Both the position numbers and the translations under genes were made by a program. The notes under the pieces are model-generated. The model was not told the origin of the DNA. It was given only the letters and a program-made list of their open reading frames with translations, and ran no database searches. From Roseimicrobium sp. ORNL1 (GTDB lineage: Bacteria; Verrucomicrobiota; Verrucomicrobiia; Verrucomicrobiales; Verrucomicrobiaceae), in NCBI RefSeq assembly GCF_011044495.1, contig NZ_CP049143.1:5022001-5086000 (forward strand): a stretch of DNA of 64,000 bases. Reading direction: 5' to 3'. Each line of letters opens with the position of its first letter. Positions within the stretch are counted from its first letter, which is position 1. Positions 1 to 64,000 of this stretch are shown piece by piece.

Positions 1-618
1 GCCAAGGTGAACGACAAGATCGAGGTCATCAACCGCCTGCTCGACAAGGCGGACACCATCATCATCGGCGGCGGTATGGCCTACACCTTCCGCAAGCTGG
101 TGCAAGGCATCTCCATCGGTAAGAGCCTGTACAAGCCTGATTGGGAACCGATCGCACAGGCCGCCATCGACAAGGCGAAGAAGAACGGAGTGAAGCTCCT
201 CATCCCCGTGGACGCCCTTATCACGGATGCCTTCGACTTCGACGCGAAGAAGCTCGGCACCACCAAGTACACCGGCGTGAACGAAAGCATCCCAGACGGC
301 TGGGAAGGCGTGGACATCGGTCCGGAATCCGTGAAGCTCTTCTCTGAAGAAATTGCCAAGGCCAAGACCGTCGTGTGGAACGGCCCCATGGGCGTGTTCG
401 AAATCAAGGCTTCCGCCAAGGGTTCCTTCGACATCGCCGAGGCCGTGGCCGCAAATTCCAGCGCCAAGACCATCATCGGCGGCGGCGACAGCGTGAAGGC
501 CGTGAAAAAGGCCGGCGTGGCGGACAAGGTCACTTTCATCTCAACCGGCGGCGGGGCGAGCCTCGAATTGTTGGAGGGGAAAGAACTGCCCGGAGTTGCC
601 GCTTTGCAGGACAAATAA
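1..618 (+). CDS. pgk: Phosphoglycerate kinase, C-terminal half (5' truncated)
   Basis: Cytosolic glycolytic enzyme that transfers the acyl phosphate of 1,3-bisphosphoglycerate to ADP. Only about 205 C-terminal residues of an expected roughly 400 are present, because the reading frame is open at base 1 (Ala-Lys-Val-Asn-Asp). The stretch KIEVINRLLDKADTIIIGGG followed by MAYTF is the typical start of the nucleotide-binding domain. IIGGGDSVKAV and STGGGASLELLEGKELPG near the end are the conserved phosphate-loop and C-terminal family motifs. tpiA follows 85 bp downstream on the same strand, the common gap-pgk-tpi gene order. The truncation is due to the window edge and is not a mutation. Confidence 0.97.
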   Translation, partial: AKVNDKIEVINRLLDKADTIIIGGGMAYTFRKLVQGISIGKSLYKPDWEPIAQAAIDKAKKNGVKLLIPVDALITDAFDFDAKKLGTTKYTGVNESIPDGWEGVDIGPESVKLFSEEIAKAKTVVWNGPMGVFEIKASAKGSFDIAEAVAANSSAKTIIGGGDSVKAVKKAGVADKVTFISTGGGASLELLEGKELPGVAALQDK

Positions 619-703
619 CTAAATTCACTTCCACATCAGCACCTTTTTTCTTGCCGACTGATTGACGATTTTCTGATACTGCACCGACTACTCCAGCCCC
701 CAA

Positions 704-1507
704 ATGCTCCCCGTATTCCGTAAACCGATTGTCGCCGCCAACTGGAAGATGAACAACCCTCCGGCCGAGACGGAGAAGTTCCTGCGTTCGTTTCTTCGCG
801 TCCTTCCTGAGAAGACGGGTGTGCAGGTGGTGATTGTGCCGCCCTACATCTCCCTGCCGAAGGCACAGGAGCTCATCCAGGGTGGCCGCTCGGAGACGGT
901 GGAACTGGGCGCACAGAACATGAGCCAGCACGCCGGTGGCGCCTACACGGGCGAAATCAGCGCGGTGATGCTCAAGGAGTGTGGCGTGCGCCACGTCATC
1001 GTCGGCCACAGCGAGCGCCGCGCCATGTATGGCGAGACGAACGCCATCGTGAACGCCAAGCTTCTGGCCGCCCTTGAAGCACGCATCCACCCCATCCTCT
1101 GCGTGGGTGAGACGCTTGAAGAACGCGATGCCGGCAAGATTGAGCAAGTGCTCGAGTCCCAGACCCGCGAAAGCCTCGCCACCGTGGGCTCCCGCCGCCT
1201 GCTGGACGTGGTCATCGCCTACGAGCCCGTCTGGGCTATCGGCACCGGTCGTACCGCCTCCCCCGAGCAGGCACAGGAGGCACACGCCTTCATCCGCAAG
1301 GTCCTCGGCGAGATGTTCGACGAAGACACCGCCCGCAAGATCCGCATCCAGTATGGCGGCAGCGTGAAGCCCAGCAACATGGCTGAGCTCATCTCCCAGC
1401 CCGACGTGGACGGCGCCCTCGTGGGCGGCGCCAGCCTGGAGAGCGGCAGCTTCTACGAAATCGTGAAGGCCTGCAGCAATCACGTGACCGAGCCCCGCGG
1501 CGCGTAA
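704..1507 (+). CDS. tpiA: Triosephosphate isomerase
   Basis: Interconverts dihydroxyacetone phosphate and glyceraldehyde 3-phosphate in glycolysis and gluconeogenesis. The 267-residue product is slightly longer than the usual 250. Catalytic residues are in place: Lys15 in ANWKMN, His102 in IVGHSERR and Glu174 in AYEPVWAIGTG. The phosphate-gripping QYGGSVKP and GALVGGASL motifs are near the C-terminus. The ATG at 704 lies just ahead of the conserved RKPIVAANWKMN opening, so the start is well supported. It lies downstream of pgk and is followed by a strong terminator at 1553, so the two genes probably form the end of a glycolytic operon. Confidence 0.97.
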   Translation: MLPVFRKPIVAANWKMNNPPAETEKFLRSFLRVLPEKTGVQVVIVPPYISLPKAQELIQGGRSETVELGAQNMSQHAGGAYTGEISAVMLKECGVRHVIVGHSERRAMYGETNAIVNAKLLAALEARIHPILCVGETLEERDAGKIEQVLESQTRESLATVGSRRLLDVVIAYEPVWAIGTGRTASPEQAQEAHAFIRKVLGEMFDEDTARKIRIQYGGSVKPSNMAELISQPDVDGALVGGASLESGSFYEIVKACSNHVTEPRGA

Positions 1508-1552
1508 GCAGCAAGTTTGGAAAGTAGTCCGCCGGGCCCTCGGCGGTCAGCA

Positions 1553-1579
1553 TGGCAGGTCTCAGGACCTGCCATTTTT
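1553..1579 (+). terminator. Rho-independent terminator after tpiA
   Basis: A perfect 9-bp stem (TGGCAGGTC / GACCTGCCA) with a TCAG loop is followed directly by TTTTTC. It lies 46 bp after the tpiA stop codon and fits the end of a pgk-tpiA transcript. Confidence 0.85.
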
Positions 1580-1643
1580 CTTTTTGGGATAAGATCTCGG
1601 TGCGCCTCCAAGCCGACGCGTAGTGAGCGGCGGACGCACCGAT

Positions 1644-1805
1644 AGGAGCGTGGACACTCTTGTCCGCCGTTCTGTGGCGTGACGAGATCTGTCGTGTGGA
1701 AGTTGTGAGGCCACATCTCAGAAGCAGCTGGTGGCACATGGCCTCGCTTGCCGGGTAAAAGAAGATGGTATGTCAGGGGTAGCGGACAAGAGTGTCCGCG
1801 CTCCT
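1644..1805. repeat. 162-bp dispersed inverted-repeat element, copy 1
   Basis: The ends are near-perfect inverted repeats: AGGAGCGTGGACACTCTTGT at 1644 with the following CCGCC, and GCGGACAAGAGTGTCCGC plus GCTCCT ending at 1805. A second copy of the same length and layout is at 49792-49952. The interiors are also related; GCAGCTGGTGGCA is shared exactly and the neighbouring bases agree imperfectly. It has no coding capacity of its own. It resembles a miniature inverted-repeat or BIME-type element; no transposase is seen in the window. Confidence 0.75.
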
Positions 1806-1982
1806 GTGGGGGGCAGGACGCTTCACCTCTGGAGGGAATAGTTGCTCCTCAACCGCCGAAGCTCGGCGGACTACTTTCCACTCCACGTCGTATTCATCTA
1901 CACCGCACCCGAAACAATCCTCCGCCGCCGACGTTCGAATACACCCATAGCAAGCACCGTACTCCTGCCGACCTCCCTACCC

Positions 1983-2489
1983 ATGAGAACGCTCATCCCC
2001 TTCCTCGCCGTCTGCCTTTCGCTCTCCTGCGTTTCTCTTGCTCCTTCGCAGGACACCTCAGCGAAGCCTGCCACTACGACGACGGCAGCCGCCGCCCCTT
2101 CCCAAGCCGAGCTCGAAGCTGAGTTCACCAAGATGCTCACCAATGCCACCCTCACCGGTCGCTGGAGCGGCGTGAGGGATGGCGAGCTCACCGAGGAGCG
2201 CAGCGAGTCCTACAACATCACCAGCGTCACCAAGATCGATGGCGACAAGTGGACCGTGAACGCCCGCGTGAAATACAAGGGCGGCGAATTCCCCCTCGCC
2301 ATCCCTGCCAAGGTAAATTGGGCCGGCGACACCGCTGTCCTCAGCGTGTCTGACCTCACCATGCCCGGCGGCAGCACTTACTGGGCCCGCGTCCTCTTCT
2401 ACAAGAACACCTACGCCGGCTCTTGGGGCAGCGCGGGCGGTGGTGTCGGTGGCTTGCTCAATGGCCTCGTGACGCAAAAGGGCTCGTAA
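1983..2489 (+). CDS. Secreted protein of unknown function
   Basis: A 168-residue product. The ATG at 1983 is chosen because it begins a clear signal peptide (MRTLIPFLAVCLSLSCVSLA, then a Pro-Ser-Gln region). The frame stays open further upstream, but that part is Arg-rich and overlaps the inverted repeat, so it is unlikely to be coding. After a Thr/Ala-rich linker the body is a beta-rich domain with alternating hydrophobic residues (WSGVRDGELTEERSESYNIT and a WTVNARVKYKGGEFPLAIP stretch), ending in a Gly-rich tail. No family is recognised. It stands alone between tpiA and a convergent DUF4304 gene. Confidence 0.7.
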   Translation: MRTLIPFLAVCLSLSCVSLAPSQDTSAKPATTTTAAAAPSQAELEAEFTKMLTNATLTGRWSGVRDGELTEERSESYNITSVTKIDGDKWTVNARVKYKGGEFPLAIPAKVNWAGDTAVLSVSDLTMPGGSTYWARVLFYKNTYAGSWGSAGGGVGGLLNGLVTQKGS

Positions 2490-2529
2490 CGCTGAAGCCA
2501 TTGGTCTGGGCAACTAGCTCGTTCATTAA

Positions 2530-3144
2530 CTAGAAGTTTTTGCCCAAACGCTTCAAAATGTCCTTCAGAGCTTTTTGGGGGCCAACAGCCATTCCGGCAT
2601 GCTTCAGCCCAATTGCGGCAATCTCGACGCATTTGTCTCGATTCCCCATTCGCTCATGAATACGAGCGAGGAGAAAACAGGCTCTGATTCTGGTCATCGG
2701 AGCCAAGGGGCCAAAGTCCCCATTCTCAATGCTCTTGCCGTCTATCTTCCCGATCGGTCCATCAAGCCGATACATATCAAAAATAGGCAAGCCCCTGGTA
2801 CCCACAAGATCGATGATTTGATGCAGGCTCGAATCGGCAATAGGCCACCACTGGTCCTTCGCAGCGGGGTTTTCCGTCAAACGCAGGTGCAATACGCATT
2901 CCGGAGCTTCAATTTGGCCACCATCAAAGGTGCTAAGTGATCCTTCCTTGGGCAGAAAGGCATAGTGAATTCCCAGATTCACGCAGAATGACTCCTCCAC
3001 GCTGTGCTTTTGGAGATGGACAACGCTCAGTTCATCCCCTTTGCAGCGATTCCATACTGCACCGGAAACCCGTCGGAAGCCTGCTTCAATGAGGGAAGGT
3101 TCCAGTTCATGGTGCGCAGTTCTCAGCAGTTCCGTGAAGTTCAT
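2530..3144 (-). CDS. DUF4304 domain protein
   Basis: A 204-residue cytosolic protein. The opening FTELLRTAHHELEPSLIEAGFRR, then WNRCKGDELSVVHLQKH, VNLGIHYAFLP and ECVLHLRLTENPAAKDQWWP, match the layout of DUF4304 proteins, whose biochemical role is not established. The C-terminal part (about 150-200) is helical, with a pattern like a single TPR unit. It is preceded by a membrane-protein gene on the same strand with a 53-bp gap. DUF4304 genes are often found alone or beside immunity-type genes, but no toxin is adjacent here. Confidence 0.65.
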   Translation of the reverse strand: MNFTELLRTAHHELEPSLIEAGFRRVSGAVWNRCKGDELSVVHLQKHSVEESFCVNLGIHYAFLPKEGSLSTFDGGQIEAPECVLHLRLTENPAAKDQWWPIADSSLHQIIDLVGTRGLPIFDMYRLDGPIGKIDGKSIENGDFGPLAPMTRIRACFLLARIHERMGNRDKCVEIAAIGLKHAGMAVGPQKALKDILKRLGKNF

Positions 3145-3197
3145 ACCAGCCTCGATTCTACGTCAGGACCTCAACACTAAGGTTGAACAAGACCGCC

Positions 3198-3995
3198 TTA
3201 CCCACCCACCTGCCTTCTCACCGTCGTCCCGGGATTCATCAAATCATCCCGCTCGAGTCCGGTGATGCGCTGCAGGTGCTTCAGCAGGCGGAAGAACACC
3301 ACCAGCATGATCACCATCATGGGCACGCCGATGACGATCATGCTCATCCAATTCAGCTTGGCGATGCCTTTCATGAATTCCTCGGTCGCAGGTGCCTTGC
3401 CTTCCAGGAGGTACATCGCGAGGAAAAAATTCGCCACCGAGCTCAGCAGCATGCCCAGGCCCAACTCGCACGAAGCTCGGAACAGCACATGCTTATACTC
3501 CGCCTGACGCTGCGGCGAATTGAGCGCGGCTTTCATTGCCTCCAGATTCATCACATGCGGCTGCATGATCAGCGCATTGATGAGCGGCTTCCCAAAGCGA
3601 TGACTCAACGGAAACGCCAGGCCAATGACGATGGGCATGGCACTCTCCTTCACCGCAAACCAGAAAGCAGGCAGCTTCAGCAGCCCCAGGCCGCCGGTGA
3701 TCAGAATGGTCACAAAGCCGAGCACGGAGAAGAGATTCCACCCCTTCTTCTGGATGAAGCACCAGATGCCGAAGCCAATCGGGAACAGCAGGCTCACCAC
3801 CAGCGCCCACAGGGGACCGAGCCGCTCAGTCGTGCTCAGCTTGTCCAGCACCACTGAAGGCAGGATGATCGTGAGGACAATCTCCAGAAGAGGATTCGGC
3901 GGCTTGTGCGCGGCAGCGGAAACAGAGGCGGGGGCTTGGGTCACCGGGCAACCAACCGCATGCCACGGCGCTGGCAAGCGGAAGACGCGCCACAT
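3198..3995 (-). CDS. VC0807-type integral membrane protein
   Basis: A protein of up to 265 residues with about five to six hydrophobic segments, beginning at LLEIVLTIILPSVVLDKL. The arrangement (LWALVVSLLFPIGFGIW, VTILITGGLGLLKL, AMPIVIGLAFPLSHRFGKPL, a helical cytosolic stretch, then two C-terminal membrane helices) resembles the VC0807 family of unknown function, often called MFS-like. The start is uncertain. The ATG at 3995 gives a Cys/Pro-containing leader, and an in-frame GTG (V-T-Q-A-P) about 17 codons in could be the real start. The upstream neighbour is divergent. Confidence 0.65.
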   Translation of the reverse strand: MWRVFRLPAPWHAVGCPVTQAPASVSAAAHKPPNPLLEIVLTIILPSVVLDKLSTTERLGPLWALVVSLLFPIGFGIWCFIQKKGWNLFSVLGFVTILITGGLGLLKLPAFWFAVKESAMPIVIGLAFPLSHRFGKPLINALIMQPHVMNLEAMKAALNSPQRQAEYKHVLFRASCELGLGMLLSSVANFFLAMYLLEGKAPATEEFMKGIAKLNWMSMIVIGVPMMVIMLVVFFRLLKHLQRITGLERDDLMNPGTTVRRQVGG

Positions 3996-4042
3996 ACCAG
4001 CATTTGCCTAAGCTTCGCCCGGGTGCATCGTTGTATTTTCCG

Positions 4043-4612
4043 ATGCTCCCCCGCCTCCCCCTTGCCACCCTCCTAGTGACCCTGACCCTCGCGCCCTGCC
4101 TGGGCCTGGGAGCAAAGGATTTCGACAAGGACGTGAAGCCCATCCTGAAGGAGCACTGCTACGAGTGCCACAGCGAGACAGCCAAGAAGGAGAAGGCTGG
4201 CTTCGTCTTCGACAACAAGACCCGCCTGAAGAAGGACATCGGGGTCAATATGCTCATCGAGCCCGGCGATCCCGCCTCCAGTCATTTCTTGGAAATCATC
4301 GCGAACCCAGACGCGAAGAACCACATGCCCCCCAAGGGGAATCTCAGTACCAAGGAGATAGCCACCCTCCGCGAGTGGATCTCCCTCGGCGCCCCCCTGG
4401 ACAAGGACTCACCCAAAGTTGCCGCGAAGAAAGAGCTGCCGCCCATCATGACCTGGACCAATGCCGAGGGCCGGAAGATCCGTGCGGGGTTCGGTGGCAT
4501 CGAAGGAGAGAACGTCATCCTCAAGATGCCCAACGGCCAGCGCGTCAGCTACCCCATCGCCAACCTCTCCGCCGAGAGCCAGGCTCAGGCGAAAGACGCG
4601 GCAGCGCCTTAA
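4043..4612 (+). CDS. Secreted protein with planctomycete-type cytochrome c domain
   Basis: A 189-residue exported protein. The ATG at 4043 starts a signal peptide (MLPRLPLATLLVTLTLAPCL) ending before LGAKDFDKDVKPIL. The single haem-binding CxxCH motif (EHCYECHSE) at the beginning of the domain, the DNKTRLKKDIGVNMLIEPGD stretch and the closing HMPPKGNLSTKEIATLREWI are typical of the C-type cytochrome domain common in Planctomycetes and Verrucomicrobia. A C-terminal region of about 50 residues (MTWTNAEGRKIRAGFGGIEG onward) looks like a small SH3-like/SLA1-type domain. It is a small periplasmic protein of unknown partner, without the large DUF1549/DUF1553 modules usually fused to this domain. 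Confidence 0.75.
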   Translation: MLPRLPLATLLVTLTLAPCLGLGAKDFDKDVKPILKEHCYECHSETAKKEKAGFVFDNKTRLKKDIGVNMLIEPGDPASSHFLEIIANPDAKNHMPPKGNLSTKEIATLREWISLGAPLDKDSPKVAAKKELPPIMTWTNAEGRKIRAGFGGIEGENVILKMPNGQRVSYPIANLSAESQAQAKDAAAP

Positions 4613-4621
4613 GAAAGTAGC

Positions 4622-4774
4622 TACGGCTTCAGCCGTACTCAGGGGACGCGCCACTTCGACCAAGGTCGAAACCGCCTTGTCATCCCCTGAGGCGAGCGGC
4701 CTTTCCAGGCCGCATGGTGAATCTCACTCGAGACTCCCAAGAAGAATGACGCGCAGCGGCCAGGAAAGGCCGCT
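4622..4774. repeat. Cluster of short palindromes in a 275-bp intergenic gap
   Basis: Three hairpins are visible: TACGGCT-TC-AGCCGTA at 4622-4637, CTCAGGGGA/TCCCCTGAG at 4638-4646 and 4683-4691, and the palindrome GCGGCCTTTCCAGGCCGC at 4696-4713. The last recurs in inverted orientation at 4755-4774 (AGCGGCCAGGAAAGGCCGCT), differing at two positions. This is REP-like intergenic DNA with no coding potential. Confidence 0.6.
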
Positions 4775-4887
4775 CTCCCTAAGTCCTCCCATGTACAATC
4801 CCGCCATTCACCCGGCGAGTTCTCGCTCTACGCCAGTGCACATTCGACATTGATTTTCTTATCGGCTTTGGTGACATCAGTTCACCC

Positions 4888-5670
4888 ATGCCGTCTTCCT
4901 CCCCCGCCCTCCGTTTTCTCGAAGCTTCCGAACGCCTCCTCGCCCGCGCCCGCTCCCAGGAATCCCAGATCCAGCAGGCCGCGGACTGGTTCGCCGAGAC
5001 CATTCTGAAGGGGCAGATGGTGCACGTCTTCGCCAGCGGTCACAGCCGCATCATGGTGGAGGAAATGTGGCCCCGCTACGGCTCCTTCCCGGGGTTCAAT
5101 CCCATCGTGGAACTATCCCTCACCTTCCACAACCTCGTGGTCGGCGCGAACGGCCAGCGGCAGGCCATGTTCCTGGAAAACGTGAGCGGCTTCGCGGCGC
5201 GCATCCTGAGGAACTTCGCCCTGCAGGAGGGTGACTGCGCCCTAGTCATTTCCAGCAGTGGCTGCAATGTCGTGCCCGTGGAAATCGCAGAGGAGTTTCA
5301 GAAACGCGGCGTGCGTGTGGTCGCTCTCATCAGCCAGGAACACAGCGACGCCAGCACCAGCCGCCATCGCGATGGCAAGAAGCTGCAGGACTTCGCCGAC
5401 CTCGTGCTCGACACCGGCGCGCCAGTTGGAGACGCTATGGTGAAAATCGACAACCTCGATACGCCCGTCGCTCCGGGATCCACCGTGGGTGGCTGCCTGA
5501 TCATCAATGCCATCAAGGCCGAAGTCGCCGAGCGTCTCACCAAGGCCGGACACCCTCCCAAGGTCCTCACCGCCGGAGCCGTCTGCGGCGCGGAGAAAGC
5601 CACCGCCCTCTTCGAAGCCGCCTACGACGAACACGCCCGCCGCATCAGCCGTTACTACGCCGGCCTCTAA
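4888..5670 (+). CDS. SIS-domain sugar isomerase family protein (UPF0309 type)
   Basis: A 260-residue cytosolic protein of the sugar isomerase (SIS) fold. Residues 20-60 (QIQQAADWFAETILKGQMVHVFASGHSR) and EEMWPRYGSFPGFNPIVELS are hallmarks of the UPF0309 group. The phosphosugar-binding Ser-rich loop is seen in VISSSGCNVVPVEIAEEFQK. These proteins bind phosphorylated sugars or amino sugars, but the substrate is not known. It lies 57 bp upstream of a MetE-like gene on the same strand; co-transcription is possible but gives no direct clue to substrate. The length is normal for the family (about 245). Confidence 0.8.
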   Translation: MPSSSPALRFLEASERLLARARSQESQIQQAADWFAETILKGQMVHVFASGHSRIMVEEMWPRYGSFPGFNPIVELSLTFHNLVVGANGQRQAMFLENVSGFAARILRNFALQEGDCALVISSSGCNVVPVEIAEEFQKRGVRVVALISQEHSDASTSRHRDGKKLQDFADLVLDTGAPVGDAMVKIDNLDTPVAPGSTVGGCLIINAIKAEVAERLTKAGHPPKVLTAGAVCGAEKATALFEAAYDEHARRISRYYAGL

Positions 5671-5727
5671 CGTTCTTCACCCTTCCTTTTTCCCCTTCTT
5701 CCACCCTTCCATCACTCCTCTTCCACG

Positions 5728-6756
5728 ATGAAAGACAAGCCTCTCCGCACCTCCGTTATTGGCAGCTACCCCTTCCCCGGCTGGCTCGAGTTTTCCTCAC
5801 AGCACCTCGACAAGTTCGGCTCGGAGGACATCAAGGAGATTCAAGACGATGCCGCACGCGTGGCCATCGGCGACCAGCTCGATGCCGGCCTCGATGTGAT
5901 CACGGATGGAGAGCAGACGCGTTTTGACTTCAATCTCTCCTTCTACGGTTTCATCGAGGGCATCGCGCTGGAGCCCGCCAGCCCGCGCCGCTTTGGCCCG
6001 CCCGCGCATGACCAGCGTGGGAAGCACGCCATCGTCGGCAGTCTGGCAGCCCCACGCGGACTCGGAGCCGTGGAGGAGTTTGAGCGCCTGCGCCGCCTCG
6101 CGCCGAAGGGCGTGCCGCTCAAGGTGTCTGTACCCGGGCCCTACACACTCTCCGGTCGCCTGGCCACGAATGATCAGTACAAGGATCGCTTCGCCATCAC
6201 CCAGGCCTTGCTGCCGCTGGTGCGCAAGGAAATCGAAGACCTCGTGCGCGCCGGCTGCAAGGAAATCTGTGTGGATGAGCCCAGCATGAGCTGCTACGGC
6301 TACAAGGAGGACACGCGCCGCTTTGTCAGCATTTTCAACAACACCGTGGAACCCGCACGCGGCAGGTCACGCATCTGCACCCACCTGTGCTTCGGCAACT
6401 TCAAGGGCCACCCCGTAGGCTGGCGCAAGTACGCGCCGCTCTTCCCCGCTTTCCTCGATCTGCACGCCGATGAAGTGCACGTGGAAATGGCGAACCGCGA
6501 ATACGCCGAGCTCGACGTCATCAAGCCCATGGCAGAAAAATATGACGTCGCCGTGGGGGTGATCGACGTGAAGAGCTACCACATCGAAACACCCGAGCAG
6601 GTCGCCGATGCCGTGCGCGCCTCATTGAAGTTCGCCTCCGCCGATCGCCTTGTCTTCGCTCCCGACTGCGGTCTGAGCCAGACCGCCCGCTGGGCCGCGA
6701 AGAAGAAACTCGCGAACATGGTGGCAGGTGTGGAGATGGTGCGGAAGGAGCTGTGA
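5728..6756 (+). CDS. Cobalamin-independent methionine synthase-like methyltransferase
   Basis: A 342-residue protein homologous to the C-terminal catalytic barrel of MetE. It opens with LRTSVIGSYPFPGWLEF and carries DVITDGEQTRFDFN and CKEICVDEPSM. Zinc-site residues are visible: His and Cys in THLCFGNF, a Glu in EVHVEMANREYAELD, and Cys in FAPDCGLSQT. The MetE N-terminal half is absent, as in the short archaeal/bacterial MetE-like group whose methyl donor and acceptor vary. It could act on homocysteine with an unknown donor, or as an unrelated thiol methyltransferase. It follows the SIS-domain gene at close spacing. Confidence 0.8.
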   Translation: MKDKPLRTSVIGSYPFPGWLEFSSQHLDKFGSEDIKEIQDDAARVAIGDQLDAGLDVITDGEQTRFDFNLSFYGFIEGIALEPASPRRFGPPAHDQRGKHAIVGSLAAPRGLGAVEEFERLRRLAPKGVPLKVSVPGPYTLSGRLATNDQYKDRFAITQALLPLVRKEIEDLVRAGCKEICVDEPSMSCYGYKEDTRRFVSIFNNTVEPARGRSRICTHLCFGNFKGHPVGWRKYAPLFPAFLDLHADEVHVEMANREYAELDVIKPMAEKYDVAVGVIDVKSYHIETPEQVADAVRASLKFASADRLVFAPDCGLSQTARWAAKKKLANMVAGVEMVRKEL

Positions 6757-6775
6757 ATCTTCCGGCACAGCTATC

Positions 6776-7288
6776 TCACTCCTCAAAAGTCTCCGGTTCC
6801 AGCGAGTTGTAGAACTCGAGCAGTGAGTCTGTCATCTGAAACAAATGCGGTTCGATATTCGGCTCCCACAGATACACCGCGTCATTGCCAGTGGTGAGTT
6901 GGCTCACCGCTTCGAGTCCCACACCATCGCTCGCAACCACCCAAAACAAATCCGGAAGTCGCCGCACCCGCCTGGCGTTCTCGGTCCAACGAAGAATCGA
7001 ACACCTCTCGTCCACCGTCAATCCATAGAGACAATTCACGTCAAACTGACCTGCAGAGTTGATGAACCTTCGTCCGCACATGTTCCAATACTGAGCATGG
7101 CGTTTTGAGGGAATGAACAAATTGTTCTTTTCCAATGGAATGCCCCCGTTCTGGGTGAGGCAGTAGGTGACAAACGTCGGCGAAAGTGGAAAAGGGATGT
7201 TTCTCTGGAAGCCCTCGATTTCGGAATCGCTGGCAGGTGCAGGTTGCAACCGTGCCACATACTCGATTTTTTTGATGTCAGTATTCAT
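6776..7288 (-). CDS. SMI1/KNR4 (SUKH) family protein
   Basis: A 170-residue cytosolic protein. The early pattern ASDSEIEGFQRNIPFPLSPT then FVTYCLTQNGGIP is the classic SUKH N-terminal signature (acidic helix, Leu/Pro strand, hydrophobic helix, then N-G-G). The later FWVVASDGVGLEAVSQLTTG and NDAVYLWEPN fit the beta-sheet core. Bacterial SUKH proteins frequently act as immunity proteins against nuclease toxins of contact-dependent or polymorphic toxin systems. No toxin gene is beside it, so it may be an orphan immunity gene or have another role. It is convergent with the MetE-like gene. Confidence 0.75.
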   Translation of the reverse strand: MNTDIKKIEYVARLQPAPASDSEIEGFQRNIPFPLSPTFVTYCLTQNGGIPLEKNNLFIPSKRHAQYWNMCGRRFINSAGQFDVNCLYGLTVDERCSILRWTENARRVRRLPDLFWVVASDGVGLEAVSQLTTGNDAVYLWEPNIEPHLFQMTDSLLEFYNSLEPETFEE

Positions 7289-7384
7289 CTTCGGGAATGC
7301 CCGTTAATCTCCCACAGATTTCTCAGCAACAAAAACTCAGCACACCTTCCTCAGGGTACGCCATCGACACAATCGGAGCACGCC

Positions 7385-7675
7385 ATGCACGAAGCACCCG
7401 ACATCATCTGCCCCGATTGCGGCGCGAGACATGGCCCCGCGGCGAAGGCATGTGAATGCGGGCGTTCGCTGGTCGTGGAAGAGGCACCGGCATCCCCCTT
7501 GATCTATTTTGTCATCGCCATTGTGGCAGCCGTGGGCACTGCCCTCTCTTCCAATGCTGCCGAAAAACTCGGTCTGCTTTATTTTCCTTTTGGTGGCATC
7601 CTCTTCGCCTCGGTGGCGTTCACCTTGGGCGTGCGGTCGTGGCTCTGGGGATTGCGGAATCGCGACAAACATTGA
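7385..7675 (+). CDS. Small zinc-ribbon membrane protein
   Basis: A 96-residue product. The ATG at 7385 is chosen because it directly precedes the conserved-looking zinc ribbon (IICPDCGARHGPAAKACECG, a CxxC and a CxC pair about 11 residues apart). Two hydrophobic helices follow (LIYFVIAIVAAVGTALSS and GILFASVAFTLGV) and a basic C-terminus. It is probably an inner-membrane protein with a cytosolic zinc ribbon. The function is unknown. The next gene starts 30 bp downstream in the same direction. Confidence 0.6.
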   Translation: MHEAPDIICPDCGARHGPAAKACECGRSLVVEEAPASPLIYFVIAIVAAVGTALSSNAAEKLGLLYFPFGGILFASVAFTLGVRSWLWGLRNRDKH

Positions 7676-7705
7676 GTCCACACCCGCCATCCTGGCTGTA
7701 TCGTC

Positions 7706-8155
7706 ATGATGAAAACCCCGACAAAGTTCCTCTGGAGCGATGCCTGGTTGCTAATGTCCGTCTATTTCGCAGGTCCGCGAGGCAGCGTGGCGCCACTCGA
7801 ACATGTCATCGGAGCGGGAGACTACATCAATCACTCCATCTTCACGGTTTCTGAATTGAATGGTGGATTCAGCCGACTACAGAGAGCAGGCCTCATCGCC
7901 GTTCATGAACATGGGTTCTCGATAACCCCAGCGGGCGAAGAACTGGTGACGCCAAGTTCAAAAAAGCGTCTCAGAGTTCTGAAACACATGCATGACATCC
8001 GCGAGCAACTGGGCGCAGAGGCCTGGAAACCTGGCCTGAATCCCAACGAGACTGACGATCCCGAACGAACAACAACCTATGTGACCGAGGTATCTGTGCA
8101 TGAGGCCTTCAATGCCTATCTCAAGAATTTGAAGAGGAAGAAAAAGAAGAAGTGA
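7706..8155 (+). CDS. Hypothetical protein with winged-helix-like N-terminus
   Basis: A 149-residue soluble protein. Residues 10-75 alternate helices with a segment that resembles a winged helix (FTVSELNGGFSRLQRAGLIA, then HEHGFSITPAGEEL), so DNA binding or a MarR/PadR-like fold is possible but unproven. The C-terminal half is helical and ends in a run of lysines (NLKRKKKKK). The family is not recognised. It lies 30 bp after the zinc-ribbon gene; the two may be co-transcribed. Confidence 0.55.
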   Translation: MMKTPTKFLWSDAWLLMSVYFAGPRGSVAPLEHVIGAGDYINHSIFTVSELNGGFSRLQRAGLIAVHEHGFSITPAGEELVTPSSKKRLRVLKHMHDIREQLGAEAWKPGLNPNETDDPERTTTYVTEVSVHEAFNAYLKNLKRKKKKK

Positions 8156-8263
8156 CCCTCCTGCCCTGCTCTTCTGCCCAATTCGTTTCCGATTTTCCAT
8201 TTACACAGCCGGGTCTTTTCCCCTTGAATGGACCTCCTCCCACGCGGAATTTCCTTTCCCCGC

Positions 8264-9112
8264 ATGCTCATCAAACCCGTGCTGCAGAACGGCGCCCTGC
8301 TCGCCGACATTCACAACGCCTCCAATGGTGGCGACCGCCTGCATCTCTGGTGGCTGGGGCAGAGTGGTTTCCTGCTGAAGTGCGCGGGTGAATTCCTCCT
8401 GCTGGATCCCTACCTCTCCGACTCTCTCACGAAGAAGTACGCAAAGTCGGACAAACCCCATGTCCGCATGACGGACCTGTGCATCTCCCCGGAGAAGCTG
8501 GACATGGTGGGCGTGGTCACCAGCAGCCACCAGCACACCGACCACTTCGATGAAGAAACACTCCGCCCGCTGGCCAAGGCGAGCGGCGGCATCAAGCTCG
8601 TGCTGCCGGAGGCCAACCTGCCTCAGGCCCGCAAGCGCCTGCCGGACTCTGGCATCGAGTATCTTGCCATCAATGACGGGCAATCCCTCACCGTGAACGG
8701 TTGGGAATTCACCGGTGTGGCCGCGGCACACAACCTGGTCGACCGCGACTCCCAGGGGCGCTGTCAGTACCTCGGCTTCATCATCCGGCGCAACGGCATC
8801 ACCATCTACCACAGTGGCGACACGAAGTGGCACGACGGCCTCATCGAGCCCCTGCGCCACGCCCGCTGCGATCTCATGCTCCTGCCCATCAACGGCGACA
8901 AACCGGAGCGCCGAGTGGCCGGCAATCTCAACGGCACCGAAGCCGCCGCCCTCGCGAAGGCCTGCGACGCCGGACTGGTGGTCCCCTGCCACTACGAGAT
9001 GTTCAAGTTCAACACGGACACCACGGACGAATTCGTGGCCGCCTGCACCCGCCTCGGCCAGGCCCACCACCTCATGCGCTGCGGCAGCCGACTGACGGTG
9101 GGCGGCCGTTAG
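8264..9112 (+). CDS. MBL-fold metallo-hydrolase (UlaG-like)
   Basis: A 282-residue protein of the metallo-beta-lactamase superfamily. The metal-binding motif HxHxDH appears as SSHQHTDHFD, preceded by LWWLGQSGFLLKCAGEFLLL, the usual first strand pair in the L-ascorbate-6-phosphate lactonase (UlaG)-like group. Further ligands are seen in AAAHNLVDRD, YHSGDTKWHDGL and VPCHYEMF. The ATG at 8264 gives a normal N-terminus (MLIKPVLQNGALL); an upstream in-frame ATG at 8228 adds 12 residues. It is probably a phosphodiesterase or lactonase, with the substrate not readable from context. Confidence 0.8.
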   Translation: MLIKPVLQNGALLADIHNASNGGDRLHLWWLGQSGFLLKCAGEFLLLDPYLSDSLTKKYAKSDKPHVRMTDLCISPEKLDMVGVVTSSHQHTDHFDEETLRPLAKASGGIKLVLPEANLPQARKRLPDSGIEYLAINDGQSLTVNGWEFTGVAAAHNLVDRDSQGRCQYLGFIIRRNGITIYHSGDTKWHDGLIEPLRHARCDLMLLPINGDKPERRVAGNLNGTEAAALAKACDAGLVVPCHYEMFKFNTDTTDEFVAACTRLGQAHHLMRCGSRLTVGGR

Positions 9113-9280
9113 GCGGAGACGAAGGACAAGCGGCACGCGGGAAGCGCGACACTGGGAGGCATCCTAGAGATGTCACCCATTCTCCTATCTTCCTCCCGCC
9201 GACCCCATTTTTTATTTCCCCGTCCGAAAGTTCCGGTCATACTCGCGCGGCTTCTACTCCCTCAACTGCACGAATACGAC

Positions 9281-10669
9281 ATGAGCGACACCGCACCCTC
9301 CCCCCACGGCAAGAAACTCTTCTTCATGATGGTCCTGGAGTTCTTTATCTGGGGCGCCTGGCTGCCGCTGATCTTCGGATATCTTCCCAGCCTTGGTTTC
9401 TCTCCCACAGAACCACCAAAGGAACTTGCTGGCGTCATTCCCGGCTTCCTGAAGATTCTCTTCAGTGAGCAGGCGATGATCCTCAATGCCTTCCCCATCG
9501 CCGCCATTGTGGGCATGTTCTTCAGCAATCAGTTCGCTGACCGTAACTTCGCCGCGGAAAAGTTCCTGGCCTTCAGCCACCTTGTGGGTGGTATCGCCAT
9601 CTTGGGACTGGGTTTCGTCCACACCTTTTGGCCGTTCTTCTTCCTGATGCTGGTGCACTGCCTCCTGTATGTGCCCACGAACTCCATCTGCAACTCCATC
9701 GCTTTCGCGAACATGCGGGACCCCCAGCGTGAGTTCGGCATCATCCGCATGGGCGGCACCATCGGCTGGATTCTTGCCGCATGGCCCTTCACTTTCATTC
9801 TGGTGGACTGGGCCAAGGTGGATGCCGCGAACACTTCCGGCTTTGTCCAGTGGATCGGAGTTGTACTTGATTCGCCTCTCTCCGGCAGGGCGCTTCAGGA
9901 CGGCACCCGCTGGACGTTCATCGTCTCGGGCATTGCCTCACTCATGCTTGCGGCATTCAGCCTTACGCTACCCCATACGCCTCCGAAGCACCTCGGTGAA
10001 GGTGCTGGTCAGAAGCTCGCCTGGCTCGAAGCTCTCAAGCTGCTGAAGCATCCCTTCGTGCTCGTATTGTGGATTGTCACCTTCATCGACGCCACCGTAC
10101 ACAACAGCTTCTTCAACTGGGCCGGCATCTTCTTCGGCACGCCCCAAAGCGCGGGTGGTGTAGGTATCGCGGGTAACTGGATCATGCCCGTCATGAGCAT
10201 TGGCCAGGTCGCCGAGATCCTCACCATGTTCATCCTGGGTGCCACGCTGAAGAGGTTCGGCTGGAAGACCACCATGATCTTCGGCATTCTCGGCCATGCG
10301 GCGCGCTTCGCGGTATTCGCCTACATGCCGCACAACCAAGGCTTCATCATCGCCATCAACATCCTCCACGGCATCTGCTACGCCTTCTACTTCGCGACGG
10401 TGTACATCTTCGTGGATGAGTACTTCCCGAAGGATGCGCGCTCGAGCGCACAAGGCCTTTTCAACGTAATGGTGCTGGGCGCAGGACCGCTGCTGGCCAA
10501 TACGGTCTGCCCCCTGCTCGTGCAGAAGACGTTCAAGGTCGGCGAGGTCGTGGACTTCAAGAACATGTTCCTTCTCCCTACCTACTTCGCGATTGGGGCG
10601 GCACTCCTGCTCGCCTTCTGCTTCTGGCCACCAAAGTCCGTGAAGGCGCCGTCTGAAGTCAGCCACTGA
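9281..10669 (+). CDS. MFS transporter, nucleoside:H+ symporter type
   Basis: A 462-residue inner-membrane transporter with about twelve hydrophobic segments. The N-terminus (KLFFMMVLEFFIWGAWLPLI) is typical of the nucleoside:H+ symporter (NupG/XapB-like) branch of the major facilitator superfamily, as is FGIIRMGGTIGWILAAWPF. The ATG at 9281 is chosen because the upstream extension is Pro/Arg-rich and not membrane-like. Length fits the branch (about 420-460). It is followed after 5 bp by a GNAT acetyltransferase, so the two are probably one transcript. The substrate could be a nucleoside or another sugar-like compound. Confidence 0.75.
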   Translation: MSDTAPSPHGKKLFFMMVLEFFIWGAWLPLIFGYLPSLGFSPTEPPKELAGVIPGFLKILFSEQAMILNAFPIAAIVGMFFSNQFADRNFAAEKFLAFSHLVGGIAILGLGFVHTFWPFFFLMLVHCLLYVPTNSICNSIAFANMRDPQREFGIIRMGGTIGWILAAWPFTFILVDWAKVDAANTSGFVQWIGVVLDSPLSGRALQDGTRWTFIVSGIASLMLAAFSLTLPHTPPKHLGEGAGQKLAWLEALKLLKHPFVLVLWIVTFIDATVHNSFFNWAGIFFGTPQSAGGVGIAGNWIMPVMSIGQVAEILTMFILGATLKRFGWKTTMIFGILGHAARFAVFAYMPHNQGFIIAINILHGICYAFYFATVYIFVDEYFPKDARSSAQGLFNVMVLGAGPLLANTVCPLLVQKTFKVGEVVDFKNMFLLPTYFAIGAALLLAFCFWPPKSVKAPSEVSH

Positions 10670-10674
10670 GGGAA

Positions 10675-11187
10675 ATGCTCCGCCTCCGCCAGGCCACGGC
10701 TTCGGATCACGACGCTGTCTGGGCGATGTTCCAGGCCGTGGTGGCAGGAGGTGATACGTATGTCTTCGAAGCGGACACCACGCGTGAAGAAGCGCTCGCG
10801 TACTGGTTCCATCCCAAGACACACACCTACGTGGCCGAGCATGAAGGCCGCGTGGTGGGCAGCTACATTCTTAAAGCGAATCAGCCCGGGCGCGGCTCCC
10901 ATGTGGTAAATGGCTCCTACATGGTCGCGCCGGATGCACGCGGCCTTGGTGTGGGTCAGGCCATGGGCGAACACTCGATTACGGAGGCACGTCGCCAGGG
11001 CTTCCGCGCCATCCAGTTCAACATTGTCGTCGCCACCAATGAAGCCGCGGTGAAGCTCTGGCAGAAGGTCGGCTTCAGCATCGTGGGCACGCTGCCGGGT
11101 GCGTTTCGTCATGCAAGACTCGGCTACGTGGACGCCTATGTCATGTACCTGGCTCTCGACGACTCCGCTGCTCCATCACCTCATTGA
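10675..11187 (+). CDS. GNAT family N-acetyltransferase
   Basis: A 170-residue acetyl-CoA-dependent acyltransferase. The layout is that of the GNAT fold: LRLRQATASDHDAVWAMFQA at the N-terminus, then HEGRVVGSYILKAN, the CoA-binding loop in GSYMVAPDARGLGVGQAMGE, and ATNEAAVKLWQKVGFSIVGT near the end. The target amine is unknown. The start codon is 5 bp after the MFS transporter stop, suggesting translational coupling. Confidence 0.85.
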   Translation: MLRLRQATASDHDAVWAMFQAVVAGGDTYVFEADTTREEALAYWFHPKTHTYVAEHEGRVVGSYILKANQPGRGSHVVNGSYMVAPDARGLGVGQAMGEHSITEARRQGFRAIQFNIVVATNEAAVKLWQKVGFSIVGTLPGAFRHARLGYVDAYVMYLALDDSAAPSPH

Positions 11188-11271
11188 GACAAGCGCAATA
11201 GACTGACAGATGGACATGACTTGCCAGATCTATTCGATCCCGAAATTGCAGCCTGAAGGGCTGCGGGAGTC

Positions 11272-11475
11272 CAGCCCAGGGTTAGGGAGCCTTGGCGACC
11301 GACACCCTGGGTTTGGAACGGAAAATTCATCCGACCCTGAAGGGGTCGAGGAGGATGCCGCAGGGTCTGTGACGTGGCAGGCGGATGGCAACGACTCCGC
11401 GACCCTTTCAGGGTCGAATGATATTTTGCATCACACCCAGGGTGTCGGTCGCTTAGGCTCGCTAACCCTGGGCTG
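11272..11475. repeat. Large imperfect palindromic repeat block
   Basis: A 41-base arm at 11272-11312 (starting CAGCCCAGGGTTAG) matches the reverse complement of 11435-11475 with about three mismatches. Between the arms lie smaller palindromes such as GACCCTGAAGGGGTC and GACCCTTTCAGGGTC. The 413-bp gap 11188-11600 holds this block, a further GCAGCCTGAAGGGCTGC hairpin at about 11248 and GCGCCCTTTCAGGGCGC near 11485, and no credible gene. Confidence 0.75.
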
Positions 11476-11600
11476 GGCTCCTGCGCCCTTTCAGGGCGCG
11501 GCTGCGGAACGCATCACAACATACCATTGAGCAACCATCGCTGTATGTTGCACAAGCTCTAAAATAGTCATTTCACCACCTATCACCTCTTCCTCATCTC

Positions 11601-12671
11601 ATGAAAAAATGGCGCATCGCTGGCATCAACTTTGATCACTTCCACATGGGCGACCTACTGCGGCAGGCGTCGGAGCATCCCAATGCGGAGATCGTCGGCA
11701 TCAGCGATGAGCAGCCCGAGCGCATGGTGAGCGCCACGAAGAACTTCGGCCTCAGCACGGATCAGGTCTTCACCGACTACCGCGCGTGTCTTGAGAAGAC
11801 CAAGCCGGATCTCGTGGTGCTCTGTCCCGCAGCCTCACGCCATGGCGAGTGGGTGGAGAAGGTCGCCCCCTTCGGCACGCACATCATCATGGAGAAGCCC
11901 TTCGCCGGCACCCTGCAGGAAGCCGATGCCATGGTGGCCGCCATGAAGCCGACGGGCAAACTGCTGGCCGTGAACTGGCCTCTCGTGTGGATCGCCTGCC
12001 AGCAGACAGCGCATCGTCTTATCCTGGAAGGCCTCATCGGTGAGGTGCGCGAGTTCCACCACTACGGTGGCAATCGTGGCCCGCTCTACCACGGTGCGGA
12101 CAAGATCGAAGTCGAGCCCACCGCCGCGGAGAAGGCCGCGAGCTGGTTCTACAGCAAGTCCCAGGGTGGCGGCTCGCTGCTGGACTACATGGGCTACGGC
12201 ACCACGCTCGGCACCTGGCATCTCGGTGGACGCAAGCCCATCGAAGTTACTGGCGTCTGGGATGAGCCCCAAGGACTCGAAGTGGACGAGCACAGTGTGG
12301 CCATCATCCGCTACTCCTTTGGCCTCAGCAAAACCGAAACCCGCTGGGGCACCTTCACCGACCCGTGGACGCACCAACCCCAGCCAAAGTGCGGCTTCGT
12401 GATCAAAGGCACGGACGGCACCATCTCCTGCTACGACTACGCGGAGACCGTCTTTGTGCAGACCCGGCAGAAACCGGAGGGATATGAGCTTCCCGTGGAC
12501 GAGTTGAAATCCCCGAACCGCAATCCCATCGAGCACGTCATCCATCATCTGGAAACCGGCGCGCCGTTGATCGGGCCACTCACCGTGGAGATCTCGCGCA
12601 TCGGCCAGCAGATTGTGGACACCGCCTACCTCAGCGCCCAGCAGAAGAAGACTTTGAAGCTGGTGGAGTAG
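11601..12671 (+). CDS. Gfo/Idh/MocA family oxidoreductase
   Basis: A 356-residue NAD(P)-dependent dehydrogenase-type protein. The Rossmann half shows IAGINFDHFHMGDLLRQ at the N-terminus in place of a canonical GxGxxG, then EIVGISDEQPERM, and VVLCPAASRHGEWVEKVAPF followed by HIIMEKPFAGTLQEADAM; the EKP motif carries the catalytic lysine. The second half (VREFHHYGGNRGPLYH, SKSQGGGSLLDYMGYGTTL) is the substrate-binding alpha/beta domain. The atypical nucleotide loop (INFDHFHMG) is common in Verrucomicrobia/Planctomycetes members. It probably acts on a sugar or cyclitol; the substrate is unknown. Confidence 0.85.
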   Translation: MKKWRIAGINFDHFHMGDLLRQASEHPNAEIVGISDEQPERMVSATKNFGLSTDQVFTDYRACLEKTKPDLVVLCPAASRHGEWVEKVAPFGTHIIMEKPFAGTLQEADAMVAAMKPTGKLLAVNWPLVWIACQQTAHRLILEGLIGEVREFHHYGGNRGPLYHGADKIEVEPTAAEKAASWFYSKSQGGGSLLDYMGYGTTLGTWHLGGRKPIEVTGVWDEPQGLEVDEHSVAIIRYSFGLSKTETRWGTFTDPWTHQPQPKCGFVIKGTDGTISCYDYAETVFVQTRQKPEGYELPVDELKSPNRNPIEHVIHHLETGAPLIGPLTVEISRIGQQIVDTAYLSAQQKKTLKLVE

Positions 12672-12774
12672 GATCGCGCTACTAGAGGGGCTTTCACGAT
12701 GTCTAGAGCCGCTCAAACCGTGGAGCGAGCCTTATGCCGATCCTCTGGTCTGTTGCTTTGCGTGCCTTATGCAC

Positions 12775-12917
12775 TGGTGGGGAGCCGCTGCGCCGGCTTC
12801 CTAATCAAGTGGGCGGAGGTGGTGTGGAACTGGCATGCGGCAAGGCGCTGGCACCCGCAAGCTCCGCCCTACCTCCGCCCTCTCTAGTCAGGAAGCCGGC
12901 GCAGCGGCTCCCCACCA
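12775..12917. repeat. Perfect 28-bp inverted repeat hairpin element
   Basis: The 28-base arm at 12775-12802 (beginning TGGTGGGGAGCCGCTGCG) is exactly complementary to 12890-12917. A nested pair, GGGCGGAGGT at 12811-12820 and ACCTCCGCCC at 12871-12880, extends the foldback. It lies between the oxidoreductase and the 3' end of the M56 gene. It may act as a bidirectional transcription barrier, or it may be a mobile remnant. Confidence 0.75.
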
Positions 12918-12924
12918 AATTAGA

Positions 12925-14613
12925 TCACTTCTGCACACCCTTCGGTCGCAGGTACAGCGCGCTCTGTTCCGCGACCACTTCCATCCCCGCGAGCTCAGCC
13001 ACATAACGCACAGCCTCGCTCAGTGGCACTTCAATGAGATCGAGGGTGATCTTGACCCCCTCGACCGATTTGTCCGGGACGAGGAAGATGTTCACCCCTT
13101 TCTTATCCGGATCCATTTCCCTTGCTTTGATGTTCAGGAATTCGACCGCTTCTCTGGGTGTCGCGGAGGCAAATTGAATCTTGGGAAAGATGATCGTTCC
13201 GGCCTTCTCCAGAGCCGCTGACTTGGCAGGAGCCTTGGTTTCCGGCTTGGCCTTTGAGTCTCCCTTTTTCTTGAGGAACAAGGTAACGTCATCCGCGGTG
13301 AGTTCCATCCCGGAAAGCTCCGCGGTATAATGCAGGGCTTCGCTCAAAGGCACCTCCTTGAGGCTGAGTGTCAGCCGCGCAGTTGAGTTCCCTGCGTCAG
13401 GACTCAGCAGAATATTCACGCCCTTTTTATCCTTGTCGTTGGCGCGGCTCTTGATCCGGAAGAATTCCACGGCTTCGTTCAGCGTCGCGTCTCTAAACTC
13501 CACGGTGGGAAAAATGATGCCCTCCGCGCGCTGCAGCGAAGCGGGCTTGGGAGAGGCATTCCCGCCAACCTGCTGCGCTGGCTTCGCAGGTTCCGCTGCT
13601 TGCAGTTGGAGCCCCGTGCAAAGCGTGAGCAGGGCCAGCGCACCGGCACCTCCCAGGCACACCGCAGCACGGCGTACCGTTCCCCGGTTCTTGTGCTCAT
13701 CCATGATGGCGCTGAGCCGGAGCTCCAGCGTCGAGGGCTGGGCCATCGTCATGACCGGCAGCTTCAGCAGGCCCTCGCGCTGCGTGCGGCGTGCCGCATT
13801 CAGCAACTGCATGGCGTAGGAATCCGCACGCTGCTCTTCCTGGGCGACCACCAGATCATCACTGGCCTGTTCCTGAGCGGTGCGCCAGCGCCTGGCGGCG
13901 ATCCAGACGAGAGGATTGAACCAATACACGGCGCACACGACGGACATTAGAAGGCGTGCAGGATGATCCCAGTGCTTGATGTGCCCCATCTCATGCCTCA
14001 TGGCTGCGAGAACTTCCTCCTCCGACCAGGACAATGCCTCCTCCGGCAACAAGAGCACGGGCTTCAAGCTGCCCCAAGTCATGGGCACGGAAACTTGCTC
14101 ACTCGTACGAAGATCCACGGGGCGACGCAGGCCCACCTCTTTCGAGACTCGATCAAACACTCTACGCACGCTCGCGTCATCACAGCGCCGGGTGCAGACA
14201 CTGAGCATCCGGAGGCGAATGCTGCCCATGAATCTCCATCCCAGCACCAACGCCACACCCGTGGCCCACACTGCGGCAGCCATCTGAAGCAAGGTCCACC
14301 GTGACATGATGCTGTCCACCTTCGCCGTCTCCACCGGAGCCGCATCTCCTGCCACCTCGGCCGCAGTGACTACCGGTATCGGAGTCGCAGGAAGCTGCAC
14401 AACGCTGCGCGCTTCGGCCACCGTCACTTGCCACATCGGCCGGAAAAGCGTGGAGGCGGGCAACAACAACAACGCGCCAAAACACAGCAGCCACACCAGG
14501 CTGCGCTGCGAAGCGGAGGCACCACGCCACAAGCTCAGGATGCCCATGGCCAGCAACAACACCGCGATACCCTTCGCGACGACATCAACAACGGGAATGA
14601 GGGACGGATTCAT
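12925..14613 (-). CDS. BlaR1/MecR1-like M56 family metallopeptidase with duplicated C-terminal sensor domain
   Basis: A 562-residue membrane protease. Hydrophobic segments lie at about 12-28, 38-53, 108-130 and 222-240, with another at about 316-332. The zinc motif HEMGH is at 207-211 with a downstream E/D pair (EQASDD at 248-253), as in the BlaR1/MecR1 cytosolic protease. In place of a penicillin-binding domain, residues about 365-450 and 472-558 are a tandem duplication (IIFPTVEFRDATLNEAVEFF / IIFPKIQFASATPREAVEFL), resembling STN/secretin-type short domains. It is preceded by a BlaI-type repressor gene (30-bp gap), so it probably inactivates that repressor on sensing an envelope signal. 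The sensed ligand is unknown. Confidence 0.85.
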   Translation of the reverse strand: MNPSLIPVVDVVAKGIAVLLLAMGILSLWRGASASQRSLVWLLCFGALLLLPASTLFRPMWQVTVAEARSVVQLPATPIPVVTAAEVAGDAAPVETAKVDSIMSRWTLLQMAAAVWATGVALVLGWRFMGSIRLRMLSVCTRRCDDASVRRVFDRVSKEVGLRRPVDLRTSEQVSVPMTWGSLKPVLLLPEEALSWSEEEVLAAMRHEMGHIKHWDHPARLLMSVVCAVYWFNPLVWIAARRWRTAQEQASDDLVVAQEEQRADSYAMQLLNAARRTQREGLLKLPVMTMAQPSTLELRLSAIMDEHKNRGTVRRAAVCLGGAGALALLTLCTGLQLQAAEPAKPAQQVGGNASPKPASLQRAEGIIFPTVEFRDATLNEAVEFFRIKSRANDKDKKGVNILLSPDAGNSTARLTLSLKEVPLSEALHYTAELSGMELTADDVTLFLKKKGDSKAKPETKAPAKSAALEKAGTIIFPKIQFASATPREAVEFLNIKAREMDPDKKGVNIFLVPDKSVEGVKITLDLIEVPLSEAVRYVAELAGMEVVAEQSALYLRPKGVQK

Positions 14614-14643
14614 GACACAGAGGAGTGAGTGGAAAGTTTCTAC

Positions 14644-15021
14644 TTAGTGCTTCTTGGCTTTCTGAATGATGTCCTCAAGGCGCTGCAGTTCCTCGGGCGA
14701 AATCTTTTCACGGCCATCCACGAGGGCGGCCACGGCGCTCGCGAGCGAGCCAGCGAAGAAGGTCTTCACCACCTGCTTCAGCGCGGACTTGCTCGCCTTC
14801 TCCCGCGCTTCCGTGGGCAGGAAGACGTACCGCTTTCCATCTTCGCGATGTTTGAGGAAACCTTTTTCCTCAAGGATTCGCAGGAAGGCACGAACCGCCG
14901 AGTAGCTCGGAGCATCCGCCATGGATTCCACCACCTCCGCCGCCGTAGCTTCCCCACGGGCATAGATGATGTCCATGATCTGCCTTTCGCGCCTGCTTAG
15001 CTGGCTGGATTTCGTTGGCAT
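14644..15021 (-). CDS. BlaI/MecI/CopY-type transcriptional repressor
   Basis: A 125-residue winged-helix repressor. LSRRERQIMDIIYARGEATA then AEVVESM and APSYSAVRAFLRILEEKGFL form the helix-turn-helix and wing, and KRYVFLPTEAREKASKSALK is the start of the dimerisation/cleavage region. The family blocks promoters until a BlaR1-like protease causes its cleavage; the partner protease gene is directly downstream. The ATG at 15021 is the only start that keeps the usual short leader before LSRRE. It has no visible Shine-Dalgarno site and touches a TGCTAA/TTAGCA operator, so the message may be leaderless. Confidence 0.9.
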   Translation of the reverse strand: MPTKSSQLSRRERQIMDIIYARGEATAAEVVESMADAPSYSAVRAFLRILEEKGFLKHREDGKRYVFLPTEAREKASKSALKQVVKTFFAGSLASAVAALVDGREKISPEELQRLEDIIQKAKKH

Positions 15022-15036
15022 GCTAATTTTTTAGCA
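15021..15036. promoter_or_regulatory. Candidate BlaI-type operator O1 (overlaps start codon)
   Basis: Perfect dyad TGCTAA-TTTT-TTAGCA. Its first base is the first base of the repressor start codon on the minus strand. A matching dyad lies 45 bp away. This spacing and symmetry suit cooperative binding by the BlaI-type repressor and autoregulation. Confidence 0.75.
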
Positions 15037-15065
15037 CAATTCGCTCATTCAAGACAAGATGTTTC

Positions 15066-15081
15066 TGCTAAATTATTAGCA
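15066..15081. promoter_or_regulatory. Candidate BlaI-type operator O2
   Basis: Perfect dyad TGCTAA-ATTA-TTAGCA with the same half-sites as O1. The region between the two on the minus strand carries weak promoter-like hexamers (TTGTCT and TTGAAT), so repressor bound at both sites would cover the promoter of the blaI-M56 pair. Confidence 0.75.
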
Positions 15082-15117
15082 CATTCCGGACTCTCGCTTG
15101 GAATGTGGGAAATCAAC

Positions 15118-16056
15118 TCACGCCCTATCTGCGCAAACGAACTTCGTGGCCCGTACATTCGCTTCTCCATCCCAGCGATACGCCCACAGGGGATTTTCGC
15201 CAAGAGCAGCTGCAAAATCCAGGCACACGATGTTCGGCGCCAGTGGTTCCTTCGGAGCATCCGGGGGCAGCCAATAGTGACCAAAAAACACCGGTGGAGC
15301 ATCCGCGGCATAGTTGGGTACATCGGCAAGATTCTCGGCCGGAACGCGCACGGCAAACTCAGGGACAGCCCGTGGCATCACCAGGTCGCCGAGCATTTCG
15401 TCTCCGCCCAAGCCCCACCAGCGCACACGTGTCTTCGTATGCGCATGGCCTTCCTTGTCCACCAAATGGAACCCTTCTGGCAAAGGCATCTCCGGACCTT
15501 TCAAGAGCATCACGACCGCCATGTTCTCGGGAGTTCCATCAGTACACGCAGCCTTGAAGAATGCCTCGTCCGCCAGAGGAGCGCCTCTTAGCAAGTCCAC
15601 AAACCGCTCATCCCAGGTTGCATGCACCGCACGCAGATCCCCCAGATCCAGATAGACCGGAAGTTCACGAAACCAGCGTAGCCAATCCCTCCACTCTTCC
15701 TCCCGACCATCAAAGGCCTCAAGAGTCTTGGCGTGCTGATTGATGTTCTTCTCCGTACGCTGCCTCAGGTATCCACCATTCCCGTCGGGCGTGGCGAAGC
15801 ACAGAGCGTTGAACTCATGGTTCCCTATGATGGCTCGCGCGTCTCCTGCCTCGACCATACCGCGGACCAACTGCAAAGTTTCGCGAATCTTCGGGCCGCG
15901 ATCGATGTAATCCCCCAGGAAGATCACTTTGCGTCTCTCCGCATGCTTCCATGTCGTTTCCGTGGGCATGTAACCGAGCGCCAGCAACAGCGCGGTCACC
16001 TTGTCGTAGTGCCCATGGATGTCCCCGATGAGATCGTAGCATTTCTCTTTCATCAC
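15118..16056 (-). CDS. Calcineurin-like metallophosphoesterase (ApaH/PrpE-like)
   Basis: A 312-residue cytosolic phosphatase. The three metal-binding motifs of the protein phosphatase/diadenosine tetraphosphatase group are present: DLIGDIHGHYDKV near residue 10, VIFLGDYIDRGPK near 50 and AIIGNHEFN near 80. A later FFGHYWLPPDAP supplies the final histidine. It may act on Ap4A-type nucleotides or phosphoproteins; the sequence does not decide this. It is transcribed divergently from the LysR gene, with a 68-bp gap to the chosen LysR start. Confidence 0.85.
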   Translation of the reverse strand: MMKEKCYDLIGDIHGHYDKVTALLLALGYMPTETTWKHAERRKVIFLGDYIDRGPKIRETLQLVRGMVEAGDARAIIGNHEFNALCFATPDGNGGYLRQRTEKNINQHAKTLEAFDGREEEWRDWLRWFRELPVYLDLGDLRAVHATWDERFVDLLRGAPLADEAFFKAACTDGTPENMAVVMLLKGPEMPLPEGFHLVDKEGHAHTKTRVRWWGLGGDEMLGDLVMPRAVPEFAVRVPAENLADVPNYAADAPPVFFGHYWLPPDAPKEPLAPNIVCLDFAAALGENPLWAYRWDGEANVRATKFVCADRA

Positions 16057-16109
16057 GCAGGCACCGTACTATGCGCACTCCCGCTGGAAAGACTCGTAAG
16101 TGCATGTTA

Positions 16110-16115
16110 TATAAT
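16110..16115 (+). promoter_or_regulatory. Candidate -10 element of the LysR gene
   Basis: A perfect TATAAT lies 10 bp before the ATG at 16125. No good -35 hexamer is seen at the usual distance, so an activator or a very short leader would be needed. Its position supports starting the LysR protein at 16125 or later rather than at 16071. Confidence 0.4.
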
Positions 16116-16124
16116 CATCCAGTT

Positions 16125-17069
16125 ATGTTTGAAACCTTGCTTGGTGAGTCGGGGCTCTCCCTGGACCGTTTACGCAACTTCCTCGCCGTGGCAGAGGCTG
16201 GATCCATTTCGAAAGCAGCCCAGGGGGATGCCTCCCGCCAGGCGCTGTACAGCAGGCAGATTCGCGAATTGGAGACCTTCTTCGGCACACAGCTCACGGA
16301 GCGTCGCGGCAAGGGCATCGTCATTTCCAGAGCCGGTGCCCGGCTGGCCGCATTGACCCGCGAGCAGTTGCAGGGACTGGAGGACTTCAAGCATGAGCAG
16401 GCCCACGTGGCCAAGCAGTTTGTCATTGGCGCCAGTAACAGCATTCTGGAATGGCTCGTGTTGCCGAATCTGCATGAGATTGTCGGACACCTTGACGGAG
16501 CCAAGCTGCGCGTGGAAGCACACCGCTCCATGCACTTGGTGGAAGCCATCCGGGAGGGGCGTCTCGACTTTGCCATCGTGCGGCAAGACGCGGTCTCCGC
16601 ATCCCTTCCACAAGCAAGCGTCGCAAAGAAGGTGGATTTCTATCTCTGCGTACCAGGAAAAATGGTCCGGGAACATGGCACTGCGCTGCTGAGCCAGCCT
16701 CGTGCGTGGTCCACCCTTCCACTCGTAGTGCCGACCACTGGTGGCCAGTTTCATGAGACGCTCGCGCAGTCCTTCGAGAAGCACCACGTGAAACTGGCTC
16801 CCGCCGTGGAGTGCCATTCGTTCCTCCACGTGAGACAACTCATCGAGACAGGCCACTATGCCGGCGTGCTCCCTTCCTGGGGCGTGGCCGGGCTGGAACA
16901 ATCCGGCGTGGTACTGCGTACTTTTGCCCCCTTGAAGGACTATGGCCGTCCGCTATGCCTTCACTGGAATACGCGGCAGATGGCACGCCGAAGTGTGGAT
17001 GCCCGGACTCTGCTCGCCCTGGCCACCATCCTTTCGCGTTACTCAAAGAGGAGCCTAAAACACCCCTGA
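16125..17069 (+). CDS. LysR family transcriptional regulator
   Basis: A 314-residue regulator. The N-terminal helix-turn-helix is SLDRLRNFLAVAEAGSISKA followed by ASRQALYSRQIRELETFFGT and QLTERRGKGIVISRAGARL. The rest is the periplasmic-binding-protein-like effector domain (FVIGASNSILEWLVLPNLHE, then a LDFAIVRQDAV strand). The ATG at 16125 puts the HTH at the normal distance; an in-frame ATG at 16071 would add 18 residues upstream of a TATAAT box. The linker reading GDASRQALYSRQI is slightly unlike the usual SQPAVS turn. The target genes are unknown; the divergent phosphoesterase is one candidate. Confidence 0.85.
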   Translation: MFETLLGESGLSLDRLRNFLAVAEAGSISKAAQGDASRQALYSRQIRELETFFGTQLTERRGKGIVISRAGARLAALTREQLQGLEDFKHEQAHVAKQFVIGASNSILEWLVLPNLHEIVGHLDGAKLRVEAHRSMHLVEAIREGRLDFAIVRQDAVSASLPQASVAKKVDFYLCVPGKMVREHGTALLSQPRAWSTLPLVVPTTGGQFHETLAQSFEKHHVKLAPAVECHSFLHVRQLIETGHYAGVLPSWGVAGLEQSGVVLRTFAPLKDYGRPLCLHWNTRQMARRSVDARTLLALATILSRYSKRSLKHP

Positions 17070-17089
17070 AGCCGAGCTCCAGCGTCGGT

Positions 17090-18019
17090 TCACTTCGCCA
17101 GATCAATCTTCAACACAATCGGCCGGTGGTCACTCGCCTCGTCGAACTTCTCTGCATCGTAGATGTACGACTCCTTGTGATTCACATGCCGCTGCATCTC
17201 ACGACTCACGAAGAAGTAGTCGAAGCGTGAATACACATCCGCGAACTCCCAGTAGTGAGTCCACGTGAGGCCGTGACGATCACGCAGGCGCACATCGCGC
17301 ATGGAGAGTTCCATGCCGGGCACGCCTTCGATTTCTACCATGGGAGCTTCGTGGGCGTGTTCGTTGAAGTCACCATAGCAGACCACCTTGGTCTCGGGCT
17401 TCGCTTTGAGAATGCCTTCCAGATGGGTGCGCAAAAGATGCGCTTCATTCCTTCGCATGAGTCCCTGGTCCGCCTCCGGCACTTCGCGTTTCGATTTCAA
17501 ATGCGCTCCCACGCAGCGAAGCTCCCATCCCGGACGCAGTTCGACTGTCGCATCCAGGAATCCACGCGAGACGGGAAAAACCTTTTGTCCGATTTGATAG
17601 GTGAGCTTCGGCTGCGAGTTCCGCGCGAGAATCGGCAGATGCGTCAGCAGCGCGAGTCTGCGGGTGGGATCCCCTCCCCCTGCCAGTTCCACGTTTGGCA
17701 AATCCAGCCCGGCCTCCTTCAGCCTTTGCTGGAGATCCTGCACATCCTCCATGGTGCCGATTTCGCAGAGCCCAAGAATGTCCGGGTGGATAGCCACGAT
17801 GCTCTTCACCACGGCTTCCTTCTCGCTTTCCGGTTTCCCAATGCCCTCCGTGCGCACGCCTTTCACGAAGCGCTCCATCTTGAGGTAGTTCTTCAAGTTG
17901 TAGGAGCACATGGTGACCTGCCGCCTCGGCACCACCCTTTGTGCATCCTGTGCCGGCAGGAGGATGGCTGACAGCAGCCACGCCACCCATGCGACAAGGA
18001 CAAAAGAAAACCGCTTCAT
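17090..18019 (-). CDS. Secreted endonuclease/exonuclease/phosphatase family protein
   Basis: A 309-residue exported protein of the EEP (DNase I-like) fold. The start at 18019 begins a signal peptide (MKRFSFVLVAWVAWLLSAIL ending LPAQDAQR). Family motifs follow: MCSYNLKNYLKMER (catalytic Asn), ILGLCEIGTMEDV (metal-binding Glu), VCYGDFNEHAHEAP (Asp/Asn) and EASDHRPIVLKI (the terminal Asp-His). Upstream in-frame sequence is Arg/Ser-rich and overlaps the TatA-like gene, so it is not taken as coding. It could hydrolyse nucleic acid, phospholipid or a sugar phosphate outside the cell. Confidence 0.8.
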   Translation of the reverse strand: MKRFSFVLVAWVAWLLSAILLPAQDAQRVVPRRQVTMCSYNLKNYLKMERFVKGVRTEGIGKPESEKEAVVKSIVAIHPDILGLCEIGTMEDVQDLQQRLKEAGLDLPNVELAGGGDPTRRLALLTHLPILARNSQPKLTYQIGQKVFPVSRGFLDATVELRPGWELRCVGAHLKSKREVPEADQGLMRRNEAHLLRTHLEGILKAKPETKVVCYGDFNEHAHEAPMVEIEGVPGMELSMRDVRLRDRHGLTWTHYWEFADVYSRFDYFFVSREMQRHVNHKESYIYDAEKFDEASDHRPIVLKIDLAK

Positions 18020-18074
18020 GCTGCGGCGAGGCAACATGAAGCGGCGCGAATTGGCAAGAAAGGATATCCTGTCC

Positions 18075-18326
18075 TTACACCTCCGTCGTAGTCGGGATGC
18101 GTTTCTGCTCCGGCTGCTTCGTGGGGGTATTGACAACATCGTCCTGGGCACTGGTGAGTTCATGTTCGAACTCCTCACGCGCCTTTTTGAATTCACCCAT
18201 GCTCTTACCGAGGCTACGGGCGAAGGTGGGAAGCTTTTTGGCTCCGAAGAGCACGAGCACAAGCACGGCGATGATGATCATCTCCGTGGTGCCAAGCGGC
18301 CCAATTGCGAGGATGGGGTGGTTCAT
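18075..18326 (-). CDS. tatA: Twin-arginine translocase subunit TatA/TatE
   Basis: An 83-residue membrane protein that forms the pore-like component exporting folded proteins. The short periplasmic start is MNHPILAIGPLGTTEMIIIA, then a single membrane helix (MIIIAVLVLVLFG), the FGAKKLP hinge, and an amphipathic helix (FARSLGKSMGEFKKAREEFE) with a charged tail. An in-frame ATG at 18338 would add MLTS. It is followed downstream by the secreted nuclease-family gene and preceded by a TatA-like microgene on the same strand. No tatC is seen in the window. Confidence 0.9.
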   Translation of the reverse strand: MNHPILAIGPLGTTEMIIIAVLVLVLFGAKKLPTFARSLGKSMGEFKKAREEFEHELTSAQDDVVNTPTKQPEQKRIPTTTEV

Positions 18327-18496
18327 GGAAGTAAGCATACTCCCCTAACGTGGGGCTGCAATGGGAACTTTCACAGCGACAGGACCACTTTTCTCTCTGC
18401 GTCCGGCTCTCATAGCCAACCGTACTAGCGCCCCTATCATCACCCAAATGGGGGAGCAAATCGCACGCTCTACAGGCCCGAGAGCACGCCACCCAC

Positions 18497-18673
18497 TCAC
18501 AGGCCATGGCGGTCTTCAAAATCGTCACGTGCCTTTTTGAAATCTGCAATGTTCTTCGAGAGGCTGCGAACGAAAGCGCGGTAATTCCCCGCACCCAGCA
18601 CTAAAATCACGACGGCGAGAATCATCATCCCACCAGTGCCAAAAGGGTCAAACGCCAGAATGCCGAGGTGCAT
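18497..18673 (-). CDS. TatA-like microprotein (58 residues)
   Basis: A short open frame running 18673 to 18497 gives 58 residues: a leader MHLGILAFDPFGTGG, one membrane helix (MMILAVVILVLGAG), then FVRSLSKNIADFKKARDDFE. The last part aligns with FARSLGKSMGEFKKAREEFE of the adjacent tatA product. The normal FGAKKLP hinge is replaced by LGAGNYRAF, and the polar Glu before the membrane helix (TTEM in tatA) is Gly. This suggests a tandem duplicate that has diverged, or an accessory Tat component. There are no frameshifts. Similarity to the neighbour over about 45 residues makes coding likely. Confidence 0.7.
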   Translation of the reverse strand: MHLGILAFDPFGTGGMMILAVVILVLGAGNYRAFVRSLSKNIADFKKARDDFEDRHGL

Positions 18674-18715
18674 GCGGTCCTCTCCAAATAAAACTACACG
18701 TCGCCTGGGAACCTT

Positions 18716-19690
18716 TCAAAGAGCGAGTACCACCTTCCCGGCACGTCCATCTTGGGCAGCCAGCTTCACGGCCTCCGCGAAATTCTCGATGGGTAGGATC
18801 TGCTCCACCGGCAGGGTGAGATTGCCCTCCATCATCATCTCCGCCAGGGGTCGGAGCACGTTCCCAATCTCGATGTGGGACGCCTGCTCGATCCACCGGG
18901 TGAGCCAGTATCCTCGGATTTCCAAATTCTTGAAAATGAGGAACTTGTTTGGAATCTTCAGGCTGCGCCGGCTCATGGCTCCGTAGGTCACATGGGCGCC
19001 GCCGGGAGCCAGCAGATCCATCAGGCGCAGGGCGCTGTCTCCGCCCACGGCATTCAGGGCAAGATGCAGGGGCTGCCCTCCCAGCGCGCTCCGGGCCGCC
19101 GCTTCGTCTGAACCGCCATCGATCAGCACGGAGTCCGCGCCCAGTGCCGTGAGTTCCCCAATGACCGCTTCCCGGCGCACAAAGTTCACCGTGCGCAGGC
19201 CCAAGTGTTTCGCGATTTGAATCACGGCGCGGCCCACACCTGAATTCGCTGCATTTTGCGCGACCACCTCTCCCTTCCCCAGCTCACGAAACTCATGAAG
19301 CATCTGCCAGGCGGTCGTGGGGTTCACACGGAGCATGCTGGCCTGCACGGGATCCAGCTCCGAGGGCAGCTTCGCGAACTGATTTTCCGCCGCCAAAAGA
19401 TACCGCGACCAGGTGCCGATGGGGTGCAGCGGGATCACCAGGTCCCCCACCTCCAGCGAGTCCACCTCGTCCCCCACCGCCTCGATGCGGCCACACCCTT
19501 CGTTGCCGGGATGCGCGGGGAAGCTTGCCTTCTTGCCGTACGTCCCCTCGATGAAATTCAGGTCCGCCGGATTGATGGGCGCATACAGCATGCGCACCAG
19601 CACCTCATGCCGCTGCGGCACCGGCGGATCATACGGCTCCAGTTTGAGCACTTCAGAAGGCAGGCCAGCTTGGTGGAAAGTGAGACGCAT
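18716..19690 (-). CDS. Zinc-independent MDR oxidoreductase (quinone / 2-enoyl reductase type)
   Basis: A 324-residue NADPH-dependent medium-chain dehydrogenase/reductase. The start at 19690 (MRLTFHQAGLPSEVLKLEPY) fits the family; the upstream extension is low-complexity and overlaps a repeat. The catalytic domain shows MLYAPINPADLNFIEGTYGK (Tyr and Asn typical of MECR/ETR-like enoyl reductases) and FPAHPGNEGCGRIEAVGDEV. The cofactor-binding region is VVAQNAANSGVGRAVIQIAK, with the group's AANSGVG loop. No structural zinc cysteines are seen. It probably reduces trans-2-enoyl thioesters or quinones. Confidence 0.85.
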   Translation of the reverse strand: MRLTFHQAGLPSEVLKLEPYDPPVPQRHEVLVRMLYAPINPADLNFIEGTYGKKASFPAHPGNEGCGRIEAVGDEVDSLEVGDLVIPLHPIGTWSRYLLAAENQFAKLPSELDPVQASMLRVNPTTAWQMLHEFRELGKGEVVAQNAANSGVGRAVIQIAKHLGLRTVNFVRREAVIGELTALGADSVLIDGGSDEAAARSALGGQPLHLALNAVGGDSALRLMDLLAPGGAHVTYGAMSRRSLKIPNKFLIFKNLEIRGYWLTRWIEQASHIEIGNVLRPLAEMMMEGNLTLPVEQILPIENFAEAVKLAAQDGRAGKVVLAL

Positions 19691-19693
19691 ATC

Positions 19694-19917
19694 GGTGCGA
19701 CGGTGAGCGGTAAGCGGTGCGACGGTGGATGAGCACAGGGGTGCGCTCACGCATTGGCATCGCTTCGAACTCTAGGTCTGTGGGTACGCGATCTGCAACA
19801 GTGTGTTGCACCAAGCAGCAAATCGGGCCTCAAAACGACAGCGATTCACCAAGTAACGCTGCACGGGACTACCGTCCCACCGCTTACTGTCGCACCGCTC
19901 ACCGCTTACCGTCCCAC
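19694..19917. repeat. GGTAAGCGGTG-type direct and inverted repeats
   Basis: Repeated units of the GGTGAGCGGTAAGCGGTGCGACGG type fill 19694-19727 and recur in inverted orientation, with unit order rearranged, at 19871-19917 (ACCGCTTACTGTCGCACCGC). The 233-bp gap between the oxidoreductase and the methyltransferase stop holds only these units. Confidence 0.6.
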
Positions 19918-19923
19918 GGGCTG

Positions 19924-21093
19924 CTACCACCCCCCAATCACCTCCAGCGAAAACCCACGGAGATACTCCGTCTCAGGGATGCCGGTGATGATGGGATGGT
20001 CCGCGCGCTGCGTGTAAGTGTCCATGTAGCGCAGGGTTCGACGCGTATCGACTGCCGCCGAATTGATCATCATGCGGAAGTCACCCATGCTCACGTGGTG
20101 CGAGCAGGTGAAGGTGGCCAGGATGCCGCCGGGCTGGAGCATCTTCATGGCGCGCAGGTGGATCTCCTTGTAGCCGCGCATGGCGTCCGTCAGGGACTGC
20201 TTGGACTTGGTGAAGCTCGGCGGGTCCAGCACGATCAGATCGTACTGCTCGCCAGCCTTCTCTGCGGTCTTCAGGTAGTCGAAGACATTGTCCGCGCGTG
20301 CGCCAATGGCCACGCCGGCACTGCGGGCGTTGCGCAAGCACATCTCCACGGCAGTCTCGCTCACGTCCACGGCAATGACTTCGCGGGCGCCGGCAAGCGC
20401 TGCCGCCTGGGCGAAGCCGCCCTGGTTGGTGAAGCAATCCAGCACGCGCTTGCCCTTCGCATGACGCGCCACCAGCGAGTAGTTGTCGATTTGGTCTAGG
20501 TACATGCCGGTCTTCTGACCTTCCATGAGGTCGATCTGGAAGACCATGCCGTTCGTCTTGTACTCAAAGGGGGCCGGCGTCGCTCCGTGCAGCAGCTTCT
20601 TCTCCAGCTCCAAGCCCTCGGCCTTGCGCACGGGGGAATCGTTGCGTCCCGTGATGGACTTCGGCTGGAGCAGCTCCACCAGCGCAGCCACAATCAGGTC
20701 CTGACGGGCGGACATCGCAAAAGTCAGCGTCTGCATCACGAGGTGGTCGCCGTAGCGGTCCACGATGAGGCCGGGCAGGCCGTCCGATTCACTCCAGACA
20801 AGGCGGCACAGGTTCTGGTCCAGCGGCAGGGTTTTGCGATAGTTCAGCGCGCGCTCGATGCGGCGGACGAAAAATTCCTGGTCGAGGTCCTGCTTCCGGT
20901 AGGAGAAACGGCGGGCGACAATCTGCGACTTCGGATTGTAAATCGCGCTGCCCAGCGGCTTGCCCTTCACATCCTTCAGGGCGACCACGTCTCCCGGTTC
21001 AGCGGTGCCGGCGATGTTTTGCACGTCACTGGCGTAGACCCACTCATGGCCGTGAAAGAGACGCGAGCGGGGTTTGACGGTAAGGGTGGTCAT
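19924..21093 (-). CDS. SAM-dependent 23S rRNA methyltransferase, RlmI type
   Basis: A 389-residue class I methyltransferase of the RlmI/YccW group, which methylates a cytosine of 23S rRNA. An N-terminal PUA-like domain is seen (LTVKPRSRLFHGHEWVYASD, GDVVALKDVKGKPLGSAIYN), then a linker with LVWSESDGLPGLIVDRYGDH. The methyltransferase motifs follow: RVLDCFTNQGGFAQAAALAG, VIAVDVSETAVEM, DLIVLDPPSFTKSK (DPPSF motif) and ILATFTCSHHVSMGDF (catalytic Cys). Length and order of parts are normal for the family. The exact rRNA position cannot be fixed from sequence alone. Confidence 0.9.
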   Translation of the reverse strand: MTTLTVKPRSRLFHGHEWVYASDVQNIAGTAEPGDVVALKDVKGKPLGSAIYNPKSQIVARRFSYRKQDLDQEFFVRRIERALNYRKTLPLDQNLCRLVWSESDGLPGLIVDRYGDHLVMQTLTFAMSARQDLIVAALVELLQPKSITGRNDSPVRKAEGLELEKKLLHGATPAPFEYKTNGMVFQIDLMEGQKTGMYLDQIDNYSLVARHAKGKRVLDCFTNQGGFAQAAALAGAREVIAVDVSETAVEMCLRNARSAGVAIGARADNVFDYLKTAEKAGEQYDLIVLDPPSFTKSKQSLTDAMRGYKEIHLRAMKMLQPGGILATFTCSHHVSMGDFRMMINSAAVDTRRTLRYMDTYTQRADHPIITGIPETEYLRGFSLEVIGGW

Positions 21094-21245
21094 GGAAGGA
21101 TGAAGACAGGGATGGAGTTTGAAGACAGGAAAGCACCTCTCCAGGACAGGCCGGGAAAAGTGCAGCCTGTAGCCATAGCCGAAAAAGGCCGCCTGTCACC
21201 TTCGGTGTGGGGTTTTCTCACGTCCCTCAAGGGAGGCGCCCGGTA

Positions 21246-21791
21246 TCAATCTGCCTGCCGATGGCAAACGAGGACGAAAAACGAGAGATTCTCCGATTGA
21301 TACTCGTGGACTGCCGCCTCGTAGTTCCCCGGATAGACAGGGAAGTAATAAGCAGTCCCCCCCATGCTCCAATCTCCGAGGGGCACACCTTCGAGCGCCG
21401 GAGGGATGGATATCTGTGTTGCCTCCTCGGCGGCCCAAATAAGCACCGCAGGAGAAGCCCTGAGACGAAAGTGCGCTTTGTATGGCGTGGGGATCGCGAG
21501 TTGTAGCATGTCACGGATTTCGTCATCCGAGGGCTCACCATTTGCCGCCCAGATGCGGATGAGCGTGAAACTGTCCGAGGTTCGCGAAGCCAGGTAAGCG
21601 GTACCGGCACCCTCAAGCTCCCAGACAAGAATGTGCTCGCGAATCGAGCCAACCAGTCCATCGGTCGTGGCTGCGCATGCCTCTGCATAGTCCCCACCGC
21701 TGCCGAAACCGCCGTGCCATCCGCGCAAAGTTCCAGCGTCCGACAGTATCAAGGGACCGCCTTCTGAACTGACATTGGGAAGCGTATTCAT
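21246..21791 (-). CDS. Imm21-like immunity family protein
   Basis: A 181-residue soluble protein. The order of features (SSEGGPLILSDAGTLRGWHG, DYAEACAATTDGLVGSIREH, then LVWELEGAGTAYLAS) resembles Imm21 immunity proteins, which neutralise toxins of polymorphic toxin systems; this match is from memory and moderate. The remainder is beta-rich with a short C-terminal strand. It starts 3 bp after the VOC gene stop, so both are probably one transcript. No toxin gene is nearby. Confidence 0.5.
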   Translation of the reverse strand: MNTLPNVSSEGGPLILSDAGTLRGWHGGFGSGGDYAEACAATTDGLVGSIREHILVWELEGAGTAYLASRTSDSFTLIRIWAANGEPSDDEIRDMLQLAIPTPYKAHFRLRASPAVLIWAAEEATQISIPPALEGVPLGDWSMGGTAYYFPVYPGNYEAAVHEYQSENLSFFVLVCHRQAD

Positions 21792-21794
21792 GAC

Positions 21795-22166
21795 TCAACT
21801 TGCTGACGTTCTCTCCACCAACTCCACTCGATGCCCACCTGGATCCACCACCACGGCACGGCGTCCCCACTCAGAATCCTTCGGTGGAGAGAGAATCGCC
21901 TCTGGATATTCAGTGCCAACCGCAGCAATCGCCGCCTCCAACGAAGGCACCTTGAATCCAAGACGCGTCCCAAGAGTGGATGGGCCATCCGGCGCCAGCG
22001 GATAGAGCTCGAACACAACGCCGCCCAATTCCGCGGAGAAGTGCTCAGGCCCTTTTCCGTGCCGATGCTTCACAAACTCCAACCCCAGCAGGCGTGTGTA
22101 GAAATCCACCGCTCGTACGAGGTCGGAAGAACGGAGAACCACAAGATTGAGAGAGATGGCTTTCAT
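21795..22166 (-). CDS. VOC (glyoxalase/bleomycin resistance) family protein
   Basis: A 123-residue protein with one vicinal-oxygen-chelate domain. It starts SLNLVVLRSSDLVRAVDFYT then RLLGLEFVKHRHGKGPEHFS, followed by GGVVFELYPLAPDG and VVVDPGGHRVELVE; the DPGGHRVEL ending with its metal-ligand Glu is typical. It could be a metal-dependent lyase or dioxygenase, or a binding protein for a small toxic molecule. It forms a tight pair with the Imm21-like gene downstream. Confidence 0.8.
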   Translation of the reverse strand: MKAISLNLVVLRSSDLVRAVDFYTRLLGLEFVKHRHGKGPEHFSAELGGVVFELYPLAPDGPSTLGTRLGFKVPSLEAAIAAVGTEYPEAILSPPKDSEWGRRAVVVDPGGHRVELVERTSAS

Positions 22167-22238
22167 GACGGCGGGCAGCCAAGCTCATGTTGGGACCACA
22201 TTCCAGTCTTGCATCTTTCCCCTCCCCCGGCTTTTTTG

Positions 22239-22520
22239 ATGGGAATGGCAGCCAGACAGGTATTTTATAAGGGCAAGGTGCAGGGCGTGGGATTCCGGTA
22301 CACGGTGAAGCGCATCGCGGGCGGGTTTGAAGTGGTGGGTTGGGTGAAGAATCTTCCGGATGGCCGCGTCGAGCTGCAGGCCATGTCCCACGACCCTGAG
22401 GAACTTGAAGCCTTTCTGGAAGAAATTGAGAACAGCTCACTGGGCGGAAACATCAAAAATGTGGAGTCTCATGACATTCCGGACCTCGCGGGTGTCAGAG
22501 GATTCAGCATCACCCACTGA
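22239..22520 (+). CDS. acyP: Acylphosphatase
   Basis: A 93-residue cytosolic enzyme that hydrolyses carboxyl-phosphate bonds. The signature KGKVQGVGFRYTVKRIA contains the catalytic Arg20, and GWVKNLPDGRVELQAM contains the catalytic Asn38. The length matches the family. The ATG at 22239 is favoured; a second ATG two codons later is equally possible. Upstream in-frame sequence overlaps the VOC gene on the other strand and is not coding. The ABC transporter ATPase gene follows after 16 bp. Confidence 0.9.
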   Translation: MGMAARQVFYKGKVQGVGFRYTVKRIAGGFEVVGWVKNLPDGRVELQAMSHDPEELEAFLEEIENSSLGGNIKNVESHDIPDLAGVRGFSITH

Positions 22521-22536
22521 TCCACACACAGCTCTC

Positions 22537-23430
22537 ATGGAATCAACCTCACAAGCCCCACCGCTCGCGGTGGAAGTGGAGCACCTGACCAAGACCTTCA
22601 AGACAGGCTTCCGCACTGCCCCGCTGGTGGCAGTGCAGGATCTCTCCTTCAGCGTGCATCAGGGCGAGGTCTACGGGCTCATCGGACCCAACGGCTGCGG
22701 CAAGTCCACCTCCATGAAGGTGATGCTCGGCCTGCTGCGAGCTACTGCGGGGACCGTGCGCATTTTTGGCGAGAGCAGCGAAATGGTCGCCGGTCGCGCC
22801 GACATCGGTTTCCTGCCGGAGAATCCCTATTTCTACAAGCACCTGAGCGGACGCGAGACCCTCCTCTTCTACGGAAAGCTCTGCGGCCTCCGAGGCTCCG
22901 AGCTCAAGGACCGTACCGAGGAAATGCTGAAGCTCACCGGCCTGCAACATGCCGCCGACCGCCGCGTGGGCGGCTATTCGAAGGGGATGCTGCAGCGTGT
23001 CGGTCTCGGCCAGGCCCTCATCCACGGGCCACGCCTTCTCATCCTGGATGAACCTACCGCCGGCGTGGACCCGGTGGCCTCTCGCCGCATCCGCGACCTG
23101 ATCCTGGAACTGAAGGAACGCGGCATCACCATTGTGGTCACCTCCCACCTCCTGGAGCAGATGCAGCAGGTATGCGACCGCGTGGGCATCATGTCGAACG
23201 GCACCATGGTGCGCGAGGGGGTTCTTGATGACCTCATCTCCGTGGAGAACCAGACAGAAATCCTCCTGGAAAACGCCTCACCCCAGACCCTGGCAGCCAT
23301 TCGCGCCCTGGTGGAAAAGGACGGCACCGCTGAACGCACCCGCATCGTCTCCATGGGCAAGCCCCGTACCACCTTGGAAAAACTCTTCCTCGAATGCACC
23401 ACCCAGACCGGCGAGGAGGACAAGTCATGA
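22537..23430 (+). CDS. ABC transporter ATP-binding protein
   Basis: A 297-residue ATPase. Walker A is GPNGCGKST at about residues 50-58, the signature is GGYSKGMLQRVGLGQAL, and Walker B is LLILDEPTAGVDP with a following H-loop in VVTSHLLEQMQQV. The C-terminal extension after about residue 220 is common in ATPases of the multidrug/GldA or Cu-processing NosF type. It overlaps the permease gene by 4 bp (ATGA), which shows coupling. Together they form a transporter of unknown substrate, with the membrane-protein gene and TPR-like gene in the same run. Confidence 0.9.
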   Translation: MESTSQAPPLAVEVEHLTKTFKTGFRTAPLVAVQDLSFSVHQGEVYGLIGPNGCGKSTSMKVMLGLLRATAGTVRIFGESSEMVAGRADIGFLPENPYFYKHLSGRETLLFYGKLCGLRGSELKDRTEEMLKLTGLQHAADRRVGGYSKGMLQRVGLGQALIHGPRLLILDEPTAGVDPVASRRIRDLILELKERGITIVVTSHLLEQMQQVCDRVGIMSNGTMVREGVLDDLISVENQTEILLENASPQTLAAIRALVEKDGTAERTRIVSMGKPRTTLEKLFLECTTQTGEEDKS

Positions 23431-24353
23431 GCAGTACCAGTCCGACCGTTGCCTCCCCACCGCCCAAGCCCCGGCAGCACGCTGCCTTTTCCCTGTTCCG
23501 GGTGTGGACCCTCGCCACGCACACGGCCACGCAGCTCCTGCGGATGCGCATCCTCGCGTTCCTCGCCGTGTTCTGCCTGGTGGCACTGGGCGCCGCGTTC
23601 TTCTTTCCCCAGTTAAGCCCGGAGCAGCAGCTCATGCAGCTCAAAGATTGGTCCATGGGCTCGATGATGGTGGCGTCCATCGTGTTTTCGATTACCGCCA
23701 CAGCCCTCCTGCTGCCCAAGGATCTCGAGGACCGCACGCTCTACACCATCCTGAGCAAGCCGGTCCCCCGGTACGAGTATCTGCTTGGCAAGCTCTTCGG
23801 CATGCTCCTGCTCCTCTTCTGTGGTCTGCTGCTCATGGATTTGGTCTTGTCCCTGGTGCTATGGCTCAAGCAGCAGGTACTGCTCTCAGGCATGATCGCC
23901 ATGCTGGAGCAGCAGCAGGCGGCCACTCCTGAGAACCTCGCCTTCGTGGAGGCGAGCATCAAGAAATACGGACTCACCAGCAGCGTGCACGTGCAGGTGT
24001 GGACGGTGTTCCTCCAAGCCTCAGTCGTCACGGCACTGACACTGCTCATCTCCACCTTTGCCAGCACGACCCTTTTCACCATCGTGACCTCCGTCGCCTT
24101 TACCATCGCGGGTTTCGGCGTGGCCCTCATGCGCGAGTGGGTGCTCAAGGGACTCTACGGATGGACCGAGAAGACCGTGGGCGCCCTTCTCGCCATTCTC
24201 TGCCCGGACCTGGGCATGTTCAACCTGACCACGGAACTCACCAAGGGAGGAGTGCCCCTGAGTGTGTTGGGCCAGCTCACCGGTTATGCCATGATGTACG
24301 TGGCCGCGTACATGGTGGTCTCCCACCTCTTCTTTGTGGAGAAGGAACTCTAA
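23427..24353 (+). CDS. ABC-2 type transporter permease
   Basis: A 308-residue inner-membrane protein with about six hydrophobic segments. The first, after a Pro-rich cytosolic leader, is LAFLAVFCLVALGAAFFFP. Others include GSMMVASIVFSITATALLL and LFGMLLLLFCGLLLMDLVL. The loop LLLPKDLEDRTLYTILSKPV matches ABC-2/NosY-like permeases, where RTLYTILSKPV is a recurring motif. The start at 23427 overlaps the upstream ATPase stop. No periplasmic binding protein is present, so export or envelope assembly is more likely than import. Confidence 0.85.
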   Translation: MSSTSPTVASPPPKPRQHAAFSLFRVWTLATHTATQLLRMRILAFLAVFCLVALGAAFFFPQLSPEQQLMQLKDWSMGSMMVASIVFSITATALLLPKDLEDRTLYTILSKPVPRYEYLLGKLFGMLLLLFCGLLLMDLVLSLVLWLKQQVLLSGMIAMLEQQQAATPENLAFVEASIKKYGLTSSVHVQVWTVFLQASVVTALTLLISTFASTTLFTIVTSVAFTIAGFGVALMREWVLKGLYGWTEKTVGALLAILCPDLGMFNLTTELTKGGVPLSVLGQLTGYAMMYVAAYMVVSHLFFVEKEL

Positions 24354-24375
24354 CCTTCCCTGTCTGCCAGCTCCG

Positions 24376-25182
24376 ATGAAAAAGCGTATCCTCGGCGTGA
24401 TTCTCTTCCTGGCCTTTGGCCTGGCGCGTTTCCCGTTGGAACAGGCGATGACCATGTCCCTCCGGGAGCAGGGACTGAAGCAGTCCCCACCGCAGGTAAG
24501 CTGGCTGGAGGACTTTGGTCAGATGTTTCTGGCTTCGCTCGGGGGCCTGCGCGGCCTCGTGGCGAGCGTGGGCTATCTGGAAGCTTACTCCGCCTGGGAA
24601 CGAAACGACTGGGGCGCGGTGGATAACCGCATGACCCTGGTCACGCGCATGAAGCCCTACGAGCCCACTTACTGGGATGATGCGGCCTGGCACATGGCCT
24701 ATAATGCCGCCTCCTACTTCAAGCGGGACAAGGAGCTTCGCGCTGCCATCCAGAACAAGCTCTTCCAGGATCACGTGCAGCGCGGCATCGAAATCATCAA
24801 CGAGGGCCTGCAGTACCTGCCCGAAAACCGCCGCCTTCTGGAAACCCTGGGATACATCTACAAGGACCGCCAACCCAACCCCACCCTGGCTGCCGACGCC
24901 TTCCTCAGGGCGCATGCCGCCGGATCCCTCGACTTCATGGAGCGCCTCGCGGCCTATGAACTGGTGAAAGTGGGCGACCGCGCCTCCTCGGAGAAAGCTT
25001 ACGAAATCCTGAAACGTTACTACGACAAGGGCGAGCCCTTCACGCGCATGGAGAGCATCCAGCGGGATCTGCGGGTTCTGGAAAACCGGCTGAATATTCC
25101 CCCTGCGCAGCGCCTCCCGCCTGCACCCCCGAAGGACACGACCGTCCCGAAGCGGCCTATGTTGCGCAAATCCAACCCCTAA
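24376..25182 (+). CDS. Membrane-anchored TPR-like protein
   Basis: A 268-residue protein. The ATG at 24376 begins MKKRILGVILFLAFGLARFP, a signal anchor. The body is helical with repeated Trp/Tyr-Ala spacing (LEAYSAWERNDWGAVDNRMT, AAWHMAYNAASYFKRDKELR, INEGLQYLPENRRLLETLGY), like degenerate TPR units. The C-terminus is Pro-rich and probably disordered. It lies 22 bp after the permease gene and is likely part of the same operon. It could be an adaptor of the ABC transporter; there is no direct evidence for this. Confidence 0.65.
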   Translation: MKKRILGVILFLAFGLARFPLEQAMTMSLREQGLKQSPPQVSWLEDFGQMFLASLGGLRGLVASVGYLEAYSAWERNDWGAVDNRMTLVTRMKPYEPTYWDDAAWHMAYNAASYFKRDKELRAAIQNKLFQDHVQRGIEIINEGLQYLPENRRLLETLGYIYKDRQPNPTLAADAFLRAHAAGSLDFMERLAAYELVKVGDRASSEKAYEILKRYYDKGEPFTRMESIQRDLRVLENRLNIPPAQRLPPAPPKDTTVPKRPMLRKSNP

Positions 25183-25262
25183 GCACTAGTTTTCCTCCAC
25201 AGGGCATTTCCTGAGCTTGACCTGCCCCGCCTCCACGCCCACGTTAACCTTTCGCCGTTTTC

Positions 25263-25985
25263 ATGCGCTACGCCATCTTTGGAGACATACACGCCAACTG
25301 GGAAGCTCTCATGACCGTCATGGGAGATTCCCAAGAGCAGGGATGCACCCACTATGTTTGCGTGGGAGACATCGTCGGGTACAACGCCGATCCCGGTGAA
25401 TGCCTCGACTACGTCCGCTCCCTCAACTGCCCGGTCGTCAAAGGCAACCACGACGAGGAAGCCACGCAGGACCGCACGCTGGACGAGCTGAATCCCCTGG
25501 CGGAAAGCGCCCTCCTCTGGACCCGGCAGAAGCTGACCGAGGACCAGAAGCAGTGGCTGCGTGAGCTCAAGCTGGTGCGCCAGGTGCGGGATTTCACCAT
25601 CGTGCATGCCACCCTCGACTCCCCCGGAAGCTGGGCCTATGTGGCCAACCGGTTCGATGCGATGGCCAGCTTCAGCTACCAGTTCACCCAGCTCTGCTTC
25701 TACGGGCACACCCACGCCCCGCGCATTTACGAAAAGGACGATACCGTCCGCTGCCTGCGGGACACGGATACCACCCTCCGCCGCGGTGTGAAGTACTTCA
25801 TCAACGTGGGCAGTGTGGGCCAGCCCCGCGATGGCGACTGGCGCTCCTCCTATGCCATCTATGACGTGGAAAAGCAGACGGTGAACATCCGCCGTCTGGA
25901 GTACGATCTGCGCACCACGCAGCAGAAAATCCGCGACGCCGGCCTGCCCACCATCCTGGCCGAGCGCCTCGCCTTGGGAAGATGA
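25263..25985 (+). CDS. Metallophosphoesterase (YfcE/MJ0936-type)
   Basis: A 240-residue calcineurin-like phosphoesterase. Motifs in order: FGDIHANWEALMTVM, VCVGDIVGYNADPGECLDYV, VVKGNHDEEATQDRT, TIVHATLDSPGSWAY and FYGHTHAPRIYEK. A dinuclear metal site is complete. The group acts on cyclic or linear phosphodiesters. It overlaps the GT9 gene by 4 bp (ATGA), so the two are translationally coupled. Confidence 0.85.
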   Translation: MRYAIFGDIHANWEALMTVMGDSQEQGCTHYVCVGDIVGYNADPGECLDYVRSLNCPVVKGNHDEEATQDRTLDELNPLAESALLWTRQKLTEDQKQWLRELKLVRQVRDFTIVHATLDSPGSWAYVANRFDAMASFSYQFTQLCFYGHTHAPRIYEKDDTVRCLRDTDTTLRRGVKYFINVGSVGQPRDGDWRSSYAIYDVEKQTVNIRRLEYDLRTTQQKIRDAGLPTILAERLALGR

Positions 25986-26998
25986 GCAGCAGCAACGGGC
26001 GGGTCGCAGATCTCGCACAGTTCCGTTCTGTGTTTCTCATCAAGCCCAGTTCGCTGGGAGACATTGTTCACACGCTTCCCTCTGCGCACTTCATCAAGCG
26101 CGCCTACCCGCATCTCGAGCTGCGCTGGATGTGCAATCCCGAATGGATGCCCCTGCTGGAGGGCAATCCGGATCTCACGGAAGTCGTCCCCTTCCCCCGT
26201 GGTGAATTCAAGGGCCTGGCCGCTGTGCCGAGGCTCTACCAATGGGCTCGTGCTCTCAATGCCGCACCGCGCACCATGCCGGAAATCACCCTGGATTTCC
26301 AGGGGCTGATGCGTAGCGCGCTCACCAGCCTGGCCAGGGGCACCGACCCCGTGATCGGCATGTCCGACGCACGAGAAGGCGCCCACCTGCTGTATCGCAG
26401 GGTGGTGCCGGTGGATAAGCAGGACCACGCCGTGGACCGCTACCTCACCCTGGTGCGTGCCCTGGGCATCGAAACTGCACCTGCCGACGTGGAATTTCCC
26501 CTGCCCGAGGGTGAGCGCCCGGATGCGGAACACATTCCCAGTGACTTCATCCTGCTGCACCCGTATTCGCGTGGAGCTGGGAAATCACTTTCCGCGGAAG
26601 TGCTGCAGACACTGTGCGACTGCTTCGCGCCGCACCCGGTTGTCATCGCTGGCAGATGTGGCGAACCGTTTCAAATCAGCGGTGGCCATGTGACCTCGCT
26701 GGTGAATCGCACCACGCTGCCCGGCCTTGTGTGGCTGATCCGGCAATCGCGCGCCTGCATCAGTGTGGACAGCGGTCCCATGCACATCGCCTCCGCACTG
26801 CAGCCGCGCACACTGGGCATCCATACCTGGAGCAATCCCCGGCGCGTGGGCCCCTACAGCAGCGCTGCCTACGTCTGGAAAGCGGGACGAATTGCCCACC
26901 GACACGCGTTTTCAGATGAAGAAGTGCGATCAAAGCAGATGATGGACGCCAGCGCAGCACGTCGCGCTGCGGACTTCGTGCTCCAGACCTGGTGCTAG
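25982..26998 (+). CDS. Glycosyltransferase family 9 (heptosyltransferase-like)
   Basis: A 338-residue cytosolic, membrane-associated GT-B enzyme. The family entry FLIKPSSLGDIVHTLPSAHF and RAYPHLELRWMCNPEWMPLL is present, with EITLDFQGLMRSALTSLARG in the middle. The nucleotide-sugar-binding part is ILLHPYSRGAGKSLSAEVLQ, VIAGRCGEP, and ISVDSGPMHIASALQPRTLG (the SGPMH motif). Such enzymes add heptose or a related sugar to the lipopolysaccharide core. The overlap with the phosphoesterase gene suggests a shared envelope-related role. Confidence 0.85.
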   Translation: MSSSNGRVADLAQFRSVFLIKPSSLGDIVHTLPSAHFIKRAYPHLELRWMCNPEWMPLLEGNPDLTEVVPFPRGEFKGLAAVPRLYQWARALNAAPRTMPEITLDFQGLMRSALTSLARGTDPVIGMSDAREGAHLLYRRVVPVDKQDHAVDRYLTLVRALGIETAPADVEFPLPEGERPDAEHIPSDFILLHPYSRGAGKSLSAEVLQTLCDCFAPHPVVIAGRCGEPFQISGGHVTSLVNRTTLPGLVWLIRQSRACISVDSGPMHIASALQPRTLGIHTWSNPRRVGPYSSAAYVWKAGRIAHRHAFSDEEVRSKQMMDASAARRAADFVLQTWC

Positions 26999-27023
26999 TG
27001 CCAAACCCTCCCCTTCCTTCAGC

Positions 27024-28652
27024 ATGTCCCAGTGGCGCTCCCGAGCTTTCCACCTGACGCGCGATCGCTCGTTCCTGCTCCGGGTGGCCGGGGGCATCGT
27101 GACCGTGTGCGCGCTAATCTCCGTGTCGATGCTGGCCGTGCGGGGAAAAGTATGGCCAAGCCCCGTCATGGATCCTCCCACGACGGAGGAAATCGTGCAG
27201 ACCTACCAGTCCGTGCAGAAGGATGAGTACGAACTTCTGAGAGAATCGCCGAATCAGGAGCCCGCACGGCTCATGAAATGGCTGTTCGATCTGGAGTTGC
27301 TGCAAGGCCAGACCTTCGATCCCACCACCCTCAAGTTCGAGGGCATGGAGCTCTCGGCGCTTTTTCACCAGCATCTGGAGAGTGCGGATCAATATCAAGC
27401 ATTCGCGGCGTACACCCGCTACAAATTTCAGAAGGATGTGACCGCCAGGCACAAGGCGTTGGATGAACTGATCCGAATCGGCCTCCATGACGATGCTCCA
27501 CGTCACTCCAATGAACTCTATGCCGCGACCCAGTACCGGCTGCAAAACTTGGACGAGGCGCTTCAGGCCTGGATGCGGGAGAGCCGCCACTTTCCAGACG
27601 CCACCGCCTCTCGCGAAAATGCCTTCATCCTGGCGGTGCGGCTCAAGAATTCGGAGGCACTGAGGGAGCTCTGCAGTGATCAGTCCTTCCTCAAAACCAT
27701 CGACGCCATCGGTCTGCGTGATGCCGCGAAGATCATCCCTGACCGGAAGCTGCTGTTTCAAGCCATGGCCCGCATCACCTGGGAGCGCTGGATGCAGGGT
27801 GCAGCGCTATTCCTCGCACTTCTCGCTGCCGGCATCTGGTACGGCATTCTCGTGTACACCGGAAGCCGCGAGCCGTACCGCTGGATTCGCTTCCTGCCCG
27901 CGGTCTTTGCCGGCATTGTCAGCGTAACGGTGTTGCTGTGGTTTCAGCAAATCATCGACTACCGCATGCCCACGGACGGCGGAGGCAATGCCCCCACTCC
28001 CACCCATTCCATGATGGACTGGATCCTGAACGTGGGCCTTCCAGAAGAAGGGGTGAAGGCGCTCCTGTTCGCCTTCTTCCTCCCCGTGTTGTTGAGCAAC
28101 GGCTCTGCCACCAAAGCCGCCCTGGTCGGAGGCTGTGTGGGGCTTGGGTTCGCACTGGATGAGAACCTGCTCTACTTCTCCATGGGCGGCACCACTCACG
28201 CTTTGGGCAGGTTTCTCACCGCAAACTTCCTGCATATTGGCCTTACCGGCATTCTCGGCTGGGGAATGTACGAGCTCTTCCGCTCACGCTTCCACAAGGC
28301 GACCGAATTCCTCGCCGTATTCCTCGGAGTGACGCTGGCCCATGGGTTGTATGACTTCACCGCCGTCATTTCCAATGACGCGTGGGGCATGAGCATCATG
28401 CACACGATCATCCTCGCGGCGATCGCGAAGTATTATCTCAACCTGCTGCACTCCCCTGACGAACGTCCCGCGGGCTGGGTATTTTCCCGCACCTCGATCT
28501 TTGTCTGGGGCATCGCCTTGCTAGTGGGCGTGATGATGATGGCCGCCACCTACCAGCGCCACAGCATCCAGGGCATCACGGACACCCTCAGCACCGCTCT
28601 CAGCCTCGCCATCGTGGCCATCATCTTCATCCGCGAGTTCCGCGAGGTGTGA
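27024..28652 (+). CDS. PrsW family glutamic intramembrane protease
   Basis: A 542-residue protein. One N-terminal membrane helix is followed by a soluble region of about 200 residues with TPR-like helices, then about eight membrane segments from about 255 on. PrsW signature residues are visible: the Glu pair in VGLPEEGVKALLFAFF, GLGFALDENLLYFSMG, and the histidines in FLHIGLTGILGW and VTLAHGLYDFTAV. PrsW cleaves an anti-sigma factor in Bacillus; the target here is unknown. The N-terminal soluble domain is an addition relative to the roughly 220-residue Bacillus protein. It ends the co-directional run that begins with acylphosphatase. Confidence 0.85.
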   Translation: MSQWRSRAFHLTRDRSFLLRVAGGIVTVCALISVSMLAVRGKVWPSPVMDPPTTEEIVQTYQSVQKDEYELLRESPNQEPARLMKWLFDLELLQGQTFDPTTLKFEGMELSALFHQHLESADQYQAFAAYTRYKFQKDVTARHKALDELIRIGLHDDAPRHSNELYAATQYRLQNLDEALQAWMRESRHFPDATASRENAFILAVRLKNSEALRELCSDQSFLKTIDAIGLRDAAKIIPDRKLLFQAMARITWERWMQGAALFLALLAAGIWYGILVYTGSREPYRWIRFLPAVFAGIVSVTVLLWFQQIIDYRMPTDGGGNAPTPTHSMMDWILNVGLPEEGVKALLFAFFLPVLLSNGSATKAALVGGCVGLGFALDENLLYFSMGGTTHALGRFLTANFLHIGLTGILGWGMYELFRSRFHKATEFLAVFLGVTLAHGLYDFTAVISNDAWGMSIMHTIILAAIAKYYLNLLHSPDERPAGWVFSRTSIFVWGIALLVGVMMMAATYQRHSIQGITDTLSTALSLAIVAIIFIREFREV

Positions 28653-28744
28653 GGTGTGACCGCAGGTGAGGTGACGCTTCTTCATCTTCGGAAAGCGGCC
28701 ACGGGGTTGGCACGTTCCTGAAACGCCAAACTTCACGCATCGGC

Positions 28745-28822
28745 CCTGGGAGCGCTGGCCTCTGGCCGGCGTATTCATCCGCGTCGTAAACACCACGCCG
28801 GCCGGAGGCCAGCGCTCCCAGG
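28745..28822. repeat. 28-bp inverted repeat after prsW
   Basis: The arm 28745-28772 (CCTGGGAGCGCTGGCCTCTG start) matches the reverse complement of 28795-28822 with one mismatch. Located in the 323-bp gap between convergent prsW and ppdK, it may act as a bidirectional terminator or be a REP-type element. Confidence 0.7.
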
Positions 28823-28877
28823 ACTGCAGTCGCGACAGCTCACTCCGTGATGCATTTGAGGTCTCCTCGTCGCATGC

Positions 28878-28915
28878 AAAAACAAAGTCCTGCGGGGATG
28901 CACCCCGCAGGACTT
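28878..28915 (-). terminator. Rho-independent terminator of ppdK
   Basis: On the minus strand, a perfect 13-bp stem (AAGTCCTGCGGGG / CCCCGCAGGACTT) with a 5-base loop precedes TTTGTTTTTG. It starts 61 bp after the ppdK stop codon. Confidence 0.85.
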
Positions 28916-28975
28916 CGTTGTTGACGGACTATTGTTTCGTTCGTCTGCGTTTGTCAGGCCTGTGAAGGCCCCGCG

Positions 28976-31930
28976 TTACTTCTTCTTCGCTTTTTTAGCG
29001 GCTTTCTTCGCGGGCTTCTTGGCGGCTTTCTTAGCGGCTTTCTTGGCCATAGGTTTGTTCCTCGTTTTAGTATTTTTGGTTGCTGTTTTCTTATCGACCG
29101 TGGCCTTGCCTCCCGAGCGCGCCTTCACGGCGGGCTTGGATCCAGCACTGACACGGACATCTTTTTGCGAGGCGGCCGCTTCTTCAAGCGCTGCCTGGGC
29201 TGCTGCCAACCGCGCGATCGGAACGCGGTACGGGCTGCAGCTCACGTAGTTCAAACCAAGGCGGTGACAGAACTTCACGCTGTCAGGATCACCACCGTGC
29301 TCACCGCAGATCCCGAGCTTGAGGTCGGGCTTGGTGGTACGGCCTTTCTCCACGGCAATCTTCATCAGAGAGCCGACGCCAACCTGGTCAAGGGTCGCAA
29401 AAGGATTCTTCTTGAACACCTCGTTCTCCTGGTACGGAGTGAGGAACGCACCCATGTCGTCACGGCTGATGCCAAGGGCAGTCTGCGTGAGGTCGTTGGT
29501 ACCAAAGCTGAAGAACTGTGCTGTCTCGGCGATCTCGTCAGCGGTGATGGCTCCGCGCGGCACTTCAATCATCGTGCCGACTTGGTAGTCGATCTTCGCC
29601 TTGCGCTCTTTCATGACTGCTTTCGCGACAGCATGCACGATCTCGACCTGCAAGTCGAGTTCCTTCTTGAAGCCAACAAGAGGAATCATTACTTCGGGCT
29701 TCACTTTGACGCCAGATTTCTGGACGTCAACTGCTGCTTCAAAAATTGCGCGGGCCTGCATCTCCGTGATTTCCGGATAGGCAATGCCAAGGCGACAACC
29801 GCGGTGACCAAGCATCGGGTTGAATTCATGAAGCTGATGGATGCGCTGCACGATGAACTCGCGAGTCATGCCAGTCTTCTTCACCGTGTCGCTCATCTCG
29901 TTCTCCTGGTCTTCCTTCGGGAGGAATTCATGGAGAGGAGGGTCAAGCAGACGGATGGTGGCAGGAAGACCCTTGAGAGCCTTGAAGATGCCGGTGAAGT
30001 CTTCGCGCTGATACGGAAGAAGCTTCGCCAATGCCTTCTTACGGCCTTCGAGGTCGGTGGACATGATCATCTCACGCACTGCGTAGATGCGATCACCTTC
30101 GAAGAACATGTGCTCCGTACGGCAGAGACCGATGCCAGTAGCGCCGAACGCAAGAGCGTTCTCCACCTGGTCGGGGCTGTCCGCATTGGTGCGCACGGCG
30201 AGCTTGGTCACCTTCGAGCACCAGGTCATGAGCTTCTGGAAGTTCTGGAAGGTACGGCCTTCCTTCGCTTCCGCGCTGCCTTCGACAAGCGCCTGGGTGA
30301 TTTCCGAAGCGGCGGTCGGCAGGCTGCCTTCATACACCACACCGGAGGAACCATCGATCGAGAGGAAGTCACCTTCCTTGTAGGTCGAGCCGGCCACGGT
30401 CAGCGTGCGCTTTTCGTAGTCGATGCTCATGTCCGGAGTCTTGTCGGCCGCGCCGCAGACGCACACCTTGCCCATCTGACGGGCGACGAGAGCGGCGTGG
30501 GAGGACACACCACCACGGAGGGTGAGGATGCCTTCGGAGGCCAGCATGCCGCGGATGTCTTCCGGGGAGGTTTCGTTACGAACGAGGAGGACTTTCTCAC
30601 CCTTCTCGCCGGCGGCTGCCGCACGATCCGAGTTGAAGTAGATCTTGCCGCTGGCTGCGCCAGGACCAGCGTTCAGACCGCTGGCGATCGACTTGGCAGC
30701 CTTCACCGCCTTGGAGTCGAAGATGGGAGCGAGCACCTGCTCAAGCTGGTCGGCGGGCACGCGACGGATCGCGGTCTGCCAGTCGATGAGCTTTTCCTTC
30801 TCCATTTCCACTGCGAAGCGGACAGCGGCGACGCCGGTACGCTTGCCGTTACGGGTCTGGAGCATGAACACCTTGCCGTCCTGGATGGTGAACTCAAAGT
30901 CCTGCACATCCTTGAAGTGGGACTCCAGCACGCCACGGATGCGGTCAAGCTCCTTATAAGGAGCAGGCATCACAGCGGCCAGCTCGGCCACGGGGCTCGG
31001 GGTGCGCACGCCGGCGACGACGTCTTCACCCTGGGCATTGATGAGGAACTCACCGTAGAACACCTTCTCGCCAGTGGCGGGGTCACGTGTGAATGCCACA
31101 CCGGAACCGGAGTTTTCACCCGTGTTGCCGAAGACCATGGCCTGCACGTTCACAGCCGTGCCCCACTCGTGCGGGATGTTGTACTTGCGGCGATACACGA
31201 TCGCGCGGTCGTTGTTCCAGGAGCCGAACACAGCGCCCACGGCGCCCTTGAGCTGGTCCCAGGGATTGGTCGGGAATTCCTTCTTGGTGCGATCCTTCAC
31301 CAGCTTCTTGAAGCGGGCGACGAGTTCCTTGTAGTCGTCCACGGTCAGGTGGGCGTCATCCACGTCGTCTTCATGGTGGTCATGCTTGAGCTTGTGAATG
31401 ACGAGCTCGAAGGGATCTTCGTCTTCATCAGGGCGCTTCTGCACACCCATCACCACGTCACCGTACATCTGGATGAAACGGCGGTAGCAGTCCCAGGCGA
31501 AACGCTCGTTGCCCGTGGCCTTCACCAGCGCAAGCACCGTCTGATCGTTGAGACCCAGGTTGAGGATGGTGTCCATCATGCCCGGCATGGAGTCACGTGC
31601 ACCGGAGCGCACGGCCAGCAGGAGCGGCATACCCTTGGTATCGCCGAACTTGCAGCCCATGATCTTTTCCATGCCTGCGACACCCTTTTCCACTTCACCC
31701 TGGAGGGAAGCGGGATAGGTGTGCTTGTTGTCGTAGTAGTACGTGCAGACGTCCGTGCTGATCGTATATCCGGGAGGCACTGGGAGACCGATGCGGCTCA
31801 TTTCCGCGAGGTTCGCACCCTTGCCGCCCAGGAGGGCCTTCATGCTTCCATTCCCATCCGCCTTGCCCGCTCCGAAGAAATATACGTATTTGGTTTTGCT
31901 TGCGCTACCTTTGGATGCTTTTTTTGCCAT
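28976..31930 (-). CDS. ppdK: Pyruvate, phosphate dikinase with histone-like tail
   Basis: Reversibly converts pyruvate, ATP and phosphate to phosphoenolpyruvate, AMP and pyrophosphate. The 984-residue product has all three parts: the ATP-grasp region ([20 protein letters not shown] near the start), the phosphohistidine domain with the swivelling His in [19 protein letters not shown], and the barrel with [12 protein letters not shown] and the C-terminal catalytic Cys region [20 protein letters not shown]. Residues about 923-984 are an extra tail; the last 24 residues are almost only Lys and Ala ([20 protein letters not shown]), like histone H1/Hc1. Typical PPDK is about 880-910 residues. A promoter is proposed at 32018-32045. 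Confidence 0.95.
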
Positions 31931-32017
31931 GGTTTGGTTGCCCGAGTACGGACTTTGACGTGTGTTGCGTTGTTGTGAATGAGCCCTGCGCAGGGAAGTC
32001 GCAGATCATTTTCGCAG

Positions 32018-32045
32018 AGAGTATTTCGTTCAAAAACGCTGTCAA
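32018..32045 (-). promoter_or_regulatory. Candidate sigma-70 promoter of ppdK
   Basis: On the minus strand TTGACA (32045-32040) and TACTCT (32023-32018) are separated by 16 bp, giving a leader of about 80 bases. The 617-bp gap 31931-32547 also contains a forward promoter (see 32456-32485) and no supported gene. Confidence 0.5.
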
Positions 32046-32455
32046 TACATTTGCGGCATTGTTGCATTACCGTCTCATCAGATGTGAAAACGGGTGAGGG
32101 CGCAGCATGCTCATGACCTCTCCGTGGGAGCCATTGGCATGAATCGTATGCTTCATGGAGGAACCCCGAGTGAAGCGCATTCAACGGCGGAGAACTCTCG
32201 AGGAAACAGCAGGGCTTGCTTCACACAAAACACGAGCCTCCAGTGAGAGACCAGAATGCGGTTCCGTCCCCGCCAATCCGTGGCAGGAGCCCGGGCAAAT
32301 CTGGAGGCAAGGCCCGCCGCCCGAAGTGCTCCTGATGACGCAGCCTCACTTCCGTACACCCCTGCGACCCAACGTTTCGTCATCCCAGAGGTCTATTATA
32401 AGAGGAGGCCGCAAACGCCTTCCCAAGCCCCGCCTCCCCCACCCCACGAACCATC

Positions 32456-32485
32456 TTGACGGTTTTGGCGAAAGTCCGCTATTCT
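32456..32485 (+). promoter_or_regulatory. Candidate sigma-70 promoter of the prepilin-like gene
   Basis: TTGACG at 32456-32461 and TATTCT at 32480-32485 are separated by 18 bp. The predicted leader to the ATG at 32548 is about 56 bases. Confidence 0.55.
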
Positions 32486-32547
32486 TGGAAATATCCGGCG
32501 GCTTGCCCGCCACATTCATTGCCCAAATCCCCCATTCTGAACCTTCC

Positions 32548-33138
32548 ATGAAGCACCAACACCCCACTTCCCTGCAACCACGGGGATTCACCTTGATCGA
32601 AATGCTGGTCGTGATCGGCATCATCGCCATCCTGGCCACCATCGCCGTTCCTGCCGGACAGGCGGTGTTGAGGAAGGCACGCGAACTTCAGGCCAAGGCA
32701 CAAATGCAAGGTGTCGTCCTGGCGGTAAAAGCCTATCAAACGGAGTACAGCCGCCTGCCCGCGACTGAATCCCCACCCCCCACCGAAGACAATACCGAAG
32801 GGTATGATACCTCGAGTGAAGACGGCAAAGGCATCATCGCCGTCCTGACTGGGAAGAACACGACGTTGAATCCTCGCACCATCCCCTTCTACGAGCCCCC
32901 AGCAGCCAAAAAAGGCGGTGGCGGCTACTCCGAGGCTGATGGCTTGGTCGATATTTGGGGCAAGAACGGTTACACGATCGTCCTCGACTACGACGGCGAC
33001 GGCCAAATCACCAGCCCCTATTCTGACGGGGATGACGCCAAAGTCTCCTCGAGTGTCATCATCTACTGCGCTGGGCAGGACAAGAAATTGGATGTGGGGA
33101 GCTCGACCAAGTCGGATGACCTCAAGAGCTGGGAATAA
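32548..33138 (+). CDS. Prepilin-type (type II secretion/pseudopilin-like) protein
   Basis: A 196-residue exported pilin-like protein. The leader MKHQHPTSLQPRG is cut before FTLIEMLVVIGIIAILATIA, with the conserved Phe and Glu5 of class III/prepilin peptidase substrates. A long N-terminal helix (VLRKARELQAKAQMQGVVLA) and a short globular domain follow. The C-terminal DYDGDGQITSPYSDGDD segment looks like a calcium-binding loop of major pseudopilins (GspG/PulG). Such single-gene pseudopilins are numerous in Verrucomicrobia and their exact roles are mostly unknown. The gene has its own promoter and terminator. Confidence 0.85.
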   Translation: MKHQHPTSLQPRGFTLIEMLVVIGIIAILATIAVPAGQAVLRKARELQAKAQMQGVVLAVKAYQTEYSRLPATESPPPTEDNTEGYDTSSEDGKGIIAVLTGKNTTLNPRTIPFYEPPAAKKGGGGYSEADGLVDIWGKNGYTIVLDYDGDGQITSPYSDGDDAKVSSSVIIYCAGQDKKLDVGSSTKSDDLKSWE

Positions 33139-33170
33139 TCCCGCCTCACGCTGACCCATTCGTTCTTTTC

Positions 33171-33203
33171 AAAACCCCGTGGGCTTCACCACGGGGTTTT
33201 TTT
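33171..33203 (+). terminator. Rho-independent terminator of the prepilin-like gene
   Basis: A 12-bp perfect stem (AAAACCCCGTGG / CCACGGGGTTTT) with a 6-base loop, running into a T-tract that ends at 33203. It lies 33 bp after the stop codon. Confidence 0.9.
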
Positions 33204-33284
33204 ACGTCTCCGAGCTACGCCAGCGTCAAAGTTTCTGTTGCACCTCACCGGCAAACAGGCATGGTGCCCGCTCGCCAGATAATT

Positions 33285-33361
<77 letters not shown>

Positions 33362-33778
33362 TGTTGATCGCCAACAGGTTACGCCGATCGCGACTGCCGG
33401 TTAGTACCGTACGCGCCGTTGTTCGCACAATTTTGCGACCGTGTGCCATCATGGAGTCACCTCGAAGTTGCGAGGCCATAGAACCGCCAAGGCGTTCTGG
33501 AGCGCGTCGTTCGAAGAGCACCCTGCAGGCGTAGGGTAAACGAAGGGTTTCATGAACCAGTCGAGCGCCTGCGAATTTTGGCGCACATTGGCAATACGCA
33601 TCCCCCCCCTTTGCGGGCTTCTTACCCAGAACCGCACCTACAATTGACCACCACCGCTCCAAATGAAGGGCACGCACAGGGATTCAGCTGAATACCGCGC
33701 CTCCGAAACGCATCTGCGCCCCCACACTTTCTGTTTCTGTCTCTTCAAAGGCTGCACCTTCGAAACTCTCTGACTTGG
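33362..33778. other. Gene-free stretch after tRNA-Pro
   Basis: About 417 bp with no supported gene, hairpin or promoter. Codon-like frames here are short or read through the tRNA antisense. There is no integrase gene and no repeated tRNA 3' end, so nothing visible points to an integrated element. Confidence 0.5.
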
Positions 33779-34201
33779 TCATTTCTTCGCGCTCACCAAC
33801 AGGCCTGAGACGATGAGCATGCTTCCAGCAATGGTCCTCAATGTGATCTTCTCCTGAAGTATCACGAAGGCCAGTAGTACCGCAACAACGACGCTTCCCT
33901 TGTCAATCAATGCCACCGTGGAGACTTCCCCATCCTTGATCGCTTTGTAGTAGAAGATCCAGGACACCGTCGTGGTTGCGGCGGAGATGCCCAGCCAGAG
34001 ATAGTTATTACCTGTCAGCGTGTTTAGCTGGCTGGGCTGGATGGCGAATACGCTGAAGAGCAGCACGAAGGCAAAAACGAAACAGGTCCTGATGGCAATG
34101 CCCAATTCCGCAGACACTCCAGCCAATCCAATCTTTGCAATTACCGAGGTCAGGCCGGCAAAGACCATCGAGATCAAGGCATATACTACCCACAGTTTCA
34201 T
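33779..34201 (-). CDS. EamA/DMT family transporter, half-size
   Basis: A 140-residue inner-membrane protein with about five hydrophobic helices, from MKLWVVYALISMVFAGLTSV onward. The pattern LGISAATTTVSWIFYYKAIK, VALIDKGSVVVAVLLAFVIL, then LRTIAGSMLIVSGLL is that of one EamA repeat (drug/metabolite transporter), with the conserved closing Gly-Leu-Leu. A full DMT protein has two such repeats; single-repeat members (YnfA/CrcB-size, about 140 residues) exist and work as dimers. The start at 34201 is chosen because the upstream extension is not membrane-like and runs into the next gene. Confidence 0.75.
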   Translation of the reverse strand: MKLWVVYALISMVFAGLTSVIAKIGLAGVSAELGIAIRTCFVFAFVLLFSVFAIQPSQLNTLTGNNYLWLGISAATTTVSWIFYYKAIKDGEVSTVALIDKGSVVVAVLLAFVILQEKITLRTIAGSMLIVSGLLVSAKK

Positions 34202-34262
34202 GATCCACTTCGCCCATTTGGGCGAGTCGATGTCAAGCCAGATGAGAATCCTGGACGGGGGG

Positions 34263-34577
34263 TCACTGCTGGGGACGGAACTCGCACTGTTGCAACAACC
34301 GATCGAATCGTTCAGTGACGGCATTCATCAAAGCGGGTTGGAGACCATCAACGTCGGGCGGGGAACCTTTGGCAGGGTTTTCAGCCGCCCACCAAGTGGC
34401 ACAGAACATGTCTCCGTGCCATGAACGCTGGCCGTTGCTGTCGGCACGGTACTCCAGCGCCCATACATCATCCCCATCCGTGGCAATCGCAAAACAGAGC
34501 GTTTTGCGCATACTGTGGAACAGGTAGCCAAATTTGACCTGGCGTCTTTGAAATGCGCTAACGGTTGTCTTTCCCAT
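34263..34577 (-). CDS. Hypothetical protein, 104 residues
   Basis: A small soluble protein starting MGKTTVSAFQRRQVKFGYLF, rich in aromatic residues in the middle (DDVWALEYRADSNGQRSWHG, DMFCATWWAAENPAKG). No family is recognised. An in-frame extension to 34652 is possible. It lies 61 bp upstream of the EamA gene on the same strand. No ribosome-binding site is seen, so it could be a degenerate remnant. Confidence 0.4.
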   Translation of the reverse strand: MGKTTVSAFQRRQVKFGYLFHSMRKTLCFAIATDGDDVWALEYRADSNGQRSWHGDMFCATWWAAENPAKGSPPDVDGLQPALMNAVTERFDRLLQQCEFRPQQ

Positions 34578-34668
34578 CGGTGGTTGTGGAGACGCAGTGA
34601 TCTTCTCAATCTGTGTGATTCGACGAATGGCAAACCTCCAACCACTCCGCAAGACGCACGGAATTTCC

Positions 34669-34684
34669 TGACAGAAATGTTATC
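34669..34684. promoter_or_regulatory. Variant TAAC-N6-GTTA palindrome upstream of response regulator 1
   Basis: TGACAGAAATGTTATC differs from the TAAC-N6-GTTA motif by one base and shares the 14-mer ACAGAAATGTTATC exactly with the site in front of tolC at 44263. It lies 178 bp upstream of the response regulator ATG at 34862. No other signal stands out in 34578-34861. Confidence 0.45.
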
Positions 34685-34861
34685 CGGTGTTCAGGATTCC
34701 GACAGGTTGCTGAGTGCAAGGCGAGCACAGTAAAGGGCAACCCTGAATGGGCCTTCCCACAATTCCGGGTGCTTTGCTGAGAGTGAATCTTCTCTGTGGT
34801 CTCCAGTGCGCAGGTGCGCTTCTAGACCATCGCGTGCTCCACTGCTACCCTCCCCCTCCCC

Positions 34862-35539
34862 ATGCGCATCCTCCTCGCTGAAGACGAGAAAAAACTGGCA
34901 GGCTTTATCACGAAGGCCCTCCGGGAGTGTGGGTATGCTGTGGACGAAGCGTATGACGGCCCTCAGGCGTTGGAGTTGGCCACAACCAAGTCGTACGACA
35001 CGATCATCCTGGACCTCATGCTGCCAGGTCGGGACGGACTGAGCGTCCTCAAACTGCTGAGGTTGCAGCAAATCGCCACGCCGGTCCTTATATTGACGGC
35101 CAGGGGAGAGGTGTCCGAGAGAATCGAAGGTCTCGAGCTCGGCGCCGATGACTACATGGGAAAGCCGTTTTCCATGCGTGAGTTGCTTGCCAGGGTGGCC
35201 GCCCTGCTCAGGCGCGGTTCTACAGACCGAAACATGCTCCTTCAGGTGGACGACCTTAGCTTGAACATGATGACGCGAGAAGTCACCAGGGCTGGCCGAT
35301 GCATCCAACTGGCTTTGCGAGAATTCGCGCTTCTTGAGTTCCTCATGCGCCAGCCGGGAAAGGTGCACACACGCACCAGCCTCTGCGAACATGTCTGGGG
35401 GTACCACTTTGACACCCGTACCAATGTTGTTGAAGTCTATATCCAGCGACTGAGACGAAAAATTGAGGTCGAAGGAGAACGCAAGTTGCTGCAAACCATC
35501 CGAGGCGTGGGCTACGTGTTCAGAGGAGGTGCAGAGTGA
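34862..35539 (+). CDS. OmpR-family response regulator 1
   Basis: A 225-residue DNA-binding regulator. The receiver domain has the acidic pair in LLAEDEKK and the phospho-acceptor Asp51 in TIILDLMLPGRDG, then LILTARGE and GADDYMGKPFSMRELLARV with the conserved Lys. The C-terminal winged helix ends with TRTSLCEHVWGYHFDTRTNV followed by VEVYIQRLRRKIE. It resembles CusR/QseB-like regulators. It overlaps the kinase gene by 4 bp (GTGA), so the pair is translationally coupled. Confidence 0.92.
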   Translation: MRILLAEDEKKLAGFITKALRECGYAVDEAYDGPQALELATTKSYDTIILDLMLPGRDGLSVLKLLRLQQIATPVLILTARGEVSERIEGLELGADDYMGKPFSMRELLARVAALLRRGSTDRNMLLQVDDLSLNMMTREVTRAGRCIQLALREFALLEFLMRQPGKVHTRTSLCEHVWGYHFDTRTNVVEVYIQRLRRKIEVEGERKLLQTIRGVGYVFRGGAE

Positions 35540-36903
35540 AAAAGCTGCCCTTGGGAATCAAAATTTCCATCTGGTCGGCGCTGGTTGTGGCCGTGGCTAT
35601 GGGGGTGCTGGGAGCGTTTACGTTGCTGTTTCTTGAGCATCGCAAAACAGAGACATTTGACGAGCGACTGAGGCAGACCTGTGAGCATTACATTGACCAG
35701 TTCGTCCTCCATGGCTCGGATCTGGCCTGGGTGGAGAGCCACGAAATCGTGGAGATTTTTCATCCTGCCGGCACGCCGGAGAGGTTCCTTGAAATCACTG
35801 GACCCGACGGCTCGATCCTCTACCACACCGAGAATCTCACGGGCAAACGGTCCGACTGGCCAGGGGCAGGCAATCACCACCTCGTGGTGAATGGGATTCC
35901 GACCAGAGTGGCAGTGGTATCAGGTTCGGGGTTGACCATACGCTTCGCCATGGACATGCGGGCGATCTCAGAACTCACCTGGGACCTTGCGATGGCCTAC
36001 CTCATCGCGTTCCCATTCGTGATGGCAGGAGCCTGGTTTGGAGGACAACTCATCGCCCACAAAGCACTGGCTCCTGTGCGTGAGGTCACAGCTGCGGCAG
36101 CGCAGATCACGGCATTGAACCTGAGCCGGAAACTTCCTTCACCCGGGGTGGATGACGAAATAGGCCGCCTCACCACCGTGCTCAATGAGATGTTCAACCG
36201 GCTGGAAGTGAGTTTCAGGCAGGCCACCCGCTTCAGCGCAGATGCATCTCACGAGCTCAAGACTCCCCTCACCGTACTGAGGTCAGGAATTGAAGACCTG
36301 CTGGACAGCAAAAATCTGCCCCCAAGTGCGCAGATCGCTCTCGCGTCCCTGCTGGAACAAACCACGTTCCTGGGTTCCATCATCGAGAACTTGCTGCTCC
36401 TGTCACGGATGGATGCACGGCAGTTCAAGCTCGACTTTGTACAGCAGGACATTGTGGAGACACTTTCCGCCTGTGTGGAGGATGCCCGGATCATGGCAGA
36501 GCCGTACGGTCTTACCGTGCAGTCGGACCTCCCAGCGGCCCTCTCAGTTCCAGTGGATCGGGGCCGGCTGACACAGATCGTGCTCAATCTCCTGGACAAC
36601 GCCATCAAGTACAACGAGCCGCACGGCACGGTAGCAGTGAAGGCTTCCAGCAGCGATAGCTTCTGCAGGATCACCATCGCGAACACGGGCTCTGCAAATC
36701 ACGAATCGAATCCCAATCTTCTCTTCGAACGCTTCTATCGTGCTGAACACGTGGCCGAGAAACCTGGTACCGGCCTTGGTCTCAGTCTGGCGCGTGAGCT
36801 TGCCCGAGCTCACGGCGGGGATGTGGTTCTCGTCCGCTCTGATGGCAAATGGACTGAGTTTGCTCTCACGCTTCCGTTGCAGGCGCGGCAGACCGTAGCA
36901 TAG
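35536..36903 (+). CDS. Sensor histidine kinase 1
   Basis: A 455-residue inner-membrane kinase starting with GTG. Membrane helix 1 is at about 11-33, a periplasmic domain of about 110 residues, and helix 2 at about 150-170. HAMP covers 170-225, then the phospho-accepting His239 in FSADASHELKTPLTVLRSG. The ATPase domain shows QIVLNLLDNAIKYNEPHG (N box), a shortened ANTGSANHESN in place of the usual DTGxGI G1 box, and TGLGLSLARELARAHGGDVV (G2 box). The G1 box is therefore atypical (no Asp-Thr-Gly-x-Gly), which may lower kinase activity. The cognate regulator is immediately upstream. Confidence 0.9.
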   Translation: MKKLPLGIKISIWSALVVAVAMGVLGAFTLLFLEHRKTETFDERLRQTCEHYIDQFVLHGSDLAWVESHEIVEIFHPAGTPERFLEITGPDGSILYHTENLTGKRSDWPGAGNHHLVVNGIPTRVAVVSGSGLTIRFAMDMRAISELTWDLAMAYLIAFPFVMAGAWFGGQLIAHKALAPVREVTAAAAQITALNLSRKLPSPGVDDEIGRLTTVLNEMFNRLEVSFRQATRFSADASHELKTPLTVLRSGIEDLLDSKNLPPSAQIALASLLEQTTFLGSIIENLLLLSRMDARQFKLDFVQQDIVETLSACVEDARIMAEPYGLTVQSDLPAALSVPVDRGRLTQIVLNLLDNAIKYNEPHGTVAVKASSSDSFCRITIANTGSANHESNPNLLFERFYRAEHVAEKPGTGLGLSLARELARAHGGDVVLVRSDGKWTEFALTLPLQARQTVA

Positions 36904-36911
36904 CCAAAGAC

Positions 36912-38354
36912 CTATCTGGCAAGCACGAGCGCGGGTGCGTGCTCATTGGTGATGAGAACAAAGTCACCCTCATCACCAATCAAGGTCCATCCCTGGGGCT
37001 TGAATGTATGCTCGAAGCGCTCGCGATCCACAATGCCATAGGCGAGCCTCCCACCACTCAAGGAACGCGCACAGTGGGCGACGCTCTTGTAGACGCGGGC
37101 TTTGTCCGAGGCATCCAAGGGCAGAACGATGTCGGCATCACCTTTCGTGATGGAAACGAGGTCGTTCATGTAGAAGGCAAATCCATGCGCCCGGACCCCG
37201 CAGATGAAGAGTTCCGCATCCTTCGTCTCCTCAGTCTCCTTGAGCAGAGTTGCGAGAGAACGAATGGATGCCTGCCTCTCCAGCATGGGTGAAAAGCGAT
37301 CTGCACACGCCGCGACGACAAGCCAGCACGCGGCTGATACCAGCGCAATCGTCCACACTCTCTTGGTCGACTGGAGAGCACCACCAAGGACAATCGCAAA
37401 CGCCGGCAGTAACGGCAAGACGTAGGTGAGCAGCTTGGATCCGCTGCAGGAAAGTACCAGCAGAGGAATGGCTATCCATGCCGCCAGGAGTACATGCCGG
37501 GGCTCCAACGTACGGGACTTCAGCCGTCGCCATGCTTGCAAGGCAGGCTTGATGAGGAAGGGAGTCCAGGGTGTCAGGGCCAGAATCAACACCGGGAAGA
37601 AGAACCACCACGGCTGTGAACGACCGTGCTTGGCCGAGCCAAAACGCTGCACCAGTTCATACCGCCAGAAATACTCAAACAATTCCGCCCGCCAAAGACT
37701 CAAGGCGATGAACCAGGAAAAACCTATCCCGAAGGTGATGATGAATCCCCGCACCCAGGGGACCTGCATCCGGCTTGCCTCACGACGTCTCGTATAGTGG
37801 AAGACCATGCACGAAGCGAGTGGCACCAAAAGCGCCATGGGCCCCTTGGTCAGGAACCCAAGCCCCATGGCCACAAAGAAGGGCCAACGACGCTCATGGA
37901 TGAAGGCGGCGATGGCGAGGACAATCCAAAAACTCATGGTCATGTCCGGCGTGACCAGACGCGCCAAGGCGAAGAACTCGACCCCAGACACCAGGACAAT
38001 AGCGGCATGTCTTGCCGTCCGCTCCGAGAACAGCTTCCTGGCAATGAGGTATGTCAGGATCACCACTCCAAATGCGGCCAGCGCAGAAGGCAACCGCGCA
38101 GCCCACTCATTGTAGGCAAATACCTTCAGGCTCGCAGCCGTGACCCAGTAGAAGAAGGGCGGCTTCTGGAAGTGCTCAAAACCATTGAGCGTGGGAATCA
38201 ACCAGTCACCGCTGTCAGCCATCTCCCGCGCAATCTCCGCGTATCTCCCCTCATCCGGCTCATTGAGTCCCCGAGTCCCAAGAAAGAGGGTGAGCACCAT
38301 GATGACGAACCAAAGCCATGCGTGGCTCTTCACGAAGGCAGTGAAACGATTCAT
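36912..38354 (-). CDS. Glycosyltransferase family 39 (ArnT-like)
   Basis: A 480-residue inner-membrane enzyme that transfers a sugar from a polyprenyl-phosphate donor. MVLTLFLGTRGLNEPDEGRY contains the catalytic Asp-Glu motif on the first periplasmic loop, followed by AEIAREMADSGDWLIPTLNG and FQKPPFFYWV, all typical of GT39/ArnT. About ten membrane helices follow and a soluble C-terminal part is present. The start at 38354 overlaps the GT2 stop by 4 bp. The GT2-GT39 pair could make a polyprenyl-phosphate sugar and then transfer it to lipid A or protein. Confidence 0.88.
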   Translation of the reverse strand: MNRFTAFVKSHAWLWFVIMVLTLFLGTRGLNEPDEGRYAEIAREMADSGDWLIPTLNGFEHFQKPPFFYWVTAASLKVFAYNEWAARLPSALAAFGVVILTYLIARKLFSERTARHAAIVLVSGVEFFALARLVTPDMTMSFWIVLAIAAFIHERRWPFFVAMGLGFLTKGPMALLVPLASCMVFHYTRRREASRMQVPWVRGFIITFGIGFSWFIALSLWRAELFEYFWRYELVQRFGSAKHGRSQPWWFFFPVLILALTPWTPFLIKPALQAWRRLKSRTLEPRHVLLAAWIAIPLLVLSCSGSKLLTYVLPLLPAFAIVLGGALQSTKRVWTIALVSAACWLVVAACADRFSPMLERQASIRSLATLLKETEETKDAELFICGVRAHGFAFYMNDLVSITKGDADIVLPLDASDKARVYKSVAHCARSLSGGRLAYGIVDRERFEHTFKPQGWTLIGDEGDFVLITNEHAPALVLAR

Positions 38355-39100
38355 CGCGCCGCTCCTCCCTGGAACCTGCGACTGGAGAACCACCAGATGC
38401 CCAGCATGTCCAATACGGGCCGCCAAAGCATTACGCCCAGCCCGTACTTGGAGCGCCCGGCAGTGCGTTCGCGGTGATTCACGGGCAGCTGCTCGATTCG
38501 ATACCCTGCGGCCTTGGCAAGTGCCGGCATGAATGAATAGAGCGTGCGGATGGGGATGAAGCTGCCACACACTTCCCGGCGGAACCCTTTCAACGCGCAG
38601 CCGGAATCCCGAATGCCATCGTGAAGCACGAGGTTCCGGACCGCATTGGCCAGTCTGGACATGAGCTTGCGCAGGAGCGAATCACGGCGTGTTGCCCGGA
38701 TGCCTGCCACCATATCTGCTCCGTGCTCAACAGCTTCGAGGATGCGTGGAATATCGGCAGGATCATTCTGGCCGTCTCCATCCATGGTGACAATAACGCC
38801 TCCCCTCGCCTGCTTGAATCCAGTCCAAAGGGCAGCCGCCTGGCCGCTGTTCTTCTGCAGATCAATCACTCGCAGACAACGCCAAGTCGACATTACGGAA
38901 TAGAGTTCCGCCTTCGTATCATCGGTGCTTCCGTCGTTGATAGCGAGGATTTCATACGCGATGGGGACCTCACGCATCACACCTCGCACTTCGTTGAGCA
39001 AAGTGGCGACGTTGGGTCCTTCGTTGTAGAAGGGAATGACAATGGTGCAGCGGGGGTCGCCTTCAAGGGCTGGCATAAGGGGTGCCGGGCTATTCCCCAA
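38351..39100 (-). CDS. Polyprenyl-phosphate glycosyltransferase (GT2, ArnC/DPM1-like)
   Basis: A 249-residue GT-A enzyme. CTIVIPFYNEGPNVATLLNE is the family start, then YEILAINDGSTDDTKAELYS and VIVTMDGDGQNDPADIPRIL with the DxD-like metal site, and GRSKYGLGVMLWRPVLDMLG at the end. The family transfers a sugar from a nucleotide sugar to polyprenyl phosphate. The start may be the ATG at 39100 or the second at 39076. A TAAC-N6-GTTA palindrome lies 40 bp upstream. It forms a two-gene operon with the GT39 gene. Confidence 0.88.
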   Translation of the reverse strand: MGNSPAPLMPALEGDPRCTIVIPFYNEGPNVATLLNEVRGVMREVPIAYEILAINDGSTDDTKAELYSVMSTWRCLRVIDLQKNSGQAAALWTGFKQARGGVIVTMDGDGQNDPADIPRILEAVEHGADMVAGIRATRRDSLLRKLMSRLANAVRNLVLHDGIRDSGCALKGFRREVCGSFIPIRTLYSFMPALAKAAGYRIEQLPVNHRERTAGRSKYGLGVMLWRPVLDMLGIWWFSSRRFQGGAAR

Positions 39101-39139
39101 ATCCTACGCTGCAGTCCTAACCAAGTGCTGACGCCGACC

Positions 39140-39153
39140 TAACGGTCTTGTTA
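39140..39153. promoter_or_regulatory. TAAC-N6-GTTA site upstream of GT2-GT39 pair
   Basis: TAACGGTCTTGTTA. It is 40 bp upstream of the GT2 ATG at 39100 and overlaps the stop codon of the PAP2-GT39 gene. One of six sites of this type in the window. Confidence 0.55.
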
Positions 39154-41313
39154 TCTCCCTGCAGACTCCCCAGCGACTACAGGAAGCTTGTCGCGACAGG
39201 CAAACAGTTGCACGTGGCCACAGATCTTGCCTTCATGACGGACGGAGAAGTGACCCAGCTTCTTGATGTGTCGAAACTCGCTCTTGAGGCGCTGGGGTAG
39301 ATCACGCTTGGAGTCGCCACTCGCCACGAAGATGGCATTCTCCCCCACCCTGTGCTCATATCCCGACCAGAACCAATATTGATTGCGCGGTAAGGTGGAA
39401 GACAGCGTGTAGGCGATTTTGCCATCGCGAACGAACTCGGGCTCCGTGTGGAGGTAGAAGTTCAACAGGCTGGCCCGCCCATAGTGGTCGGCAATCAGGA
39501 ACACCGGCTTCCCCTCCCCCTCCAAAGCCTTGCGTTGCTCTGCCACGACGGCAGCAAGATCAGACCCGCCACGCACCCGATTCAGCGGGTCCACCTTTTC
39601 GCTCAGATAGATACCGGTTACCTTGTGGAAGAGTTGGGTGTCATGAAGGAAGACCACCAGAGGTATTCCCACTGCCAAACCCAGACTCAGCCACCACTTC
39701 AAAGCCTTGGGGTTCCCTTGCGAATGCCACCAGAAAGCCGCGAGCAAGAACAAGGCCGGCGCGGCAGGTCCAATCCAATTGGGTTGTGCTTTGCCCCGGC
39801 AGGCCAGGATCAGATAGAATCCGAAAACAGGCATGCTCATGCAGAACAAGTAGCGCCACAGGGCCGGTTTGTTGCCGAGCTTGATGAAACCCCAGACGCC
39901 CACTACGGCCGCAACGAAGAAGGCAGGATTCAGGAGGCCTGCGATGGAGCCCACAAACTCACCCAACGAACTGACATTGAATGAAGCGCTCTTGTCCAGG
40001 CCGCCACGTTCCTGAAGGTGGGTGAGGGTGATCCAATCATGGGTGGAGTTCCAGACGAGCACCGGTATCGTGCCGGCAAGATTGAGAGCGAGGGCAATCC
40101 AAATACCTGGCCGGCGTAACTGATACCTGTACTGGGGACTCCAAACCAGAAAGGCCAGCAGGCCAATCCAGAGAAATGGGGAGAAGAACTTGCTCAGAAA
40201 CCCCAGGGCCATGCAGACGCCCGCAAGCACCCACCATCGTGTGCTGTCGCGCTCTATCGCGACCCACGCAGCCAGTACCGAGGCTGTGTGGAAAAACACC
40301 GTGGGAGCGTCTACCGTAAGCAGCGTGGAACCCACGGCAAACAAGGGTGTGGCCGCAAAGATGACGGACAGAACGAACGCGGCCTTCTCCCCCGCTCGCT
40401 CTCTGACAAACAGCCACACCATGAGCCCAAACATGAAGGCCAGCACCGCCGCAAAGAACCGTACTCCAAATGCGGTATGCCCCCAAAGGTTGGTCCCCAT
40501 CCACTGGATCCATGCGATCATGGGAGGCTTGCTGTAGTAGGCCCAGTCAAGATTCCGGCTCCACATCCACTGGTAAGCTTCGTCCTCGCTCAATTGGATG
40601 GTATCGCTGGCAATGTAGCCAAGTCGCACCACCAATAGAGCACTCAAAAATATCCAGGTCGCGTTTCTCCAGGTGATGTCCCGGTCACGAACGAGATTTT
40701 CTGAAATAATAACCGGCTGGTGTCCACATAGTGAAGGACACCTGGCCCACCACGCAGGCAGCGCACGCCGCCCCAGATGGGCCCACACCAGGCAACACCC
40801 TACGAACATGACTGCGCCCGTGATGGCACCGATGGCGAGTCCCGCCATCACATCCGTCGGGTAGTGTACTCCAAGGTAGACCCGGGAATACGCGACAAAC
40901 AGCGCGAGCGGCACCATGAACTTCCAGGTGCTGCGATGGAACAGCCATGTCACCATGGCCATGGCTCCCCAATTCATGGCATGACATGAGGGCATGGAAC
41001 TCAGCCCTTTCCCATTCCCAAACAGAAGGCGCACACCTTCAAGGGACATGGCCGGCCGGGGCCGCATAATCCACTCCTTGAGTGGGGCACAGACCCAGTT
41101 GCTGGCAACGAGAACGGTCAGTGTCATCACCAGGATGTAGGCAAGAGTCCGCGGGCCACCCTGGTACAACAGCACCATGATGAGCACCCCAAGCATGGGG
41201 AAGAAGACTGCATTCCCGCTGAGGAATGGCATCAACACGTCAAAGACCGGATTTGCCGTGTCGCGGTTGATGAAATGGAAAAGGAAGGTGTCGAGGTGTG
41301 ATAGGCTTGGCAT
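39151..41313 (-). CDS. PAP2 phosphatase - GT39 glycosyltransferase fusion
   Basis: A 720-residue inner-membrane protein. Residues 1 to about 190 are a PAP2 (type 2 phosphatidic acid phosphatase) domain: K-x6-RP at 79-87 (KEWIMRPRP), PSCH at 108-111 where PSGH is usual, and SRVYLGVHYPTD with SR at 143-144 and His150/Asp154. From about 215 on, a GT39/ArnT-like domain with LSEDEAYQWMWSRNLDWAYY and SKPPMIAWIQW carries the catalytic Glu/Asp. The fusion could remove a phosphate from a lipid and add a sugar in its place, as LpxE and ArnT do separately for lipid A. A TAAC-N6-GTTA site lies 94 bp upstream. Confidence 0.88.
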   Translation of the reverse strand: MPSLSHLDTFLFHFINRDTANPVFDVLMPFLSGNAVFFPMLGVLIMVLLYQGGPRTLAYILVMTLTVLVASNWVCAPLKEWIMRPRPAMSLEGVRLLFGNGKGLSSMPSCHAMNWGAMAMVTWLFHRSTWKFMVPLALFVAYSRVYLGVHYPTDVMAGLAIGAITGAVMFVGCCLVWAHLGRRALPAWWARCPSLCGHQPVIISENLVRDRDITWRNATWIFLSALLVVRLGYIASDTIQLSEDEAYQWMWSRNLDWAYYSKPPMIAWIQWMGTNLWGHTAFGVRFFAAVLAFMFGLMVWLFVRERAGEKAAFVLSVIFAATPLFAVGSTLLTVDAPTVFFHTASVLAAWVAIERDSTRWWVLAGVCMALGFLSKFFSPFLWIGLLAFLVWSPQYRYQLRRPGIWIALALNLAGTIPVLVWNSTHDWITLTHLQERGGLDKSASFNVSSLGEFVGSIAGLLNPAFFVAAVVGVWGFIKLGNKPALWRYLFCMSMPVFGFYLILACRGKAQPNWIGPAAPALFLLAAFWWHSQGNPKALKWWLSLGLAVGIPLVVFLHDTQLFHKVTGIYLSEKVDPLNRVRGGSDLAAVVAEQRKALEGEGKPVFLIADHYGRASLLNFYLHTEPEFVRDGKIAYTLSSTLPRNQYWFWSGYEHRVGENAIFVASGDSKRDLPQRLKSEFRHIKKLGHFSVRHEGKICGHVQLFACRDKLPVVAGESAGR

Positions 41314-41406
41314 CGAGCGCCTGCGTAACCACGGGATGGTTTACAGCCCCGGGCACGAAGTTTGGCCAAGCTGGCAGCAGTCCGTTACTCCACCCTGACG
41401 CGTGGA

Positions 41407-41420
41407 TAACACTTAGGTTA
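41407..41420. promoter_or_regulatory. TAAC-N6-GTTA site upstream of PAP2-GT39 gene
   Basis: TAACACTTAGGTTA. It lies 94 bp upstream of the PAP2-GT39 start codon in the 332-bp divergent gap 41314-41645. Confidence 0.55.
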
Positions 41421-41531
41421 GGTTGTGCTATCCGTTGTGCCTTTGGGATGAGAGCGCTGACTCATGCGCCGCAGCATGAGTGCAAGTTGCGTCTGCGAAG
41501 CAATCTCACCTGTACACTTACCGTTACCTTG

Positions 41532-41548
41532 CTGTTATTTTCCTGTTA
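41532..41548. promoter_or_regulatory. CTGTTA direct repeat with 11-bp period upstream of response regulator 2
   Basis: CTGTTA at 41532-41537 and again at 41543-41548, start-to-start distance 11. This spacing is the classic geometry of OmpR/PhoB-family sites. A palindromic copy of the half-site follows at 41563, so four TGTTA half-sites lie in 45 bp. Confidence 0.5.
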
Positions 41549-41562
41549 GAATTGGGCGAATA

Positions 41563-41576
41563 TAACAGAATTGTTA
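41563..41576. promoter_or_regulatory. TAAC-N6-GTTA site upstream of response regulator 2
   Basis: TAACAGAATTGTTA, 69 bp upstream of the ATG at 41646. Together with the direct repeats it suggests autoregulation. Confidence 0.6.
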
Positions 41577-41645
41577 GTACAAAGCAGCCAGTAACAAGGG
41601 ATTGATACTCAGCTCCGCGAAAATTTAGGGGCCGTAAATCAGACT

Positions 41646-42326
41646 ATGCGCATCCTGGTCGTAGAGGACGAAAAAAGAAGCAGAGACGCCCTGGCCAATG
41701 GCCTTCGGGAGTCTGGATTTGTTGTGGATGCTGTGGGAGACGGTGACACCGGTCTGAATGCAGCACTCGACCTGGAGTACGATCTCATTGTGTTGGATGT
41801 GATGCTGCCTAATCTCGATGGCTGGCAAGTCCTGGAAAAGCTCCGATCAAAAAGTGTCGGCACCCCGGTACTCTTCCTTACAGCGCGTGATGCCGTGGCG
41901 GATCGAGTGAAGGGACTTGAACTGGGAGCCGATGACTATCTGGTGAAGCCGTTTGCCTGGGTGGAGTTTCTGGCGCGCGTGCGCACTCTCCTTCGCCGCT
42001 CACCCGTGCGCCGCCCTGAGATCCTTACAGTAGGAGATCTCGAACTCGACATTCCCCGAATGAAAGCGCGGAGGGATGGACAATATCTCGAGCTGACAGC
42101 AAAAGAGTTTCAGCTCCTGAGCCTCCTTGCGAGGCGCAGTGGGGAGATTCTCTCCCGGACTACCATCGCAGAGTTGGTCTGGGACATGAACTTCACCACG
42201 GACTCCAACGCGGTCGAAGTGGCGATGGGTCGACTCCGGAAGAAGGTGGATGAGCCTTTCAAGACGCGCCTCATCCACACTCAGCGCGGCTTGGGCTATA
42301 CCTTGGAAGATCGTGGAAGCAGGTAG
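41646..42326 (+). CDS. OmpR-family response regulator 2
   Basis: A 226-residue regulator. The receiver domain has VVEDEKRSRDALANGL, the phospho-acceptor Asp51 in LIVLDVMLPNLDGWQVL, and LFLTARDAVADRVKGLELGA followed by DDYLVKPFAWVEF. The winged helix ends TTIAELVWDMNFTTDSNAVE then VAMGRLRKKVDE. It is related to heavy-metal or envelope-type OmpR regulators. Half-sites TGTTA are concentrated in its own promoter, so autoregulation is likely. The stop lies 14 bp inside the kinase gene. Confidence 0.92.
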   Translation: MRILVVEDEKRSRDALANGLRESGFVVDAVGDGDTGLNAALDLEYDLIVLDVMLPNLDGWQVLEKLRSKSVGTPVLFLTARDAVADRVKGLELGADDYLVKPFAWVEFLARVRTLLRRSPVRRPEILTVGDLELDIPRMKARRDGQYLELTAKEFQLLSLLARRSGEILSRTTIAELVWDMNFTTDSNAVEVAMGRLRKKVDEPFKTRLIHTQRGLGYTLEDRGSR

Positions 42327-43752
42327 TCAAATCGTCCAGCGCGCCACACCGCTCACCTTGCGCCTGGTGCTGGGCTACATGGTGGTGGCACTGATCACCC
42401 TCTCCTTTGCGGCGGTCTTTCTTCATCAAAGGCTCTACCACAGTTTTGAAGTGGAAGACGCGGAGTTGCTCAATGCCCACGTACAAACGCTGCGGCAGGA
42501 AATGGCAGCTCATCCTGGCAACTTGCACGAAGCCTCCGAGGTCATTCTCTCGACCTCCAGTCATCGCAGCCTGGAGAAGTACTATGGGCAACTGTTGGAT
42601 CGAGAAGGGAAGGTGCTCATCGAAACGCCTGGATTCAGCTCGCTGGCTCCTGATGCCAGTGCCTTTCCACATCCTGTCAATGAGACGGAGACCATCACCC
42701 AGGTAAAGCGCTATCAGCATTCGCGACACGCTGCGCCGGCCTTTCTTGCTTCCGCATGGGTGAAGTCCAGTGAGTCCCAACCTCTGCTGCTGTACCGCAT
42801 CGCGCTCGATGTTACGCACGTGGACCAGTGGATGCTTGAGTTCAGAAATCACCTCATCTGGGTCATCGGGGTGGGAACGGCCCTGTCTGCGGTGCTGGCG
42901 TGGCTGCTGACGCGAAGAGGTTTGAAGCCCCTGCAGGAGATCACGGCAGCGATGCGTCGAGTGGGTTCGGGGCGCCTCAACGAGAGACTCGGGCGCAACC
43001 CCTGGCCACAGGAACTCGCGGACATGGCGGATGAGTTTGACCTGATGCTCAAGCGGCTAAAGAACGCCTTCGAAAAGGTCTCCCAATTTTCTGCAGATGC
43101 CGCTCATGAGTTTCGCACACCGCTGAACAACCTGTTGCTAAGCTCAGGCCAGATTCTGTCCCAGGAGCGCGACATTGACGTCTATCGTCAGGTCATCGCC
43201 TCGAACATTGAAGAATACGAGCGCCTGAAGAGCATGGTGGACAGGCTCCTTTTCATCGCTCGCGCAGACAACGAAGAAGCCATCTTGAACAAGAGCAGCA
43301 TCGATCTTGGCGCTCTTGTTGCGGAAATCCTCGATTTCTACTCGCTGCTCGGGGATGAGAGGCAGATCACACTCAAGGCCGACGGTACAGCAAGGATTGC
43401 AGGGGATATCACCCTGATCCGCCTCGCCATTTCAAATCTTGTATCAAACTCCATACGACACACGTCAGCCGGAGGGCAGGTAGCGGTGAAGATACAAGAC
43501 ATCGGAGATGCCTGCATTGTCGAAGTGGCGGATACAGGTGAAGGCATCGCACCCCAACACCTGCCAAACCTGTTCGACCGGTTTTACCGTGTAGATGCGG
43601 CTCGAAGTGCCCTGACGAATGAGAAGGGCGTCGGGCTTGGCCTCGCGCTGGTGAAATCTGTCATCCAGCTTCACGACGGCGAAATTACCGTAGCGAGTGA
43701 GTTGGGGGCAGGCACTACCATGCGAATCACGCTCCCCAAGAATCCCCGATAG
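42313..43752 (+). CDS. Sensor histidine kinase 2
   Basis: A 479-residue inner-membrane kinase. The GTG at 42313 (V-E-A-G-S-Q-I-V) overlaps the regulator gene by 14 bp and is the best start; the frame stays open upstream inside the regulator. Helix 1 is LRLVLGYMVVALITLSFAAV, a periplasmic domain of about 150 residues follows, and helix 2 is LIWVIGVGTALSAVLAWLLT. HAMP then His265 in FSADAAHEFRTPLNNLLLSS, and ATPase motifs LAISNLVSNSIRHTSAGGQV, VADTGEGIAPQHLP and KGVGLGLALVKSVIQLHDGE. All boxes look intact, unlike kinase 1. It belongs to the heavy-metal/CusS-like group. Confidence 0.9.
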   Translation: MEAGSQIVQRATPLTLRLVLGYMVVALITLSFAAVFLHQRLYHSFEVEDAELLNAHVQTLRQEMAAHPGNLHEASEVILSTSSHRSLEKYYGQLLDREGKVLIETPGFSSLAPDASAFPHPVNETETITQVKRYQHSRHAAPAFLASAWVKSSESQPLLLYRIALDVTHVDQWMLEFRNHLIWVIGVGTALSAVLAWLLTRRGLKPLQEITAAMRRVGSGRLNERLGRNPWPQELADMADEFDLMLKRLKNAFEKVSQFSADAAHEFRTPLNNLLLSSGQILSQERDIDVYRQVIASNIEEYERLKSMVDRLLFIARADNEEAILNKSSIDLGALVAEILDFYSLLGDERQITLKADGTARIAGDITLIRLAISNLVSNSIRHTSAGGQVAVKIQDIGDACIVEVADTGEGIAPQHLPNLFDRFYRVDAARSALTNEKGVGLGLALVKSVIQLHDGEITVASELGAGTTMRITLPKNPR

Positions 43753-43768
43753 ACTCTCCCGGGGAACG

Positions 43769-44170
43769 TCATTCCTCCGCGGCCCTTCCCCTTGCCGGGC
43801 CCTGAGTGAAACTGATGGCACCCGATGGAGACTGCGACGCATTCCGGAACTCTCCGGGCGTCTTCCCTGTTTCCCGTTGAAACGCTCGCACAAACGCACT
43901 TTGGCTCGCATACCCAGTTGCCAGGGCCGCTTCAGCAACAAGCATACCTGCCTCCCTCAGCACAGCACAAGCTCGCGCAATCCTCAAACGACGAACGTAC
44001 GTGGGCATAGTCACTCCGTGGTGTCTATGAAACGCCCTGCCAAGTTGATAAGGGCTGATCCCCAGCGTCCGAGCAAGGTCGGCAAGAGACGGAGGATTGA
44101 GAAACTCGATGTCGAGAATCCGAGCAGCCCCTTCAGCGGCCTCAATTTGTGCTGGGTGTAGGCTAGACAT
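43769..44170 (-). CDS. AraC family regulator consisting of the DNA-binding domain only
   Basis: A 133-residue protein with two AraC helix-turn-helix units and no sensor domain. The first HTH is SLADLARTLGISPYQLGRAF and the second VAEAALATGYASQSAFVRAF followed by QRETGKTPGEFR. It stands between the kinase and efflux operons, divergent from tolC; the TAAC-N6-GTTA site lies between the two starts. It may activate tolC or a siderophore gene. The shortness is comparable to SoxS/MarA (about 107-129 residues). Confidence 0.85.
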   Translation of the reverse strand: MSSLHPAQIEAAEGAARILDIEFLNPPSLADLARTLGISPYQLGRAFHRHHGVTMPTYVRRLRIARACAVLREAGMLVAEAALATGYASQSAFVRAFQRETGKTPGEFRNASQSPSGAISFTQGPARGRAAEE

Positions 44171-44262
44171 TCGCTGGTCCGAGGATTTCGGAAAGAGAGA
44201 GCGTGAGAAAGCGCCTCAAGCATCGCGGAACGTCTCCACCCGCGCAAGGCACTCGGGTTGGT

Positions 44263-44276
44263 TAACAGAAATGTTA
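44263..44276. promoter_or_regulatory. TAAC-N6-GTTA site between AraC gene and tolC
   Basis: TAACAGAAATGTTA, 51 bp upstream of the tolC ATG and 92 bp upstream of the divergent AraC start. It shares ACAGAAATGTTATC with the site at 34669. Confidence 0.6.
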
Positions 44277-44327
44277 TCATCGTGTAAGTAGACACCGCGA
44301 GGGCGGACTGGCACACATGAAGCACGA

Positions 44328-45656
44328 ATGCGCAGTTGCATCTCAACATCAAAGTGCCGCCATGGTTTGCTGGCAGCTATTGTTCTCACATTGAGCGCGT
44401 GTGCTTCCCCCCACGACCGTGAACCACGCGAATCAGTCGCAACGCGAGGCAAGGGCTGGATGGCGACGAATCGTCCACAGGCAGGCGCATTCTCCTGGCC
44501 TTCCGGATTGAGTGCTGGCAGCACCCTTTCCGTGGACCAAGCCGTGGGCGTCAGCCTTTGGAACAATCCGGACTTCCAGTCTGCACTCGCAGACTTGGGT
44601 ATCAGCAAAGCCGAGGTCATCCGTGCCGGTCAGTTGCCGAATCCGACCCTGTCACTACTGCTCCCCAACAATCCACAGGCTGCGGAGCTTGCGGCCAATC
44701 TTCCCCTGGAGATGCTGTGGCTTCGCCCCAAGCGCGTGCGTGCGGCGAAGCTGGATGCCGAAGCAGTGGCGCAACGACTCATGCAGGGCGGCATCGACCT
44801 TGCGCGCGATGTGAAGCTTGCTTGTGCAGCTGTCGAGCTGGCGAGAGAAAAGCATCAACGAGCCAAGGAGAGCGCCAACATCTTCGGTGAGATCGCGAAA
44901 GTCGCGGAGTCGCGCTTCAAGGCAGGTGACACGGGAGAATTGGAAGTATCCCAATCGCGTGCCGAAGCCTTGGTGGTGGAACAAGACGCTCTGCGTCTGC
45001 AATACGAAGAGAGGCTCGCCATGGAGAAGCTCCGTGCCTTGCTCGGTCTGGCTGGCAGTGACGACAGCTTCGCCCTCGCGCGGCTACCTTCCCCGCGGAT
45101 GTCAGCTCCGGCTTCCGCCAAACGATTGACCGCTGATGCGATGGAGGCGCGCCCTGACGTGAAGGCCGCGCAACTCACTGCACAGGCCGCAGCGGAGAAA
45201 GCGAAACTGGCGCCAGCTGAAATGTTCGCCCTGGGCATTGGAAGCAAGACCACGGAAGGCCAGGGAACGCAGGGTTCCTTCGATGTCGCACTGCCCATCC
45301 TTAATCAGAACCAGGCTGGCAGGGCGGCAGCAAATGCACAGCTCAACAAAGCAGTGCGACAACTCAATGCCGCGCGAGAACGCGTCGCTGCCGAGGTGAG
45401 GCAGGCAAGGATACAAGTGGAGGCTGCACGAAGTGTGGCTGCAGGATGGACGCGTGTGCTTCCGGAACTGGAGACTTCCTTAACCCGCTCAAGGCGTCTG
45501 GTGGAACTGGGAGACACACCCCAACTCGTCACGCTGGATGCTGCCCGCCGCCTGGCGGACGCGCGATCCAAAGCCGCTGAGAGCGACGCGAGACTGCGGG
45601 AAGCATGGGCTGAACTGGAACGCGCCACAGGGAATACTCGACTGCCGAAACCATGA
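44328..45656 (+). CDS. TolC family outer-membrane efflux lipoprotein
   Basis: A 442-residue outer-membrane channel of a tripartite efflux pump. The N-terminus carries a lipoprotein signal ending LTLSACASP (lipobox Cys). The body has long helices with typical TolC/CusC spacing: VDQAVGVSLWNNPDFQSALA, VIRAGQLPNPTLSLLLPNNP and ESRFKAGDTGELEVSQSRAE. The second internal repeat is seen in MFALGIGSKTTEGQGTQGSF onward. It overlaps the adaptor gene by 4 bp. Confidence 0.88.
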   Translation: MRSCISTSKCRHGLLAAIVLTLSACASPHDREPRESVATRGKGWMATNRPQAGAFSWPSGLSAGSTLSVDQAVGVSLWNNPDFQSALADLGISKAEVIRAGQLPNPTLSLLLPNNPQAAELAANLPLEMLWLRPKRVRAAKLDAEAVAQRLMQGGIDLARDVKLACAAVELAREKHQRAKESANIFGEIAKVAESRFKAGDTGELEVSQSRAEALVVEQDALRLQYEERLAMEKLRALLGLAGSDDSFALARLPSPRMSAPASAKRLTADAMEARPDVKAAQLTAQAAAEKAKLAPAEMFALGIGSKTTEGQGTQGSFDVALPILNQNQAGRAAANAQLNKAVRQLNAARERVAAEVRQARIQVEAARSVAAGWTRVLPELETSLTRSRRLVELGDTPQLVTLDAARRLADARSKAAESDARLREAWAELERATGNTRLPKP

Positions 45657-46639
45657 GACTCGTCACCACCATCCTTTGCCTGATAGCCTCTGGCGCGCTG
45701 GCCGCAGATCCTGCGAATCCCCCGTCTCAAGTCACGCATGCTGTGCTGGAGTCGGAACTTCCAACGCTCAAGATCACCGCTCAGGCAGAGCAACGCTTGG
45801 GCATCGAAGTGGCGGAGATCACCACGCAAACCGTTCCTGAGAGCAGGCTCTTCGGAGGTGAGGTGATGCTGTCTCTCGCTGAGACCAAGGACTCCATCGC
45901 GCCAACGCCCCCACAGTCCCCGGAGGAACTCCGGCGTCTCGCGGAGCAGCAGGTAACAGCTGATGGCACGGTGAAGGCCGCGCAGGTGCAGCTCAACGCC
46001 GCGCGCACCGTGCTGGAGCGCACCTCACAACTCGCCAAAGAACGAGCAGGTAGTGAGCGCGCACTGGACGATGCTACTGCCGCTGTGGCCCTGGCTGAGG
46101 CGAGTCTGAGTACCGCCCAGAACCAGCGAAAGCTCTTGGGCCTTTCTGTCGACCAGGCACTGCAGTCAAAGCTCCGCCTGGTCCGCGTGACCGTTTCTGC
46201 CCTTGAGCTGGCCTCTCTGGATTCCTCTGTGAATGCATCCGCCACTCCCATCCGCACCGCGGGCGCCAGAGTCATGACACTGCTCCCCGCCATCATGCCT
46301 CCATCCACCAACACCCTCGGAGGCACGGTGGACATTTTCTATACTCTCGAAGACAAGGAACCGCCTACGGTAGGTCAGCGAGTGCTCGTGCAGATTCCAG
46401 TCCGGAATGGGACAGTGAAGGCACTCACCATCCCATGGAGCGCGGTGTTGTATGACGCTAACGGTGGAGCCTGGGTCTATGAGCGCACCGCACCTCTGAC
46501 GTATGTGCGACGGCGCGTTTCCCTCCGCCGGGTCATCGGAGCCAACGTGCTGTTGGACGCTGGCGCGTCGCAAGGAGCCAAAGTAGTGAAGGTCGGCGCA
46601 GCAGAGCTGTTCGGCGCAGAGTTCGGGATTGGAAAATAA
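45653..46639 (+). CDS. RND efflux periplasmic adaptor (membrane fusion protein)
   Basis: A 328-residue exported adaptor linking the inner-membrane pump to TolC. A signal peptide (LVTTILCLIASGALAADP) is followed by a short leading domain and a coiled-coil hairpin (VKAAQVQLNAARTVLERTSQ, then RALDDATAAVALAEASLSTA), and a barrel with VDIFYTLEDKEPPTVGQRVL and LTIPWSAVLYDANGGAWVYE. It lacks a canonical full lipoyl domain and is shorter than CusB (about 400). It starts inside the tolC stop (ATGA). Confidence 0.82.
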   Translation: MRLVTTILCLIASGALAADPANPPSQVTHAVLESELPTLKITAQAEQRLGIEVAEITTQTVPESRLFGGEVMLSLAETKDSIAPTPPQSPEELRRLAEQQVTADGTVKAAQVQLNAARTVLERTSQLAKERAGSERALDDATAAVALAEASLSTAQNQRKLLGLSVDQALQSKLRLVRVTVSALELASLDSSVNASATPIRTAGARVMTLLPAIMPPSTNTLGGTVDIFYTLEDKEPPTVGQRVLVQIPVRNGTVKALTIPWSAVLYDANGGAWVYERTAPLTYVRRRVSLRRVIGANVLLDAGASQGAKVVKVGAAELFGAEFGIGK

Positions 46640-46657
46640 GGAGGACACACCGCGCCC

Positions 46658-49600
46658 ATGCTCAATGCCCTCGTCTCCGCCTCGTTACGATTTCGTGTGC
46701 TCGTGCTTCTCGGCGCGACGCTGCTTCTCGTGTTCGGCCTGCAGTCCGTCCGTCACGCGCCACTGGACGTGTTCCCGGAATTCGCCCCACCTCTCGCAGA
46801 AGTGCAGACGGAAGCACCGGGCCTTTCCACAGAGGAGGTAGATGCTCTCGTCACCGTGCCTTTGGAGAACGCCTTGAACGGTCTCCCCTGGCTGAAGACG
46901 GTACGCTCCAAGTCGGTGCTGGGCCTCTCATCCATCGTCCTCATCTTCACGGACGGCACGGACGTCCTGCGAGCCCGGCAGATGATCACTGAGCGCCTTG
47001 GTCAGGTGCAGAGCCGCTTGCCAGCGGCGATGCGACCACCCGTGCTGCTTTCGCCACATTCGTCGCTGAGCCGCGTGATGAAGATTGGCCTCACCTCGCC
47101 CAAGCTCTCCCAGCAAGACCTCAGCGAGCTTGCCTTGTGGACCATCCGCCCACGACTCATGGCGGTACCCGGCGTGGCCAACGTGGCCATCTGGGGACAG
47201 CGTGACAAACAATACCAGGTGCACGTCGATCCCGAGAAGCTTCGAGCCTTGGGTGTCACCCTGGACGCGGTGATGAAAGCGGCGGGCGATGCGGCCACCG
47301 TGGCACCCGGGGGATTCCTCGACACGCCCAACCAGCGCCTCGCCATTCGCGACTCGGGCGGCATCCAGCACATCGACGACCTGGCAAACACGCTTCTGGA
47401 ATCACGCAATGGCGCCCCCATTCGACTGCGAGACGTGGCAGAAGTTCGCATCGGCCATCCGCCAGCAATTGGTGACGCCATTATCAATGACGTGCCGGGT
47501 CTGCTCCTCATCGTGGAGAAGCAGCCTTGGGGAAACACACTCGACGTGACCCGGGGCGTGGAACAAGCGCTGGAGACTTTGAAACCTGGCCTGCCAGATG
47601 TGGCCATCGACAGCCGCATCTTCCGTCCCGCAACCTTCATCGAGACTTCGTTGGATAATCTCAGTCATGCCCTGTGGTTGGGATGCGGCTTTGTGGTTCT
47701 CGTCCTCCTGGTCTTCCTCTTTGATCTCCGCACTGCCTTCATCAGTCTAACGGCCATTCCCCTCTCCCTGCTCGCTGCGGTGCTGGTGCTGCGCGCCTTT
47801 GGAGAAACGCTGAACACCATGGTCATCGCAGGCCTGGTGATCGCGCTTGGCGAAGTGGTGGATGATGCCATCATCGATGTGGAGAACATCCATCGACGAT
47901 TGCGACTGAATGCGCAGTTGGACCGCCCTCGCTCGCTCTTCACCGTGGTATTGCGCGCGTCCTTGGAAGTCCGTAGTGCCGTGGTGTACGCAAGCCTCAT
48001 CGTGGTGCTGGTGATGCTCCCCGTCTTCTTCCTGGATGGGCTTGCGGGCAGCTTCTTCCGTCCCCTCGCGCTGGCGTATGTCTTGAGCATCCTTGCTTCA
48101 CTGGTCGTGGCTCTCACCGTCACTCCTGCACTCAGCTTCATGATGCTGGGCAAACATTCCAAGAAGCCCCGGGAGAACCCGCTGCTGCGTGGCTTGCAGG
48201 GGTTGTATGGCAGCATCCTGCCCTTCTTCATGGCCAGGCCGCGCTTCTGGTTCGCCGCCGTACTCGCAGCCATTGTCGGCGCTGGATTCATGGCTACCAA
48301 GCTGGGGGAGGAATTCCTGCCAAACTTCCGGGAGCGGGACTTCCTCATGCACTGGGTGGAGAAGCCTGCGACCTCACTGGAAGCCATGACACGCATCACG
48401 GTGCAGGCCAGCCGTGAGTTGCGTTCGGTGCCCGGTGTAAACAACTTCGGCTCCCACATCGCCCGCGCGGAACTCGGGGATGAAGTCGTGGGTCCCAATT
48501 TCACGGAGCTGTGGATCTCGCTCGACCCGAGCGCAGACTACGACACTTCACTGCACAAGATTCAGGGCATCGTGGATGGATATCCTGGCCTCTACCGTGA
48601 TGTGCAAACCTACCTCCGCGAGCGTGTGAAGGAGGTGCTCACAGGAGCGAGCGCCAGCATCGTCGTTCGACTGTATGGTCCCGACCTCGAAGTGCTCCGT
48701 TCCAAGGCTGGCGAAGTGTTTGATGCCATTCGGAAAATCGATGGTGTCGCCACGCTGAAGATTGAACCTCAGAGCCTCGTCCCTCAGGTGCGCGTGAAGG
48801 TACGTCCTGAAATCGCATCGGCATTCGGTGTGACGGCAGGTCAGGTGCGAAAGGCGATGTCGGTCTTCGTAAAAGGCCAGAAGGTGGGTGAGGTCTTCAC
48901 CGATCAAAAAGTGCACGAGGTCACCGTCTGGGGCGCACCGGAGGTTCGTGCGGACATCTCTGCCATTAATGCCCTCTTGATCGACACCACCTCAGGAGGT
49001 CATGTCCGTCTCGGTGACGTGGCCGAAGTCACCGTGGTACCCACGCCGAATGAAATCAAACGTGAGTCTGCGTCCCGTCGATTGGATGTCACGTGCAATG
49101 CCAGCGGCCGCGACCTTGGTGCCGTGGCACGTGAGGTGCAGGAGAAGGTGTCCAAGTTATCCTTCCCTGCTGGATACCATCCGGAGTTCTTGGGAGAGGA
49201 TGCAGCGCGACGCGAATCCAAGCAGCGCATTCTGTGGCTCAGCATCGCTTCGCTGGTGGGCGTGCTCGCGTTGCTTCAAGCAGACTTCCAATCGGGCAGG
49301 CTCACGATGCTGCTGGCGCTGACCCTGCCGTTTGCGCTCATTGGTGGCGTGCTGGCTGTCTGGTGGACCGGTGGCATTCTTTCGCTCGGCTCCCTCGTGG
49401 GGTTTGTCACGGTGCTCGGAATCGCCGCACGCAATGGCATCATGTTGCTGAGCCACTATCAGCATCTCATGGAGAAGGAAGGCATGGCCTTTGGCCCGGA
49501 GCTCATCATCAGAGGTGCCCGCGAACGCCTCTCCCCCATCTTGATGACAGCGGCCTGCGCGGGACTCGCATTGGTACCCCTGGCTTGGAAAGGAAATGTG

Positions 49601-49738
49601 CCGGGCCATGAGATTGAGCACCCCATGGCGGTGGTGATTCTCGGTGGGCTCGTTACATCGACACTGCTTAATCTGCTGCTGCTACCCGCGCTCTTTGGGT
49701 GGTTGGGGCGCAAGTCAGCAGCTGAAGCAAGCGGCTGA
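46658..49738 (+). CDS. RND efflux transporter permease (HME/CusA-CzcA type)
   Basis: A 1026-residue inner-membrane pump with two halves, each with about six membrane helices and a large periplasmic loop. The first half begins [20 protein letters not shown] and has [20 protein letters not shown]. Helix 4 carries [20 protein letters not shown], equivalent to the charged proton-relay motif of heavy-metal RND pumps. The second half shows [20 protein letters not shown] and [20 protein letters not shown]. Length compares with CusA (1047). The substrate may be copper/silver, another metal or an organic compound; CusA methionine triplets are not obvious. It is the third gene of the operon, 19 bp after the adaptor. 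Confidence 0.9.
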
Positions 49739-49791
49739 TGCTATCAGCAGTTGAAAAAAGGTCATTGCGCAGGGAGCGAGGGACTGGGCAA

Positions 49792-49952
49792 AGGAGCGTG
49801 GACACTCTTGTCCGCCGTTCTGTTACGCAGCAATGTCTCTCATGCGGAAGCTGCTGGTGACGCGTCAGGTGCAGCTGGTGGCATGTGACCTCGCCTGCCA
49901 GATGAAAGAGGTTCGTGAGTCAGGGATGGCGGACAAGAGTGTCCACGCTCCT
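49792..49952. repeat. 161-bp dispersed inverted-repeat element, copy 2
   Basis: Starts AGGAGCGTGGACACTCTTGT then CCGCCGTTCTGT, ends GGCGGACAAGAGTGTCCACG then CTCCT. It matches copy 1 at 1644-1805 at both ends and in the central GCAGCTGGTGGCA core. It sits in the 399-bp gap between the efflux operon and the TonB receptor terminator. Nothing else is supported in 49739-50060. Confidence 0.75.
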
Positions 49953-50060
49953 TTGAATACCCCGGTGCTTCACCTTTGGGATAGCGTGGCCTCACACGCC
50001 TCGCATCGAGGACGCGTTTCCAACTTTTCTCGGTATGACTCCCCAGTCATACCGAGCCCG

Positions 50061-50100
50061 AAAACAAACAATCCAAGCCCCACTGCAGAGCCTGGATTGT
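50061..50100 (-). terminator. Terminator of the second TonB receptor gene
   Basis: On the minus strand ACAATCCA / TGGATTGT plus wobble-containing pairs give a 14-bp stem at 50068-50100, followed by TTGTTTTC. It lies 37 bp after the stop codon. Confidence 0.7.
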
Positions 50101-50137
50101 GGACTAAGTTGGGATACTGTTCGCCAGCTCCGCCAGC

Positions 50138-52369
50138 TTAGAACTTGTAGGTCACACCAACGCGGAACGCCACGGGCGAGCCCGGAGTGATGTTGTTGTT
50201 GTTGTGCGCGGTGGCGTAGTACTCTTCGCCGAAGATGTTCTCGACGTTGAGCTGGGCGCTCAGATTCTCGTTGAAGCGGTAGAACAGCGCCGCATCGAAG
50301 CGCACGAAGCTGGGCAGAGTGACATGGTTGTCAGCCGCAGCGTAGATCTCGTCGCGATAGATGGCGCCGAAGCCGACGCCCCAATGTTCATCGAAGTCAT
50401 AGCGATTCCACAGGGAGAACGAATTCTTCGGCAACTGCGCGATGGGAGTACCAGCAGGGATGGCCCCATTGGCACTCTGGGTTTCACCGTCCTGGTAGGC
50501 ATAGCCCAGGGCAATGCTCCAGTTGTCAGTGATCTGGCCGGAAGCACCAAACTCAATGCCTCTCACGCGCTGACCATCCATCAGGATGAGCTTGCTGGAG
50601 TCATTCGGATCCGCAATCGCCTGGTTGGAACGATCCAGCTGATAAGCCGCCAGGGTAAATGCCAGACGCTCGGTCGCATCCCACTTCACACCAGCCTCGA
50701 AGTTCTCGAACTCTTCCGGCTCAAGCGCGGAATTCGTGACTGAGAGCGAGGCGAGCTGTTCACCAGCACGCGGCACGTAGGCAAGCGTGTAGCTGCCATA
50801 GATGGCCAGATTCTCGACCGGCTTGTACACCAGGCCCACACGGGGAGACAGGAGGTCATCCGTGGAGTTGATGTTTTCGCCATTGCGATTGTTGTGGAAG
50901 TCGATCTCCAGCAGGTCGAGGCGCAGACCAGCGATCAACTGAAGCTTCGGCAGGAGCTGCACCTGATCCTGCAGGTAGAAGGCAACCCCGGTGGCCACGC
51001 TGTTGTTGTTGGCATCGCTTGCGCTCTGGCGGAAGAAGAGCGGCCCCGTGTAGTGCGGATGAGCGGCTGAAACGCTGCCAAGCCCAGTATCATGGGAAGA
51101 GCTGCTGTAGCCTGTCTCACGCAGGTTGTCGGTCTCCTGACGGCTGACTTCGATGCCGGCAAGCATCTTATGCTCCACGGAACCCGTTTTGAAGTCGAAG
51201 ACCAAATCCGTCTGGTTGATGAAGTTCTGGCGCTCGGTGGCGTTGTTGTACGCACCGATGGCAACCGTGCCTGCGCTGGTCACTGCGCCACTGGCATAGA
51301 CGTTCTGGTAGAACTTGTCATACCACGCGACGCGGGTCGCATTGCGAAGCGTTGCACCGTTGGCGAACTTGTGGTCGATCACCGCGTTGATGGCGAACAC
51401 ATCCACTTCCGTAGGGCTGCGATCCGCATCACCGAAGAAGGTGGATTCATCCGTGTCGAACGGCTTTCCGTTGAAGGAAGGAATGCCACGGTCGGCAGTG
51501 CGCTCGTCGTGGAAGTATTCGAAGCCGAGGCGCAGGGTGGTGTCATCGGACAGGGCCACGCCGAAGGTGGGATTCACGCCGATGCGCTGGTTGGAGACGC
51601 CGTCGCGATAGGAGTTAGAATCTTCAAAGACGCCGGTCAGGCGGGCGGCAGCGGCAGCGGACAGCGACTGATTGAGGTCAATCGTGGTGCGGTACTGCTC
51701 CAACGAGCCAACGAGGGCCGAAATCTCGTAGAAGGACGAATCCTCTTGGACGACCACCTGCTTGGCGGACTTCCCATCGCCCACCTGCTTGGTAGACGTT
51801 CCTCCGATGACGGCTTGCTTGGTCACGCGGTTGAGCACACCGCCGGGGCCGCCACGGCCGAAGATCATGCCGCTGGGTCCTTTGAGAACTTCAACACGGT
51901 CGATGTTGTAGAAGTCGCGGTAGTACTGCGCGTCATCGCGAAGGCCGTCGATGAAGTAGTCACCGGTGGAGCTGTTGCCGCGGAAGACCACCGTATCGCG
52001 GTTGCCTTCACCTTGGGCCGTGCCCACGCCGGGCACATAACGTACGGCGTCGCCGATGCTGTTGACCGCGGTGTCGCTGAGGAATTCGCCCGTGAGCACC
52101 GTCACCGATTGAGGGGTGTCGATGAGTGGCGTGTCGGTCTTGGTGGCAGTGGTGGCACGCTCGGCCGCATAGGTCGGCTTGGCTTCCACCACGACGGGAG
52201 GCAGCGTAGTGGCGGCAGCAGAAGGAGCAGCAGGTGTTTGGGAGTGAACCTGCGCAGTCGTCGCAGTGAGCCCGAGCAGGCCAATTGCCAGGGATCTCGA
52301 GGGGAAGGTGCTGCGCTTACGGCGCGTGGGGAGGGAGTTTCGTGTTGGTTGGTGCCAATGAGTTAGCAT
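50138..52369 (-). CDS. TonB-dependent siderophore receptor (no STN domain)
   Basis: A 743-residue outer-membrane receptor. A basic leader and signal (LAIGLLGLTATTAQVHSQTP) is followed by the plug domain: DTPLIDTPQSVTVLTGEFLS, INSIGDAVRYVPGVG-like text (VNSIGDAVRYVPGVGTAQGE), RGNSSTGDYFIDGLRDDAQY and RVEVLKGPSGMIFGRGGPGG. The 22-strand barrel ends in the canonical aromatic residue (GVTYKF). It resembles Fiu/FhuA-like catecholate or hydroxamate receptors. The upstream gap contains a CTGTCA-N5-CTGTTA repeat, so its regulation may differ from the FecI-type genes. Confidence 0.9.
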   Translation of the reverse strand: MLTHWHQPTRNSLPTRRKRSTFPSRSLAIGLLGLTATTAQVHSQTPAAPSAAATTLPPVVVEAKPTYAAERATTATKTDTPLIDTPQSVTVLTGEFLSDTAVNSIGDAVRYVPGVGTAQGEGNRDTVVFRGNSSTGDYFIDGLRDDAQYYRDFYNIDRVEVLKGPSGMIFGRGGPGGVLNRVTKQAVIGGTSTKQVGDGKSAKQVVVQEDSSFYEISALVGSLEQYRTTIDLNQSLSAAAAARLTGVFEDSNSYRDGVSNQRIGVNPTFGVALSDDTTLRLGFEYFHDERTADRGIPSFNGKPFDTDESTFFGDADRSPTEVDVFAINAVIDHKFANGATLRNATRVAWYDKFYQNVYASGAVTSAGTVAIGAYNNATERQNFINQTDLVFDFKTGSVEHKMLAGIEVSRQETDNLRETGYSSSSHDTGLGSVSAAHPHYTGPLFFRQSASDANNNSVATGVAFYLQDQVQLLPKLQLIAGLRLDLLEIDFHNNRNGENINSTDDLLSPRVGLVYKPVENLAIYGSYTLAYVPRAGEQLASLSVTNSALEPEEFENFEAGVKWDATERLAFTLAAYQLDRSNQAIADPNDSSKLILMDGQRVRGIEFGASGQITDNWSIALGYAYQDGETQSANGAIPAGTPIAQLPKNSFSLWNRYDFDEHWGVGFGAIYRDEIYAAADNHVTLPSFVRFDAALFYRFNENLSAQLNVENIFGEEYYATAHNNNNITPGSPVAFRVGVTYKF

Positions 52370-52442
52370 AGGCCTCGACCTATGTGCGATTGGGTCTCAA
52401 CAATCAAAATGATACCGTGTCGCAGTAGCATTTGTTACCTAG

Positions 52443-52459
52443 CTGTCAGATTGCTGTTA
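52443..52459. promoter_or_regulatory. CTGTCA-N5-CTGTTA direct repeat upstream of the TonB receptor
   Basis: CTGTCA at 52443-52448 and CTGTTA at 52454-52459, start-to-start 11 bp, close to the PhoB box consensus (CTGTCA-N5-CTGTCA) and with the same period as the repeat at 41532. It lies 74 bp upstream of the receptor start codon. Confidence 0.45.
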
Positions 52460-52528
52460 GGTTAGTGATCCCTTATTGCGCATCTGGCGTGCAAAATCAC
52501 CTCACGAACAACGACTTTACCGTCTCAC

Positions 52529-52690
52529 CTACTGAGGTTTCACCACGAAACTCGCAATCCCCCACCCCAAGGGTAGCAACGCGATTCCGAGAAATACCGC
52601 GTCCCACACCCCCGATGTCAGCAGCATCCCCACGAGCGCGAGCGCAGAACTGGTAGCGAACAGCGCCGCTTTCAGCAGTGGCGATTTCAC
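52529..52690 (-). CDS. Small two-helix membrane protein coupled to PepSY gene (53 residues)
   Basis: A GTG at 52690 opens a 53-residue frame (VKSPLLKAALFATSSALALV, a Gly-Met-Leu-Leu turn, then WDAVFLGIALLPLGWGIASF and VVKPQ) with two membrane helices. The GTG overlaps the PepSY stop codon by 4 bp (GTGA), the same coupling as other operon pairs here, so the short frame is taken as real. A longer in-frame version starts inside the PepSY gene and has a non-membrane N-terminus. Small membrane proteins next to PepSY genes (DUF3325/DUF3649 types) are known in iron-uptake operons of other phyla; homology is not claimed. Confidence 0.65.
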   Translation of the reverse strand: MKSPLLKAALFATSSALALVGMLLTSGVWDAVFLGIALLPLGWGIASFVVKPQ

Positions 52691-53910
52691 GCTGCACCTC
52701 CCCGGACCAACGGTGTCTTGCCGACCAAAGCAGAACTGGCAGACCGGCGGCGACGCCTGTCCCACCACAGCCAAGCGCCATTGGCAGTGATGAACAACGT
52801 CAGCCACGCGCTCGTCACCCAGAGAATCTTCAACGGCATCCCACCGTAGTCGCCGAAATGAAGTGGCTCCGAAAGGAGCATGACCTTCATGTACCAGGGA
52901 AAGCCGATGGTATCAGTCAATTCACCCGTCACAGCGTCCACGTAGGCTGTTTCAAACAGATGCTCCTTCGGACCTGGAGGTCCTGCCATCCAGATGGCGT
53001 AGTGGCGAGGCGTCGAATAGTCGGTGAGAGGCCAGACAATCCAGTCGAAGCGCCACTCAGGGAATCTGGCCTGCACGGTAGCAACAGCCTGGTCCGGGCT
53101 GATGGGTGGATTCTGATAGTTGATGTCTCCACCATCCGCCGAGATGCGCGCAAGGACTGGCTGCAGCGCTGTGACCTTCCAGTTGTCATACGTGACTCCT
53201 GCGACAGCGAGGAAGATTCCGGTGACCGTAACCACCAGCGCCCAGCCCAGCACAACCACTCCAATGACGGTATGCAGGTCGAGCTGCGTGAGGCGGGTGG
53301 AACTTTTCCAACGAATAACGCCAAGGAAGACCTTCTTTGCATACGGCGCATAGATGAGCAGACCGCTGACCAGGGATATCAGAACGAGCAGCGCAATGAA
53401 TCCACTCACCAGCTCTCCGGGTCTGCCCAGGAACCATTCCTTGTGAAGCTTGAGAATCCAGCCCACGAACGTTTCATCTGCGACGATGGTGGACATCGCC
53501 TGGCCTGACACGGAGTCCATGATGACATCTGTGCCATCGTCCTCCTTCTGGAATCCGAGGTCACCGACGCGGACGGTGGCGCGATCGAGGCGGTCCTTCT
53601 CGTAGTACAGATAAATCAGGCGCTTGCCCGGGTGCTGTGCCACCGCTGTCTGGGTGAGCTCGGCTATGGACTTGCGCGCGGGCACCTCCTTGTCCTGCTG
53701 GTGGGTGCCTGCGGGGACATCACCCAGGAGCTGGTTGATCTCCTCGCTGAAGATCAGCACGGATCCCGTGATGACCATGACGAGGAACACCGGGAGCGAC
53801 AGCAATCCCGTCCAACGGTGCAGAAACAAGCACACGCGAAACACTGACGACGCGTTTTGCGCCGTCAGTGTCGTTTCTTGTGATGGAGTGACGGAGTCGA
53901 TTCCTGCCAT
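52687..53910 (-). CDS. PepSY-associated TM helix protein
   Basis: A 407-residue inner-membrane protein. The N-terminal helix segment (FRVCLFLHRWTGLLSLPVFL then VMVITGSVLIFSEEINQLLG) is the PepSY-TM signature with the HRW motif. A periplasmic domain follows, then LHKEWFLGRPGELVSGFIAL, LLIYAPYAKKVFLGVIRWKS and TQLDLHTVIGVVVLGWALVV, ending with a final helix and a basic C-terminus. Such proteins accompany siderophore receptors and are thought to reduce ferric siderophores in the periplasm. Six base pairs separate it from the upstream receptor gene. Confidence 0.88.
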   Translation of the reverse strand: MAGIDSVTPSQETTLTAQNASSVFRVCLFLHRWTGLLSLPVFLVMVITGSVLIFSEEINQLLGDVPAGTHQQDKEVPARKSIAELTQTAVAQHPGKRLIYLYYEKDRLDRATVRVGDLGFQKEDDGTDVIMDSVSGQAMSTIVADETFVGWILKLHKEWFLGRPGELVSGFIALLVLISLVSGLLIYAPYAKKVFLGVIRWKSSTRLTQLDLHTVIGVVVLGWALVVTVTGIFLAVAGVTYDNWKVTALQPVLARISADGGDINYQNPPISPDQAVATVQARFPEWRFDWIVWPLTDYSTPRHYAIWMAGPPGPKEHLFETAYVDAVTGELTDTIGFPWYMKVMLLSEPLHFGDYGGMPLKILWVTSAWLTLFITANGAWLWWDRRRRRSASSALVGKTPLVRGGAA

Positions 53911-53916
53911 GCGTGC

Positions 53917-56322
53917 TTAGAATTCGATGCGCAGTGAGCCAATGAACGTTCTCGGCTCACCCGAGTAGATGTAGGTGCGTGAGGAGCCACCACTGCCGTC
54001 GTAGTAGTCTTCGTTGAACAGATTGTTGATGTTGAACTGGGCTGTCATCTTTGCATTGCCAACCTTGAATCGATAGGCCGCCATCACGTCCGCGCGGATG
54101 TAGCTCTCCAGCACGAAGGTATTGTCCAGGTCGCCTGCACGGTCACCCACAGCGGTGAGACCAGCACCGATGGTGAAGCCGCTGGGGAAATCATACCTGG
54201 CCCAGAGGCTGCCGCTGTGTTCCGGCGCATTGGGCAGGCGATTCCCCTGATTGACCGGGTCCTTGGTGATTTCCGTATCGAGATAAGCATAAGAAGCGAT
54301 AAGGCTGAGCCGCTCCGTCAGATAGCCGCTCACATCGAGCTCCACACCACGACTGCGAGCCTCTCCGGATTGGGTCACGAAGAAGGAGTTGGGCAGGTCC
54401 GTGGTGAGATTCTCCTTGGTGAGGTGGAAGAGAGCGAGAGTGGCATTAAGCCGGCCATCCAACCAGCGTCCCTTCACGCCGCCTTCGTACTGGGTGGCGG
54501 ATTGGGGCTCTGTGGTGGAGCCGTCTGCCAGCAGACCAAAAGTACTGTCCGAGAAAGATTCCGAGTAGCTGCCGAAGACGGACAGCCAGGGGAGCAACTC
54601 ATAGTTGAAGCCCACACGCGGAGTGAAGCGGCCCTCATCCTGGAACTGGCGATCAATCGCATTCGTATTGGTCGATACGTCGCCATCATAATAGGTGCTG
54701 GCGCTGGTGATGTCATAGCGGATGCCGGCCAGAATCTTCAGGCGCTCATCAATGGTGACGACGTCCTGCAAGGTGAAGCCCCACCATTCATCCTTGGGCT
54801 TGCTCGCGTCCTGAGGACGATGAGGTGGAAGGATGGAGTAGTTCTGATACTGCGGGCGGAAGACATCCAGCGGTCTCAGCGGGACATCCGGAGCGGTCAC
54901 GAAGTAGTTCAACTGCTCAGACTCGAAGCTGTAGTACTCCGCACTCAGGAGAACATCGTGCTTCAAGGCGCCTGTGTCGAACTTCCCTTCCAGACTCAAC
55001 TCCGCAAACCATGTGGTGTCCTCTTCCTGGGAGGTGAAGTGATAGAGGTCGACCGTGCGGCCATCCGGATTCACGCCATCATTGGGGCCGACTTCAAAAT
55101 AATCTGCGCGCCAGTTCCACCACACACCGCGCAGCTTTGCCTTCCACTGGTCATTGAACTCATGCGTGATGGAGGCATTCACCAGCCAGTATTCGCTGGG
55201 GCTGGAGGGCACGTCGCGCACGCCGAGGAACCTCTCGGCTGGGATATCGACAGGGCGGTCCCCCTTCGCGACATGGCCGCCGTCGAGGATGTCTTCGCTC
55301 TTCTTGTACTCGAAGTTGATGTTGAACTGGGTCTGTGGGGTGATGTCCCACGACAGTGATGGAGATAGCAGGAGACGGCTGTACTCTCCGCCCTCGCGGA
55401 AGGAGTCACCTTCTTCATATCCGGCGATCATGCGGTAGCGCAGCGTGTTCTCTTCATTGAGCGGACCGGTGGCGTCGCCGAGGGTGTGCGTGAGACTGTA
55501 GGAGCCCACCTGTTGTTCCAGGGAGTAGTGGGCCTCGTCGAGAGGCTTCTTCGTCACCAGATTGATGAGGCCGCCTGGCTCAATGCGTCCGAAGAGGCCG
55601 CCGGATGCTCCCTTCAGCACTTCCACCGTTTCGATGTTATCCAGATTCACCTGCGGCACGCGCTGGCGAAAGCCATCCCGATAGATCAGGCCGTAGTTGG
55701 TCAGCGGCATCCCACGAATGGTGAACACGTCATACAGCCCGTTGTAGTCACTTCCGCTCTTGCCTACGGCACTGACGTTTCTCAGCGCGTCCTCGAGACG
55801 GGTGGACTTCTGGTCTTCCACCACGGCACGGGGAACCGCCTGAATCGAGAAGGGGGACTCGAAGGCAGGCAGGTTGGTCTTCGTGGCTGAAGTCGAGTCA
55901 GGTGCTGTGTAGCCTGTCACGCTTTCTGCCGTCACCACCACCGGTGGCAGCTCCGCATTCGGGCCATCTCCACCGGCGGTGGAGATGGCGTTGCTACCGA
56001 TGATGGCGATCGTGCGAGCATCCGTATGGCGATAGCTCAAGCCGCTTCCAGAGAGAATGCGCTCCAGAGCCTCACGTGCGGTGAAGTTACCTTTGACTGC
56101 CGGGGCAGTCTTCCCGGCAACAACATCCGTGCTCGCCGCGATATCCAAATTGGTGGTCAACGAAAAGCCCTCCAAAGCATCACCCAGCGACATGCTCCCC
56201 TGAGCGAAGGCAAAGGTCTTCTGCTCCTGTGCGTGGGTGCCAACCGCTGCGACGAGGGAGAAGAGCAGGGTCGTGAGAAGGACTCGATAACGATGCAATC
56301 GGGAGACTGAATGAAGGGACAT
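53917..56322 (-). CDS. TonB-dependent siderophore receptor with STN signalling domain
   Basis: An 801-residue outer-membrane transducer. After the signal peptide (LLTTLLFSLVAAVGTHAQEQ), the STN domain spans about 33-105 (FAFAQGSMSLGDALEGFSLT, then LERILSGSGLSYRHTDARTI). The plug follows: SPFSIQAVPRAVVEDQKSTR and VEVLKGASGGLFGRIEPGGL. The barrel ends FIGSLRIEF. STN-type receptors (FpvA/FecA) send the ligand signal to a FecR-type regulator, whose gene is directly upstream here. This identifies it as the signalling receptor of the cluster. Confidence 0.92.
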   Translation of the reverse strand: MSLHSVSRLHRYRVLLTTLLFSLVAAVGTHAQEQKTFAFAQGSMSLGDALEGFSLTTNLDIAASTDVVAGKTAPAVKGNFTAREALERILSGSGLSYRHTDARTIAIIGSNAISTAGGDGPNAELPPVVVTAESVTGYTAPDSTSATKTNLPAFESPFSIQAVPRAVVEDQKSTRLEDALRNVSAVGKSGSDYNGLYDVFTIRGMPLTNYGLIYRDGFRQRVPQVNLDNIETVEVLKGASGGLFGRIEPGGLINLVTKKPLDEAHYSLEQQVGSYSLTHTLGDATGPLNEENTLRYRMIAGYEEGDSFREGGEYSRLLLSPSLSWDITPQTQFNINFEYKKSEDILDGGHVAKGDRPVDIPAERFLGVRDVPSSPSEYWLVNASITHEFNDQWKAKLRGVWWNWRADYFEVGPNDGVNPDGRTVDLYHFTSQEEDTTWFAELSLEGKFDTGALKHDVLLSAEYYSFESEQLNYFVTAPDVPLRPLDVFRPQYQNYSILPPHRPQDASKPKDEWWGFTLQDVVTIDERLKILAGIRYDITSASTYYDGDVSTNTNAIDRQFQDEGRFTPRVGFNYELLPWLSVFGSYSESFSDSTFGLLADGSTTEPQSATQYEGGVKGRWLDGRLNATLALFHLTKENLTTDLPNSFFVTQSGEARSRGVELDVSGYLTERLSLIASYAYLDTEITKDPVNQGNRLPNAPEHSGSLWARYDFPSGFTIGAGLTAVGDRAGDLDNTFVLESYIRADVMAAYRFKVGNAKMTAQFNINNLFNEDYYDGSGGSSRTYIYSGEPRTFIGSLRIEF

Positions 56323-56496
56323 GGGAGGGTGGGAGTGGCCGTTAACGGAAGCCCGAAGTGGTGCTTCTCTAAGAAGGACGCCTCGCCTCCTCTGCCACCC
56401 TCAGACGGACATGAACTTTTTTTCAGCCGTCACTGCCACCCGTTCCTCCAGACAGAAGTTTCTCCACTAGTGCACCGTCACTCCTCACTTGGGCAA

Positions 56497-57492
56497 TCAC
56501 CGCGCACGGTCCCGAAAAATCCTGAAGTCGTTGGAAGGAGATTTCTCCACATCCAGTGGCAGCACCTGGCTGAGCACTTCCAATGCGCTGGCCACGTCCC
56601 TGGGGTGAAGAGTCGCTCTCACCTTGAGCTTGCCGAGCCTGGCATCGTCGAGAACGATATCACCCGAATGGTAGCGCTGAAGATCCGAGACCACCTCGGC
56701 GAGTGGCTTGTCACGGTAGATGAGCCTGCCTTCGCGCCAGCTGCCAAAAGACCCTGCCGCACTCTTGGTGGGCACCGGTTTTTTTGTCTCTGGACTCCAT
56801 ACAATCTGCTCCCCGGCACCGATCCGCACTGGTCCATCCTCAGGCGAGGTTGTTGAAGTAACCTCTACGGCGCCCTCAGAAACCGACACCTCGGTCTCCA
56901 TCACGCGAACGTGGACGTCAAAGGTCGTCCCAATGTCGCGGATCACCACCTCACGGGTGCGGACTTCAAACGGGCGAGCATCCTGCCCCACCTGAAAGAT
57001 GGCTCCTCCCCGCTCCACGATTACACTTCTCGTGGTGGTGCTGTAGTTCACGCGAAGTCTCGTGCCCGCATCGAGGAAGAGTTCCGTTCCATCTTCCAGC
57101 GTCCACTGTCGTGACTCTCCAATGCCTGTCGCGTAGACATTGCGCTGATCGAGATAGAAGCCAAGCAGGGCCACGAGTGCTGAGCCTCCGCCTGCCATCC
57201 ATGCGCGGCGTTTCCACATCTTCCTCTGGAGCGTCTTTTTCCGGCGCTGCAAAATCGATGCGGGCTGCATCGCCTTGAGAGGCTCCTCACCGGACATCAG
57301 CGCGAGTGCCGCCTCGGTCTTGCGAAACTCCAGATCATGCTCCGGGCTCTCGTTCCGCCATTTCTGCAGAGCGACTTCATCTGCCTCACTCCAGGTCGCA
57401 TGGTCCAGCTTGCGCACCACCCATTTCGCCGCTGCTTCCCATACAGGAGATTCATTCTCCTCCCGGTGCGTCTCGGCTTTTTTCTTAGGCAT
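56497..57492 (-). CDS. FecR-type anti-sigma regulator
   Basis: A 331-residue protein with an N-terminal cytosolic region (WVVRKLDHATWSEADEVALQ followed by KWRNESPEHDLEFRKTEAAL, the DUF4880-like start), one membrane helix at about 105-120 (RAWMAGGGSALVALLGFYLD), and a periplasmic FecR domain (VYATGIGESRQWTLEDGTEL). The C-terminal part, LIYRDKPLAEVVSDLQRYHS, is an STN-like interaction segment. The start at 57492 is preferred over 57516 because it precedes a charged typical N-terminus. It pairs with the FecI-type sigma factor 50 bp upstream. Confidence 0.9.
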   Translation of the reverse strand: MPKKKAETHREENESPVWEAAAKWVVRKLDHATWSEADEVALQKWRNESPEHDLEFRKTEAALALMSGEEPLKAMQPASILQRRKKTLQRKMWKRRAWMAGGGSALVALLGFYLDQRNVYATGIGESRQWTLEDGTELFLDAGTRLRVNYSTTTRSVIVERGGAIFQVGQDARPFEVRTREVVIRDIGTTFDVHVRVMETEVSVSEGAVEVTSTTSPEDGPVRIGAGEQIVWSPETKKPVPTKSAAGSFGSWREGRLIYRDKPLAEVVSDLQRYHSGDIVLDDARLGKLKVRATLHPRDVASALEVLSQVLPLDVEKSPSNDFRIFRDRAR

Positions 57493-57542
57493 GCGTCTCC
57501 ACTTAGAAAGACGCACGCGCGCCGCTCCACCCTCACAAAAAC

Positions 57543-58067
57543 TCAGATTTTTTGCGAATTCCCGCCCTCAAGCGCAGCCCGGCACGCCAGCAGAGCCCTG
57601 ACCATGTGCCTCTCCACGGTGCTCGATGACAACTTCATGGTCTTGGCGATCTCCGCGAAGCTCAGGCCCATGAGCCGATTGAGAATGAATACCTCGCGGA
57701 TCTGCTCCGGGAGAATCTCCACAGCCCGGCTCACCAGGCCGATTTCCTCCGCCGCGGCGGCACGGCGCGAGGGGCCGGGATCGCGATCCGCCAGCGTCTC
57801 AATCAAGTCATCCGAGAGTTCCTCTTCAGACATGCGCCGCACCCTGCGGAAGCGGTCAATGAGCAGATTGCGCGCGGTCCGGAAAAGCACTCTCCTGGGA
57901 TGGTCCACAGCACTCGCCGGAGACCACCGCAGCAGCTTCGCAAAAGTCTCCTGCGTCAGGTCCCTTGCCGTGTGCTCACACCCCACCTTGCTGGAGAAGT
58001 ACTGCTGCACGCGCTCATAGTCGGGCAGTACATCTTCGATAAAGGGGGAGAGACTGTAGGGAGTCAT
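57543..58067 (-). CDS. ECF sigma factor, FecI type
   Basis: A 174-residue RNA polymerase sigma factor. Region 2 is DYERVQQYFSSKVGCEHTAR, then DLTQETFAKLLRW and RRVLFRTARNLLIDRFRRVR. Region 4 is ILPEQIREVFILNRLMGLSF followed by AEIAKTMKLSSSTVERHMVR. The pattern matches FecI-like factors that drive iron-uptake genes under control of FecR. It heads the minus-strand cluster of FecR, STN receptor, PepSY, a small membrane protein and, further down, a second receptor. Confidence 0.92.
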   Translation of the reverse strand: MTPYSLSPFIEDVLPDYERVQQYFSSKVGCEHTARDLTQETFAKLLRWSPASAVDHPRRVLFRTARNLLIDRFRRVRRMSEEELSDDLIETLADRDPGPSRRAAAAEEIGLVSRAVEILPEQIREVFILNRLMGLSFAEIAKTMKLSSSTVERHMVRALLACRAALEGGNSQKI

Positions 58068-58247
58068 GTCTCGGTTCGATGAAGGAGCGGGGAAAGCGCG
58101 GCTCAGGAGGACCGTTCCTATTACTACTGCGACTCAATCACAACAAGATGATTCGTCAGAAGTTTTATCGCACGGCAGCTTGGTTAAGTAATCAGCTCAT
58201 TGCGAGCGAGTCAGGCGCATCTACTCCGGAAGCAACACGCTCCTTTA

Positions 58248-58261
58248 TAACACGATTGTTA
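58248..58261. promoter_or_regulatory. TAAC-N6-GTTA site upstream of TPR gene
   Basis: TAACACGATTGTTA, 45 bp upstream of the TPR gene ATG and 180 bp upstream of the divergent FecI-type gene. Confidence 0.55.
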
Positions 58262-58306
58262 TCTACCAGTCACCGTAGCGTGACGAGCTAGGATCATTTT
58301 GGAAGG

Positions 58307-58951
58307 ATGACTGCCACGACGCAGAATTGCCGCCTCCATTCCGCGCTCTGCCTTTTCTTTGCATTCTTCTTTGTCTCTCCTGTCCTTGCTGACGACGAAA
58401 AGAAGCCAGATCGCGTGGCCCTGGCCTTTGCCGCCTATGCGCAGGGTCGGCTCACAGAAGCGGAGGAACTCTTCCGCGTTTTGGCATTCGACTCTGCACG
58501 CGAACTCGGGGCAGAGCATCTCAACACACTTGCACACCTCACCAACCACGCAAACACCCTCAATGCCCTGGGGCGTTCAGCCGAAGCGGAAACCCAGCAC
58601 CTACAGGTACTGGTTGTGCGAGAGCGGCTCCTCGGTGCGGAACATGCCTTTACCATTCAGAGTCGCTCCAATCTCGCGGTGGCCCTGATGGCTCAGGGGA
58701 AATTTGCAGATGCAGAGAAGCAGTATCGCGTTGTACTGGCTACCCGCGAACGCACCTTGGGCACCACTCATTTCGACACGCTCCTGGCCTGCTATGGATT
58801 GGCCACCAGCCTTCAAGCACAGTCGAAAACAGATGAAGCAGGCAAGTTGGCAACGCGTGCAGCCGATGGCTGGGACGCGACAGTGGGCCCGGCACATTCG
58901 GCCTCAGTGAGGGCGAGGACGTTGCTCGCACGCATTCATTCCACAGAGTGA
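58307..58951 (+). CDS. Secreted tetratricopeptide-repeat protein
   Basis: A 214-residue exported protein. The N-terminus has a signal (LHSALCLFFAFFFVSPVLAD), then about four TPR units of the 42-residue kinesin-light-chain type: AFAAYAQGRLTEAEELFRVL, LAHLTNHANTLNALGRSAEA, RSNLAVALMAQGKFADAEKQ and LLACYGLATSLQAQSKTDEA. It is probably a periplasmic protein-binding scaffold. A TAAC-N6-GTTA palindrome precedes it. No other gene in the cluster suggests a partner. Confidence 0.75.
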   Translation: MTATTQNCRLHSALCLFFAFFFVSPVLADDEKKPDRVALAFAAYAQGRLTEAEELFRVLAFDSARELGAEHLNTLAHLTNHANTLNALGRSAEAETQHLQVLVVRERLLGAEHAFTIQSRSNLAVALMAQGKFADAEKQYRVVLATRERTLGTTHFDTLLACYGLATSLQAQSKTDEAGKLATRAADGWDATVGPAHSASVRARTLLARIHSTE

Positions 58952-58985
58952 GATATGGACGCTCCGCAGCACCTGAGTACGGGCA

Positions 58986-61007
58986 TCATCTAATACCAAC
59001 CTCATGCGGCCGGGGCTCGACATTGCCTGAGGCATCTTCAGCGGCGGCCACTACGCGTCCTTTTGCCACTCCGGTGTCAGCTACCAGCACTTCCCACTCG
59101 GCATAGTTCTCGCGAGTGGCCTTCGCCGGCACGCCATTTACCATCACGCGCTTCACCTCTCCATTATCACTGGTGACGCCGTGAACGAATACCTTGCCGT
59201 TGTCGCGTTTGCTCACCCGGGTAATGACGGTGGCGGGAGGCAGGTCATCCGTTGGGTCCAGGGGTTTCGGAAAAGCGGATTCATCAGGGCGCGCACCTTT
59301 CTGTGGGGAAAAGTCTGCATTTACGGTTATCTGACTCATCTTCACTCCGCGTAGGGCGCACTGCTGGTAGTTCATCCGCCACAGGGCGTACTCGGCATTG
59401 TGGAATTCCGTGCCATCCACCAGGACACTGGGAGAGAGAACATGCAGGGCCCAATGAACGTTCCAGGCCTTGTAGCCGCGAATGACGAAGGGGTGACGCG
59501 CGTCCGGTCCAACACCATCCACCGACCCTTCCAGTTCACGATCCATGCCTCCAAGATTGAAGGCGTGCCGACGCTGACAGTGAGCTTCGTTGTCCTCAAA
59601 CCTTACAAAGGGAAGCGTGCGTACATCGACCACCTGACGGGTGCCATCCGCTTGTGGCATACTCATCTTCATGCTCACTGCCGGGGTGTCCACGGCGTCG
59701 AAGCGATATCCATATTCGTCGCATTCCGCGGCCACGTTTCTGGTGAAGGTGTTGCGGGAATTCGCCCACCAGAAGCCAGCGCCGTCATTGTGGTCATATG
59801 GAAGGATCTGTCTTGGAAGCGGTGCTCCCTTGCACGCCTGCACCGCGAGATTGCGATCGAGTACGTTGAACTGCTCGGTGCCATCCTCAAGGAAATAACC
59901 GTGCCCCTTGCTCCGGTATCCCACACAGTCCCGTATCACCAGATAGTCCGTGCCATGGACGGTGATCCACCGGTTATCGCTGTCCCAGATGCTGACACCA
60001 ATCACGGAAGCGCCACGCATGGTGTCGCGGACCAGGTGGAAATGGATGCTATATCGTCCGAGTACGCCCTCCTTACCCAGGTGGCGAAACTCGGCATAGC
60101 TGATCGAGCCTTCTGATTCCCGGTGAAACATCGTATGGCCGCGCTTTTCCCCTTCGTCGGCGGATTCAACGACGACGTTGCGGCTGAGGTTGGCTATCTC
60201 CCCACGGTAGGCACCGTCTCCCTGATGGTCGTATTCCAACGGCTTGTCCAAAGTGACGGTCTTCTCCCCCACTGCGACGATGACCCGTTCCTCTGTCTGC
60301 GTTCCATCCACCACAGAGGGTTTGAAGGTCTTGGCGATCTTGTTCTGGCGTACGGTACCGGTGATGAATACACGGTCGCCCTTGCGCCAGCCGGTGACAG
60401 GCTCAGCCAGCTTGATCTCGGTCTGCCCTTTTCTTACCGTGGCTCCGAGCTTCACCCAGGTGCGCTCCATCTCCGCCCCATGAAACTCCATGCGCCCTCC
60501 ACAGGAGACGATGGCCGGGCATGACTGCACATCCATTCCCTCAAAGTACTTCAAGCGAATCAACGCCTTGTGCTCTGCTGCGATGGGCTGGTCCCAAGTA
60601 CCGACCTCGAGGGCAGCTCGTGGCTGCGTGGGATTCCGCTCCGGAAGGTGGGCATCACAATTGAACCCCTCTTCGCTCGTATCATTTCCTGCTTGCACCT
60701 TGATCAAGCCCACCTCCAACCGGGTGTCCCTATCGGCCGCGAACGTCAACCTGCCGGCGATGAAGATGGCCCGAATAGAGTCAGCGGAGAAAATGTCATA
60801 GGTCACCACGTGTCCCTCGTGAATCTTCACACTGCTTCCTCCAGGCGGCACCACTCCACCAACCCAGGTGGATGGACTGGACCATACCCCACTTTGCTTC
60901 GACTCGACAAGGTCGGCAAAGGCACCTGGGGCCACCAGACTCGCGCCGATGAAGACTGCGAAGATAGCAATTCTAGCCAGATGGGTCGGAGCATTCATCG
61001 GATTCAA
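58986..61007 (-). CDS. Secreted G8-domain / CEMIP-like beta-helix protein
   Basis: A 673-residue exported protein. A signal peptide (LARIAIFAVFIGASLVAPGA) precedes a G8 domain of about 120 residues (SGVWSSPSTWVGGVVPPGGS, KIHEGHVVTYDI, then LRLRRL-like text replaced here by RLTFAADRDTRLEVGLIKVQ). A right-handed beta-helix follows with RYSIHFHLVRDTMRGASVIG, DNRWITVHGTDYLVIRDCVG and KGHGYFLEDGTEQFNVLDRN. These motifs resemble human CEMIP/TMEM2, which act in hyaluronan breakdown, so a polysaccharide-degrading role is possible. The C-terminal about 90 residues form an Ig-like domain (TVITRVSKRDNGKVFVHGVT). A TAAC-N6-GTTA palindrome lies 10 bp upstream. Confidence 0.8.
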   Translation of the reverse strand: MNPMNAPTHLARIAIFAVFIGASLVAPGAFADLVESKQSGVWSSPSTWVGGVVPPGGSSVKIHEGHVVTYDIFSADSIRAIFIAGRLTFAADRDTRLEVGLIKVQAGNDTSEEGFNCDAHLPERNPTQPRAALEVGTWDQPIAAEHKALIRLKYFEGMDVQSCPAIVSCGGRMEFHGAEMERTWVKLGATVRKGQTEIKLAEPVTGWRKGDRVFITGTVRQNKIAKTFKPSVVDGTQTEERVIVAVGEKTVTLDKPLEYDHQGDGAYRGEIANLSRNVVVESADEGEKRGHTMFHRESEGSISYAEFRHLGKEGVLGRYSIHFHLVRDTMRGASVIGVSIWDSDNRWITVHGTDYLVIRDCVGYRSKGHGYFLEDGTEQFNVLDRNLAVQACKGAPLPRQILPYDHNDGAGFWWANSRNTFTRNVAAECDEYGYRFDAVDTPAVSMKMSMPQADGTRQVVDVRTLPFVRFEDNEAHCQRRHAFNLGGMDRELEGSVDGVGPDARHPFVIRGYKAWNVHWALHVLSPSVLVDGTEFHNAEYALWRMNYQQCALRGVKMSQITVNADFSPQKGARPDESAFPKPLDPTDDLPPATVITRVSKRDNGKVFVHGVTSDNGEVKRVMVNGVPAKATRENYAEWEVLVADTGVAKGRVVAAAEDASGNVEPRPHEVGIR

Positions 61008-61017
61008 ATTCGCTTTA

Positions 61018-61031
61018 TAACAATTTTGTTA
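61018..61031. promoter_or_regulatory. TAAC-N6-GTTA site between G8 and WD40 genes
   Basis: TAACAATTTTGTTA. It is 10 bp upstream of the G8-gene start codon and 78 bp upstream of the WD40 ATG. A related but shorter-spaced palindrome, TAAC-ACGC-GTTA, is at 61058-61069, and GCGTTATT recurs just after. Confidence 0.6.
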
Positions 61032-61109
61032 TGCATATTTTTCACAACCCCTTGATATAACACGCGTTATTAAACGGCGTTATTTCCCCAAGTGAACCTC
61101 GCATATACG

Positions 61110-62210
61110 ATGAAGTTGCCAGCATTCTCTCTCGTCGCAGCAATCATCATCGCATACGCCTCCCAAGGATCCGCAAAGGCAGCAGGCTCGGTGACGCCCA
61201 TCGGACTTCCCATGGAGCACCCTGAAGCGGTGCATGGAGTAGCCTTCAGTTCCGATGGCAGATGGATCGCCACCGGATGCGCGGACCACTTCCTACGCCT
61301 GTGGGATGCCTCGACCGGGCAACTGCATGGCAAACCTCTGGAACACGAAGGCGGTGTCTATCCTGTGGCCTTCAGTCCTGACAGCACCACTGTCGTCGCC
61401 GGAACTGAGAAGGGGGCCAAGCTCTGGGAGGTATCCACCGGAAAATGTCTTGCTACCTTATCCCATCCCGGATTCGTGTACTCCCTGGCTTTTCGGCCCG
61501 ATGGCAAAGTCATCCTCACCAGCAGCCACGACAGTGCGACAGATGGAACGGCGAGTCTGTGGGACGCCACCACAGGCAAGGCTTTGAGCGACCCCATCGA
61601 GAATCATCAGCGCTTTTATGCAGTCGCGTTTAGTCCCAACTCGAAAATTGGGGCCGTCAGTGGGAATGGTACCCTCGCCCACCTCATCGACGGCTCTACA
61701 GGAAAGCCTCTCGGCATTGACCTAAAACACAACGGATCTGTGCGCTCGCTCGCTCTCAGTCCAGATAGTACCCGCCTGCTCACCGGCAGCCTCGACGGCA
61801 CCGGGCGCGTGTGGGATGTCTCTACCGGACAACCCACCACGCCTCCGCTTCAGCACTCGGATCAAGTGCGTGCTGCTGCCTTCAATCCCGACGGCACGAG
61901 TGTATTCACTGGCAGCATGGACAAGACTGCCCGCCTGTGGGATGCAGCTTCGGGACAGCCGCTCACGCCTCCCCTGCCCCACCCCACGGGAGTACGCTGC
62001 GTCGCCTTCAGCCCGGATGGAAAGCTCGCTGCCACCGGCTGCTATGGAAATACTGCCCACGTGTGGGACGCCAAGACGGGAAAACCCATTGGAGCCCCCA
62101 TTCAGCACGGAGCCCTTGTTCGTGCCATCGCGTTCGGTCCAGACAGCCGCATCCTGGTCACTGCCAGCTTCGACAAGACGGCACGCCTCTGGCGCATTCA
62201 CATGGAGTAG
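61110..62210 (+). CDS. Secreted WD40 repeat protein
   Basis: A 366-residue protein built almost wholly of WD40 repeats after a signal peptide (MKLPAFSLVAAIIIAYASQG). Eight repeats can be counted, most ending in LWDASTG or a close form: GVAFSSDGRWIATGCADHFL, PVAFSPDSTTVVAGTEKGAK, SLAFRPDGKVILTSS and so on to AIAFGPDSRILVTASFDKTA. Unlike many large verrucomicrobial WD40 proteins it has no kinase or cytochrome domain. The ATG at 61110 is chosen as the signal-peptide start; an upstream in-frame GTG at 61092 is possible. It is divergent from the G8 gene. Confidence 0.8.
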   Translation: MKLPAFSLVAAIIIAYASQGSAKAAGSVTPIGLPMEHPEAVHGVAFSSDGRWIATGCADHFLRLWDASTGQLHGKPLEHEGGVYPVAFSPDSTTVVAGTEKGAKLWEVSTGKCLATLSHPGFVYSLAFRPDGKVILTSSHDSATDGTASLWDATTGKALSDPIENHQRFYAVAFSPNSKIGAVSGNGTLAHLIDGSTGKPLGIDLKHNGSVRSLALSPDSTRLLTGSLDGTGRVWDVSTGQPTTPPLQHSDQVRAAAFNPDGTSVFTGSMDKTARLWDAASGQPLTPPLPHPTGVRCVAFSPDGKLAATGCYGNTAHVWDAKTGKPIGAPIQHGALVRAIAFGPDSRILVTASFDKTARLWRIHME

Positions 62211-62709
62211 ACCCTGCCGGGAATCTCGGCCGGTGCGCCTGTCCCGTATCCAGATGCTGCGTTCTCCACGAACTGCAAGGCTTGTCGTGATTCGAGAATT
62301 CGCCCAGCGACGCCAGCGCAGTCCCCTTCCAGGAGCGACACCCCATCTCAGCCACAGGGCCGAGCCGGCTCTCCCAATCGTGCATTTGAAGGGCTCTGGT
62401 TGGGCAGCCCTTAACGAGCACGATCGACGTTAAACCCATTGAAATGAAGGCTTTCCACAACCTTTCGCGCCTTGGGCGCTTAAACCCCTTGGGACCAGTT
62501 GATTATCCACTTCATTGGAACAAGCACACCCTGATCATCTTATTCGAGCCTACTTAAATTTAGTACTTGGCTGTAAATGACTTCTTTGGTGAAATTTTCG
62601 AGTGGAAGAATAGCTCGGGGTTTTGGTCATCCCGAAAACCATAGCTTCCACGCCGCTTCGAATGGCTCCGAAAGTGGCACGTACTCCGCCAGCCTCGCCA
62701 GCACCTTCC
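62211..62709. other. 499-bp intergenic region before the autotransporter-repeat gene
   Basis: No gene is supported. GTTAAACCC-type and CTTAAACCCC repeats are seen at about 62429-62496, and an AT-rich patch (CTTAAATTTAGTACTTGG) at about 62552-62570 could hold a promoter. No hairpin with a T-tract is evident. Confidence 0.4.
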
Positions 62710-64000
62710 ATGCGCACGCTTCCCCGCTCCCTCAGGCACCTCACCAGCCTCGTCCTCCTGTGCCTCGGCTCGACAGCTGCATCACTGCACGCTGTCACCT
62801 ACACATGGACGCCGACTGCTGCAGGCACATTCCAATGGAATGATGGACTCAACTGGGGCGGCACCGCTCCTGTCCCGGGAGCCGCCGCCGATGTGGTGAA
62901 CCTGAACGCAAACCTAGCTGGAGCTCAAACGATCAATCTTGATACGAGTGTCACCTTGGGAATCCTGAACATCGGTGATCCCACGACGGCATTCTTTGCC
63001 TATACCCTGGTCCCCCAGGGAGGCAGCACCCTGACCTTTGACAACCTGGCGGCAGCAGCATCCATCAACAAGGCCAACGTCGCCTCGACCCTCACCGACG
63101 TCATTGCCGCCAACATCATTCTGGCGAGCAGTTCCAGTGCCACGTTCAACCTCTCCAACGCGAGCGCGAACCTCACCAACATCCTGCAAATCTCCGGGAA
63201 CATCTCCGAGACCAACGGCGCGAAGAATATCGTGGTGTCCGGCGTGGCTGCCAGCTCCAACGGCGTAACCGTTCTCTCCGGCACCAATTCCTTTACAGGA
63301 AGCGTTTCGCTCAGCTCCGGCACCCTTCGCATCCTCGGGGCCCAGGCTCTCAACACCGGTTCCACGAACGGCATCATCCTCTCTGGCGGCACGCTCGACC
63401 TGCGGGCTGATGGCAATGGTACGGACGGTGGCACAGACTTCGTGACCGGAACGACCACCCGCACGCAGAAGATTGTGTTTGGAGATAATGTGACGGTGGC
63501 AGGCAACACGACCATCGCCGTGGACCGTGTGGGTGGATACACCGCCGGAACCGCGAGTGCAGGGGGCACGCTTTTCCAGACGCCACTCAACAAGACCATG
63601 CAGTTCGGCACCCTTTTGATCGGTGCCAACACGCTCACCATCACCAACAACAACGGCTATGGCGTGGAATTCTCCGGCGGCGTCTCCCTGACCGGTGCCG
63701 CCACCTTTTCCGTGAGCACTGCCTCAGCAGCCAGCACCACGGTACCCGGCCTCGTCCTCAGCGGCATCGTCGATGATGGTGCAGGCAGCTTCGGCTTCAC
63801 AAAAGCTGGCGCAGGCACTCTCCTGCTGACCAATGCCGCGAACGCCTTCACCGGAACCATGACGGTGACGGGTGGTGTGCTGGGCGCCACGAGCAACGGC
63901 GCGCTGGGTGACACCGCAAACGTGGTCATCATTGGCTCGGGCGCTTCGAGCACCTTCCAAGCCTTCGACACCTTCACGGCCACCGGTCGTGTGTTCAACT
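62710..64000 (+). CDS. Autotransporter-associated beta-strand repeat protein (3' truncated)
   Basis: The frame is open from the ATG at 62710 to the window end (430 codons). It starts with a signal peptide (MRTLPRSLRHLTSLVLLCLG, then STAASLHA) and a first domain VTYTWTPTAAGTFQWNDGLN, the W-N-D opening typical of this family. From about residue 90 it is a Gly/Thr/Asn/Ser-rich beta-repeat region with units such as LSGTNSFTGSVSLSSGTLRI, LQALNTG-like text and TKAGAGTLLLTNAANAFTGT. An alternative in-frame ATG is at 62662. It is probably a very large surface or secreted protein with a C-terminal anchor outside the window. Confidence 0.85.
   Translation, partial: MRTLPRSLRHLTSLVLLCLGSTAASLHAVTYTWTPTAAGTFQWNDGLNWGGTAPVPGAAADVVNLNANLAGAQTINLDTSVTLGILNIGDPTTAFFAYTLVPQGGSTLTFDNLAAAASINKANVASTLTDVIAANIILASSSSATFNLSNASANLTNILQISGNISETNGAKNIVVSGVAASSNGVTVLSGTNSFTGSVSLSSGTLRILGAQALNTGSTNGIILSGGTLDLRADGNGTDGGTDFVTGTTTRTQKIVFGDNVTVAGNTTIAVDRVGGYTAGTASAGGTLFQTPLNKTMQFGTLLIGANTLTITNNNGYGVEFSGGVSLTGAATFSVSTASAASTTVPGLVLSGIVDDGAGSFGFTKAGAGTLLLTNAANAFTGTMTVTGGVLGATSNGALGDTANVVIIGSGASSTFQAFDTFTATGRVFN

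Follow-up and report, generated by a model that had tools for sequence, protein, structure and literature searches.

Mutation of Phe39, an essential residue in the amphipathic helix of Escherichia coli TatA, has a dominant negative effect (PMC13186574). The transmembrane stretch of TatA is limited by a polar residue or by a helix-breaking PG, and in Bacillus subtilis TatAd the PG can substitute for the polar residue (PMC13186574); E. coli TatA with an N-terminal Asp can replace TatB (PMC5777986). Short relatives of TatA have been described. TatE of the Enterobacterales is a short tatA paralogue with both helices (PMC5777986), and TatA2 of Campylobacter jejuni (Cj0786), which is confined to a few related species, is not fully functional without TatA1, which the authors suggest that it needs (PMC4148689). 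Among 10 papers listed for Verrucomicrobia with tatA and twin-arginine, PMC3827258 included, no title refers to tandem tatA in Verrucomicrobia.

The window, a stretch of 64,000 nucleotides, contains a 58-codon TatA-like frame on the minus strand (18497–18673; ATG at 18673 and stop at 18497), comprising an N-tail, one transmembrane helix and an amphipathic helix, with the normal TatA C-tail absent. It lies beside tatA, as the preliminary description had it without naming a strand. An apparent Shine–Dalgarno motif, GGAGAGG, read from the sequence, is located 5 nt upstream of the ATG (within 18674–18690, minus strand). The gene order, all on the minus strand, is a zinc-binding dehydrogenase/quinone-oxidoreductase type gene assigned by Pfam and labelled qor here (18716–19690), the 58-residue frame, and the 87-residue tatA (18075–18338), which is the only full-length TatA/B/E-family gene of the genome; an endonuclease/exonuclease/phosphatase-type gene (Pfam) comes after tatA. 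A candidate gene on the strand opposite the frame was rejected on account of an internal stop in the frame read. A promoter and terminator scan returned nothing beyond consensus matches, on which no conclusion here rests, and the RNA structure of the spacer is ordinary (z = −0.56).

Searched against its own genome, the 58-residue query matches the neighbouring tatA over both helices (E = 3.6e-10, 53% identity); the resemblance to TatA is therefore not due to chance, and a chance open frame is ruled out. The peptides FVRSLSKNIADFKKARDDFE and FARSLGKSMGEFKKAREEFE, the first of which had been said to track the second in the neighbour, are both found in the translated sequences. The frame scores below the cut-offs of the TatA/TatE family models (18.7 bits versus 21 for PF02416; 24.6 bits versus 53.9 for NCBIfam TIGR01411), and the neighbouring tatA reaches 64.8 and 68.2 bits with the same models. 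An ordinary orthologous tatB was set aside as an identity for the frame, which scores 12.5 bits versus a cut-off of 56.5 with the TatB model TIGR01410. In the genome (7.96 Mb, one contig), tatA is the one PF02416 match above the cut-off; the frame falls below it, and two further matches are short, weak stretches within long frames. The genome has one TatC gene, away from the frame and tatA. This gene comprises 530 codons (L063 4274–5866; C1 of the own genome, G000, about 1164273–1165865), with approximately 90 residues inserted between two halves of the TatC profile and a long acidic low-complexity C-tail after them.

The predicted structure of the frame shows the TatA/TatE arrangement of a short transmembrane helix followed by an amphipathic helix (helix 13–27, a break, and helix 31–56; mean pLDDT of 76). 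The AlphaFold alignment comprises 12 rows (the frame, its own tatA and 10 rows from relatives) that are mostly TatA, so the model is pulled towards TatA. The hydrophobic moment is 0.439 for the frame and 0.413 for tatA (shuffle P of about 0.06 and 0.05). Comparison with solved E. coli TatA chains, weak on its own (E of 0.077 to 1.3), places F45 of the frame on the essential Phe39, the Phe of the FKKA motif, and L26-G27 on the hinge F-G. The hinge FGAKKLP of TatA reads LGAGNYR in the frame, which has neither the FG hinge nor the K-K-L-P motif. The preliminary description had called this hinge lost; the alignment with the E. coli chains narrows that to F replaced, G kept and KKLP replaced, with the Ala also kept and one residue deleted. 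Its observation that the pre-helix Glu is gone holds: the residue is changed to Gly (E15G), GG occupies the site, and no polar residue precedes the transmembrane helix. The TatE charge pattern of E2/E3 and K8 is missing, with Gly at the residue-8 position, and a gained acid, D9 (G9D), lies near the N-terminal acid position of TatE and TatB when the alignment is extended without gaps.

By codon position, the frame differs from its own tatA at 14, 12 and 31 sites (54 codons), and the own tatA differs from that of the congener G001 at 3, 0 and 14 sites (55 codons). A custom-written branch codon model (46 codons, 21 rows and four placements of the frame) gives an omega of 0.08–0.16 on the frame's branch versus 0.018 for TatA, estimates that are rough because this branch is near saturation. 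A single omega ratio is worse at all four placements (2ΔlnL of 16.2–17.8). Fixing omega at 1 on the frame is worse by 18.4 when it is sister to its own tatA, by 7.2 when sister to g2, by 4.4 when sister to the genus, and by 2.8 on the genus stem, where neutrality is weakly rejected. All 12 changes in the helices, four transmembrane and eight amphipathic, score 0 or above in BLOSUM62, and the eight negative-scoring changes all lie in the N-tail (five) and the hinge (three). Among 4000 neutral simulations, with the extant tatA used as ancestor, helix conservation this strong arose in 0.55%, 0.1% and 0% at 0.2, 0.3 and 0.4 substitutions per site, respectively. Aligned with tatA, the frame shows a single in-frame deletion and no frameshift. 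Under simulated neutral drift the probability that a frame stays free of stops is 0.25–0.57, for which reason the open frame alone is little proof of function and was discarded as such. Constraint on the frame is relaxed relative to TatA but probably not absent, and we conclude from these substitution patterns that during much of its past the frame encoded a protein under constraint, less strongly than TatA.

The spacer between the frame and tatA holds what is left of another qor 3′ end (18371–18406, minus strand), a frameshifted stretch 36 nt in length that ends in TGA. It was recognized because the region upstream of the own tatA (approximately 18339–18405) is 94% identical to the qor end and tatA leader of G001. 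At the G001 locus, the only other one of the genus compared (two genomes including the own), qor is followed directly by tatA, about 32 bp apart, and a counterpart of the frame is absent. The last approximately 120 nt of the own qor are anomalously diverged from the congener, with an identity of 0.71 versus 0.87 over the preceding 480 nt; in 39-nt windows the identity is mostly 0.77–0.97, and 0.64–0.74 in the last three. The remnant and the diverged qor end mark a duplication or recombination junction. An old qor–tatA tandem duplication with the extra copy deleted in G001 would fit this arrangement, as would the import of a relative's qor end and tatA copy beside the native one. A leader element before tatA, GAAAGTTCCCATTGCAGC (18355–18372, minus strand), is identical in G001 and G012 and is possibly a promoter or operator. 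The element also occurs upstream of tatA in G021 with two mismatches; a match in G008 and a second match in the own genome (two mismatches each) sit elsewhere, and G006 and G010 have none with up to two mismatches.

An order-wide search of 386 genomes, in which the best 16 or fewer candidates per genome were scored, returned a match at E ≤ 0.05 in 348. In the own family, 65 genomes have a match and at least three have none (counted from a table that lists all but 18 of the unmatched genomes), and 12 of the 65 have more than one among their best 16 or fewer candidates. Eight of these 12 were located, seven being partial unlinked second matches and the eighth, G011, a separate pair off the contig of its tatA; the other four are the own genome, G007, G022 and G001, whose only other match in the frame-query search is weak and lies inside a 728-residue frame. 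Extra TatA-like copies are present in at least four of the 65 family genomes (G000, G007, G022 and G011), and they adjoin tatA in the own genome, in G007 (two copies, one hinge-altered) and in G022 (hinge intact). The G007 locus (L070 about 3800–4665, minus strand) carries a run of three tatA-like genes, of which the first (61 residues) is hinge-altered and the second is short and reads FCAKKLP. In G011 (L096 and L074, C6), away from the main tatA, a TatA variant that reads FGAKNLP and has an extra hydrophobic stretch at its C terminus stands beside a decayed TatA-like frame. Weak remnants of the same kind were sought at the retrieved loci, where many low-scoring chance matches and nothing convincing beyond G007 and G011 were seen.

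The pairing of a longer tatA with a short TatA-like gene immediately upstream is recurrent in other families of the order, and the short copy mostly has an intact hinge (loci L082, L083, L085, L087 and L088, of families f3 and f4). A contig scan with the frame as query gave 24 loci, each containing a TatA-family frame with an intact FGAKKLP; none exceeded 49% identity to the query, in a set from which the own and near-identical genomes were possibly excluded. The protein tree groups the frame with the 61-residue copy of G007 (support of 80/81), a grouping that joins two long branches, and alternatives with clades that include the own tatA are not rejected (p-AU of 0.22–0.41).

With moderate confidence, we interpret the frame as a lineage-specific tandem tatA paralogue encoding a non-autonomous TatA-like subunit under weak or fading selection. 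The copy would have arisen by duplication of a qor–tatA segment, or by recombination that placed the copy of a relative next to the native gene, and would then have been shortened at its 3′ end. The frame would still be translated, and its product would insert as a short-helix membrane protein. Because this product retains an amphipathic helix bearing the essential Phe-Lys motif but has no normal hinge, it would at most be a non-autonomous subunit that co-assembles with the true TatA (and TatC). We infer that such a product could join TatA assemblies and would be unlikely to work alone. This interpretation takes in what was observed of the frame itself, namely the homology, the junction, the relaxed constraint, the conservative helix changes and the absence in the congener. 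The predicted pair of helices with a break between them and the recurrence of short upstream copies in other families of the order also count for it; against it count the lack of an ortholog to demonstrate present-day selection, the weak rejection of neutrality on the genus stem, the choice of the extant tatA as simulated ancestor, the neutral survival of open frames and the TatA-dominated AlphaFold alignment. The frame could instead be a young pseudogene, a decaying duplicate that became neutral after an early constrained phase and owes its open frame to chance and its small length, which we consider less likely. Absence of the copy from the only congener compared, relaxed constraint, scores under the curated family cut-offs and the appreciable neutral survival of a stop-free frame all agree with decay, as do the plainly decayed qor remnant that adjoins the frame and the obviously decayed extra copy in G011. 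Decay accords less well with the exclusively conservative helix changes, a single in-frame deletion with no frameshifts, the retained apparent Shine–Dalgarno motif, and the disfavouring of omega = 1 at three of the four placements (2ΔlnL of 4.4–18.4). A decaying duplicate was among the options of the preliminary description, and the part that stands is that of a diverging duplicate, by virtue of the junction with the qor remnant, the relaxed constraint and the absence in the congener; the uniformly conservative changes in the two helices leave pure decay poorly supported.

It appears improbable that the frame is a dedicated Tat component. In that case it would be a TatE/TatB-like subunit or a modulatory one, in a genome that has no recognizable TatB; the gained D9 would act at the TatC receptor and the amphipathic helix would tune TatA rings. 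Such a role would suit a genome in which just two genes of the TatA/B/E family rise above background alongside a single TatC, as well as the position of D9 near the TatE/TatB acid, given that an N-terminal Asp lets E. coli TatA replace TatB (PMC5777986). It would also suit the alignment of F45 with the essential Phe39 (PMC13186574) and the second hinge-altered short copy in G007, with which the frame is grouped. The frame is, however, not conserved in the genus, it has Gly at residue 8 of TatE/TatB, and the G007 grouping joins long branches and has unrejected alternatives. The suggestion in the preliminary description of a dedicated accessory or dominant modulator of TatA is accordingly possible but gained no positive evidence. 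The check that it had proposed, of conservation and dN/dS in close relatives, yielded the relaxed omega together with absence from one congener (n = 1), and the loss in close relatives that it had named as telling against the microprotein was encountered there (n = 1, G001). More doubtful still is the broader proposal that a mini-TatA with an altered hinge and no pre-helix Glu has taken on a new role in a TatA–TatC system that lacks TatB, either as a TatB/TatE-like subunit or as one that modulates rings, and that in one or more further genera of the family, G007 being the case in point, similar hinge-altered copies have arisen or persisted beside tatA.

As a tandem paralogue, the frame is a further example of the already known spare, shortened TatA copies, and degenerate paralogues of this kind amount to naturally occurring mutants at positions that are thought essential in TatA. 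If translated, it would show that selection can maintain the amphipathic helix without maintaining the FGAKKLP hinge and the pre-helix acid, which would help to tell the assembly of rings apart from movement of the hinge; if a relic only, it would be an ordinary tandem duplication captured partway through decay, and a warning for the annotation of small ORFs.

Among the relatives, other Verrucomicrobiales families (G054, G056, G068, G071, G109 and others) have, like this locus, a short copy immediately upstream of a longer tatA, but in most of these copies FGAKK(L/I)P and the pre-helix Glu are retained. The 61-residue copy of G007, within the own family, shares with the frame an altered hinge, a missing C-tail and a position upstream of tatA, although its hinge sequence is different and the gene upstream of it is, by eye, a sulfatase-like end. 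The TatE of the Enterobacterales resembles the frame in its shortness and its two helices and differs in its E3/K8 charge pattern (PMC5777986), the frame having Gly at residue 8 and family scores under the cut-offs. C. jejuni TatA2 offers the nearest precedent: it is short (57 residues), C-terminally truncated, and exists beside a full TatA1 (PMC4148689). C. jejuni TatA2 lacks Gln8 and Phe39, both held to be essential, and the frame keeps the Phe39 counterpart; the hinge FG is kept in C. jejuni TatA2, its glycine is also absent in the TatA2 of C. lari and C. upsaliensis, and in the frame F is changed to L and KKLP is lost. The C. jejuni gene is part of the nap operon rather than in tandem with tatA1, whereas the frame stands in tandem with tatA.
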